From the IMG/VR virus record IMGVR_UViG_3300031772_000093, positions 1 to 40,548 of that record: 40,548 bases of DNA; one strand, 5' to 3'. Shown one piece after another: positions 1-40,548 of this stretch; the first letter of the stretch is position 1; each line of letters begins with the position of its first letter. The notes under the pieces were generated by a model. That model had not been told where the DNA came from and did not search any database. It saw only the letters and a program-made list of their open reading frames with translations. Source of the DNA: a virus. The position numbers and the translations under genes are program-made.

Positions 1-1
1 A

Positions 2-730
2 TACTTTGTAAGAGGACGCGCCTTCAACTACCGTCTCATGTTCCGGAAGCTCCAGATTGGAGATGCGTCGGCGCAAGGGACGGAACAATGGCTATGTATC
101 AAGCCTGACGATCAGACTCCATATGTTCTAGGGCAGGAAGCGCTGAGTAAGGGTTGGATCCCTCCGGCTGGATTCTCTTCCCTCCCGGCTTCGGTACAAT
201 CCCAGATCCCGGAACAGTACCGATATTGGGATAACAAGAGCGCGGACAAGGTTAAAACCATTCGAGATTTGCTGATCGAGGCCATCAAGAGCGGCGAGGT
301 CAAGATTGACTATGGCGCTCTTCCCACCAAGAAGAGCGTTTCCAAAGCCCAGGTCCGCATCTACCTCCCGATCCAGAAGGTTGAATCCGACAAGCGGCTC
401 GTCACGGGCATCGTTCTGGAACCCGATAAGGTGGACGCGCAGAACGACACCGTGACTTGTGAAACCATCGAGCGCGCGGCCCACCGCTTCGTGTCCAGGT
501 ATAACCGAGACACTCAGATCGGTCTCATGCACTCCATCTTCGGGGAGAACGGGCTAGAACTGGTCGAATCCTTCATCGTACCCAACGACATGACCATCGG
601 AGGTTCCAAGGTGACGAAGGGGACCTGGGTCATGACGGTAAAGGTCCTGAACGACGATGTCTGGAAGCGAGTCAAGAACGGAGAGATCACCGGCTTCTCC
701 ATCGGTGGTCTCGCGACTGTATCAAGTTGA
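2..730 (+). CDS. XkdF-like prohead serine protease (5' partial)
   Basis: Probable head maturation protease of the XkdF/S78-like type, which trims scaffold and capsid during prohead maturation. The frame is open to the first base of the window; ATG 38 is the first in-window start but has no visible ribosome site, so the gene probably begins upstream. Counting from ATG 38, the protease core is about residues 105-230: strand LVTGIVLEPDKVDAQ, candidate catalytic His165 in LMHS, and candidate nucleophile Ser221 in GFSIGG, the arrangement typical of this family. About 100 residues precede the core and I do not recognise them. The gene ends in TGA, and the same frame stays open into the next gene, which starts with a segment normally attached to this protease (see findings). 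Confidence 0.8.
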   Translation, partial: YFVRGRAFNYRLMFRKLQIGDASAQGTEQWLCIKPDDQTPYVLGQEALSKGWIPPAGFSSLPASVQSQIPEQYRYWDNKSADKVKTIRDLLIEAIKSGEVKIDYGALPTKKSVSKAQVRIYLPIQKVESDKRLVTGIVLEPDKVDAQNDTVTCETIERAAHRFVSRYNRDTQIGLMHSIFGENGLELVESFIVPNDMTIGGSKVTKGTWVMTVKVLNDDVWKRVKNGEITGFSIGGLATVSS

Positions 731-772
731 TCCCCTTCCCTCGCCGTGCGCTCAGCGGTTAGACTAACAGTG

Positions 773-1798
773 ATGGGCGCTACCAGCGAGAAACAAGATG
801 GTGTGCGAGAGCTGTTGGAGCTTGAGGTTCGCGAGGTTTCTCTGGTGGACCGACCCGCAATCAAACGTGAGTTCGTGATCGTCAAACGACTGGGGGATAC
901 GATGGGAAACTTCGCGCCAGACTCCGAAGAGATCAAGCACGCGCTCCAGCTTCTGAAGCGGCTCGCCCTGGAACACCTGGAGCCGATCACCGCCGCCATC
1001 AAGAAGTCGCAGGAAGGTGCGACCGCTCCCACGGCGGAGCAGCTCACGGACCTGTACGGACAGACCGTGGAAAGCCTCTTCATGGCGCATTCCGACCTCG
1101 CCGGCATCTCGAAGTCGCTCAAGGATGGAGGAGCGATGGACGAGGCCAAGGAAGTCGAGGCGGTGGAGAAGGCAGTCAAGAAGGCAGGTCTGCCGACCGA
1201 TCTCAAGGAAGCCTTCGGCAAGGTCCTGCCCTGGCTGAAGGGCGCAGGCGCGAAGTTCATCCCCGAAGCGGACAAGGACGCGCTCCAGATGGTGGTCGCG
1301 TTTCTCGGCAAGGTCGGCGCAGGCGGCTACCCGTACCCATCGCCCCAGGGCAAGACCGTCCAGAAGGGCGAAGAGGGACAGGCCGCGGGGACCGACGCCA
1401 AGCCCGTTACCACCCCGGAAGAGGTGGAAAAGGCAAGCTCCAAGCGGATGACGAACGAGCGTCTCACCTGCCTCAAGGACGCCATCTCGAAGCTCAGCGA
1501 CATCGTCAAGGCTTTCGAGGAGCCGGATATGACGCAGGATCACAAGCCTGTCCCGACCACGGAAACGATGTCGGCGCAGCTGCGGAAGATGGTGGACGAC
1601 GCTACGGAGCCCCTGAAGAAGACCATCACCGGCTTGGAGAAGAGCCTCAAGACCACCGAGGAGAGCGACAAGAGCCACTCCGACGAGGTCACCGCGCTGA
1701 AGAAGCGGCTGGATGCCGTGGAGGGGACCTCGAAGGGCGGAACCGAAGAGGGGAAGCCCATCTCCAAGGCCGACAGCATCTGGAAGGGCCTCATCTGA
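773..1798 (+). CDS. Scaffold-like head protein carrying the displaced XkdF tail segment
   Basis: 341 aa, rich in Lys, Glu and Ala, with predicted coiled-coil stretches near the C-terminus (TEPLKKTITGLEKSLKTTEE and on). Residues about 17-40 read LEVREVSLVDRPAIKREFV, a segment that in S78/XkdF-like proteases normally follows the catalytic domain in one chain. The remainder is helical and charged, as expected of an internal scaffold between protease and capsid genes. Start is uncertain: GTG 746, GTG 770 and ATG 773 are in frame and none has a strong ribosome site; ATG 901 is a later option. It is in the same frame as the protease, separated only by one TGA and five sense codons before GTG 746. 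The scaffold role is inferred from position and composition. Confidence 0.75.
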   Translation: MGATSEKQDGVRELLELEVREVSLVDRPAIKREFVIVKRLGDTMGNFAPDSEEIKHALQLLKRLALEHLEPITAAIKKSQEGATAPTAEQLTDLYGQTVESLFMAHSDLAGISKSLKDGGAMDEAKEVEAVEKAVKKAGLPTDLKEAFGKVLPWLKGAGAKFIPEADKDALQMVVAFLGKVGAGGYPYPSPQGKTVQKGEEGQAAGTDAKPVTTPEEVEKASSKRMTNERLTCLKDAISKLSDIVKAFEEPDMTQDHKPVPTTETMSAQLRKMVDDATEPLKKTITGLEKSLKTTEESDKSHSDEVTALKKRLDAVEGTSKGGTEEGKPISKADSIWKGLI

Positions 1799-1850
1799 GG
1801 CGGAACGAGAGAACGCAACCCAAAAGCAGACATCGGAGCAGGAGAAGATC

Positions 1851-3053
1851 ATGACGAACGAGGAGCTGGTCAAGAAGGGCATCATCACCGCCGATGCGCT
1901 GGCGGCAAGCGGCAAGCTGAACGACGCACAGTCCGACAAGTTCCTGGACTACGTGTTCGATCTCACCGGGCTCTCCAAGCTGGCCCGCACCGTTCGGTTC
2001 CGCAACGAGAACATGGACATCGACAAGATCGGCGTCGGCAGGCGCGTGGCGATGCCCGCGGCAGAAGCGCGCGATCCCCAGGTGCGACGCGGCGTGAGCA
2101 CCTCCAAGGTCAGCCTCACCCCGAAGGAGATCATCGTCCCCTTCGAGGTCGGTGACACCTTCAAGGAGATCAACCTGGAAGGCGTGACGGTGGAGGATCA
2201 CATCGTTCGGATGATGAGCACGCAGCTCGGGAACGACGTGGAAGACCTCTACATCAACGGCGATTCCGTGGGACCGGCGGTGGTCGAGGGGGACATCATC
2301 GAGGGTGGCTCCGCGACGGACTACATCAAGGACGGCTACATGGCCCTGTTCGACGGCTGGCTGCGTCAGGCCGATTCGTCCAACGGGGTAGACTTCGGAG
2401 GGGTCAACATCTCCTCCAACGTCTTCAGCCGGATGCTGAACGCGATGCCGATCAAGTTCCGGCGCGACAAGACCAAGCTCATGTTCCTGTGCTCGCCGGA
2501 TCTGGAGCAGCTCTACAGGGAGCGCATCTCCACCCGCGCCACGGCCAGCGGCGACAACGCGCTCAGCTCCACGGAGCCGATCACGCCCTTCGGTGTCCCG
2601 CTCCTCCCCTTCCCGCTCTTCCAGTTCTATCCGCCCGTGGTCCAGAACGTCACCTTCACCGGCTCCGGCACCACCGTGTCCCTCCGCTATGGCCCGGTCC
2701 AGGCGGGAACCGTCGTGGTCACCCCGACCTCCCTGGCCGGGGTTCCCGAGGAAGCCTACGTCAACCCCACGGACTACACCGTGGACGAGACGGCGGGAAC
2801 GATCACCCACGCGGGCGGTGGCTCCGCCATCGGGCCCACGGCCACGGTCAAGGTCACCTACTCCGCATACCCGCAGCTCATCCTGACCCTGAAGGAGAAC
2901 CTCATCGCGGCCATCGGGCGGGACATCCGCATCGAGAAAGACCGCGACATCTTCAAGCGGGTCAACCAATACGTCATCACGGCCAAGATCGACGCCAAGG
3001 TGGAAGAGCTGACGGCGATGGTCAAGGCGTACAACCTCGGGAACAGCATCTAG
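1851..3053 (+). CDS. Major capsid protein with inserted beta domain
   Basis: 400 aa; forms the icosahedral shell. ATG 1851 is preceded by a clear GGAGCAGGAGA ribosome site; an upstream extension of the frame overlaps the previous gene and lacks such a site. The N-terminal arm (LAASGKLNDAQSDKFLDYVF), the central stretch with SKVSLTPKEIIVPFEVGD and DLYINGDS, and the C-terminal ILTLKENLIAAIGRDIRIEKDRD match the HK97-fold coat family found beside XkdF-type proteases. Residues about 261-340 are Thr/Val/Gly-rich, beta-like, and interrupt the fold just before the conserved C-terminal strand; this looks like a surface decoration domain. The gene lies directly after protease and scaffold, and a strong hairpin follows its stop codon. 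Confidence 0.9.
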   Translation: MTNEELVKKGIITADALAASGKLNDAQSDKFLDYVFDLTGLSKLARTVRFRNENMDIDKIGVGRRVAMPAAEARDPQVRRGVSTSKVSLTPKEIIVPFEVGDTFKEINLEGVTVEDHIVRMMSTQLGNDVEDLYINGDSVGPAVVEGDIIEGGSATDYIKDGYMALFDGWLRQADSSNGVDFGGVNISSNVFSRMLNAMPIKFRRDKTKLMFLCSPDLEQLYRERISTRATASGDNALSSTEPITPFGVPLLPFPLFQFYPPVVQNVTFTGSGTTVSLRYGPVQAGTVVVTPTSLAGVPEEAYVNPTDYTVDETAGTITHAGGGSAIGPTATVKVTYSAYPQLILTLKENLIAAIGRDIRIEKDRDIFKRVNQYVITAKIDAKVEELTAMVKAYNLGNSI

Positions 3054-3067
3054 TCGGGAACGGGAGC

Positions 3068-3105
3068 GCGTGCGGCGTTGGCTAACCCCGGTCAGCGCCG
3101 CACGC
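3068..3105 (+). other. Strong RNA hairpin after the capsid gene
   Basis: GCGTGCGGCG (3068-3077) pairs perfectly with CGCCGCACGC (3096-3105); five inner pairs, including wobbles, extend the stem to about 15 and leave an eight-base loop. It starts 15 bases after the capsid stop. No T-run follows, so it is not a standard intrinsic terminator. It may protect the 3' end of the capsid message or partly attenuate downstream transcription. Confidence 0.6.
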
Positions 3106-3136
3106 CACGCGCCGTGAATTGGGAGGTATCCACAAC

Positions 3137-3598
3137 ATGGCCAAGCAGTATCTTGTCGAACTGGTCCAGGGACAGACCCACGTTACCCCGTGGGGACAGG
3201 TGTCGAATCGCAACAGGCGCTTCAGTGAGACCGATGAGGCGCGCATCCGCTACTTCCGCAACGACGGCAGATTCCAGATCACGGACGCCGGGGAAGCAGC
3301 CAAGGAAGGTCCGGTGGTCGCTCCGTCCGCCAGGCCCGTCAGCGTCGGGAGGGTCAAGGCAGTACCGCTGACCGACGCGCGCATCCTCGCTCTGGCCAAG
3401 GCTACGGTGAGTATCACGCAATCGAAGCCCGCGCTGCTGTCTCTCGCCAAGGACCTGGGAGTGAAGGAAGCCGACTCGAAGGGGAAGCCCATCCTGGTCA
3501 AGCTCATCAAGGAGCGACAGGCGGCCATTCTCGCGGAGCAGTCGGAATCCGAGGAGCAGGAAGAGCAGGAGGATGAGGGCGAAGCAGAATCGGAGTGA
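3137..3598 (+). CDS. Small head-region protein, acidic tail
   Basis: 153 aa, unrecognised as a whole. ATG 3137 follows GGGAGG at good spacing; a TTG at 3119 is a poorer start. N-terminal half is polar and beta-like (YLVELVQGQTHVTPWGQV). Residues about 110-137 (LLSLAKDLGVKEADSKGKPILVKLIKER) resemble a SAP/HeH-type helix-extension-helix, often a nucleic-acid or assembly contact. The last 17 residues are almost all Glu, Asp, Ser and Gln. Its place between the capsid and connector genes suggests a head completion or capsid-associated role, but that is inference from position. Confidence 0.75.
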   Translation: MAKQYLVELVQGQTHVTPWGQVSNRNRRFSETDEARIRYFRNDGRFQITDAGEAAKEGPVVAPSARPVSVGRVKAVPLTDARILALAKATVSITQSKPALLSLAKDLGVKEADSKGKPILVKLIKERQAAILAEQSESEEQEEQEDEGEAESE

Positions 3599-3601
3599 CG
3601 G

Positions 3602-4015
3602 TTGTTCTGCTTCAACCTCTCAGACGGCTCCACGCTTTCAATCGACCTCGCTCAAGACGCGGATCAAGAGCGGTGGTCCGCGCTCCGTTCTGACCCCAAG
3701 TTCCAAGAGGACATCCGAGGGGTTTCCATACAGGGCGACGCAAGGACCCTGACGTTGCCGGTTCCCTTCCGCTTTCGCACCATCCATTTCGACATCGGGT
3801 TCTCCAAGGCACAGGGGAAGTCAGGTACCAAGATGGAGCGAGCGTATTGCTACGCAGACTCCATCCGCATCGTCCTGACCTCTTACACCGAAGGAGGGAT
3901 GCGGTTATCGAAGGTTGAGGTGTCCCGCGTTGGGAAGATGAGGCACGGTCCCTTGATGTCGCCTAACAGGCGACGAGATGGGCTTGGCGGGCGGGAAGGG
4001 GACGAGACAGGGTAG
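3602..4015 (+). CDS. Hypothetical protein between head and connector genes
   Basis: 137 aa, unrecognised. TTG 3602 is the first possible start: an in-frame stop lies at 3596. The only purine-rich ribosome site (CGGAG) overlaps the end of the previous gene. The protein reads as a compact beta-rich domain over residues 1-115 (FNLSDGSTLSIDL, TLTLPVPFRFRTIHFDIGF, SIRIVLTSYTEGG) with a basic, Gly/Arg-rich tail. Same strand and spacing as the neighbouring virion genes support it being real; function unknown. Confidence 0.6.
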   Translation: MFCFNLSDGSTLSIDLAQDADQERWSALRSDPKFQEDIRGVSIQGDARTLTLPVPFRFRTIHFDIGFSKAQGKSGTKMERAYCYADSIRIVLTSYTEGGMRLSKVEVSRVGKMRHGPLMSPNRRRDGLGGREGDETG

Positions 4016-4046
4016 GATCGGGTAGCACGCTACGGGAGGGCAGAGG

Positions 4047-5138
4047 ATGCCGTATCTGGCTGTTGGTCAGGAGAACACGCGACTCCTCCTTGCGCTTCGA
4101 GTGGTGGACGCAACCGGTCACCTCTACAATCCGACCTCCGTGAAGTTCTTCATCAAGAGGCTTTCGGACGGTGTACAGGTGTTCCCAACACCCTCCGGCT
4201 CCGAAGATGTTACCCATTACGGCCAAGGTGTTGGGGTATTCCCGGCGTGGAACACGACAGCGAACACCGGATGGAAACCCACGACTCCGTTCACCGTGGG
4301 GGCACACCAGATCGTTTGGAAGTATGCCGACCCCGATGGCGTCGCCATCTTGGAATGGAGGCAGATCTTCAACGTCGTTGCGGCCGGTTTGGGCCTCCCG
4401 TATTGGACCTACATCGATCCCATCGAGGTCAGAGCGGAGGGGATAACCCCGGCACAGCTTTCTGACGCGCGCATGCTCGTTCTACTCAGGCGAGCCCAGA
4501 ACTACATCGAGCGCGCCTGTCGTCAACCGTTCCGACCCACGGAACTGACCCTCAAGGTCGATGGGCCGGAAGCGGAAGTGGTGCATCTAGGTGTACCGAT
4601 CATTGGCGTCGAACACGTCAAGATCAACGATTCGACCATCCTTCTGGACAAGTCTTGTTACAGGGTGTACTTCACTTCGACGCTCGATCAGTATGGAGGA
4701 TGGTCTCCCGAGGACAACCTCCACAATCCGCGAATCCGGATGACGGCTCCGTCCGTTGCCGATTCCATCTACCGTCAGGGCGGTGGAAGCGCGCGGTACA
4801 CTCGTCCAGGACGTTTCGCCGTGGGGGCGCAGAATCAGGAGATCAAGGGCATCTTCGGAGCCTTGGGACCTGACGGTTGTACTCCTGAACTCATCCGCTA
4901 CGCGATGTTGCGTCTCATCTACGCCAACACGGAACCTCTCATCCCTGGAGTTGTACCGGCTCCGCAGGGAGACATCGCGAGCGAGTCAACCGACCGACAT
5001 TCCATCTCCTATGGTACGGACAGCGGAGCGGCTCCATACGCGGCGCTCTCAACCTGCTCCGAGGTGGAGGAGATCATCCGCTCGCATCGCGCTCCCATCG
5101 GTATCTCCGCTCCGGCTCCAGCTTGGACATATGGCTGA
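4047..5138 (+). CDS. Head-tail connector (gp6/YqbG-like) with N-terminal beta domain
   Basis: 363 aa. ATG 4047 follows GGGAGGGCAGAGG. Residues about 1-115 form a beta-sandwich-like domain (TRLLLALRVVDATGHLYNPTS then VWKYADPDGVAILEWRQIF) of the sort found at virion surfaces. Residues about 120-360 begin with YIDPIEVRAEGI and a helical DARMLVLLRRAQNYIERACRQPF, the hallmark of gp6/YqbG-type adaptors that dock on the portal ring. The connector part alone is usually 120-200 aa, so the N-terminal domain makes this protein long. It overlaps the next gene by one base (TGATG). Adaptor role is fairly sure; the role of the added domain is unknown. Confidence 0.7.
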   Translation: MPYLAVGQENTRLLLALRVVDATGHLYNPTSVKFFIKRLSDGVQVFPTPSGSEDVTHYGQGVGVFPAWNTTANTGWKPTTPFTVGAHQIVWKYADPDGVAILEWRQIFNVVAAGLGLPYWTYIDPIEVRAEGITPAQLSDARMLVLLRRAQNYIERACRQPFRPTELTLKVDGPEAEVVHLGVPIIGVEHVKINDSTILLDKSCYRVYFTSTLDQYGGWSPEDNLHNPRIRMTAPSVADSIYRQGGGSARYTRPGRFAVGAQNQEIKGIFGALGPDGCTPELIRYAMLRLIYANTEPLIPGVVPAPQGDIASESTDRHSISYGTDSGAAPYAALSTCSEVEEIIRSHRAPIGISAPAPAWTYG

Positions 5139-5542
5139 TGCCCCAACCCAGACTCATACACCCTGTTACGCTCGTCATCCTCCCGATCAACAAGGGAGAC
5201 ACGGTGTATGATGGGGCGGCTCGGGAACCGGTCAAGCAGGTTTCGAGGTCGGAACCCGTGTCTGTTCCGGCGCAGGTCCAATGGAGCAAGCTTTCCGACC
5301 CGCAGCCAAACCGAGGAGGGGTTCAGGAGAAGTCCAGCGGATACGTGATCTTCAGAACCATCGACCTTGAGATTCGCTCCTACTGGCCGCAACGGGGAGA
5401 TAGAATCACCTCCATCGGGACGAAGTACACGAATCAACATCTGTATCTCACCGGCCAGGAACCGGCGGGCCATTACGATGGCGATCCCAAGCTTCTGGTC
5501 TTCAACTTCGAGGATCGCCAGCCAACCCAGAGGAGTGGGTGA
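5138..5542 (+). CDS. Head closure / stopper-like protein
   Basis: 134 aa, beta-rich. ATG 5138 overlaps the connector stop; TTG 5123 is an alternative inside the previous gene. The pattern of strands (VTLVILPINKGDTVYD, VQWSKLSD, YVIFRTIDLEI, then GDRITSIGT) fits the small beta-barrel head-closure proteins encoded between the adaptor and tail-completion genes in PBSX-like and lambda-like phages. These cap the portal channel after packaging. The call rests mainly on size, fold pattern and gene order. Confidence 0.55.
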   Translation: MPQPRLIHPVTLVILPINKGDTVYDGAAREPVKQVSRSEPVSVPAQVQWSKLSDPQPNRGGVQEKSSGYVIFRTIDLEIRSYWPQRGDRITSIGTKYTNQHLYLTGQEPAGHYDGDPKLLVFNFEDRQPTQRSG

Positions 5543-6225
5543 TGGCGAAGGGAACCAAGGCTTCCATCACCTGTAAGGTGGAGTTCACGAAGGGCTGGGA
5601 CAAGCTGAAGGCTCTCCTCTCCTACGCTCGGATGACTCCGGCGGTCAACCGTTACATGGAGCAGGCGACTCGTTTCAACTGTCTAAAAGCGGTCAGGGCG
5701 GTTCGCAACTCCATCCGGACCCCTTCGGTTTATGGAGGCCCTCCCAACGCCCCTCTGACGATCTTCATCAAGGGGAGTAGCAAGCCTCTGGTCCACCATT
5801 CGGAACTGTTCAAGGCTGTCACCTACAAAGTATTCACGCCCTTTACTGCGGAGGTCGGCATCCTCAAGGGGAACAAGGTCGTCAACATCGCGATCAGTCT
5901 ACATCAAGGACAGGTCATCAAGGTCACTCCGAAGATGCGTGGCCTCTTCGCGCGACTCGCTGACGCAGGGCGTTTCCGCAAGAGCTTCAGCCCCGGTTCC
6001 CGGCGTGGACCGGGAAGCCTCACCGGGCGAGCGGCGGAGTTGTGGGCGCAGCGCCCCAACAAGAAGTGGAAGGCTCTGAAGCCGGGAACGACTCATATCC
6101 GCGTACCTCCCAGACCTTACATGAAGGCCGTTCTTGAGAGCAAGGCGCTGCTGATGGAGATGCAGAACAATTGGGTCGCAGCGCTCGGAGCGGCGCTCGC
6201 AGGCACCAAGCCGGAGCTGACATGA
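5542..6225 (+). CDS. Tail completion / neck protein (HK97 gp10-like)
   Basis: 227 aa. ATG 5542 overlaps the previous stop and is preceded by AGAGGAG; GTG 5539 is a near-equal alternative. Helical N-terminus (NRYMEQATRFNCLKAVRAVRNSIRT), a central beta region, and near the C-terminus the signature VPPRPYMKAVLESKALLMEM, very like the PPRPF/Y-L motif of HK97 gp10, Mu gpG and related neck proteins that join head and tail. Longer than usual for the family (about 140-170 aa), with a basic insert (SFSPGSRRGPGSLTGRAAELW). Overlaps the next gene by four bases. Confidence 0.7.
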   Translation: MAKGTKASITCKVEFTKGWDKLKALLSYARMTPAVNRYMEQATRFNCLKAVRAVRNSIRTPSVYGGPPNAPLTIFIKGSSKPLVHHSELFKAVTYKVFTPFTAEVGILKGNKVVNIAISLHQGQVIKVTPKMRGLFARLADAGRFRKSFSPGSRRGPGSLTGRAAELWAQRPNKKWKALKPGTTHIRVPPRPYMKAVLESKALLMEMQNNWVAALGAALAGTKPELT

Positions 6226-7523
6226 TCTCGCGCCGTCTCATCAAGTGCTTCAGCCTTGGCCCCGATTCCGTGGGACGGCTCAAGCTTTCCGACCCCTCCA
6301 AGATTGGGGTTGATGCGCGGAACGCCTGTCTGGCTCTCCGTCTTGTTTCAGACGGTATCGGAGGAGCGTGGTACTCCACCGATGGCGACATCTACGCTGA
6401 GACGTGGACGACGCAGCCCGGAGCCCTGGTAGGATGGGTGCAGATCCAACTCATCTTCGCTGAGCCAAAGGACGACAATAGGAACGCTGTAACCGAGGTC
6501 AAACTCCGTCTCACCAACGGTTCCGTACATAAGTATTGGAACGGTTCCGCGTGGGTCGCTTCCGGCGTTTCCAACTGGAATACCGTACAAGAGGTCAGCG
6601 AAAACATTTCGTCTTGGAACGACCCAAAGCTTGGGTTCGTCCTGAATCTTCATACGACGGATAGGAGGTATACCCCGGCTGTAAGCAAGGTCCGAATGGT
6701 ATTGGACGTGGACCTCCCATCCTTCATGGAAGACTGGATCTATCGTTCCCTCATAGCTCAGATGGCTTCCGACATCATCGTCGCGACGGACTATGTCATC
6801 GAGTCTCCCGGTGGAACGGACATCGACCTTGCGGCATTCCCGCTCGAAGGGTCGTGGAACATCGTGGACGCGGAAGGGGCTTGGGACTACACGGATGATC
6901 CAGGGCGCGACACCAACCTGTTCTCAAGCTACACATCCGGCCATATCACCCTCTCCTCTCCCATCGACGCCGGGCATAGGGTTTGGATTCGCCTGCTCTA
7001 CAAGCCCGTGATTGCTGTTACGACAAGCCAAGATTATACAGAGTTGGATGCGTCTCCTTCAATCCTCTTCGAGACCATCGAAGTACAGGACCTTGGGCGC
7101 GCGGCGCTTTCCGACTACGTCATGGACATCTATGCCGACCCGCCAACTGCGGTTATACTTTCAGCGCCCAGACGGGCACGCATCCTTTTCAACCTGGTAG
7201 TTACTGCCCCAACGGCAGTGGACTTGATGAGATTGACGGAGTCGGTTGCTGCTTTCCTGGACGGCCATCCGGTACTGACCTCCTTCGCGACGGATGACAG
7301 GGCCAGCCTGGTTGTAACTTCCCCGTTTACTTCATCGACCTCGCCCAACCTTGCGGACCTACAGAGCGCGGGTATGAGCTTCAACCTCGAAAACATCTAC
7401 CAATGGCTGCAACCGGCCCAAGAAGCCGGTGACGTTCCAGGGGTAGGCTACGGGGTCAAGCGAGTGCTCGTTGGCGTTGAGGTCGGAGCAGGTTCCGAAC
7501 AGATCATTTTGGAGGACACATAG
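6222..7523 (+). CDS. Tail terminator-like protein with large N-terminal extension
   Basis: 433 aa. Start at ATG 6222 gives the ATGA overlap with the previous gene. The last ~150 residues (from about FETIEVQDLG: repeated short strands, then TAVDLMRLTESVAAFLDGHP) look like a small alpha/beta tail-terminator ring protein, which stops tube and sheath growth and contacts the neck. This fits its place just before the sheath gene. The first ~200 residues (SDGIGGAWYSTDGDIYAETW, VTEVKLRLTNGSVHKYWNG) are beta-rich and look like a separate domain. Typical terminators are 130-200 aa. Both domain assignments are by pattern and position. Confidence 0.55.
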   Translation: MISRRLIKCFSLGPDSVGRLKLSDPSKIGVDARNACLALRLVSDGIGGAWYSTDGDIYAETWTTQPGALVGWVQIQLIFAEPKDDNRNAVTEVKLRLTNGSVHKYWNGSAWVASGVSNWNTVQEVSENISSWNDPKLGFVLNLHTTDRRYTPAVSKVRMVLDVDLPSFMEDWIYRSLIAQMASDIIVATDYVIESPGGTDIDLAAFPLEGSWNIVDAEGAWDYTDDPGRDTNLFSSYTSGHITLSSPIDAGHRVWIRLLYKPVIAVTTSQDYTELDASPSILFETIEVQDLGRAALSDYVMDIYADPPTAVILSAPRRARILFNLVVTAPTAVDLMRLTESVAAFLDGHPVLTSFATDDRASLVVTSPFTSSTSPNLADLQSAGMSFNLENIYQWLQPAQEAGDVPGVGYGVKRVLVGVEVGAGSEQIILEDT

Positions 7524-7524
7524 C

Positions 7525-10266
7525 ATGGCCCAGCGGCGTTTCGGTCCTACCCTCGGTGCGGGAGTCGCAGTCATCGAGTTGGAAGCTGAGAAGACAATCC
7601 AGCCCGCGCCCACCGGGGTCAACTGCTACGTGGGGGTGGCGGAAAAGGGCGATGTCGGAGAGCTGAACTCGTGTCCTACCAAGAGCGACTTCGCCAAGAA
7701 GTGCGGCGGGTTCACCGACTTCGCATCCACGCAGCTTCCCGACGCGGCCATGGACTTCTGGAACATGGGCCAGGGAGCCGGAGAGCTGTTCGTGGTCCGC
7801 GTGACGGACGGGACGGAGGTCAAGTCCAAGGAGCAGTTCTTCAGCCGCCATTCCGGCCAAGGGTTCTATGCGGGGCGTCTCAGCGACCCCTCCTACAACC
7901 AGATCAAGCGGAAGGTCTTGGAGATCACGGCCAAGAACGGAGGAGCGTGGGGAGGTCGGGGCAAGACGATCAGCGGCTCGGTCACTCTTCCCGGCGATCT
8001 CACCGAGACAACCCTCGACACCGGCGTCACCTCCAAGATCAACGAGTGGGCCGGTGCGACGCTCCGGCTCGAAGGGGTCACCTCCAAGACCTACACCGTC
8101 GTCAGCAACACGGTGGCGGGCGTCGTCACGGTCAAGAGCGATTCCACGATGTCCTCCGACCTCGCCAGCGGTTCCACCCCTTCCAACGCGGATTACCAGC
8201 TGGCCCTGGATTCCGCCCTGGTGACCTACCCCACCCAGCTCGCTGGGACGCGGAAGGCGGTGTCTGTTCTCTTCAAGGACGGCGAGGAGAGCGAAGCAGA
8301 CCTGTTCGGGTTGGAGGTGTACTGCGACGAGGTCAAGGTTGCGGAGTACCCCAACCTGTCGCTGGACCCCGGCTCGAAGTGGTACATCGAGCAGGTCATC
8401 AACGAGGATGCGTCCAACTTCTGGATCAGGGTCGTGGTTCTCTACTCGGGAACCCTCCTGCCGGCCCACCGACCGGGGAACTGGGCGGGAACCGCGAAGG
8501 AATGGGCCGCAGAAAGGATGACCCTCCAGATCGGCCATGTCCGTTCGATGAACGCGGACAACGACGATGTCGGTTGGGTCGGGAACTGGACGCTCCCCTC
8601 CGATGCGGGCTACCCCGACCGGGTCAAGAAACAGCGTCTCAACATCGTCTTCACGAGCCCCACCGCGTTCACCGTGACCTGCGAGCCGGATGAAGGAGCC
8701 GTTCTTGACCTCCCGGCGGGAACGGTCGGCACGCCCTACCCCGCGCTCAACCGCTACGGCATCGGGTTCACGATCTTCCGAGGAGTGGACGCCTGGACCG
8801 CAGCGGACGAGATCATCATCGACGTTCTGCCGCTTCCGGTGGACGAGGATGGTGCGGGGCTGCTCGCCGGGCAGTACCTGTACCCCGACCTGGGCGCGAG
8901 CACGCGGACCAAGGTTCGCATCAAGAGCAACACCTCCAACACGATCACGCTCTCCGTCGCTCCGTCCGTCCCGCCGGATGAGGACCTTCCGGCCACCGGG
9001 TTCATCGACACCGGCGCGCTCGTGTTCCCGCTCACCCTCGTTTCGACTTCGCTCAAGCTGGTCCATTCCTCCTTCGGATGGTTCGATCTCACCATCCCCG
9101 CAGGACCGCACGCAACCGCAGCGGCGCTCGCCACCGCGATCAACACGGCGTGGCAGACGGCCAGCGGCTCCACCGGACACATCGCTTCGGATGGCGGAAC
9201 GTCCCACGTCCACTTCGAGGTGGACGGGACGGACCCGGAGACAGGGCTCGACAACTTCCTCATCTTCACGGCGGCCAACGCTTCCCTCAACGTCGCAGCC
9301 GGAGCCCATCTCATCGGGGATTCCGGAGCGGACTACCGGGTTCAGGCTCCCATCGAGCTGCGCGCCGGGTACAACGGCGGAATCCCGACCGTTGCGAACT
9401 ACCTCGCCCACGCCGATGTCCTGGCCTCCCTCATCCGCCGCATCCTCGGTCGGAACAAGGGTCTGGTGAAGCTGGCCGTTCCCGGCGTCATCGATACCGA
9501 CATCCAGAAGGGGTTCATCCAGCTGGCCGAGGCGCTCAACTACCAGTTCCGCGTGGAAGTGCCTTCGGGGATGGATGACGATGCCGCCGTCGTGGGATAC
9601 GTCAACGACACCATCGGCCGCAACGACTTCGCGGTGGTCTCCTACCCATCGTATGGCTACGTTCCCAACCCCCAGGGCGAGGGAATCGTGCTCCGGACCC
9701 TCACCGGCGCCATTCACGGACGGGAAGCCCTCATGGCCCGCAACTTCGAGGGGTACCACAAGGCCGCAGCGGGCGTGGACGTCACGCTCCCCAACGTGAA
9801 GAAGCTGCCGACCGGAGAGCGCCAGCTCAACGAGGAGATGCTGAACCCCCAGGGCGTGAACATCATCAAGAAGCTCAAGGGCAACTTCATCCTCTGGGGC
9901 GACAGGACCATCTCCCTGGATCCGGCGTGGCGCTGGAAGCACCAGCGGGAGTACCTCAGCCACGTCGAGAACATCTTCAGGGAGGGGTTCGACTACATCG
10001 TGTTCGCGATCAACGACGTCATCACGCAGCTCACCCTCACCACCGCGTTCAAGACGTTCTTCCTTCCCGAGTGGCGGAAGCGAGCCCTGCGCGGCGACAA
10101 GTTTGAGGATGCCGTGAGCATCAAGATCGACAGCGAGAACAACACCAACCTTTCGCGCTCCCAGGGCGACCTCAACGCGGAGATCAAGCTGCGGCTGGCG
10201 GATACGGTGGAACGCTTCATCATCCGCATCGGCAAGGCCGGCATCTTCGAGGATCTGAGCGCCTAG
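7525..10266 (+). CDS. Contractile tail sheath protein
   Basis: 913 aa. ATG 7525 follows GGAGG. The start (FGPTLGAGVAVIELEAEKTI then TGVNCYVGVAEKGDVGE) and the end (ILWGDRTISLDPAWRWKHQREY, then FLPEWRKRALRGDKFEDAVSIKIDSENN and LNAEIKLRLADTVERFIIRIGKAG) are classical T4 gp18/Mu gpL-type sheath regions; the conserved C-terminal domain makes the contractile lattice. The protein is far longer than the usual 350-690 aa: about residues 130-620 carry several beta-rich insertions (for example DLTIPAGPHATAAALATAIN and flanking strands) that should project outward from the tail. Followed by the tube gene after 28 bases. Confidence 0.92.
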   Translation: MAQRRFGPTLGAGVAVIELEAEKTIQPAPTGVNCYVGVAEKGDVGELNSCPTKSDFAKKCGGFTDFASTQLPDAAMDFWNMGQGAGELFVVRVTDGTEVKSKEQFFSRHSGQGFYAGRLSDPSYNQIKRKVLEITAKNGGAWGGRGKTISGSVTLPGDLTETTLDTGVTSKINEWAGATLRLEGVTSKTYTVVSNTVAGVVTVKSDSTMSSDLASGSTPSNADYQLALDSALVTYPTQLAGTRKAVSVLFKDGEESEADLFGLEVYCDEVKVAEYPNLSLDPGSKWYIEQVINEDASNFWIRVVVLYSGTLLPAHRPGNWAGTAKEWAAERMTLQIGHVRSMNADNDDVGWVGNWTLPSDAGYPDRVKKQRLNIVFTSPTAFTVTCEPDEGAVLDLPAGTVGTPYPALNRYGIGFTIFRGVDAWTAADEIIIDVLPLPVDEDGAGLLAGQYLYPDLGASTRTKVRIKSNTSNTITLSVAPSVPPDEDLPATGFIDTGALVFPLTLVSTSLKLVHSSFGWFDLTIPAGPHATAAALATAINTAWQTASGSTGHIASDGGTSHVHFEVDGTDPETGLDNFLIFTAANASLNVAAGAHLIGDSGADYRVQAPIELRAGYNGGIPTVANYLAHADVLASLIRRILGRNKGLVKLAVPGVIDTDIQKGFIQLAEALNYQFRVEVPSGMDDDAAVVGYVNDTIGRNDFAVVSYPSYGYVPNPQGEGIVLRTLTGAIHGREALMARNFEGYHKAAAGVDVTLPNVKKLPTGERQLNEEMLNPQGVNIIKKLKGNFILWGDRTISLDPAWRWKHQREYLSHVENIFREGFDYIVFAINDVITQLTLTTAFKTFFLPEWRKRALRGDKFEDAVSIKIDSENNTNLSRSQGDLNAEIKLRLADTVERFIIRIGKAGIFEDLSA

Positions 10267-10294
10267 TTCACCCCTTTTGCTGGAGGCTTTCGTC

Positions 10295-10738
10295 ATGGGT
10301 ATCAAGGCAACGCTGAAGGAAGACCACATCCCCAAGAACAAGTTCACCCTCATCGTCTTGGGGATGCCGGCCATCTTCTTCACGAAGATCAGCGGGATCG
10401 AGTTCCAGACGGATGTGGTGGACCTCCCCGACCGCACCCGCGCTTCGGGCGGGAACCCGCAGGCCACGGAGTTCACGGCGGAGACTCCGCTCCACCACTC
10501 CACCGAGCAGGCCGCGATGGAACTGTGGCTCCTCGAAGGACAGGACCCCGTCAGCCCGCTCTACAAGAAAGCGGGAACGCTCGTCATGATGTCGGGAACG
10601 GGGTTGGTCTTGAAGACCTACACCCTCACCGGCGTCTGGGTTTCCCGGCGCAAGCTTCCTGACCTCGACTTCGAGGATGAGGGCGGGATGGCGACGTGCG
10701 AGTGGACCTTCCAGTGCGACTCGGTGCTCCCGATCTAG
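10295..10738 (+). CDS. Tail tube protein (gp19-like)
   Basis: 147 aa. ATG 10295 is preceded by TGGAGG; a TTG at 10277 is upstream but poorer. The size, the position right after the sheath, and the sequence features KNKFTLIVLGMPAIFFTKISGIEFQ at the N-terminus and a Trp-Thr-Phe-Gln strand near the C-terminus fit the T4 gp19-type tube monomer that stacks as hexamers inside the sheath. The N-terminal FFTKISGIEFQTDVVDL strand is typical of tube and tube-initiator proteins. Confidence 0.85.
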   Translation: MGIKATLKEDHIPKNKFTLIVLGMPAIFFTKISGIEFQTDVVDLPDRTRASGGNPQATEFTAETPLHHSTEQAAMELWLLEGQDPVSPLYKKAGTLVMMSGTGLVLKTYTLTGVWVSRRKLPDLDFEDEGGMATCEWTFQCDSVLPI

Positions 10739-10762
10739 GGCTTCAACGAGCAGGAGTAGGCC

Positions 10763-11077
10763 ATGGCCGACCAACCGGATGACGTCTTCAAGGGGTTCTT
10801 GGACGTACCTCCTCACGGAGCGAAGGAGGTCATCCAGAACATCGGGAAGGGTTGGCCGAACAACAACCCTTCCGGACCCAACCAGTATGGAGGCGGCGCT
10901 CATTACGACAAGATGCCCGACGGGCAGTTGAAAACAGCCCACAACGGGCTGATCTCCGCTCTGTCTCACGTCTCACCCGGAACGTCGTCCAAACCGATCA
11001 CGGATCAACTGGTTCAGAGCACGACAGAGGCCAGACGGCGGGGCATGGAGTTTGACGACAAGGGTCGCATCAAGTAG
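10763..11077 (+). CDS. Small hypothetical protein between tube and chaperone genes
   Basis: 104 aa, unrecognised. ATG 10763 follows GAGCAGGAGTAGG at good spacing. Polar and Gly/Asn/Pro-rich in the middle (WPNNNPSGPNQYGGGAHYD), with little predicted secondary structure and a charged C-terminus (TTEARRRGMEFDDKGRIK). No membrane segment or signal peptide. Being encoded among tail genes it may be a minor tail or assembly factor. Confidence 0.65.
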   Translation: MADQPDDVFKGFLDVPPHGAKEVIQNIGKGWPNNNPSGPNQYGGGAHYDKMPDGQLKTAHNGLISALSHVSPGTSSKPITDQLVQSTTEARRRGMEFDDKGRIK

Positions 11078-11100
11078 ACATCGAGAGAAACCGCTCACAA

Positions 11101-11115
11101 CCGGCTCCTCGCCGG
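11101..11115 (+). other. Small hairpin ahead of the tail chaperone gene
   Basis: CCGGC (11101-11105) and GCCGG (11111-11115) form a five-pair stem with loop TCCTC, 16 bases before ATG 11131. No T-run follows. It may affect translation of the chaperone, whose ribosome site TTGGAG begins within a few bases of the stem. The call is weak because stems this short are common in such DNA. Confidence 0.3.
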
Positions 11116-11130
11116 AATTGGAGTGTACCG

Positions 11131-12003
11131 ATGAAGAAGAGCAGCCAGAAGGTCCCAGCGGCAGCGGAGCAACCGTCCATCCCGAAGGGGGAGGAGGTTC
11201 CGCTCACGTTCTCAACTGTCCGTGATTGGGGCCAGAGACTTCCCATCGGGCTCCTCGCCGGAGGTCAGCTTCACCGCGACTTTGGGTTCAAGCAGTTCCG
11301 CATGAAGGAAGAGCGGGAACTGGACGCCGTTCGCAAGGATGCCAAGCGGATGTCGATGGCCGATTTCGTTGCCGCCGTCCTGTCCCATATGTTGACGGTG
11401 TTGGGGCCGTACCAGGACTTCCAGAGCCTCAGCGAGCAGGAACGGAAGATGATCGTCCACCAGATGTGGTTGGGCGATGTGATGTACGCATACATCTACC
11501 TCCGCATCTCCGCCTTGGGCGAGGTCATCAAGTTCAAGGTCGAATGCCCCTCGTGCGGAACGAAGTCAGACCTGCCGGCAGATCTGTACGACACCGACGT
11601 CAAGATCGCAGAAGGGGAAGCGGCGCTGGTCCGCTCGATCATGCTCCGCGATGGACTCATCCTCGAAGCGGGCGGAGAGCCCGTCAAGAACCTCTACATC
11701 CAACCGCCCAGATGGAACGCGATGACCTCGCTCCGCGCGCCGGGAACGTTCAGCCTGGGCGATGTCAAGATGGCGATTCTCCTCTCCTCCATCCGACAGG
11801 CCGGTGAGGGGCGATTCCCCTTGACCTCCCAGGTTCTGGACCTCCTCACCAAGTACGATCTGGAATCCCTGGCTCGTTCCATCGACTCGATGTCTCCAGG
11901 ACCGGATATGACTGTCGAAACGACGTGCCCCGCGTGTCAGCGCGAAGGAAAGCACCCGTTGGACTGGTCTTATGATTTTTTCTTCACCAGTTCATCCCTC
12001 TGA
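11131..12003 (+). CDS. Tail assembly chaperone, zero-frame product, zinc-ribbon type
   Basis: 290 aa; encoded just before the tape measure, where tail assembly chaperones sit. ATG 11131 follows TTGGAG. Helical body with two CxxC pairs: Cys139-Cys142 (ECPSCGTKSD) and Cys266-Cys269 (CPACQ), likely a single zinc ribbon brought together in the fold, as in T4 gp26-like baseplate hub assembly proteins. The second pair lies about 14 codons before a T TTT TTC slippery heptamer. The zero-frame end after the slip site is only SSSL-type residues (TSSSL), while the -1 frame opens into 74 more codons. Role: coats the tape measure or hub during assembly and is absent from the finished tail (known for such families). 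Confidence 0.8.
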   Translation: MKKSSQKVPAAAEQPSIPKGEEVPLTFSTVRDWGQRLPIGLLAGGQLHRDFGFKQFRMKEERELDAVRKDAKRMSMADFVAAVLSHMLTVLGPYQDFQSLSEQERKMIVHQMWLGDVMYAYIYLRISALGEVIKFKVECPSCGTKSDLPADLYDTDVKIAEGEAALVRSIMLRDGLILEAGGEPVKNLYIQPPRWNAMTSLRAPGTFSLGDVKMAILLSSIRQAGEGRFPLTSQVLDLLTKYDLESLARSIDSMSPGPDMTVETTCPACQREGKHPLDWSYDFFFTSSSL

Positions 12004-12206
12004 AATCAGCGGATGAGCTGAGAGAGGAGTTGTTCGTGCTGGCCTACGCCACCCAGGGAGGGATGTCCTACTCTGACGTGGTGGAAATGACTCGGCAGGA
12101 CCGCGAGTGGTACATCGAGCGGCTGAGCCGTGAGAAGGAAGAGGAGCGACACAAGATAGACTCCTACCGTAGCAAGAACGCCCCCAAGGGAAAGGGCAGG
12201 AGGTAG
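11131..12206 (+). CDS. Tail assembly chaperone, -1 frameshift extension product
   Basis: Predicted 358 aa product: 284 zero-frame residues to the TTC at 11980, then 74 residues in the -1 frame ending at TAG 12204. The extension contains LREELFVLAYATQGGMSYSD, a VVEMTRQDREWYIERL helix, then a charged tail, a pattern shared with the T4 gp51/phage-hub-assembly type domain normally encoded just before the tape measure. It has no well-placed ATG of its own; a separate product from TTG 12030 or GTG 12036 after AGAGGAG is the main alternative. The tape measure starts four bases after the stop. That the domain is coding is clear; the frameshift mechanism is inferred. Confidence 0.7.
11976..11982 (+). 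promoter_or_regulatory. Putative programmed -1 ribosomal frameshift site T TTT TTC
   Basis: The heptamer TTTTTTC sits exactly in phase for -1 slippage: zero-frame codons GAT TTT TTC place it as T_TTT_TTC. After slippage the frame is open to TAG 12204-12206. A five-pair stem TCAGC/GCTGA (12006-12021) lies 23 bases downstream, further than the usual 5-9 bases, so its role is unclear. Frameshifting at this gene position is a known conserved trait of tail chaperone genes such as lambda G/GT. Confidence 0.75.
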
Positions 12207-12209
12207 CCG

Positions 12210-14681
12210 GTGGCCTTCCTAACCGCGATGGCGATTGGCGCGAAGATCCAGATCCTGGCGGGCAACTCCTATGAGGAGCTGTCGAAACTTTCCAAGGGAA
12301 TGGAGAGCGTCGACAAGGCCACGCTGAAGCTTGGGATGGGGATGGGGGCACTCAGCGGTGTCTTCGCCGGTATGGCTGCGGTGGGAGCCGGAGTAACCGT
12401 TGCGGTAACAGGCATCGCGTTGCAGGGGCTTGCGGTGGCCGGAGCGTTCGAACAAGCTGAGATCGCCTTCACTACGATGCTCGGGAGTGGCGAAGCCGCC
12501 AAGAAGTTCCTTGGTGAACTCGAAGCCTTTGCCGCCAAGACGCCCTTTGAGTTCCCTGAGCTTCTTCAGGCGGCTCGTTCGTTGAAAGCCTTTGGATTCT
12601 CAACGGAAGAGGTGTTGCCGCTCCTCACCACGGTCGGTGATGCTGTGGCGGCGCTCGGAGGAGGTTCGGAGGAGGTCAACTCAGTAACCAGAGCACTCGG
12701 GAAGATGCGCGCCAAGGGAAAGGTTGGCGGCGAAGAGATGATGTTGCTTGCGGAGCGCGGAATCCCGGCGTGGAAGATGCTTGCGGACACGATGGGAACG
12801 GACATCGCTGGAGCGATGGATCAGGTAAGCAAGGGAGCCGTCACGGCGGATGTCTTCATCAAGGGATTCAAAGACGCCGTAACGCGTGACTTTGGCGGCG
12901 CCATGGACAAGCTCTCGACTTCGATGTTGGGGCTCATGTCAACGATGTCGGATGAATCGCGCCGGATGCTTCGAGCCGCTTTCACGCCCTGGCTCGACAC
13001 GATCAAGCCCGTCATGATCGGGATCAACACCCTCATCGGCCAGATCGCAGACGGCTTCGCTGGTACTAACAAGGAGGTTTCCGCCGGAGCGGCGTTTGGC
13101 GAGGGGATGAAGATTGCCTTCGATGAGGTCCGTGTCGCCGTTACCTCGTTGGTCGAACAACTCACCGCGATGACCGGAATCGTGGGACCGGGGCTCGCCA
13201 AGAACCTCGGGATCGCAACAATCGCCGTCATCGCTCTCACCGTCGCTCTCACCCCGGTCGCAGCCGTCCTTGCCGTCGTTGTAGGATTGGTCGCAGCGCT
13301 CGTCATGGCCATTGGGGCAATCGGATGGGTGCCTCTCCTCGTTGGCCTTGCTGTTGCGGTGACTGCAGTCCAATTGCTCCTTCCTCTCATTGGGCTCTTG
13401 GGCATTGCCTTCCTGTTCCTTCGAGGTCAGGGCGAGTCGATTGGTGACACCTTCACTCGCTGGTGGGGGATCATCAAGGCGTTCACGAGTGGTGTTCTCG
13501 AACCTTTCAGGCAGAGCTGGGTGGACTTGTCGAACAGCCTGTCGGAGTCGTGGGATCGGCTCGTTCAGGCATTCTCCATGGCTTTCGACCTCATGGCCCT
13601 GGGCATCGGCCCTTCGGAGGAAGGCGCGAGGTCATGGGGGGAAACCATCGGAGTGGTACTGGTCAAAGCCGTTGAAATCCTGGTTTCCGGAATCAGCGTT
13701 CTCTCCAAGGTCTTGGTCACCCTGGCTACCTTCTGGACGGGAGTCAGAGCCAAGGCTGAAGGGGTCATCGCCACGTTCCGAGGAGTCAGCGTTCAGGCCA
13801 AGGTCATCGGGAGGCAGACCAGCATCGTGTTCCAAGCGGTTCGGGCTTTCGCAACGCAACTCGCTGATATGGGTTCGCATCTCTGGCGCATCTTCGTCAT
13901 GATCCACAAGCCGGTTGTGGACCTGATCATCCGGATCACCATGCTCCGAGAGGCGATTGCCGGCGCCCAGATCGTTGCTTCCTTCCTGTCCGGGAAGGTC
14001 CAAGAAGCAGGGTCCAGCATTGCTGGATTCGCGGTCAAGACCATGTTGGCTGTCTCGGGAATCGTGACCAGGGTTGGGGACAGGATGTCTCAGGTCTGGG
14101 CCGGCATCAAGACTGGGTTCATAGACCCATTCGTGTCCGGACTTTCCTCTCTGGTCCACGCTTTTGACCCAGTTGTGACCCGGATTGAAAGCGCCATGGA
14201 AACCATCGTGGGCGCGCTTCAGGGGATGGCGGATAGGGCACGCGAGATCATGGCATCCTTGCTCGGTACCATCATGTCTGTCTTCGTCAGCCTCATGGAT
14301 ACCCCGATTGGTCGTCAGTTGTTCGGAGTCGGGATGGACGTCAAGAGCGCCATCACCACGCTTCAAAGCTCCATCGCGGCAGTCAAAGCGGCTCCGGTCA
14401 CCGTCGCGACGGAGGAACACGCCAAGCGCGCCGCATCGGTCCTTGGGGAAGAGCAGCGGCAGCGCGCGGCGGCATCCTCGCCGGAAGTGGCGGCATCCGT
14501 CACGGTGGAAGGGAAGCAGTCGGTCACGATCAAGAACGAACTCACCATCGACGGCAAGAAGATGGCTATCGCAACAAAGGAAGCGGAAGTGGAGTTGACA
14601 GAGCGTGCCGGGTTCAGCCTCACGCCCTGGCAGAGACGCAGCGTTCTGGAACGAGGGGCTACGCCCATCCCGGCAATGTGA
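12210..14681 (+). CDS. Tape measure protein
   Basis: 823 aa; sets tail length and is threaded through the tube. GTG 12210 is preceded by a strong AGGAGG. N-terminal region: hydrophobic helices around residues 45-85 (MGALSGVFAGMAAVGAGVTV), then the tape measure N-terminal domain signature (FEQAEIAFTTMLGSGEAAKK, LEAFAAKTPFEFPELLQAAR, MLLAERGIPAWKMLAD). A long hydrophobic block at about residues 332-402 holds several potential membrane segments, expected to help DNA cross the host membrane. The rest is helical. If the usual ~1.5 Angstrom per residue rule holds, the tail would be about 120 nm long (inference). Confidence 0.92.
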   Translation: MAFLTAMAIGAKIQILAGNSYEELSKLSKGMESVDKATLKLGMGMGALSGVFAGMAAVGAGVTVAVTGIALQGLAVAGAFEQAEIAFTTMLGSGEAAKKFLGELEAFAAKTPFEFPELLQAARSLKAFGFSTEEVLPLLTTVGDAVAALGGGSEEVNSVTRALGKMRAKGKVGGEEMMLLAERGIPAWKMLADTMGTDIAGAMDQVSKGAVTADVFIKGFKDAVTRDFGGAMDKLSTSMLGLMSTMSDESRRMLRAAFTPWLDTIKPVMIGINTLIGQIADGFAGTNKEVSAGAAFGEGMKIAFDEVRVAVTSLVEQLTAMTGIVGPGLAKNLGIATIAVIALTVALTPVAAVLAVVVGLVAALVMAIGAIGWVPLLVGLAVAVTAVQLLLPLIGLLGIAFLFLRGQGESIGDTFTRWWGIIKAFTSGVLEPFRQSWVDLSNSLSESWDRLVQAFSMAFDLMALGIGPSEEGARSWGETIGVVLVKAVEILVSGISVLSKVLVTLATFWTGVRAKAEGVIATFRGVSVQAKVIGRQTSIVFQAVRAFATQLADMGSHLWRIFVMIHKPVVDLIIRITMLREAIAGAQIVASFLSGKVQEAGSSIAGFAVKTMLAVSGIVTRVGDRMSQVWAGIKTGFIDPFVSGLSSLVHAFDPVVTRIESAMETIVGALQGMADRAREIMASLLGTIMSVFVSLMDTPIGRQLFGVGMDVKSAITTLQSSIAAVKAAPVTVATEEHAKRAASVLGEEQRQRAAASSPEVAASVTVEGKQSVTIKNELTIDGKKMAIATKEAEVELTERAGFSLTPWQRRSVLERGATPIPAM

Positions 14682-14692
14682 GAGGAGCTTCA

Positions 14693-14782
14693 ATGGACCC
14701 CGATACCACCGCAAGACCTCCGGCATGCGTAGGGCTGTGTAGCAATGCCGCGTTCATGAGAACGCCGGGGAGGGGAAGATGA
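14693..14782 (+). CDS. Possible 29-codon small ORF between tape measure and baseplate genes
   Basis: ATG 14693 follows GAGAGGAG at ideal spacing and the ORF ends in a TGA that overlaps the next ATG (ATGA at 14779-14782). The peptide is Pro/Arg-rich with two Cys (ARPPACVGLCSNAAF) and has no recognisable domain. It may only deliver ribosomes to the next gene by coupling, or be a minor peptide. The next gene also has its own GGGGAGGGGAAG ribosome site, so coupling is not needed. Confidence 0.4.
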   Translation: MDPDTTARPPACVGLCSNAAFMRTPGRGR

Positions 14783-15594
14783 CGGCGGCCAGCGTTCCGT
14801 TCCAGTCAGTCGGATGGTCTCTGGTTTCCCAAGACGATGGGACGGAGGTTCGGGGCCAGTTCATGCCCAGCGGGCTCGTGGAGAACGTGGCTGGAGATTG
14901 GGCGGAACAGTCCACCATCGGGCTCGACCAACCGATCCTCCAGTTCGTCAGCGGAAGGCTCGACACCATCTCCTTCGATGCGAAGTTGTGGGCTCTACAC
15001 CAGGGATCAGCGAATACCCCGAAGGATGACCTGGAGAGCGAGCCGCAGTCCATCTCGGGAACCGCGAGGAGCCGCTTCAGCGACATCCGCAACCTCGCTC
15101 GTTCCGACCCTGACCTCGGAAGGCCGCACGTCTGGCTCTTCACAGTCGGAACGCAGTTCAGCCAACTGGTCGTGGTCCGTTCGGTGGGGGGAATCCGCTA
15201 TGACCGGATGCGTCCGGATGGCTCACTTCGAGGCGCCCTGTTCTCAATCGACATGGCCCGCTATCTCGAAGCGGGGTTGTCGCAGATTGCCGCCGGGGAA
15301 TCCTTGGTGTCCGGCGCGCTCGAAGGTGAGGACTATGAGGCGCTGGCGAAGCGGGTCTACAAGGAGCCCATCCTTGGTGAAGCCCTGCGCCGCCGCAACC
15401 CCGACCGGCGATACCTCGCGGCTGGCGACCTTGTTCACGTTCCCAGGGCTCGCACCTTGAGGTCAGAGATTCAGCCACTCCGTCCTGCTTCCCTCTTCCT
15501 CAAGCCGGGGAACGACCAGGATCAGCTCCGCCGGGATTCCTTCGAGGTCCATTCTGGAGACCACCTCTCCCACATCCTGTTGAGTGACTTCTGA
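14779..15594 (+). CDS. LysM-containing baseplate / tube-initiator protein
   Basis: 271 aa. The N-terminal ~150 residues are beta-rich (DGTEVRGQFMPSGLVENVAGDW; WLFTVGTQFSQLVVVRSVGGIRYDRM), like contractile injection system tube/tube-initiator proteins and T4 gp54-type subunits. Residues about 185-225 form a LysM-like module: DYEALAKRVYKEPILGEALR, RRNPDRRYLAAGDLVHVP. In contractile tails, such LysM baseplate proteins (P2 gpX, T4 gp53 family) clamp baseplate parts around the hub. It follows the tape measure and overlaps the hub gene by one base (TGATG). Confidence 0.75.
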   Translation: MTAASVPFQSVGWSLVSQDDGTEVRGQFMPSGLVENVAGDWAEQSTIGLDQPILQFVSGRLDTISFDAKLWALHQGSANTPKDDLESEPQSISGTARSRFSDIRNLARSDPDLGRPHVWLFTVGTQFSQLVVVRSVGGIRYDRMRPDGSLRGALFSIDMARYLEAGLSQIAAGESLVSGALEGEDYEALAKRVYKEPILGEALRRRNPDRRYLAAGDLVHVPRARTLRSEIQPLRPASLFLKPGNDQDQLRRDSFEVHSGDHLSHILLSDF

Positions 15595-16742
15595 TGTCCT
15601 TCGCTTCCCTCGCTCCAACACTGCGTGTCGATGTAGAGGACAACGAGCTATCAAGCGACATTACAAAGCTCGTGACGCGTTGCGAGGTTGAGCTCACCCG
15701 CGACATCGCGGACCAGATATCCCTGACTATCGTCAACCCCGTCGAGACCAAGATGGGGGAGGGGAACACAGGACGGCTCCTCTTCACCGACTCAAAGATG
15801 TTCCAACCGGGGAACGAGGTCAGCATCTTCATGGGATACGGTGATCCCGTCTTCATCGGGCGAGGGATCATCGACCGCTTCCTGCCGTCCTTCCCTCGTG
15901 AGGGCGTTCCGACTCTGACGATCAAGGCGCACGATGCTTCCACTCGGATGATGGACGGGGAAGCGGCGCTGGAACCAGCTATCTATGTCGATATGACCTA
16001 CGATCAGATCGTCACGGACGTCATCAAAAAACACGGAATCCTCCCCGGAATCATCGATCCTGTCGATGTAATCGACAAACGGATAGCCAAGAAACGCGGA
16101 ATGTCGGATTACATCTTCGTGAAGGGCCTAGCAAACCTGGTTTCCTATGAGTTCCGGGTGTACTGGGACAACGACGCTCACGCGTGGAAGGCAAACTGGC
16201 GGGCTCCTCGAAGCGATCAGCAGAGAGCGTATGAGTTCAGCTACCTCAATGGGCCGGATTCAACCCTCATCGAGTTTGAGCCATCCTTCGGACTTCGGGA
16301 CGCCCCCAACGGCGTACAGGTCCTGTACTGGGACAAGGACACTCGCGGTTGGGAGGAGATGAAGGTTGAAGAGGACAAGACAGGCGATTCCCCGTTGTTC
16401 ACGGGAACCTCGTCTGACATGGAAGAGGAGATCAAGTCCAGCTCGAAACTTCGCATTGCGGCTGCTGGACGCTACGTTGAGGTGGTCGCGGATCGCCCCT
16501 TCGCTTCCGCAGATGAGGCATACCAATTCGCGGAACGATGGATGAGAGCCCGCAAGGACAGCTTCCTCATGGGGAACGGGAAGACCATCGGACTTGAGAA
16601 CCTCCGCCCTGGCGACATCCATCGACTCTCCGGATTGGGAACGCAGCTGTCGGGCGATTGGGAGTTTTCAACGGTATCCCACTCTTTCACCAGCGACCGT
16701 GGCTATGAGTGCGGCTTCTTTGCCCTCAAGGTGATCGAATGA
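15594..16742 (+). CDS. Baseplate hub protein (gp27/gpD-like)
   Basis: 382 aa. Start at ATG 15594 overlaps the previous stop. N-terminal beta domain (LRVDVEDNELSSDITKLVTRCEVE, VSIFMGYGDPVFIGRGIIDR, VPTLTIKAHDASTRMM) followed by YDQIVTDVIKKHGI and a second beta domain, the standard architecture of P2 gpD/T4 gp27 hub proteins. Near the C-terminus LENLRPGDIHRLSGLGTQLSGDWEFSTVSHSF is the typical closing strand-turn. Forms the trimeric hub between tube and spike. Followed by the spike gene with an ATGA overlap. Confidence 0.88.
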   Translation: MSFASLAPTLRVDVEDNELSSDITKLVTRCEVELTRDIADQISLTIVNPVETKMGEGNTGRLLFTDSKMFQPGNEVSIFMGYGDPVFIGRGIIDRFLPSFPREGVPTLTIKAHDASTRMMDGEAALEPAIYVDMTYDQIVTDVIKKHGILPGIIDPVDVIDKRIAKKRGMSDYIFVKGLANLVSYEFRVYWDNDAHAWKANWRAPRSDQQRAYEFSYLNGPDSTLIEFEPSFGLRDAPNGVQVLYWDKDTRGWEEMKVEEDKTGDSPLFTGTSSDMEEEIKSSSKLRIAAAGRYVEVVADRPFASADEAYQFAERWMRARKDSFLMGNGKTIGLENLRPGDIHRLSGLGTQLSGDWEFSTVSHSFTSDRGYECGFFALKVIE

Positions 16743-17437
16743 GTGGGACCTTCCGCGAGATTCACTATGGTATCATCACCGACAACGCGGACGATGAGAG
16801 GAGAGGTCGCGTCAAGGTCAAGTGTCGTACCCTCCTCCCCGACGATACAGAATGGCCCGATTGGATTGAGCCGGTATTCCCGTACCTTTCGAGCAGCGAT
16901 CAGCAGAAAGCGACGGGCGGGTGGCTTTTCATCCCCGACATCGGAATCGTTGTTGAACTCGAAGTTGTCGCATCGGCTCAACGGGACGAACAGCGAGGGG
17001 CCGCTTCATTCCAGATCCCGGACATCCGATGGCGCGCGTGTGTATGGTCTCGTGGCGGGGATGAGATGCCCGAGGAGTTCACGACCAACTACCCCAACCG
17101 GAGAGGATTCAAGACCGGGCGGGGCCACCTCCTGATCTTCGATGACACGGACGGAGCGGAGTTGGTAAGGTTGGCGCATTCTTCTGGTTCCTACTTCGAC
17201 ATGCTCGCGGGGAAAGCTGTAGAACTGATGGCGCTCTCCGTCGTCATCGGAGACAAGAATACCGCAACCTCCGTCATCATCGATACCCCGGCAGGGTTCC
17301 AGTCGCTTCTGGGAGGAGCCCTCTCAGAGTTGTCTGGCCTGCTTGCGGGCCTTGGCCTTCCGGCTCCGAATACCGTTGCGCTGGCCGCTCTCCTTCAGTC
17401 CGGTTCTTTCTCCTCCCTCACCACGAGGTCAACGTAG
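16739..17437 (+). CDS. Baseplate central spike (gp5/gpV-like)
   Basis: 232 aa. ATG 16739 gives an ATGA overlap with the hub stop. Residues about 8-75 form an OB-fold (YGIITDNADDERRGRVKVKC; PDWIEPVFPYLSS; GGWLFIPDIGIVVELEV), the hallmark of gp5/gpV/VgrG spikes. The stretch TGRGHLLIFDDTDGAELVRL followed by short repeats (ELMALSVVIGDKNTATSVII) resembles the start of the spike beta-helix. No lysozyme domain as in T4 gp5. The C-terminus is Leu/Ser-rich and unusual for a pointed tip; no PAAR protein is evident next to it. Confidence 0.82.
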   Translation: MSGTFREIHYGIITDNADDERRGRVKVKCRTLLPDDTEWPDWIEPVFPYLSSSDQQKATGGWLFIPDIGIVVELEVVASAQRDEQRGAASFQIPDIRWRACVWSRGGDEMPEEFTTNYPNRRGFKTGRGHLLIFDDTDGAELVRLAHSSGSYFDMLAGKAVELMALSVVIGDKNTATSVIIDTPAGFQSLLGGALSELSGLLAGLGLPAPNTVALAALLQSGSFSSLTTRST

Positions 17438-17668
17438 ATGCCCCTCAACAAAGCTCAGTTGATACTGGAGTTGGACGCGAAAGCAGCAACGGTCTTTGGT
17501 CCCGCTTACACGCCAATCTCCCAGGAAATGAAGGACGGGTTCTGGAAGATCATCGCGGAAACCTTCGTTGACCACTTCAAGAACAACACGGTCGTCAATG
17601 TTACCTCGGTCACCGGGGTAACGACGGGCAGCTTCAGTTCAGGACCAGGGACCGGCACGATCAGTTAG
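17438..17668 (+). CDS. Conserved small baseplate-region protein
   Basis: 76 aa starting directly after the spike stop. N-terminal helix (NKAQLILELDAKAATVFGP; EMKDGFWKIIAETFVDHFKN), then a Thr/Ser/Gly/Val-rich tail ending VTTGSFSSGPGTGTIS. Small proteins of this form, ending GTGTIS or similar, recur next to spike genes in contractile phages of several hosts (from memory, not checked). Function unknown; probably a hub- or spike-associated virion part. Confidence 0.65.
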   Translation: MPLNKAQLILELDAKAATVFGPAYTPISQEMKDGFWKIIAETFVDHFKNNTVVNVTSVTGVTTGSFSSGPGTGTIS

Positions 17669-17691
17669 GGAAGGCAGGGGGTCAGACGGCG

Positions 17692-18084
17692 ATGCCTAAT
17701 GAACGTCAACTCTACTCCGGTGGGCTTCGAGCGCCGATCCGTCCTTCCCATACTGGCGGGTTTGAAGTCATCTCCGGTGACGACTACATCATCCAGCTCA
17801 TCCAGATGCACGTGGCCGACTCCGACAGCGACAATCCGTTCCAAGACATCGGGTTCGGTCTGAACGCCGTCTTTGCGAACCTGTCGGATCAGGGGTTCAT
17901 GGGACAGGCGCGGTACAGGACGGAGCTGTTGTTCCGCAATCTCCAAAAGGCCAACATCGCGAAGCTCATGGAACTGACCTTCGCGGACGGAGAACAGGAA
18001 GGGGAATCGCAGATGACGATCAAGTTCCTTTCCCTCGAAACGAACACTGAAAGGGAAGTTACAACCACGGTGAGGAGAACCTGA
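17692..18084 (+). CDS. Baseplate wedge protein (gp25/gpW-like)
   Basis: 130 aa. The sequence GFEVISGDDYIIQLIQMHVADS, then NPFQDIGFGLNAVFANLSDQG, ELLFRNLQKANIAKLMELTF and closing EGESQMTIKFLSLET strands follows the gp25/gpW lysozyme-like wedge protein pattern (circularly constrained alpha/beta, lacks enzyme activity in baseplates). T4 gp25 nucleates the wedge-sheath contact. ATG 17692; overlaps the next gene by one base. Confidence 0.78.
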   Translation: MPNERQLYSGGLRAPIRPSHTGGFEVISGDDYIIQLIQMHVADSDSDNPFQDIGFGLNAVFANLSDQGFMGQARYRTELLFRNLQKANIAKLMELTFADGEQEGESQMTIKFLSLETNTEREVTTTVRRT

Positions 18085-20255
18085 TGGCCCGCACAGTCCA
18101 GGTCCCTGACTTCGATTTCACCGGTTTCTACTATGCCGAGATTCTGGAAGCCCTGATTCAATGGCTTCGGACCAACGTACCCGAGGTCACGAATGAGGAC
18201 CCAGCGGAACCCGCAGTCCAACTCCTTCGAGCCTACGCGCTGATCGGACACCTGAACAACGTGTTGCTCGACCTGGGCGCGCACGAAGCTCTCCTTCCAA
18301 CGGCACAACTCCGTGACTCCATCGTTCAACACCTCGCTCTCATCGGGTTCACGGTAGCCGGTGACGTTCCTTCTGTAGCGGAGGTTGTCCTCACGCTCTC
18401 CAAGACGTTCACCTCTGCATACCAGGTCGTTCCCGATCATTCCTTGTTCTCGACCAAGCGAATCTCCACGGAGGAGCCGATCATCTTTGAGGCCAATGGC
18501 TCGCTCGACATCAGCCGGTCAGATCAGATCACCAAGGCTTTCGTGTATGACACTTCGGGTCCCACGTGGACGGAGGTGACGACGCAGATCAACACCGACC
18601 TCGCGCCGGTCGCAATCCTTCCCGCGACTCCCGCGCCTGGGGATGCTTTCTACATCGGGCACGACTCCGTGTTGACGAACCGGATGAGGGCTTCCCTCGT
18701 TAGCGTTCCCATGGACGATGTCTTCGGGGTATGGGAGTACGGGGACAACGAGTGGTCGGATGACTCGCCCAATACCATCCAGATCGTCGGTTCTCAGTTG
18801 AAGATCGTCATCGATTCCATGCTCGGGACCGATGGAAGCATCGACTACAGCGGGCTGACGGTCAAGGTCGTTCTCAACGCAACCGGAGCGTCGGAAACCC
18901 TCGTGAGCGATCACGACGGTTCCCACAACTACATCCTCACGGCAAGCTACCTCGGGCAGACTTCCCCTTCAACGACTCCCGACACCTACACGGTCGGTTC
19001 TCTCTGGCATCGGCTACCGGGTCTGGATGACGATACCAACGCGGGTTCCACGACCCTGGAACAAGACGGCGACATTGATTTCCTACTCCCCAAGACGCAG
19101 GATGAGGATTGGCAACTGGAGGAGGTCAATTCTTCCACGATCTATTGGCTGAGGTTCCGCGTGGTCTCGGTCGGTGGCTCTCCTGTTCCGGCTACGTTGG
19201 ACCGCATCTACTGGAACCGCAGAGACAACTTCGTACAGGTAGAATGTACGCAGGGTCAGACTCGGAATCAGGACCCGCTGGGATCTTCTGATGGAAGCGC
19301 CAACCAGGAGTTTCAGCTGGGCGCCTCTCCGGTCATCCCCGGAACCGTTGCGATCGTTGTTAACTCTGTTCTTTGGGAGGAGGTTGACAGCTTCCTCAAC
19401 TCGACCTCGGTGGACCGGCATTACCGCGTGATGGTGGATTCCGAAGGGAACGGGACCGTGGTATTTGGAGACGGAATCAACGGTCAGATCCCTCCAATCG
19501 GCGTCAACAATGTTTCGGCGGAGTATCGAACCGATGCGGAGCTGGACGGGAACGTGGGGTCCAACTCCATCGTCGTCAATCGGTCTGGCCTGGCGAACGT
19601 CAAGGCAGTCTCCAACCCCAGGCCGGCATCGGGTTGGGTTCAGCGGCGAGGAGCGACGGAAGCAGACCGGGAACTGCTGAAGCTCGAAGGTCCGGCCAGT
19701 CTGCGCGTCCTTGAACGGGCCGTCAGCCCCTATGATGTTGAGTACCTCGCGACCCATTTCGTCACAGCCGCAGGGAGCCGTCCCTTCAAGCGCGCCAAAG
19801 CCGTTGAAGAGGCGGCAGGTCTCAAGACGGTGTCCGTGTACCTCGTGGGTTCGGGAGGAGCCATCCCGACCTTGAGCGACATCGCGGAGTTGAGCGTGTA
19901 CCTCAACGGGGATCTGAATCTCGGAACGCCGGGCGTGATGGTCGCGAATCAACGGGCGTGGCCGAGCGGCTACAACCCGTACCTCATCAATGTAACAGCA
20001 ATTGTTACGGGAGGGAGCAAGCAGACAATCGAGACAGCGCTTCAGGGGCTTCTCAGCCCCGTCGCTCTCCTCGAAGATGGGTTCACCTATCGCTGGGCGT
20101 TCGGTCAGACCGTGGCTCGCAATAAGATCATCGCTACCATCTTTGCGGCCGATTCCGACGTGACCGACGTGAACCTCATCGACCCTGTTTCCAACGTTCC
20201 CCTGAACGTGGAGCAGCTTCCCGCTCTTGGGACGCTCTCCATCTTGGTGATCTGA
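18084..20255 (+). CDS. Baseplate wedge protein J/gp6-like
   Basis: 723 aa. N-terminus (FTGFYYAEILEALIQWLRTNVPEVTNEDPAEPAVQLLRAYALIGH) is typical of baseplate J/gp6 proteins. The middle is beta-rich and enlarged compared with the usual 300-450 aa (residues about 150-400). The C-terminal third holds the conserved core: FGDGINGQIPPIGVNNVSAEYRT, GGATEADRELLKLEGPASLR-like RGATEADRELLKLEGPASLR, RAVSPYDVEYLAT, and SPVALLEDGFTYRWAFGQTV. J proteins form the ring that opens on attachment. Overlaps gp25 gene; the next gene follows after one base. Confidence 0.88.
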   Translation: MARTVQVPDFDFTGFYYAEILEALIQWLRTNVPEVTNEDPAEPAVQLLRAYALIGHLNNVLLDLGAHEALLPTAQLRDSIVQHLALIGFTVAGDVPSVAEVVLTLSKTFTSAYQVVPDHSLFSTKRISTEEPIIFEANGSLDISRSDQITKAFVYDTSGPTWTEVTTQINTDLAPVAILPATPAPGDAFYIGHDSVLTNRMRASLVSVPMDDVFGVWEYGDNEWSDDSPNTIQIVGSQLKIVIDSMLGTDGSIDYSGLTVKVVLNATGASETLVSDHDGSHNYILTASYLGQTSPSTTPDTYTVGSLWHRLPGLDDDTNAGSTTLEQDGDIDFLLPKTQDEDWQLEEVNSSTIYWLRFRVVSVGGSPVPATLDRIYWNRRDNFVQVECTQGQTRNQDPLGSSDGSANQEFQLGASPVIPGTVAIVVNSVLWEEVDSFLNSTSVDRHYRVMVDSEGNGTVVFGDGINGQIPPIGVNNVSAEYRTDAELDGNVGSNSIVVNRSGLANVKAVSNPRPASGWVQRRGATEADRELLKLEGPASLRVLERAVSPYDVEYLATHFVTAAGSRPFKRAKAVEEAAGLKTVSVYLVGSGGAIPTLSDIAELSVYLNGDLNLGTPGVMVANQRAWPSGYNPYLINVTAIVTGGSKQTIETALQGLLSPVALLEDGFTYRWAFGQTVARNKIIATIFAADSDVTDVNLIDPVSNVPLNVEQLPALGTLSILVI

Positions 20256-20256
20256 G

Positions 20257-21975
20257 ATGGCCAAGATAGATACAACCTTTCCGTGGGACGCCTACCGTTT
20301 CCTCATCAAGCCGCTTCGTGACGGTGACAAAGATGGTGTTCTGGAACGCTATCTTGGCGGACCTCAGGCCGACTTCGAGCGGATTCAGCAGGACATCCAG
20401 AAGCTTGATACCCTCCGCGACATCGAGGGAATCGATGACGACTTCCTGATCTACCTCAAGTGGCTCCTCGGATGGACGGCGGAGCTGGCCTCCATAACGG
20501 ACGGGTTGGCGCCTGACGTCCTTCGGAAGCTCATTCGGCTCTCCGCTGAGATGTGGAAGCTCAAGGGGAGCCCGGTTGGAATCGTCAGTTCGATCCGCGC
20601 TCTTACAGGGCGGGATGTCCTGTATCGGGATTGGTTCTGGTTCCGCTGGTCTGTTGGAGGGTCAGGGCTCTGGTGGGTTCAGCGGTACTCCGACCCGTGG
20701 TTGGTCGGCTGGAGCCACGGGGATCGGGATGAGTACCTCTCCGTCCTGTTCGTGATGGTGGACCTCGGGATTCCGAAGCAGCTCATCCGCGACATTCTCC
20801 AGCTCAATCGTCCGTTACACGAATCCTTCCTGATCGTGTATGCGGACTTCGTGGATGATTTCCATCTCGGGAGGGGGAGATGGATGCGGATTACAGGAAC
20901 CGATGTCGCGTGGGATGAGGACAACTTCCGGCTCGTTCTCCCAGACACGTCGCGTCAGGAGTGTAACGTTGCGAGAGTTGCGGAGCTGGACGAGATGGTT
21001 TACACCAGCGTCGTCCAGTTCACCGTGGACCTTCAGGTCTTCAGGGTCACCTTCCATATCCAGGACAACGATAACTGGTATCGGGTTCGGTTTGGCCAGA
21101 ACGGGCTGTTGCGACTCACGGTTTGCAAAGCAGGGGTTACAACCAATGTAGCCGCCTTCACGCTTCCTCATCCATTCCCGCTTGTTATTGGCGTGACGGT
21201 GGGAGTCGAGGTCAGAATCCCAGAAGCCGGGAAGAGGCGGGTGAGGGTGATCGTTGAAGGAGACACGTGGATAGACTACACCTTCAGCGAGCCCAACGTG
21301 TTCCGCGAGGGAAGGCTTCAGATTGAGAATGATTCCGGCGTGAGTGGGGACATCTACCTCGACAATGTCCTGTTGATAGCTCCACCGGCGCACGTGGACG
21401 AGATTCCGGGGAACGGGGCGATGACCTCGGTTCCCTTGCTTCCCGCACCGAAGTCCAACGCCATCTTCAACTGGACCTTTACAAGCACCGCCGGTTGGAC
21501 GCTTACTTCCCTCTGGCATTCCAGTGGATTCCGGCATGTTAGCCATCCCTACGCATTGTACTTCGGGACGGGCGAGGTAGGATACCACACCTGGGGGACC
21601 CCAGGCGGCTACGCTGGAGCGATCTACAACGGGCAGGCGCGTTCCCCGACCTTCGATCTCACCCCGTGGGTCGCAGGTCGTTACAAGATATGGATCGAAT
21701 GGCGGCAGTATGTCGACATCTCTCTCTTGTATGCGCAAGACGACATCCAGGTTGGAATCCGGCTTCTTGGCGGAACGGTTCTCACGTTCTACAAGGCGGA
21801 CATCCTTGCAGGCGGAGTCGGAACCCCGGAGCATCCGAGGTTCGACATCACCCAATATGTAGCCGGACAGAACAACGTGGACTTCCGATTCATCTTCAAC
21901 ACGATTGTCAACCATCCCTCTACAGGGGAAGGCTGGTATATCGATGACGTTCGCATCTCTGTGACGGAGGTATAG
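20257..21975 (+). CDS. gpI-like tail protein with C-terminal lectin/MAM-like domains
   Basis: 572 aa. N-terminal ~190 residues carry a P2 gpI-type baseplate domain (FERIQQDIQKLDTLRDIEGI, DDDFLIYLKWLLGW, LIRLSAEMWKLKGSPVGIVSS). Residues about 195-375 are a beta-sandwich (FDLGRGRW-like YADFVDDFHLGRGRWM, then VVQFTVDLQVFRVTFHIQDNDNW), like concanavalin-type lectin folds. Residues about 385-572 (FTSTAGWTLTSLWHSSGFRH, then WYIDDVRISV) resemble a MAM/jelly-roll carbohydrate-binding module. Standard gpI is 180-250 aa, so the receptor-binding parts are fused in. It precedes the tailspike gene. Confidence 0.72.
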   Translation: MAKIDTTFPWDAYRFLIKPLRDGDKDGVLERYLGGPQADFERIQQDIQKLDTLRDIEGIDDDFLIYLKWLLGWTAELASITDGLAPDVLRKLIRLSAEMWKLKGSPVGIVSSIRALTGRDVLYRDWFWFRWSVGGSGLWWVQRYSDPWLVGWSHGDRDEYLSVLFVMVDLGIPKQLIRDILQLNRPLHESFLIVYADFVDDFHLGRGRWMRITGTDVAWDEDNFRLVLPDTSRQECNVARVAELDEMVYTSVVQFTVDLQVFRVTFHIQDNDNWYRVRFGQNGLLRLTVCKAGVTTNVAAFTLPHPFPLVIGVTVGVEVRIPEAGKRRVRVIVEGDTWIDYTFSEPNVFREGRLQIENDSGVSGDIYLDNVLLIAPPAHVDEIPGNGAMTSVPLLPAPKSNAIFNWTFTSTAGWTLTSLWHSSGFRHVSHPYALYFGTGEVGYHTWGTPGGYAGAIYNGQARSPTFDLTPWVAGRYKIWIEWRQYVDISLLYAQDDIQVGIRLLGGTVLTFYKADILAGGVGTPEHPRFDITQYVAGQNNVDFRFIFNTIVNHPSTGEGWYIDDVRISVTEV

Positions 21976-21979
21976 TCCC

Positions 21980-24781
21980 ATGACAGCAACCCCTCGCGTG
22001 AACCTCACCCAGCGAAAGCTCATGGGTCTCATCGACCTCAAGACGCGGTTCCTGGACTTTCTCGAATGGGAGGAGGTCAGAGGCCGGAAGATGATCTGTA
22101 GCGGTCCCACCGTTGGTACCAATCGTGGAGGATTCTTCACGGGGGCCGGAGCGGTGGATGGAGCCGGTCTTCACGATCTGACTTTCACCCAACTCCGGGG
22201 AACCAACGGAGCCGGTGAACTCATCGACCTCTCCGCCGGAGCCGTCTACACGACCAACGTCCCCTTCGAGGATGCTCCCGCCGTCACCTACTATCTGGCG
22301 TGTCGCATCGGTGAGATTCCCACCGGGGTAGTGCTTTCGCCCTTGGACGGTGACCCGGAATACGATGCCTACTCGAAGGAGTTGGCATATCGCGATGAGC
22401 CGACCGCAGTGGTCGACAATGGCGATGGGACGATCACGTTCACTCTCGGTAACCACGCGCTCCCCGCAGACGACTTCACCGGACGCATCGCCAAGGTCTG
22501 GATCTACAACACGCCGATGGCGACGGATACCGCAACGGCAATCGAGTCGTGTATCGTCAACGGAAGGACGATAACCACGGTTGGTTCCCTCGGACAAACG
22601 AGCATCTCCATCACGCCCGGATACTATCGCGTGGCGGTCTTGGGACCGGACATCACTCGCAGTTCCGCTGTGGCGACCGCCACCGGGGTCGCGTACATCG
22701 GGACGGTCATTGGCGGAGGGGCACCCAGGGTGTTCTCAACGTCCGGTCAGATCCAAACCCCTCCGCTTTCCGAGCTGGCGCAGAGAGGACAGATCCTCCG
22801 GAAAGGGTGGTTGGTTAAGCCAATCGTCTACATCGGGGTTGGTACTATCCAGGTTGATTCAAGCGGTATCGTGTACGTGGGTGAGGGTGTAATCCAGACA
22901 ACTGGTACAATCTTCACTCCTCTCCCCCTGACGGCGGAGCGGTTTATCGCGTGGGACAACTCCCTGAGTCAGTATGTTATGTACACGACATTCGATGCGG
23001 CCAACTCGGCGTATCGTGTCCCGGCCCATTGGATCAAAACCGATGGTGCCGGCCTCATCACGGGATCGCAGAGCCTGTCGAGAAATATCTATGAGCACAA
23101 CGAGGCGCACGTCGTCACGCTCGCAACCGATCCGGCCCTCCGCGCTGACTTCACGTCCTTCCAGGACGCACTGGCGTGGTGCTACGCCGTCCAGTCGAGC
23201 AGCCATCCTCGGGAGTGTACCATCGAGCTGATTGGAGACGTTGACCATTACTGGATGACGAACCAGACCCTCATCGGCGGAGTTACCCGGCTCACCGTCC
23301 GTGGACGGGGTACCAGCCTTGTAGAATCGGCCAACACCCCGGTTCGGAACGCGCGCTGGCCCCGTTTCCTGTTACAACTCAATGCTGGCGCGATGATGCC
23401 GTTCATGTCGTTAAGCGGAGCGACGGTTTGCGACCAGTGGTCCTTCGAGGACATCACCTTCAGTCCGCCAAACGTGAACCCCGCTGGATGGGCGCAGGGG
23501 AGTGCGTTCTTCATCGATAACACGGCGAAACTGAAGAATTGCTCCTTCAATCGTTGTCGAGCGGAGCAATCCTCGGGAAGCGCGACAAGGTTCACCTCCT
23601 TCATCGGGGCCAACTCCACGACGCCGCAGGAAGGGCTCAGCCTTGAAGATTGCGAGTTTCACGTCAGGGATCGCGTCATCTACAACGCCCAGGCTGCTGG
23701 GGGTTTCTCTTACACCGCGTTCGGAGGGTACGGTTGGGGGCTCAGGGTCAAGAATTGTACGTGGGTGGGTCTGTTGGAAACGCCGTTGTTCCTCAGCACG
23801 CAGGGGTTCATTTGGGACGAAGGGACCGGACGGAACTGGCGGATCACCGACAACTACGTGCTGACGAACGGGCGCTGCGTCAGCGCGGCAGCGCTGTCGA
23901 AGGCCTGGATTCACGATAACTTCTTTGAGAATCGTGACAACAACTTCATTATCCGCCTTGGTACGGGTACCAGTTACTCGGTTGCCGAGGTCTGGATCTA
24001 CAATAATCATATTCGGAACGATATTGCGGGTTCCCTTGTCTATGGGACGCAGCATCTCATCTCCATCCAGTCAGGGTCCTACAACCTGGGCGTCTTCATC
24101 CACGACAACTTCATCGATGGGGACGCAGACGACCTGACCGCTGGCGGAGCGGGAATCTACTTTGATGGGTCCGGTTCCGGTCTGGGCGGCTCGCTGATCG
24201 CCCACCATAACATCCTGTCGGGTTGTCGTGACGGCATCCAGCTCGTCCAGCGCGGGTACGGTTCCGTCATCTCCGGCAACGTAATCATGGACAATTACTC
24301 CACGGGGATCTGGCTTTCGGACCTGGTAAACAACTCCATCGTTTCCGACAACGTCGTTAGGGTCTACACGCCAGACGCCATCCTCGTAACGGGTGACCGA
24401 AACGTTGTCAGCGGGAACGTCGCAACGGCGCAGGACGCTTCCGCCAACGGGGCTATCTCGCTCCTGGACCCTGGAGACTACAGCGTGGCTTCAGGAAACG
24501 TCGGTTGGCTCTCTGCGGCCAACGTAACAGGGCGCGCCATCCGAAACACCCAGGACTATGGAATCATCGTCGGCAACTCCGCGCAAGAGGGGCAGTATCC
24601 ACTCCTCCTCGGGAGGGCGGGCGGTACTCCGGGGGTGTGCGTCGGGAATCAGGCTTATGGTGGCGTTCTCAGCGATCTTCGGTTGGATGCTGGAAGCCAC
24701 TACATCGCCATCGGGAATAACATTCCGTTGGGTCTCAACAACGGCTCCGCCAGCTCCACCGTCGCTCCCAACGAGCCGTAA
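21980..24781 (+). CDS. Tailspike with right-handed beta-helix
   Basis: 933 aa. ATG 21980 follows GGAGG in the end of gpI. The N-terminal ~330 residues look like a baseplate-attachment and beta region. From about residue 375 to 930 repeats of the NosD/pectate-lyase type appear (for example WIHDNFFENRDNNFIIRL, IYNNHIRNDIAG, HHNILSGCRDGIQL, VISGNVIMDNYSTGIWL), each turn having the N-x-I/F-x-x pattern of right-handed beta-helices. Such spikes bind and often cleave host surface polysaccharide. No catalytic residues can be assigned, and there is no obvious self-cleaving chaperone tail. Confidence 0.85.
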   Translation: MTATPRVNLTQRKLMGLIDLKTRFLDFLEWEEVRGRKMICSGPTVGTNRGGFFTGAGAVDGAGLHDLTFTQLRGTNGAGELIDLSAGAVYTTNVPFEDAPAVTYYLACRIGEIPTGVVLSPLDGDPEYDAYSKELAYRDEPTAVVDNGDGTITFTLGNHALPADDFTGRIAKVWIYNTPMATDTATAIESCIVNGRTITTVGSLGQTSISITPGYYRVAVLGPDITRSSAVATATGVAYIGTVIGGGAPRVFSTSGQIQTPPLSELAQRGQILRKGWLVKPIVYIGVGTIQVDSSGIVYVGEGVIQTTGTIFTPLPLTAERFIAWDNSLSQYVMYTTFDAANSAYRVPAHWIKTDGAGLITGSQSLSRNIYEHNEAHVVTLATDPALRADFTSFQDALAWCYAVQSSSHPRECTIELIGDVDHYWMTNQTLIGGVTRLTVRGRGTSLVESANTPVRNARWPRFLLQLNAGAMMPFMSLSGATVCDQWSFEDITFSPPNVNPAGWAQGSAFFIDNTAKLKNCSFNRCRAEQSSGSATRFTSFIGANSTTPQEGLSLEDCEFHVRDRVIYNAQAAGGFSYTAFGGYGWGLRVKNCTWVGLLETPLFLSTQGFIWDEGTGRNWRITDNYVLTNGRCVSAAALSKAWIHDNFFENRDNNFIIRLGTGTSYSVAEVWIYNNHIRNDIAGSLVYGTQHLISIQSGSYNLGVFIHDNFIDGDADDLTAGGAGIYFDGSGSGLGGSLIAHHNILSGCRDGIQLVQRGYGSVISGNVIMDNYSTGIWLSDLVNNSIVSDNVVRVYTPDAILVTGDRNVVSGNVATAQDASANGAISLLDPGDYSVASGNVGWLSAANVTGRAIRNTQDYGIIVGNSAQEGQYPLLLGRAGGTPGVCVGNQAYGGVLSDLRLDAGSHYIAIGNNIPLGLNNGSASSTVAPNEP

Positions 24782-24783
24782 CC

Positions 24784-25071
24784 ATGAAGGAAGCAGAGTT
24801 CAAGCGTCTTGTCGATACTCCGCCGGAGCGCCTGCGGATCATTGTAGGTCAGTACCGGAACACGCTCGCTCTCCTTCAGCAGACGGAGGTCAAACTCAAC
24901 AAGCTCGAAGAGGAGCGTCAGCGACTCACCGGAGCCGTCCAGGCGCTGGCTATCGCGCTTGCTGAGGCTTCGGGCGAGAATACGGTACAGGAGCGGTCAG
25001 AACCGCACGCGGATGCGCTACTCCGGCGCATCCTGAAGAGGATCGGGAACCTCTGGAGGCCAGGACGATGA
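24784..25071 (+). CDS. Small coiled-coil protein after the tailspike
   Basis: 95 aa, charged, with heptad-like helix (LRIIVGQYRNTLALLQQTEVKLNKLEEERQRLTGA) and a basic tail (LLRRILKRIGNLWRPGR). No membrane segment or signal, so not a holin. Candidate tail-spike chaperone or lysis-associated factor; function unknown. ATG 24784 is two bases after the tailspike stop, and its end overlaps the next gene by four bases (ATGA). Confidence 0.65.
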   Translation: MKEAEFKRLVDTPPERLRIIVGQYRNTLALLQQTEVKLNKLEEERQRLTGAVQALAIALAEASGENTVQERSEPHADALLRRILKRIGNLWRPGR

Positions 25072-25676
25072 GCGAGATGGCTGACGCCCTTCAAGCAGAG
25101 ATGTCCCGGTTGGGGTTCGTGTTCTTTGAGAAGGGGTCCTACAACCTCAACCTCATCGGACTTCGTTCTGCGCGCGACCAGTCCAACCTCTTCGATGACA
25201 CCTTCACGTGTTCCTACAAGGACGACACCGGAGTATGGAGATGCGAACGATGGCCCTACACTTCTGACCCTGGCCGGAAGTACCTCCTGGAACCGATGAA
25301 CCCACGAGGTTGCTCCATCCTATGTGCGGGGCAGAACCGAGGAGCGTACCAGCTCGGGACCCACAGGGGCAAGCCGGGGTTGGTACAGGTGAGGCCGGTG
25401 ACGTTCTGGGTGGACTCCGACCTCGATGAGACGCTCGACAGGCAGGGGACCGCCCGGACAGGGCTTATCGGGCTCAACATCCATCGGGCGGGGAAAGACA
25501 GTCCCGTGGTCGAGGCCCATAGCGCCGGTTGTCAGACCTTCAAGCGTGAGGACGACTTCGAGCGGCTTCTTGACCTCGTTCGGAAGCAGATCGCGAAGGG
25601 ACCTGGCTGGAACAGCTTTTCATACACCCTCATCGACATCGGGGACAATCCCAATCTCTCGCCATTGGCGTTGTAG
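25068..25676 (+). CDS. Putative L,D-transpeptidase-like lysis/cell-wall protein
   Basis: 202 aa, no signal peptide. The C-terminal half contains LIGLNIHR, His139, followed 16 residues later by HSAGCQTF with Cys155; His-x(12-16)-SxGC is the layout of the YkuD L,D-transpeptidase active site (H..S-x-G-C). Family members with IHR..SAGCQ motifs are common in phages (from memory). Upstream conserved blocks GLRS, TSDPGRKYLLEP and GAYQLGTHRGKPGLVQV support a family-wide fold. Placed between a coiled-coil gene and a holin-like gene, it may act on peptidoglycan in lysis. Amidase or other hydrolase is an alternative. Function not proven. Confidence 0.55.
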   Translation: MSEMADALQAEMSRLGFVFFEKGSYNLNLIGLRSARDQSNLFDDTFTCSYKDDTGVWRCERWPYTSDPGRKYLLEPMNPRGCSILCAGQNRGAYQLGTHRGKPGLVQVRPVTFWVDSDLDETLDRQGTARTGLIGLNIHRAGKDSPVVEAHSAGCQTFKREDDFERLLDLVRKQIAKGPGWNSFSYTLIDIGDNPNLSPLAL

Positions 25677-25685
25677 GAGCACATC

Positions 25686-26114
25686 GTGGAAGGGCTAGAT
25701 CTCAACATCCTGGATTGGATTGTTCAGGCGGGAATCCCAGCTGCGTTGGGCGTCATCATCGTGTTCTACCTGTTGCGGTACCACATCCCTCGACTCGAAA
25801 CGACCTTCAGTGAGACCATGAAGGCGCAGATGACCGCGTCGCAGGAGAGCAACAAGGGGTTCCAGGAAGCGATGAAGCAACAAGCGACGGAGTGCAAGGA
25901 GATGGTAACCTCCGTCACCAGCGATCACAAAACGGCGCTCGAAGGTCTGACCGAGACCATCCGCGAGCAGGGGAAGGCCGCAGCGGAGCAGCGCAAGCTC
26001 GAAGGGGAACGCACGCGAGCGACCCTACATGATCTCTCGCAATGCTCGGAAAAGTTGACGGAAGCGGTGTTCAAGCTGTACGGGAAGGAGATCAAGGAAT
26101 CCGTCCCCAGCTGA
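25686..26114 (+). CDS. Holin-like protein, one TM plus coiled coil
   Basis: 142 aa. GTG 25686 follows TAGGAGCACATC. Residues about 10-30 (DWIVQAGIPAALGVIIVFYLL) form one transmembrane helix close to the N-terminus; the rest is a long charged helical/coiled-coil domain (LEGLTETIREQGKAAAEQRKLEGER). This matches the BhlA/UviB type of phage holin and, less well, an o-spanin or Rz-like protein. It follows the putative cell-wall enzyme, as in a lysis cassette. Membrane placement is clear, but holin activity is inferred. Confidence 0.6.
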   Translation: MEGLDLNILDWIVQAGIPAALGVIIVFYLLRYHIPRLETTFSETMKAQMTASQESNKGFQEAMKQQATECKEMVTSVTSDHKTALEGLTETIREQGKAAAEQRKLEGERTRATLHDLSQCSEKLTEAVFKLYGKEIKESVPS

Positions 26115-26165
26115 GAACGGCTCGTTCAGGAAGCGTAGTTCAGTCACGCCGTTCCCGAGCACCCG
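26115..26165 (+). other. Intergenic boundary between lysis and replication modules
   Basis: 51 bases. GAACGGC (26115-26121) and GCCGTTC (26148-26154) form a seven-base inverted repeat with a 26-base gap. No T-run or clear promoter is visible. It coincides with the switch from virion/lysis to replication genes and could be a control point, but the repeat may be chance. Confidence 0.3.
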
Positions 26166-27578
26166 TTGCATATCCAACTCGACAACCGTTCAATCGCCTT
26201 CATTGGCGCGCCTGTCGCGCTCATTCGAGCGTTGGACCGAAGGACGGCGTTCAAGCAGGAGGGACACCGGTTCCATCCCGCGTTCCGAAGGGGTTGGTGG
26301 GACGGGCGGGTTCACCTGATTCGGAAGTTGCGAGGTCAGACCGGCTTCTTGGCTCCGGTGGGGCTCCTCCCCGACCTCCTTGAGATTGCCACCGAGATGG
26401 GCGTTGAAGTCGAGGTTGAGGACAAGCGTCGGAAGCCCACGAGGAGGATTCACACCGACTGGAACCCGAAGTATGAGATGCGAGAGTACCAGTCGGAAGC
26501 GGTTGACACCGTCGTTGAGGACAGAGGATACCTGACGGGGAAGGGGCTTTTGCGGCTTCCAACCCGGAGCGGGAAGACCATCATCGCAGCGAAGATCGTG
26601 GACAGATTGAAGGTTACCACGCTCTTCCTGGTACAATCCGAGATGCTACTCAACCAAGCGCGGGAACAACTGTATGACGCGCTCCGCATTGAGATCGGCC
26701 AGGTCGGTTCCGGTGTCTGGGAACCCAAGGCCGTGACGGTGGCTTCGGTTCAAACGCTCACTCGGCGCTTGAATGGAGCGGACACGCGGCTCCTCTTCGA
26801 GAACAAGGATTGCGTGATCTTTGACGAGTGTCACCATCTCGAAGGTAACAAGTGGAGACAGACGCTGGAGCGTTGCGACGCGCTCTACAAGATCGGGCTC
26901 TCCGCGACCATCTTCTTGAACTCCCCGGAGGGGACACCCAAGAGCACCATCTGGCTTCGAGCTACCACCGGGCCAATCCTCTATGAGTTGGAGCCTTCCT
27001 ACCTGATCCGTCAGGGCTACCTCATACAACCGTGCGTCCGATTGATAAAGATCACGGAGCCTACTGTCAACACGGATTCCTACGGGGAAGCCTACCAGGA
27101 TGGCGTTATCTATCACGAGGTCAGAAATGCTCGCATCGTCGCTGAAGCCAAGGAAGCCGTTGAAAGGGGGCTCTCCGTTCTCATCATCACGCGACGCATC
27201 CTACACGTGCAACTGCTAGAGAGCATGCTAGAAGCCGTGGGGCTGAAGGTAGGGACCTTGACCGGCTCCTCGGAGCCGGAGCTGCGTAGACAACACGTAG
27301 CCTCGTACAAAACAGGGGATATCAGCGTCTTGCTGGGAACGGTATTCGGTGAAGGCGTTGATATCCCCTGTATTGAGTGCGTTATCAACGCGGAAGGCGG
27401 CAAGAGCGACAAGGCTACCATACAAAGGTTCCGCAACCTGACCCCATCGCCGGGGAAGGAAAGGGCGGAACTGGTGGACTTCATGGATATGACGCACCGG
27501 CTCCTCGCTCGTCATAGCCTCGCAAGGCTCCAGATGTACCGTTCCCTCGAAGCCTTCCAACTGGAGATCATACCGTGA
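26166..27578 (+). CDS. SF2 DNA helicase (UvsW/DEAD-like)
   Basis: 470 aa. TTG 26166 is the first start after an in-frame TAG at 26136 and has no good ribosome site. Motif I is LPTRSGKT (residues 131-138), motif II DECH at 220-223, motif III SAT, and a C-terminal helicase domain with GTVFGEGVDIP. The N-terminal ~100 residues (RGWWDGRVHLIRKLRGQTGF) match the UvsW-type accessory domain. Such helicases remodel forks and recombination intermediates. Motif VI is degenerate: QRFRNLTPSPGK replaces the usual QRxGRxxRPSPGK, removing arginine positions normally needed for ATP hydrolysis coupling. Confidence 0.85.
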   Translation: MHIQLDNRSIAFIGAPVALIRALDRRTAFKQEGHRFHPAFRRGWWDGRVHLIRKLRGQTGFLAPVGLLPDLLEIATEMGVEVEVEDKRRKPTRRIHTDWNPKYEMREYQSEAVDTVVEDRGYLTGKGLLRLPTRSGKTIIAAKIVDRLKVTTLFLVQSEMLLNQAREQLYDALRIEIGQVGSGVWEPKAVTVASVQTLTRRLNGADTRLLFENKDCVIFDECHHLEGNKWRQTLERCDALYKIGLSATIFLNSPEGTPKSTIWLRATTGPILYELEPSYLIRQGYLIQPCVRLIKITEPTVNTDSYGEAYQDGVIYHEVRNARIVAEAKEAVERGLSVLIITRRILHVQLLESMLEAVGLKVGTLTGSSEPELRRQHVASYKTGDISVLLGTVFGEGVDIPCIECVINAEGGKSDKATIQRFRNLTPSPGKERAELVDFMDMTHRLLARHSLARLQMYRSLEAFQLEIIP

Positions 27579-28372
27579 AGGCGGAGATTCACGACCAACT
27601 GAAGGAATGCCTGACATCAGACCTCGTGGAAGAAGCCAAGATCATCTGGATCTATTTGAAAACGATCAACCCCCAGGGGGCTTCGGTTCGCACGCTTGCG
27701 ACTCGACTTCAGATGGAAGAGGACAGAGCGCAGATTGCCCTAGAAGCGTTGGAGGAGCGAGGCATCGCGAAGTTCTGCTTCAGGAGGTTCGGGGAAGTCT
27801 GGATCGCTCAACCGATTCCGGTGTTCCGACCAACACGAAACTCAACGTCGGAATACCACGAGAAAACATGCGCCCGACAGATGTTAACAAGGTACAACCA
27901 GCGAAGAGAACAAGCAGGGTTCCGAGCGGCGATTCAGCTCGACACGCAGATCCGCTACTTCGCCAAACTTTACAAGATGTTAGAGGAACTGGAGGTCAAT
28001 TTCGACGCCTGGATGGACTTTGCCATCGAGCGGACGGAGTTCATGAAAGCCAAGATGCCGTTCCCGACTCCGATGATACTGTCCGGGAACTGGTTGAAGA
28101 GCGAGTGGTGTACGAACGGAGGAGCGGGAACGACCAAACCCAAGACCCCGGAACACGCCGGAGCGGAGTACAGCGACCCTGCCGAGGTCAAACAATTGTT
28201 AGCGTCCAACGGGTTCGACAGGGCGAAGAGTATGACAAAGGCGGAACTGCGGTATGTCGATGGGATCGCCTCCAGTTTCGCTCGCTTCCCTCAGCTCATC
28301 GAACCTGACCCGGATTGGATTGCCGAGATCACCTTTCTGTCGGAGCGGTACAAGGATGCTGATCGTACCTAA
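27575..28372 (+). CDS. Winged-helix replication protein, possible initiator or helicase-loading partner
   Basis: 265 aa. GTG 27575 overlaps the helicase stop, preceded by TGGAG. The N-terminal ~85 residues (WIYLKTINPQGASVRTLATRLQMEEDRAQIALEALEERGIAKF) form a typical winged helix-turn-helix. The rest is helical with an Asp/Trp-rich core (FDAWMDFAIERTEFMKAKMPFP; LSGNWLKSEW), similar in type to DnaD/phage replisome organizers. It sits directly before the DnaC-like loader, as such organizers do. No catalytic motifs. The exact family is not recognised. Confidence 0.7.
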   Translation: MKAEIHDQLKECLTSDLVEEAKIIWIYLKTINPQGASVRTLATRLQMEEDRAQIALEALEERGIAKFCFRRFGEVWIAQPIPVFRPTRNSTSEYHEKTCARQMLTRYNQRREQAGFRAAIQLDTQIRYFAKLYKMLEELEVNFDAWMDFAIERTEFMKAKMPFPTPMILSGNWLKSEWCTNGGAGTTKPKTPEHAGAEYSDPAEVKQLLASNGFDRAKSMTKAELRYVDGIASSFARFPQLIEPDPDWIAEITFLSERYKDADRT

Positions 28373-29105
28373 CATCGCGGGGTTACAGCAGGAGCTATGG
28401 GAACGACGGGTTGCCAAGTGTACCTCCTGTGGCGGAGTCGGTTCCAGGATGGAACCCGATCCCGAAGATCCCATCGTTCTCAACAGGGTTATCTGCGGTT
28501 GTAAACGATGGGTTGACCTCCGGGTTTCCTACCTGAACGCCAATATACCCAGGGAGTTCTGGGATCTTGAGATGAAGGACTGGGTGCGAAGCAAGCGCGC
28601 CAAGGACAACGTAGCGGAGTACATCGGACAACTTCGGGCCAACAAAGACAAGGGTATCGGGCTAATCATGTTGGGGGAGAACGGCGTTGGAAAGACCCTT
28701 GCCGGGGCAATCATCCTGAAGAGCGCGGTGGGAGCCGGATACTCCGCCGGTTACATCACGATTCCCGAGTTCATCTCCTCAATCATCCCGGCGGACAGAG
28801 AGCCGGAACTGTCTGAGTGGCTATGGTACCTCCTCCGCGCTGACTTCCTGGTTCTTGACGAAGTGGGGAAGGAGTACAGGAAGAGCGGGTCAGAACACGT
28901 GAGAGTGCAACTGGATTCGCTCCTTCGAGAAAGACGAGGGCAACATCGCCCCACGATTCTGATATCCAACTTCGAGAAAGACACCCAACTCAGGGAAAGG
29001 TACGGAGAATCCATTACTTCCATCCTGATTGACCGAACGAGGCTGGTTGCTTTCTCGCCAGGAGACTTCCGGCTTCAGAGCCTAGTCAGCGGAGGAGCGG
29101 ACTGA
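28356..29105 (+). CDS. DnaC-like helicase loader ATPase
   Basis: 249 aa. ATG 28356 overlaps the previous gene by 17 bases. A probable zinc knuckle is Cys22-x2-Cys25 and Cys47-x-Cys49; it is typical of DnaC-like loaders. Walker A GENGVGKT at 107-114, Walker B FLVLDEVGK with Asp168-Glu169, then sensor-like ILISNFEKD and an arginine region (RTRLVAFSPG). Loads the DnaB-like helicase encoded next onto single-stranded DNA (family knowledge). It overlaps that gene by one base, and the pairing of adjacent loader and helicase genes supports the call. Confidence 0.85.
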   Translation: MLIVPNIAGLQQELWERRVAKCTSCGGVGSRMEPDPEDPIVLNRVICGCKRWVDLRVSYLNANIPREFWDLEMKDWVRSKRAKDNVAEYIGQLRANKDKGIGLIMLGENGVGKTLAGAIILKSAVGAGYSAGYITIPEFISSIIPADREPELSEWLWYLLRADFLVLDEVGKEYRKSGSEHVRVQLDSLLRERRGQHRPTILISNFEKDTQLRERYGESITSILIDRTRLVAFSPGDFRLQSLVSGGAD

Positions 29106-30439
29106 TGCCTTTCGACGTAGCCTTTGAAAGAGACATCCTCGCCAAAGCCGCCGTGGACCCCGTGTACCGGGAATCGGCTAGACGACTCCTGGACGAGCAT
29201 TCCTTCACCGCGTCCCAGCACGGATGGCTGTGGAAGGTCATAGCCAAGCTCTCCTACACCGACCGTCTGACCGGGCACGTAGCGTTGGCGAGAGCCAAGA
29301 AAGACATCAAGGATGAGGAAGAGCGGGGAGAACATCTGAGGGTTGCTCTCCAGATCCTCCGACACGAGCCAGGGAGCGCCGCAGCAAGCCTCAAGGAACT
29401 GGGTGACTTCCTTCTGTACCAACACCTCTCCTCCGGCATCGAGAAAGCCATCCGCGCAATGGACGGCGGGAAGGTCGATGAGGCGTCTGAATCGCTCCGT
29501 GAGGCAATCCGCTTCCGACCTCAGACGCAGTATGAGAGCGTGGACTGGATCGAAGGGTTTGAGGAACGACAGAAGGACCGCAAGGAGTTGTCGGAACATC
29601 CGGAGCGCCGTCTGGTGATTCCGACGCGCCTCAAGAAGCTTGACGGGCTTCTTTCTGGCGGCATCGAGGTCAGCGAGCTGGGGCTCATCGTCGCAACCAC
29701 GAACCGAGGGAAGTCATCCACCGCAGTACATCTCAGTTTCTGGGCTGCGGCGCAAGGTTTCAACACTACTTACATCTCCACCGAGATGGGGATTGATCCG
29801 GTCGCGACTCGACACGACACCAAGTTGCTTGGCCTCCCCTACTCGAAGATCAAGCAGTACCAGTTTGACAAAGATGAACTTGAAGAGGCTGAAGCCAGGG
29901 TAGACAGGTTGAGGTCAAGGCTTGAGAAGAGGCTTCGCATCGTCGCAACTCCTCTCCGGCGCGCGTCCATCGCGACGGTGGAACAGGTCCTGGATGACCT
30001 CGAAGCGGAGGGGAGAACGACGCAGCTGTTGGTGATGGATTCGGGAGACCATCTACAGCCGTCCCAGAAACACCGTGAGTTCAGACTCGAACAGGCCAAT
30101 GTTTACTGGGATCTCAAGAGCCTAGCAGGGGAACGCGGGATGGCCTGCTGGTGTACCACTCATGCGCCCAAGGAGGTCGTCAACAAGATCGCCACGGCGG
30201 AGAACACCGCAGAAGCCTACGACAAGGCCAGAATCGCTGATATCATTTTCACTCTCAACCAGACCAAGGCGGATGAGAGGTCAGACAGGCTGACGGGCTA
30301 CCTAGCCAAGAACAGACAGGGGCGAGCGAAGGTCCTCATCCCCCTCATCGCAGACTTCGCCCATATGCATATTGAGGAAGCGGAACCCGAAGAGGAGCCC
30401 GAAGAGGAGCGTGAAGAGGAGCGGGAAGATGGCGACTGA
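29105..30439 (+). CDS. dnaB: DnaB-like replicative helicase
   Basis: 444 aa. N-terminal ~140 residues are helical, then a RecA-type motor: ERRLVIPTRLKKLDGLLSGGIEVSELGLIVATTNRGKSS with Walker A at 197-205 (the first Gly replaced by Ala), TTYISTEMGIDPVATRHD, Walker B-like LLVMDSGDHLQPS, and a C-terminal DARIADIIFTL-like segment (KARIADIIFTLNQTKADE). Hexameric 5'-3' fork helicase. The C-terminus is a strongly acidic repeat of Glu blocks with Pro/Arg, which also contains the ribosome site of the primase gene. The shortened N-terminal domain differs from full-length bacterial DnaB. Confidence 0.88.
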   Translation: MPFDVAFERDILAKAAVDPVYRESARRLLDEHSFTASQHGWLWKVIAKLSYTDRLTGHVALARAKKDIKDEEERGEHLRVALQILRHEPGSAAASLKELGDFLLYQHLSSGIEKAIRAMDGGKVDEASESLREAIRFRPQTQYESVDWIEGFEERQKDRKELSEHPERRLVIPTRLKKLDGLLSGGIEVSELGLIVATTNRGKSSTAVHLSFWAAAQGFNTTYISTEMGIDPVATRHDTKLLGLPYSKIKQYQFDKDELEEAEARVDRLRSRLEKRLRIVATPLRRASIATVEQVLDDLEAEGRTTQLLVMDSGDHLQPSQKHREFRLEQANVYWDLKSLAGERGMACWCTTHAPKEVVNKIATAENTAEAYDKARIADIIFTLNQTKADERSDRLTGYLAKNRQGRAKVLIPLIADFAHMHIEEAEPEEEPEEEREEEREDGD

Positions 30440-31427
30440 CGACATCGTTGACTACCTCGAATACAGTCTGGATATAGCGCGCCGCAGGGGGAGCGAGTTG
30501 GTGCTGCGGAGCTGTCTATTCTGCGGGAAGTCAGACAAGATGTACGTCAACATCGATAAGATGAAGTTCAATTGTTTCTCCGCCAGTTGTGGAGCGGGCG
30601 GATCAATCCTCCGCCTCGTGATGGCGATTGAGGACTGTGACCGCTCGGAAGCCGTGTCGATTCTACAGCGGCTCTCCGTGGGGATCCTCAGGGCCAAGCC
30701 CGCATCCGAGTTGTTACGGCTGTTTGAAGCGTTCCAGAGCGGGAAAGGGTTGGATGCCGAAGCGGCCGCAGCCGTAGCAATCCCGCTCCCGGCGGAGTTT
30801 CAACCGTGCTGGAGCGGCTCCTCGTGGAGCGTTCCGAAGTTTCTCACGACCAAGCGGGTTCGCAGGAGCGACATAAAGCGTTGGAACATCGGGTTCTGTC
30901 AGAACGGAAAGTATGGGGGACGGGTCATCGTTCCTGTCGCCAGCGCTGGTCTGACCTCCTTCGTTGCGCGCGACACCACCGGATTGTCTGAACGCAAATA
31001 CCTGAACCCAGGGATGGCTCTCCAAGGACAGATGCTCTTCGGGTACGACAGCGTGTCCGAGGAGTCAGAGCGGGTCGTGGCGGTGGAAGGCGTGTTCGAC
31101 GCCATCGCGCTCTGGCGGTACGGGTATGAGGCGGTGGCTTACTTCGGGTCGGCTCTCAGGCCGGAACAGGTCGCGATGTTGAGTCGGAAGCGGGTCAAGG
31201 AGGTCGTTCTCATGCCGGACCCTGACGCGCTTCGAGCCGGAGCGGAGAGCGCCGGGAAGCTCTGCGCGCAGTTCCCATCGATACGGTTGGCCGTCATCCA
31301 CGGCGGTGACCCGGATGAGATAGGGATGGCGGAGGTTGCGCGCGCCATCGAGTCTGCACGCCCCGTTACCGGAGCCGCAACCGCGCTCGAAGCAATGCTC
31401 ATGGCGGCAAATAATCCATGGGACTAG
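30429..31427 (+). CDS. dnaG: DnaG-like primase
   Basis: 332 aa. ATG 30429 is inside the helicase tail, overlapping it by 11 bases, and is preceded by GAGGAG. Zinc-binding residues Cys29, Cys32, Cys49 and Cys54 (CLFCG, then CFSASCGAGG) form the DnaG-type zinc ribbon. TOPRIM core: VVAVEGVFDAIALW with Glu220 and Asp224, and the DxD-type motif VLMPDPDAL. Lays down RNA primers with the helicase. Shorter than DnaG (about 580 aa) because the helicase-interaction domain is missing; direct contact with the acidic helicase tail might substitute (speculation). Confidence 0.88.
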   Translation: MATDDIVDYLEYSLDIARRRGSELVLRSCLFCGKSDKMYVNIDKMKFNCFSASCGAGGSILRLVMAIEDCDRSEAVSILQRLSVGILRAKPASELLRLFEAFQSGKGLDAEAAAAVAIPLPAEFQPCWSGSSWSVPKFLTTKRVRRSDIKRWNIGFCQNGKYGGRVIVPVASAGLTSFVARDTTGLSERKYLNPGMALQGQMLFGYDSVSEESERVVAVEGVFDAIALWRYGYEAVAYFGSALRPEQVAMLSRKRVKEVVLMPDPDALRAGAESAGKLCAQFPSIRLAVIHGGDPDEIGMAEVARAIESARPVTGAATALEAMLMAANNPWD

Positions 31428-31539
31428 GCTCGGGAGATCTGCTCTCCAAAAAAAACACTAGCGTGCGAATCCCGCATATTCTATGATAGGCTTGTCCGGG
31501 CTGAGACGGCCCCAAGACGACTGATAAGGGAGCAAGAAG
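31428..31539 (+). promoter_or_regulatory. Intergenic region before cobS with A8 tract and possible promoter
   Basis: 112 bases, one of the two longest gaps. Contains a short stem GGAGA/TCTCC (31433-31447) just after the primase stop, an A8 tract at 31448-31455, and TATGAT at 31482-31487 as a possible -10 without a good -35. TAGCGT (31459) and TATTCT (31477) occur here and also in the gap after cobS. AGGGAG near 31528 serves as ribosome site. Promoter assignment is tentative. Confidence 0.35.
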
Positions 31540-32787
31540 ATGACCCCGAAAGAGACAACCGAAAGCGCGACCGACGACAAGATCATCTGCCTCGAATGCG
31601 GCGCGAGGCTCCAGCAATTGGCGGTCCACCTCGGCGCAAAGCACCATATCTCCGTCGCGGAATACCTCGCGCTCCATCCCGGAGCGCCCACCGTCAGCAA
31701 GAAAGCATCGGAAGCCATCCGGCAGGCCCAGCGCGCCAAGGGCCGCAAGAACAGGGGCGAAGCGAAGCCGGAACCCTCGCCGGAACCCTCGCCGGAGCCC
31801 GACGCGCTCAAGGAGGAGATCAAGGTGGAGAACGTTGTCGCCACGGGTCCGGTCGCGAGCGAGTGGCTGAGGATCGGGGAAGCCAACCTCCCGGTCTGGA
31901 CGGGGTGGAGCGCGGAGAGCCAGGCCAAGGTTCCCGATCACGACCTCCACTACCAACTGGACGAAAACATCCTCACCCAGATCGCGGTCGGCATCGAGCT
32001 GTTCGAAAACACGCTCATCTGGGGTCCTACCGGAGTCGGGAAGACAAGCCAGGTGTACGAACTGGCTTCGATCCTCAACTGGCCCGTCACCCGGATCAAC
32101 CTCAACGGCGACACCAGGGCTGCGGACCTCATCGGGGATATGAAGGTCTTCATCGACAGCGAGACTAAGCAGGCGATCACGAGTTGGGAGGATGGTCCGC
32201 TCGTCACGGCGATGCGGAACGGACATATCTTCCTGGTCGATGAAATCGATGCGGCCAGCCCCTCCGTGCTCTTCGTCATGCAGCGCGTCACGGAGCGTCA
32301 CCCCGACCCGGCAGCGGCGATCAAGGCCGGCAAACCCCACTGCTCGCTCCTCCTCCCGACCGGGGAAGTCGTCAACGCCCACCCCAACTTCCGCCTCATC
32401 GCCACGGCGAACACCATCGGAAGCGGGGACATGACCGGGGACTTCGCCGGTACCAACGTTCTCAACAAGGCGTTCCTCAGCCGCTGGGGAATCAAGGTGC
32501 GCGTCGAGTACCCCACCGAGATGATCTGGCGGACCATCCTCATGACCAAGACTGGAATCGATGTTACGAACGCAAACAAGATCGTCCAGGCCGCGCTCAA
32601 CGTCAACAGGGGGAAGCGCGATCAGCAGTGCCGCGTGTCGCTCTCTCCGCGCGAAACGCTCACTTGGGCGCGGCTCGCTGTGAAGTTCAACTCCGTGGCG
32701 CGCGCTGCCGAGTTGTCGGTCCTCAACGGCATCGACCCGATGGACCCTGATCGCGCCTTCGTTGCCGACGTCATCAAGAACGCCTGA
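31540..32787 (+). CDS. cobS: CobS-like AAA+ ATPase with N-terminal MucR-type zinc finger
   Basis: 415 aa. Residues about 14-50 (ICLECGARLQQLAVHLGAKHHISVAEYLALHPGAP) match the Ros/MucR zinc finger: Cys17, Cys20, His30 and His35/36. Then a PEPSPEPSPEP linker. The AAA+ module has GPTGVGKT at 162-169, Walker B HIFLVDEIDAASPSVLF, and MoxR/CobS-type LIATANTIGSGDM with FLSRWGIKV. CobS/CobT pairs in phages use MoxR-like ATPases to remodel or switch on partners; in bacteria they form part of cobaltochelatase. No CobN-type large subunit is here, so chelatase activity is unlikely. The following gene is the CobT partner. Confidence 0.88.
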   Translation: MTPKETTESATDDKIICLECGARLQQLAVHLGAKHHISVAEYLALHPGAPTVSKKASEAIRQAQRAKGRKNRGEAKPEPSPEPSPEPDALKEEIKVENVVATGPVASEWLRIGEANLPVWTGWSAESQAKVPDHDLHYQLDENILTQIAVGIELFENTLIWGPTGVGKTSQVYELASILNWPVTRINLNGDTRAADLIGDMKVFIDSETKQAITSWEDGPLVTAMRNGHIFLVDEIDAASPSVLFVMQRVTERHPDPAAAIKAGKPHCSLLLPTGEVVNAHPNFRLIATANTIGSGDMTGDFAGTNVLNKAFLSRWGIKVRVEYPTEMIWRTILMTKTGIDVTNANKIVQAALNVNRGKRDQQCRVSLSPRETLTWARLAVKFNSVARAAELSVLNGIDPMDPDRAFVADVIKNA

Positions 32788-32925
32788 AAAAAAAGTTCAA
32801 CAGGGATAGAGTGTAGCGGATGTTGCGAACGGATAAAAGCAAGAATACTGGTAGCGTTGCTAGGCGGATGTCTAGTACAGTATTCTTGAGACCGGGAAAC
32901 GGCTCGACAGATAAGGGGTAACGCG
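32788..32925 (+). promoter_or_regulatory. cobS-cobT intergenic regulatory region
   Basis: 138 bases, the longest gap in the window. It begins with an A8 tract (32787-32794, sharing one base with the cobS stop). TTCAAC at 32796 could be a -35 with a poor -10. It contains the inverted repeat listed separately at 32840-32888. AAGGGG before ATG 32926 is the ribosome site. A control point that sets CobT apart from CobS expression is likely. Confidence 0.4.
32840..32888. repeat. 11-base perfect inverted repeat with nested CTAG pair
   Basis: CAAGAATACTG (32840-32850) and CAGTATTCTTG (32878-32888) are perfect reverse complements, 27 bases apart. Inside, CTAG at 32860-32863 and CTAG at 32872-32875 are also palindromic and symmetric about nearly the same centre. 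No T-run follows. It could be an operator for a dimeric regulator or an RNA cruciform/stem. Confidence 0.65.
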
Positions 32926-34776
32926 ATGACGACGACAGAGAGAATGGAAACCCTCCTGGCTCCGCTCGGAAGCAGACTTGAGAAGATCGCGCGTGTCATG
33001 AGCCTCAACAGCGGAATCTCCGTCCGGTTCAACGGCAGCTCCTGCTGTACGGACGGGGAGCACTCGATCACCCTCCCCGACAACTGCGACAAGCTTTCCG
33101 CAGAGAATATGGACGTGGTCTGGGGGAAGCTCAACCACGAAGCGGAGCACGTCAGAGTACAGAAGGCGACAGCGGAGATGAAGGCGAATGGACGGCGCGC
33201 GCAAGTCAACGCCGACATCCTCGCACTCATCAAGACTTTCGCGAGCAAGGCGATCACCTCCCGACACGGCGCGGCTACCCCGAAGGACCTGATGGATAAC
33301 GAGGCCAACCCTCAGGTCCGCTTCTGGCTGAACGTGTACGAAGACATCCGCATCGAGCGGAACGTCAGCGAGCGGTGGAGCGGAGCGGCGGAACACCTCC
33401 GCGCTCTCAACACGGACTGCTACAAGACCTGGGCGAAGCAGCTCAAATCCGGAATGGGCTCGAAGAGCACGAGCGACCTCACCGGGATCGCGATCATCTT
33501 CGCCGACAAGGGCTGCGACATCTCCATCTTCCCGCAGGCCGTCCACGACGCGATCAAGGCTCTGACTCCAATCCTCCGCTACTCCGACGACAAGAACCTG
33601 AGGACGGTATGGGATTCCTACAATCTCGCCCTGGCGACCGTTGAAGCCATCGCTTCCGAAGGTAGCTCGATGCCGAAGCCGGAAGCGAAGCCGCAGCCAG
33701 GGAAGGGCGAAGAGGACACGACGGTGGAAGGTGAGGAGAGCGAAGAGGAGCCGGAAGAGGTCACCCCGGCTGAGGCTCTCAGGGCTCTCCGCAACTCCTC
33801 CCCGACGATGTCCGATCCGATGGCGCAGACCTCGGAAAAGAGAATCCAGAGCATGAGCCGAGGAGCGACCCCGAAGGACCCCACCGGGATGGCGTCAGAA
33901 AGCTACTCGGTCAACCCCAAGGCCGCAACCCAAGACCGCATCGAGGTTCCGGTCAGCGACCCGGCAGCAACCAAGAACCTCCGGAGGGATGTTGAGCGTC
34001 ACGCGGCTACGCTGAGCGCGCGGCTTCGCACTCTCCTGATGGCGCGCTCGGTCAGCCGCAAGACTTTCGACAACGACAGCGGAAAGCTGGACCGGCGTTC
34101 TTTGTATCGCCTCAATCGGCCCGGCTACCTCCCCTCTCGCAACATCTTCACCAAGGACATCTCCGGCGAAAAGCACGATGTAGCCGTTATGGTAATGCTG
34201 GACTGTTCCGGCTCGATGCACTCCGGCAAGACTTCTCTCGCCAAGCAGGGCGTTCTCCTCCTTGGGGATACCCTCAAGACCCTGGAAACGCTGGGGGTTA
34301 AGTTTGCGGTGTACGGGTTTACTGCGGACACGAACTGGGCGGAGGAGCACGGAACGGCGATGAGAGAGCGGTACTCCCGCGAGGAGCCGGTGCTCCACTA
34401 CCGCTTCAAGAACTGGAGCGAGAATTGGGCGATCACCTCCTCCCGAGTGGGCTCGGGTCAGACGCAGATGAATAACGCGGATGCCGATTCGGTCAAGTGG
34501 GCGTGCTCGGAACTGATGGGACAGAAGGCTTCGCGCCGCATCCTCTATGTACTTTCTGACGGCGCTCCGGCAGTCGCGGGGAAACGGGAAGATCAGGTCA
34601 AGGAGCTTCAGAGGGTTGTCGCCGGGGCAGAGAAGGTCGGCATCGAGGTGTTCGGGCTCGGAATCCTCAGCCACCAGGTGCGGCGCTTCTATCGCAATAA
34701 CAGGGTTGTAACCAAGACCGAAGATCTGCCAGCCGCCATTATCGAGATGGCGACTCAGTGGTTCAATAATAAGTAG
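32926..34776 (+). CDS. cobT: CobT-like VWA-domain protein
   Basis: 616 aa. ATG 32926. The N-terminal ~300 residues are the CobT-type helical domain (NHEAEHVRVQKATAEM with a His-Glu-x-x-His-like stretch, NVYEDIRIERNVSERW), followed by an acidic low-complexity linker (EGEESEEEPEEVTPAEA). The C-terminal VWA domain has the MIDAS motif DCSGSM (Asp426, Ser428, Ser430), with Asp545 in LSDGAPAV. The HEAEH segment at roughly residues 68-73 suggests a vestigial metal site. Partner of the AAA+ ATPase encoded upstream. Function in phages is unknown. Confidence 0.85.
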   Translation: MTTTERMETLLAPLGSRLEKIARVMSLNSGISVRFNGSSCCTDGEHSITLPDNCDKLSAENMDVVWGKLNHEAEHVRVQKATAEMKANGRRAQVNADILALIKTFASKAITSRHGAATPKDLMDNEANPQVRFWLNVYEDIRIERNVSERWSGAAEHLRALNTDCYKTWAKQLKSGMGSKSTSDLTGIAIIFADKGCDISIFPQAVHDAIKALTPILRYSDDKNLRTVWDSYNLALATVEAIASEGSSMPKPEAKPQPGKGEEDTTVEGEESEEEPEEVTPAEALRALRNSSPTMSDPMAQTSEKRIQSMSRGATPKDPTGMASESYSVNPKAATQDRIEVPVSDPAATKNLRRDVERHAATLSARLRTLLMARSVSRKTFDNDSGKLDRRSLYRLNRPGYLPSRNIFTKDISGEKHDVAVMVMLDCSGSMHSGKTSLAKQGVLLLGDTLKTLETLGVKFAVYGFTADTNWAEEHGTAMRERYSREEPVLHYRFKNWSENWAITSSRVGSGQTQMNNADADSVKWACSELMGQKASRRILYVLSDGAPAVAGKREDQVKELQRVVAGAEKVGIEVFGLGILSHQVRRFYRNNRVVTKTEDLPAAIIEMATQWFNNK

Positions 34777-34799
34777 CTGTCGAATCAGAGGTTCAAACG

Positions 34800-35285
34800 A
34801 TGGAAACTCTCGATCAACTCCGAAACAAGTTCCGCACGAGCCTAGCAACGCAGGTCGCGTTCCCGAAGGAGGAGGCAGCCCCGGTATCCAAAGCAGCTTC
34901 TACACCAGGTCCTGATGAGGAAACCGTCAAGAGCGTACCTCAGCCGGAATCCCGTCCCACGACTTCGATCATGAACGCCGTTTTCACCGCTCCAGGGAAG
35001 GCCAAAGCGTACAAGGGTTGGGCGATGGCACTTACGAGGTCGGGAAGCGACTTCACCCTCACTCTCACTTGGGGCGCAACCGATACTTGGTCCGCTCTCA
35101 GCGAGCCGGGAACGACGTGGAATACCTCCTCGAAGGTGTATGAAAGCCGCATGACGGCACTTCGAGCGGTCAGAGAACGCGCCGGGGAACGGAAGGCGCA
35201 CGGGTACACCCTTCGCAATGTCTGGGTTCACGACACCGAGGGTTCCGACTTCAGCGCGTCCATCGACGCGATCATGGGGTCTTGA
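34800..35285 (+). CDS. Small protein with possible WGR-like domain
   Basis: 161 aa. Residues about 1-60 are low-complexity (Ala, Pro, Ser, Glu). Residues about 70-155 (YKGWAMALTRSGSDFTLTLTWGAT, then SRMTALRAVRERAGERKAHGYTL) follow the beta-hairpin, WG, then helix with ER-K--GY pattern of WGR domains, which bind nucleic acids or proteins in PARP and MolR proteins. The match is by eye and uncertain. Located directly after the CobT-like gene. Confidence 0.55.
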   Translation: METLDQLRNKFRTSLATQVAFPKEEAAPVSKAASTPGPDEETVKSVPQPESRPTTSIMNAVFTAPGKAKAYKGWAMALTRSGSDFTLTLTWGATDTWSALSEPGTTWNTSSKVYESRMTALRAVRERAGERKAHGYTLRNVWVHDTEGSDFSASIDAIMGS

Positions 35286-35286
35286 G

Positions 35287-36000
35287 ATGCTTCCTTCCCG
35301 GTTCAACTCCTCCGATGCGCTCAATCGAAAGTACCAGCAGGAAGAGCGCAAGTACATCGGCCTCATCAAACATAAGGCTTCCACTTGGTCCCATCGCGGA
35401 GCCGGGGACATCCGCGATCTCATCCAGGAAGGGCGCTGTTGCCTCCTGTACGCTCTCTCGCGGTTCGATGAGAGCCGGGGCAAGACGATGCCGCAGTTCC
35501 TTGGGCGAATCCTCGACAATACCTACACCTCGATGTTATCCGCAGCCCTGGCACAGAAGCGATGCCCCTCCATCTGGGAGCGGTCAGGCTCCGTCTGGAA
35601 GCGGGTTCCCTACCCGGAGTTGTCCGTGGAACAGGCTCGCGAGGAGTTGGGCGCTGACCCGCAGTCAGATGAGAAACCCCTCCCCGGAGAGGTTGACTCT
35701 GAAATGACGCCAGAGACAATCGCGATGTATAAGCAGCGTTCAGACAACGCCAAGGTTCTCCTCGTGCGTCTCCAGAACCGACTGACCCCGGAACAGCGGA
35801 GCGTCCTGGGTTGTGTCATCCGTCCGCCAGCCGGTCTTGTCGTTACCGCGCGAAACTTGTCTGGAGCATACCACGTTCGCAACGTCCATATCGCAGCCTA
35901 CCTCGGGATAACCAAGAATCAGGTGGACTACGCGCTTTACAACATTCGCAAACAGATCGTCCAGCTTTTCAACGAGGCTGGACCGGATCAGGAAGCGTAG
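35287..36000 (+). CDS. Phage sigma-70-family factor
   Basis: 237 aa. ATG 35287 lies two bases after the previous stop. Region 2 is at about residues 23-95 (YIGLIKHKASTWSHRGAGDIRDLIQEGRCCLLYALSRFDESRGKTMPQFLGRIL), with the core-binding helix pattern DLIQEG and F-D-x-S-R-G well conserved. A C-terminal region 4-like helix-turn-helix is at about 170-230 (LTPEQRSVLGCVI, NVHIAAYLGITKNQVDYALYNIRKQI). The C-terminal helix-turn-helix binds -35 promoter elements. A phage sigma of this kind would redirect host RNA polymerase to phage, probably late, promoters. Region 3 is reduced. Confidence 0.75.
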   Translation: MLPSRFNSSDALNRKYQQEERKYIGLIKHKASTWSHRGAGDIRDLIQEGRCCLLYALSRFDESRGKTMPQFLGRILDNTYTSMLSAALAQKRCPSIWERSGSVWKRVPYPELSVEQAREELGADPQSDEKPLPGEVDSEMTPETIAMYKQRSDNAKVLLVRLQNRLTPEQRSVLGCVIRPPAGLVVTARNLSGAYHVRNVHIAAYLGITKNQVDYALYNIRKQIVQLFNEAGPDQEA

Positions 36001-36003
36001 GGC

Positions 36004-36906
36004 ATGCCGATACTCTCCGACAAAGCCAATGATATCGCGATGGTAAAGCGTTACATCGAAGAGAACGGATTGGACCCTGTCCCCATTCGTACACGGGAAC
36101 CGGTGGCGGTTCGCAAAGGATTGTCCCGACTCGTGATGGAACACTACTCGTGGGGGCGCGTCTGCTTCGCCAGCGACCCTGGACGTTCCGCTTCTCAAAC
36201 GTGGGTAGAACACCAGGGAAGGCCAGAAACGGCTGCGTGGTCGTGGGAACTGCGGAAGCTGACTGAACAACCCGCGTTCGTTGAGGCTCTCCTCCCCTCC
36301 GAAACTGCCAAGCTGGACGCCCTTCGCGCCATGCCCGGCAAACGACGTGAGGAGATTGAGGATGAGGATGGCGTAGGGTACAGACCGATCCCGATGGGGT
36401 CAAGAACGCCAAGAGGGAAACGAAGGATCAGCCCTGCGGTCGCCAAGGCCCGGAAACAACCTCCGCGAAGGGTCGTCACCGAGAAAGCCAAGGCATCTAT
36501 TCAGCTCTGTTACGAACTGGTGCGAGCCATAGCATCGAACCTCGGCTGGGTGTTTGCGGAGAGCGAAGGGAAGGTCAGACCAGGGCAACTGTTTGTACGA
36601 GACAGTTATTGTACCTCGGGATACTTCAACCTCTTCATCCGTCAGAGAGGATACAAGAACACCTGGGTCGGAATCCTCAGGCCACGAACGGTTCGTGTTG
36701 TCGGTCCTGCGGTGAACGTACAGATCTTCAGCGGAGCCCTGGATGACGTTCGTCTGATCGTTCCCGACCGTCTTGAGGTCAAGGTCTGGAGCGACAAGGG
36801 CCACCTTTGCGTCGTCGTGAAGGGGATGGATACAGAAGCCGCTCCGTTTGTTGCGTCCGCGATTGCTTCGATCATTTCAGAGGGGAAACTGTATGGAAGG
36901 ATATGA
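36004..36906 (+). CDS. Hypothetical protein downstream of the sigma factor
   Basis: 300 aa, unrecognised. N-terminal region is mixed (residues 1-125), followed by a basic linker (RTPRGKRRISPAVAKARKQPPRRVV) at about 137-162 and a C-terminal domain of alternating strands (LFVRDSYCTSGYFNLFIRQRGY, VWSDKGHLCVVVKG). ATG 36004; its end overlaps the FAD gene start by 14 bases. Basic linker suggests nucleic acid contact. No catalytic motif seen. Confidence 0.7.
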   Translation: MPILSDKANDIAMVKRYIEENGLDPVPIRTREPVAVRKGLSRLVMEHYSWGRVCFASDPGRSASQTWVEHQGRPETAAWSWELRKLTEQPAFVEALLPSETAKLDALRAMPGKRREEIEDEDGVGYRPIPMGSRTPRGKRRISPAVAKARKQPPRRVVTEKAKASIQLCYELVRAIASNLGWVFAESEGKVRPGQLFVRDSYCTSGYFNLFIRQRGYKNTWVGILRPRTVRVVGPAVNVQIFSGALDDVRLIVPDRLEVKVWSDKGHLCVVVKGMDTEAAPFVASAIASIISEGKLYGRI

Positions 36907-37840
36907 CTACATCATCGTTGGAGCCGGTCCCACCGGCGTCATCGCGGCAGGAACCCTTCGAGCCTGGAAGCCCGACTACAAGGTTGCCGTTGTTGAACCG
37001 GGCCAGTTGATGGGGTCGCTTCTGGAAGGTGGGTTGCGCTATCTCCGCGCCCACGAAGATGTCCTGGACCTCCTTTCCGCTCTCCGGTTGAAGTACGACA
37101 CGACGCCGGTGCGCGGAGGAGTTTTGCTGGCGCATTCAGCAAGGGTCGTTCCCTACCCGGAAGGGTTGGACCGGACGCAGCGCGGAGCGGCCCAGCGTCT
37201 ACACTACCATAAAACACGGGGAACCCTCATAGGGTTCAACCCGAACACCACGATGAACTTCGGAGGAGCCCCTGTCGAGCGAGTGAACGTCTGTTTCAGG
37301 AGTCTCGTGGAATCGTGTCTCCGCAGGTCAGACCTCTTCCGGTTGAAGGCGACAGGGATAGGCGGGAATGGCGTGACCCTCGAAGATGGAACCCGGCTGA
37401 CCGCGCAGAAGGGCGTCATCTCCACCATCCCGCTCTTCACGCTCCTACAGATCCAGGGCGTCCCAGCGGTGGACTGTCCTCTCCTCTCCCAACGCTGGAC
37501 CACCGTCTTGACGGTCGGTTCCCTTTCTCTGTTCGACGTGTCGCCGTGGGACTACATCTACACCCCTTGGCTCCTCGCGATCAACCGCATTTCCAAGCTT
37601 CCGAATGGCGAGATACAGTTGGAACTCAACTCCCAAACCTCCGCTGACTGGACTGCCGACCTTCGATACCTTCAGGGACGGGCGGTGAGCGATGAACGTG
37701 CTCTCCCCGGTTACATCGCAGGACCGGAGTGGCGCTCATGGAAGCCCGCCAAGGGGCTCACGCTCCTGGGACGGTATGCGGCTTGGGAACCGCGCTTCAC
37801 CGTTGACCAAGCTGTTAGTCGTGTTAGGAGTATGGGATGA
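36893..37840 (+). CDS. FAD-dependent oxidoreductase (UGM/amine-oxidase-like)
   Basis: 315 aa. ATG 36893 overlaps the previous gene and follows GAGGGG. The Rossmann dinucleotide motif YIIVGAGPTGVIAAGTL (Gly10-x-Gly12-x-x-Gly15) begins at residue 6 and ends with VAVVEPG, typical FAD binding. RYLRAHEDVLDLLS, then GVISTIPLFTLL and near the end GLTLLGRYAAWEPRFTVDQAVSRV match the NAD_binding_8/UDP-galactopyranose mutase-like group. The enzyme likely oxidises, reduces or isomerises a small substrate. Overlaps the MazG fusion gene by four bases, so it belongs to the same pathway block. Confidence 0.75.
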   Translation: MEGYDYIIVGAGPTGVIAAGTLRAWKPDYKVAVVEPGQLMGSLLEGGLRYLRAHEDVLDLLSALRLKYDTTPVRGGVLLAHSARVVPYPEGLDRTQRGAAQRLHYHKTRGTLIGFNPNTTMNFGGAPVERVNVCFRSLVESCLRRSDLFRLKATGIGGNGVTLEDGTRLTAQKGVISTIPLFTLLQIQGVPAVDCPLLSQRWTTVLTVGSLSLFDVSPWDYIYTPWLLAINRISKLPNGEIQLELNSQTSADWTADLRYLQGRAVSDERALPGYIAGPEWRSWKPAKGLTLLGRYAAWEPRFTVDQAVSRVRSMG

Positions 37841-38724
37841 AGAAGCTACTTGAAGCTCAGGCGCGCCAACAGAGGCTTTGGTATGACGTTTCGAGCCTGA
37901 CGCCGGAACAGCGAAGTGAATGGACCGATGAACTCCTCCTGGGGCTCTATGAGGAGGTAGGAGAACTGGCCCGTCAGATCCGTACCAGGGCCCACGTCAA
38001 GCCGGAGCGCGTGCCGGGCGGGAACGTCCTGGCTGAGACGGTTGACGTCCTCAAGTATCTCCTCGCTCTGTCTGACCTCCGTGGAATCTCCGCGGAGGAG
38101 TTGGAGCGCGCTTTCATGGAGAAGACAGAGGCGGTGACGGCGCGTTATCGGCAACGCCATCTGGAGCTGACCGAACAGACCTGTGTCCTGGTAACAGACC
38201 TCGATGGGTGCGTCGCTGATGCTCTTCCCTTCGTGGAACGCTTCGGAGCGTACCACAATGAGAAGGGAAGCGGATTGGAGCGGGAACAAGCCGTGTCCGA
38301 ATGGTATGAGAGCGGCGGGTTCTTGGATCTCGAAGTCGTTGCCGGAGCGCGCGAAACTCTGGCTGAGGCCAGGTCAAACGGCTGCTTGATCGCCATCGTA
38401 ACCGCTCGCCCCCAGTGGGCGCACCGGCGCGTCTATCTCGACACCGTTGGGTGGCTACGCAAGCACGGCATCGAGTACGACATCCTCGTGTTCGAAAAAG
38501 ACAAGCACGACGCCCTGATCCGACACGTGCTCCCGGCGCGCGTCATCGGGTTCGTGGAGGATCGGGACAAGCACGCCATCGAGCTGGCCGCCCATAACAT
38601 TCCGGTGCTGCTAATGGACTACCCTTGGAACCGCAACACGGTTCCGGCTCCCCACCCGTTCATCCGGCGAGTTGCCGGCTGGACCGAGATACGGGAACAC
38701 CTTGCATCGAAGGAGTGGAAGTAA
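37837..38724 (+). CDS. MazG pyrophosphohydrolase fused to 5'(3')-deoxyribonucleotidase
   Basis: 295 aa. ATG 37837 gives ATGA overlap; TAGGAG is upstream. Residues 1-110: MazG-type ExxE...ExxD site, Glu40-Glu43 (EEVGE) and Glu67-Asp70 (ETVDVL), which hydrolyses NTPs or dNTPs to monophosphates. Residues 115-295: HAD fold with VTDLDGCVADALPF (Asp121, Asp123), Thr189 in VTARP, Lys222 region and EDRDKHA (Glu241, Asp242), typical of 5'(3')-deoxyribonucleotidases. The fusion would turn a nucleotide triphosphate to monophosphate and then nucleoside in one chain. In hypermodifying phages such enzymes clear unmodified dNTPs (inference). Confidence 0.85.
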   Translation: MKKLLEAQARQQRLWYDVSSLTPEQRSEWTDELLLGLYEEVGELARQIRTRAHVKPERVPGGNVLAETVDVLKYLLALSDLRGISAEELERAFMEKTEAVTARYRQRHLELTEQTCVLVTDLDGCVADALPFVERFGAYHNEKGSGLEREQAVSEWYESGGFLDLEVVAGARETLAEARSNGCLIAIVTARPQWAHRRVYLDTVGWLRKHGIEYDILVFEKDKHDALIRHVLPARVIGFVEDRDKHAIELAAHNIPVLLMDYPWNRNTVPAPHPFIRRVAGWTEIREHLASKEWK

Positions 38725-39740
38725 TGGAACCCTCGAATAGCCCCAAGGTCACCCTCATCGGATGGACCTCCAGCCTCATCCCGTCTGGCTCCGCTTCTCA
38801 GCCTAACCGGCTGGGTCCGCTCCAGGTCATCGCCATCGTCTGGAAGCAGTCCAAGGAGGTAAAACCCCTCCACGAGATCATACAGGAAGTGTACGCGATG
38901 GGCGAGGAGGAGCTGGCCGACCTGATGACGCGCGTCCTTGAGGGCGTTCCCGTCGTGGAAGCGGTTACCTTCAACTTCGTCCTGGAGAACGTGTCGATCA
39001 GCTGGCGGGAACAGATGGTCCGACATCGCGTCGGAACGCATCCCGATCCGCGAGTCGGCGTGGACTGGGACATCGCGGTCCAGGAGATTCCCGAGTTGGC
39101 CGACATGAGCGCGTGGAGCCAGTCGATGCGGCTCCTCGACATGAGCAACTTCGCGAAGGAGCGCCGGTACAGGACGCCGGAGAGCGTGGTGAAACTCGGT
39201 GAGGACGCAGTCAAGGACTGGGACACGCATATGCGGACCATCGAGATCATGTATGAGAGTTGGGCGCTTCGGGGCGTACCACTCGAAGATGCGCGTGATC
39301 TCATCCCGCTCGGAGCAACGTCGCGCATCGCCTGGACGCTCAACCTCCGAACCCTCCAGCATATCGTCGGGAAGCGCGGTTGTACCATCCTCCAGTTGGG
39401 CCTCTGGGGCCCAATCATCCAGGGGATGATCGCGGAGCTGGTCGCGAAGATCCACCCCATCTTCGGAACCCTCGTGACTCCGCCGTGCCTGAAGGGGGAC
39501 AAATACGTGGGATGCCTCTTCCCCGAAGACATCCGACGCCGTGGGGAAGGCCAGGATGGCTACCTCCCGGTCTGTCCGCTCTTCCTGGGATGCGACCGAA
39601 CCCCACTGGGCCACGACCTGCGAGAACGACGGGCTGCGGGTACGCTCCCCAACCTTGAAGGGACGATCATGGAAGCGGAACGGCGGGAACGGTTCTGGGC
39701 TCGCGACCCGTGGACCGGCGCTCGCAAAGGGAGGTCGTGA
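38724..39740 (+). CDS. ThyX-like flavin-dependent pyrimidine methyl/hydroxymethyl-transferase, divergent
   Basis: 338 aa. ATG 38724 overlaps the previous stop by one base (TAATG) after AAGGAG. Core resembles ThyX: VPVVEAVTFNFVLENVSISWREQMVRHRVGT with Arg100-His101-Arg102, later FAKERRY, GVPLEDARDLIPLGATSRIAWTLNLRTLQHIV and CTILQLGLW. The ThyX signature RHRxxSxNExSxR is altered after RHR (GTHPDPRVGVDWD). The C-terminal ~85 residues contain four Cys (255, 264, 284, 290) absent from normal ThyX, suggesting a metal or iron-sulfur site. Could make thymidylate or, given neighbours, a hydroxymethyl or other modified pyrimidine. Exact reaction unknown. Confidence 0.75.
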   Translation: MEPSNSPKVTLIGWTSSLIPSGSASQPNRLGPLQVIAIVWKQSKEVKPLHEIIQEVYAMGEEELADLMTRVLEGVPVVEAVTFNFVLENVSISWREQMVRHRVGTHPDPRVGVDWDIAVQEIPELADMSAWSQSMRLLDMSNFAKERRYRTPESVVKLGEDAVKDWDTHMRTIEIMYESWALRGVPLEDARDLIPLGATSRIAWTLNLRTLQHIVGKRGCTILQLGLWGPIIQGMIAELVAKIHPIFGTLVTPPCLKGDKYVGCLFPEDIRRRGEGQDGYLPVCPLFLGCDRTPLGHDLRERRAAGTLPNLEGTIMEAERRERFWARDPWTGARKGRS

Positions 39741-40548
39741 TGGACCAGCACCTCCTCTACATCGCCAACCAACTCCCCTTCACGGCGGTCAAGGGTGATG
39801 GCCCCTTCCTGTGCGACCCGCATGGGTTCACCTACATCGATATGTGGAACGACAACGGCGTGGCGTCAATGGGGTACTCCTCGGGTATCGTGGAGGAGAC
39901 CATCTCCAACTTCCTGGCGCTCAAGGCGCCCCATCGCGCTCCCCTCATGGTGAATACAGCCATCCGCGAAGCCTACTCCAAGGCCATCTGCGCGGAGGTC
40001 GGGATGGACCGCGTGTTCTACGCCAACGGCGGGAGTGACGCGGTTGAATCCGCGATCAAACTGGCGAGGCTGTATCAGTACAAGGAGAATGAGAGCTGTT
40101 GCCAGAACGGAATCGCGACCATCTCCCACAACTACCACGGAGCGACGGGGTTTGCTCTGGCCGCCAATGACGATCATGACTATCCCTACCGCAAGGACCC
40201 GTTCTATGGACCTCACCAACAGACCACTTTCATCGAGGGATTCTGCGCGATGGATGAGGACTTCAACCTGGTTTATGGGGGCGGAGGGGATCAACGGCTT
40301 CGCGAGGAGCAGATCGGAGCCGTCATCCTCGCGCCCATCCCGGCTGACTACACCGCCATCAACATGCGAAGCCCGGAATGGCACGCGGCTCTCCGGCGCT
40401 GGTGTGACGATCATGGCGCACTCCTGATTCACGACGACGTACAAGCAGGGGCTGGTCGCTGTGGCTACTTCGCTTCGTGGAAGCACCCCTCTATCGGAGC
40501 GAAGCCCGACATTGTTACGCTTGGAAAAGGCGTTGCGATGGGGTTCCC
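39740..40548 (+). CDS. Class III PLP-dependent aminotransferase (3' partial)
   Basis: 269 complete codons; no stop before the window ends. ATG 39740 overlaps the ThyX-like stop and follows GGGAGG. Family marks: FYANGGSDAVESAIKLAR, NYHGATG, IHDDVQAGAGRCGYF with Asp232 contacting the PLP ring, and PDIVTLGKGVAMGF with Lys263 as Schiff-base lysine. This is the fold of ornithine/acetylornithine and glutamate-1-semialdehyde aminotransferases (typically about 400-450 aa). It would transfer an amino group to or from an aldehyde or ketone; substrate unknown. Its place in the FAD/MazG/ThyX-like block suggests a role in making an aminated nucleotide product. Confidence 0.85.
   Translation, partial: MDQHLLYIANQLPFTAVKGDGPFLCDPHGFTYIDMWNDNGVASMGYSSGIVEETISNFLALKAPHRAPLMVNTAIREAYSKAICAEVGMDRVFYANGGSDAVESAIKLARLYQYKENESCCQNGIATISHNYHGATGFALAANDDHDYPYRKDPFYGPHQQTTFIEGFCAMDEDFNLVYGGGGDQRLREEQIGAVILAPIPADYTAINMRSPEWHAALRRWCDDHGALLIHDDVQAGAGRCGYFASWKHPSIGAKPDIVTLGKGVAMGF

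Follow-up and report, generated by a model that had tools for sequence, protein, structure and literature searches.

Thymidine hypermodification in the phages M6, ViI and PhiW-14 involves an altered dTTP pool, a thymidylate-synthase homologue that produces a 5-substituted dUMP and the addition of an amine, and results in restriction resistance (PMC6449724, PMC5977210). In Bacillus phage SP-15, the DNA of which contains 5-(4',5'-dihydroxypentyl)uracil, the modified pyrimidine is made as a nucleoside triphosphate, according to the title of Walker and Mandel (1978; cited in PMC5977210). SP-15 encodes two ThyX homologues and no ThyA. No account of a ThyX-based modification pathway was found in the literature covered, which takes in few subscription journals and neither of the two main thymidine-hypermodification papers.

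The window analysed here is the whole of a viral contig of 40,548 nucleotides (IMG/VR record IMGVR_UViG_3300031772_000093). Four genes lie on the + strand at its right edge, encoding an FAD-dependent oxidoreductase (36893..37840, 315 aa), a fusion of a MazG-like pyrophosphohydrolase with an NT5C-type (HAD) pyrimidine deoxynucleotidase (37837..38724, 295 aa), a ThyX-like enzyme (38724..39740, 338 aa) and a PLP-dependent class III aminotransferase (39740..40548), of which the first 269 aa are present and the rest is cut off by the contig edge. A sequence-only reading had described these genes as consecutive and translationally coupled, and direct reading of the junctions confirmed this: the FAD gene (ending at 37840) and the MazG-HAD gene (starting at 37837) overlap in ATGA, the MazG-HAD and ThyX genes in TAATG (ThyX start ATG at 38724, alternative GTG at 38715) and the ThyX and aminotransferase genes in TGATG (ThyX end and aminotransferase ATG both at 39740). 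The gene identities given in that reading also held, on the basis of family profiles and, for the FAD gene, a fold model. Directly upstream of the FAD gene, on the same strand, is a 300-residue protein of no known family (36004..36906); it gave no Pfam or PHROG match, is kept beside the FAD gene in several relatives and is an uncertain member of the pathway.

The aminotransferase reading frame is still open after 269 codons and the contig itself ends at 40548, so that the continuation of the module is drawn from relatives. When the aminotransferase alone served as query in a reverse search, each of the 19 distinct viral lineages with a close homologue proved to carry the full five-gene module (19/19), while weaker homologues lacked it; recurrence of the gene set in 19 other lineages is beyond chance. 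The order of the ThyX, aminotransferase and kinase genes is permuted among the relatives, with the module intact and the catalytic residues conserved. As the earlier reading had expected, the block extends past the window: the related viral contigs carry there a thymidylate-kinase-like P-loop kinase, present in the module of every relative and matching thymidylate kinase over its full length in a profile comparison (E=4e-8), and in nearly all of them a DnaE-type polymerase follows. One relative, L104, has an NAD-dependent epimerase inside its module. A predicted modified-dNMP synthase is thus encoded in 19 lineages along with clearing enzymes, dNMP kinase and polymerase, which is the gene content expected of base replacement, and the succession of kinase and DnaE fits the need of such a pathway operating at the nucleotide level. 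These findings lend weight to the proposal that the block has the shape of a phage hypermodification pathway. The suggested base modification is probably carried out on the nucleotide and not on DNA, as no 5-HMU DNA kinase (PF18723, HMUDK_hel) was found in the records searched (0/15; positive control phage M6, E=1.4e-57) and the glycosyltransferases that the earlier reading had thought worth seeking nearby are almost absent from the records. Confident glycosyltransferase matches came from one record only, and no sugar is therefore proposed.

The NT5C nucleotidase domain of the fusion protein scored 38.2 bits (cut-off 24.8); the MazG domain, at 20.4 bits, fell under its cut-off of 22, its metal-site motif nonetheless being conserved in relatives. 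HAD residues D121, D123, K223 and D242, together with MazG residues D70 and K73, are invariant across 20 lineages, and we propose that the fusion clears canonical dNTP and dNMP. The truncated protein is a class III aminotransferase by its Aminotran_3 profile match (133 bits, cut-off 30.5) and by its PLP lysine, with catalytic K263 and D232 present in 20/20 lineages.

The ThyX-like enzyme belongs to the ThyX/Thy1 superfamily (PF02511). It shares with canonical ThyX the profile (63.7 bits, cut-off 24.8), the fold (the best 50 Foldseek matches were all ThyX), the R-H-R motif and the dUMP-binding residues: S134, R136, R191 and R218 are retained, and the positions aligned to the dUMP-contacting S88, R90, R147 and R174 of T. 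maritima ThyX are invariant in 20 lineages. It differs in its score against the curated thymidylate synthase equivalog TIGR02170 (NCBIfam thyX; 52.7 bits, below the cut-off of 87.9), in an active-site insertion, in a three-cysteine tail and in its long, separate branch. The insertion lies between RHR and S-x-R, comprises 24 residues here and 18-24 across the clade, and changes the canonical RHR-x7-S spacing; an apparent loss of the dUMP-binding Ser/Arg motif was rejected on realignment, which shows the motif displaced by the insertion. The three cysteines (Cys255, Cys264 and Cys284 in the window protein) are invariant in the C-terminal extension of the clade. In the tree, the clade sits on a branch of length 2.7 with support of 100/100, and its members that occur with the aminotransferase cluster together (84/98, under the starred level of support). 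Scanning 84,980 genomes of bacteria and archaea turned up no member of the clade and no host-encoded relatives. The earlier label of a divergent ThyX-like enzyme was accurate as far as it went, but the protein is more than divergent, forming part of a separate phage-only clade with an altered active site, and we propose that it is a 5-substituted-dUMP synthase. The sister phages of the clade had also been considered as Z-genome phages owing to a DatZ-like HD gene. This was rejected: PurZ (adenylosuccinate synthetase family, PF00709), as expected for 2-aminoadenine (Z), was found in 0/20 records of the clade, and the gene of about 350 aa encodes a PD-(D/E)XK nuclease.

It is very unlikely that the genes serve ordinary nucleotide supply, with ThyX making dTMP, the kinase phosphorylating it, MazG-NT5C acting in housekeeping such as dUTP prevention and the FAD and aminotransferase genes being unrelated neighbours. 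Such an arrangement would accord with the common presence of ThyX and dNMP kinases in phages and with the searched records, in which no ThyA-type dUMP hydroxymethylase (PF00303) was detected (21 and 15 records of up to 116 kb, possibly incomplete; control genomes positive); the kinase and MazG could also serve canonical supply. However, the aminotransferase and FAD genes stay with ThyX in 19/19 lineages despite reordering, the ThyX score is far under the curated thymidylate synthase cut-off and a dedicated nucleotidase opposing dTMP synthesis would make little sense. Moreover, LIS04 retains a true ThyA next to a clade-type ThyX, which is therefore unnecessary there for dTMP.

The FAD gene product matched FAD-binding families below threshold in all cases, and its model (pLDDT 80) has a fold like those of monoamine oxidase, UDP-galactopyranose mutase and renalase. 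It is homologous to the FAD protein of Pbunavirus and Wifcevirus by profile comparison (E=2.6e-10); scans of viral contigs with single ThyX and FAD proteins gave no matches, and alignments were required instead. ThyX lies downstream of an FAD-family gene at 76/76 evaluable loci, Pbunavirus and Wifcevirus included; the family pairs near-obligately with the ordinary ThyX of phages as well. The oxidoreductase is thus present as first described, not as an extra of this block but as a general, conserved ThyX partner.

Restriction resistance is recorded for phages with this simpler FAD-ThyX pair, not for phages of the window type. The PB1-like Pbunavirus phage JG024 carries such a pair, and its DNA resists ScaI, NdeI and BsaI (PMC10913387), for which its authors suggested methylation. 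The failing enzymes have T in their sites, and SacII, with no T, cuts (PMC10913387, PMC3008698); the failing sites contain C as well as T. XbaI (TCTAGA) also cuts JG024 DNA in spite of the T in its site, so that any T modification there would be partial or context-dependent. All Wifcevirus isolates resisted every tested restriction system except EcoP1_I, by a mechanism that is not known (PMC11990801).

The cassette might instead make a modified cytosine or another pyrimidine, the ThyX-like enzyme taking dCMP and MazG-NT5C clearing dCTP and dCMP, but this seems unlikely. Several pyrimidine nucleotides are substrates of MazG-type enzymes and HAD nucleotidases, and the 18-24-residue insertion beside the substrate site could shift base specificity. 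The invariance of the dUMP-contact residues and the thymidylate-kinase-like character of the module kinase argue against it, as does the JG024 cleavage pattern with respect to T, although C is present in the failing sites too (PMC10913387, PMC3008698).

The gene set and its joint conservation, the intact catalytic residues, the ThyX clade with its altered active site and the FAD-ThyX pairing lead us to infer a dedicated nucleotide-level pathway in which a canonical pyrimidine of the phage DNA, most likely thymine, would be replaced. MazG-NT5C would degrade canonical dTTP (or dCTP) to the dNMP and then to the nucleoside, removing the competitor, and the ThyX-like enzyme would add to C5 of dUMP a carbon unit that is functionalized rather than a plain methyl, candidates being hydroxymethyl, formyl or some longer chain derived from an aldehyde. 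The FAD protein may oxidize the C5 group or its donor, and the aminotransferase may turn a carbonyl into a primary amine or, in reverse, supply an aldehyde donor. The thymidylate-kinase-like enzyme, encoded just past the window in relatives and absent from the window fragment itself, would then phosphorylate the new dNMP for incorporation by the adjacent DnaE polymerase, shielding the genome from host restriction. With strong support from context, it is likely that the genes make a modified-pyrimidine dNTP of one kind or another for DNA; that the product is a modified thymine is fairly probable, and its amination is a tentative suggestion.

It is improbable that the module serves not a DNA base but RNA modification, or a modified free nucleotide for another use such as signalling, antibiotic-like action or counter-defence. 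Nucleoside antibiotics such as pacidamycin involve flavin oxidation and then transamination of nucleosides, a precedent for such chemistry, and the epimerase of L104 points the same way. Against these stand the dNMP kinase and replicative polymerase that come directly after, a competitor-clearing nucleotidase typical of base replacement and the related FAD-ThyX pair in phages with restriction-resistant DNA.

If correct, thymine replacement by this module would be a second, independent enzymatic route in phages, ThyX-based instead of ThyA-based and widespread in uncultured viruses. It would offer a candidate cause for the restriction resistance of Wifcevirus and of JG024 DNA, mean that many phage 'thymidylate synthase' genes are misannotated and indicate new nucleotide-modifying enzymes. 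The proposed chemical disguise is built on another enzyme family than the known cases, and is apparently hinted at in phages that already serve in therapy.

An altered dTTP pool, a thymidylate-synthase homologue and a later amine are features of the M6, ViI and PhiW-14 pathway that are proposed here too. In those phages, however, the base is 5hmdU and is completed on DNA via the HMU-DNA kinase, whereas here the synthase is of ThyX type and the kinase of thymidylate-kinase type, with neither a ThyA-type hydroxymethylase nor an HMU-DNA kinase found in the records searched. The pathway in the window therefore differs from that of M6 and ViI, and its type of kinase suggests completion before polymerization. 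In SP-15, ThyX adjoins an SDR and a nucleoside deoxyribosyltransferase, as in sister cassettes of the window's ThyX clade; the match of gp130 to the clade profile is marginal (E=0.03), so that direct orthology was not upheld and gp130 is kept as a lead, and no aminotransferase or FAD homologue was seen in the SP-15 stretches examined. Pbunavirus, Wifcevirus and Myosmarvirus have the homologous FAD protein upstream of ThyX, beside a DNA polymerase, and, where the window has MazG, a different domain (putatively DUF6378-like) joined to the HAD phosphatase. Their ThyX lies outside the window clade and they lack the aminotransferase, in place of which Wifcevirus and Myosmarvirus have SDR and glyoxalase-like genes. 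It is conceivable, though we hold it with some reserve, that an entire branch of phage ThyX labelled as thymidylate synthases, those of Pbunavirus and Wifcevirus among them, acts with an obligate flavoprotein partner to make, rather than plain dTMP, a 5-functionalized dUMP that replaces thymine, and that the window represents a five-enzyme version reaching the amine before polymerization.

The IMG/VR virus record of 40,548 bases is the whole window and ends at its right edge, where four plus-strand genes are translationally coupled, as the sequence-only reading had described. The gene for an FAD protein (36893–37840) overlaps that of a MazG-HAD (MazG-NT5C) fusion (37837–38724) through ATGA at 37837–37840, followed by the genes of a ThyX-like enzyme (38724–39740), joined through TAATG at 38722–38726, and of a class III aminotransferase (39740–40548, cut by the edge), joined through TGATG at 39738–39742. 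Domain searches confirmed the families proposed for the last three (NT5C with a MazG-like domain, Thy1/ThyX and class III aminotransferase). FAD-binding matches to the first protein were weak; its assignment is supported by an AlphaFold model (pLDDT 80) whose PDB matches are monoamine oxidases, L-amino-acid oxidase, UDP-galactopyranose mutase and renalase. The best 50 structure matches of the ThyX-like model (pLDDT 83) were all ThyX, at an identity of only about 15%. The phage is contractile-tailed, with tail sheath, baseplate and tape measure genes. A phage sigma-70-like factor (35218–36000), which may drive expression of the module, lies directly 5′ of it and is kept in relatives; an AAA ATPase with an N-terminal ROS/MUCR-type domain and a VWA protein (31540–34776), together CobS/CobT cobaltochelatase-like, are kept upstream in some relatives.

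A scan of viral contigs with the ThyX alignment yielded a distinct clade of 36 loci (E < 1e-41; next matches at 3e-17). The window arrangement recurs in ten of the 36, with the FAD gene seen by profile only in two of the ten; a P-loop protein of ∼200 residues comes next, usually followed by a DNA polymerase III α subunit. A profile of the P-loop protein matched thymidylate kinase in the PDB (E = 4e-8, positions 2–170), and the protein also matches the PHROG thymidylate kinase family. These relatives bear out the expectation that the cluster runs on past the right edge, with a kinase nearby. The window is itself a fragment and the near-complete genomes of its group are those of uncultured viruses; since several relatives' contigs span 102–116 kb, the complete genome to which it belongs is probably about as large.

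A second, independent scan with the aminotransferase as sole query gave, after near-identical contigs were merged, 19 distinct lineages with a strong match (loci L093–L116 and L167). All 19 also encode the FAD protein, MazG-HAD, clade ThyX and kinase on one strand within about 6 kb, the FAD match being weak in two (43 bits in L116, 88 bits in L167); at loci with weak aminotransferase matches the module was absent. L100, L103 and L110–L114 have ThyX, aminotransferase and kinase in a different sequence, with the set still together, and L114 carries two aminotransferases. No variation was seen over 20 lineages in the aminotransferase's PLP lysine and aspartate, in four catalytic positions of HAD and two metal-site positions of MazG, or in the substrate residues of ThyX; all of this, like the gene set and its conservation, is directly observed. 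Additional genes inside the module include an NAD-dependent epimerase of nucleotide-sugar type (L104:5598–7010) and a protein of ∼260 residues, possibly methyltransferase-like (L095:5092–5892, also L098, L101 and L102).

The FAD protein is a partner of ThyX. It is homologous (hhalign E = 2.6e-10 over 267 columns) to a protein of Pbunavirus, Wifcevirus and Myosmarvirus, annotated there as UDP-galactopyranose mutase or polyamine oxidase, whose gene stands 5′ of ThyX. A scan with that family alone found 80 loci, 76 of them with a same-strand ThyX downstream, a number that includes near-copies of the same phages and so exceeds the independent events; the two genes abut in 22 cases, and the remaining four loci run out of sequence no more than about 800 bases from the FAD gene. 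Two published restriction observations concern phages with this simpler pair, which lacks the aminotransferase. Wifcevirus is reported to withstand every restriction system tried apart from EcoP1_I (PMC11990801). PB1-like phage JG024 encodes both the FAD protein (match H173) and ThyX (match H63); ScaI, NdeI and BsaI fail on its DNA and XbaI cuts (PMC10913387), and an earlier study obtained cleavage with SacII (PMC3008698). T occurs in each of the sites that resist (AGTACT, CATATG and GGTCTC) and is missing from that of SacII (CCGCGG), but the pattern is only suggestive because the XbaI site (TCTAGA) also holds T although the DNA is cut. For this resistance the study's own authors proposed methylation (PMC10913387).

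In a maximum-likelihood tree, a shared branch, 2.7 changes per site long and with 100/100 support, sets the clade and a Listeria phage LIS04 protein apart from the 28 other phage ThyX included; LIS04 and gp9 of phage SP-15 form very long branches of unsure exact placement. The aminotransferase-bearing ThyX cluster together at 84/98, under the starred support level. A scan of 84,980 bacterial and archaeal genomes turned up no relative. Members of the clade retain R-H-R together with residues that bind dUMP, the S-x-R pair and two arginines aligned with Thermotoga maritima R147 and R174; they also have an insertion of 18–24 residues between R-H-R and S-x-R and three invariant cysteines in a C-terminal extension. 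LIS04 has a true ThyA besides its ThyX-like protein, and therefore the latter is unneeded for ordinary dTMP, at least in this phage. Sister cassettes (L013, L014, L016, L022, L027, L031, L036, L038, L045 and others) have the same ThyX clade without the aminotransferase, beside a radical SAM/SPASM protein, a DUF6378 gene, an SDR, an HD (YfbR/DatZ-like) phosphohydrolase, nucleoside 2-deoxyribosyltransferase and family A DNA polymerase, some contigs having two ThyX-like genes; they probably represent a second modification chemistry. In L034 (590–6857), the neighbours of a clade ThyX are three copies of an uncharacterised ∼300-residue family, an SDR, a dCMP deaminase and a protein weakly resembling glycosyltransferase 8. 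The ThyX of methanogen virus vir335 (L008:4029–5510) is apparently split by an intein-like insertion, in the alignment exactly inside the RHR/S-x-R active-site motif.

From these genes we infer each reaction of a probable pathway. MazG-NT5C would remove the canonical pyrimidine nucleotide. A functional group would be added at C5 of dUMP by the ThyX-like enzyme, and the FAD enzyme would carry out an oxidation; the aminotransferase might then aminate or, alternatively, provide an aldehyde donor, after which the kinase would take the product towards the triphosphate for use by DnaE. A precedent is pacidamycin, in which a nucleoside is acted on first by a flavin oxidase and then by an aminotransferase. 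That the module makes some form of modified-pyrimidine dNTP is, in our judgement, quite probable and thymine is the favoured modified base, held with rather less confidence; amination of the product is a tentative suggestion, somewhat short of an even chance.

The module had been read as having the shape of a known pathway while matching none exactly, and this holds. In phages M6, ViI and PhiW-14, an HMU-DNA kinase and transferases complete the modification of a hydroxymethylated base on the DNA (PMC6449724); in contrast, neither ThyA nor the HMU-DNA kinase family was found in relatives of the window, and the kinase search did detect its family in phage M6 as a control. For SP-15, whose DNA base is 5-dihydroxypentyluracil, synthesis at the triphosphate level has been reported (title of Walker and Mandel 1978, cited in PMC5977210). 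Its genome has no ThyA; a divergent ThyX is coupled to an SDR and adjoins a nucleoside deoxyribosyltransferase (gp127–gp130, L092:25730–28911, with gp90, L092:325–987), gene kinds also found in the sister cassettes. The divergence of gp130, this ThyX, is too great for it to be placed; it is a candidate base synthase of SP-15. The module thus appears to work in the manner of a known class, nucleotide-level base replacement, outside the described M6-type family.
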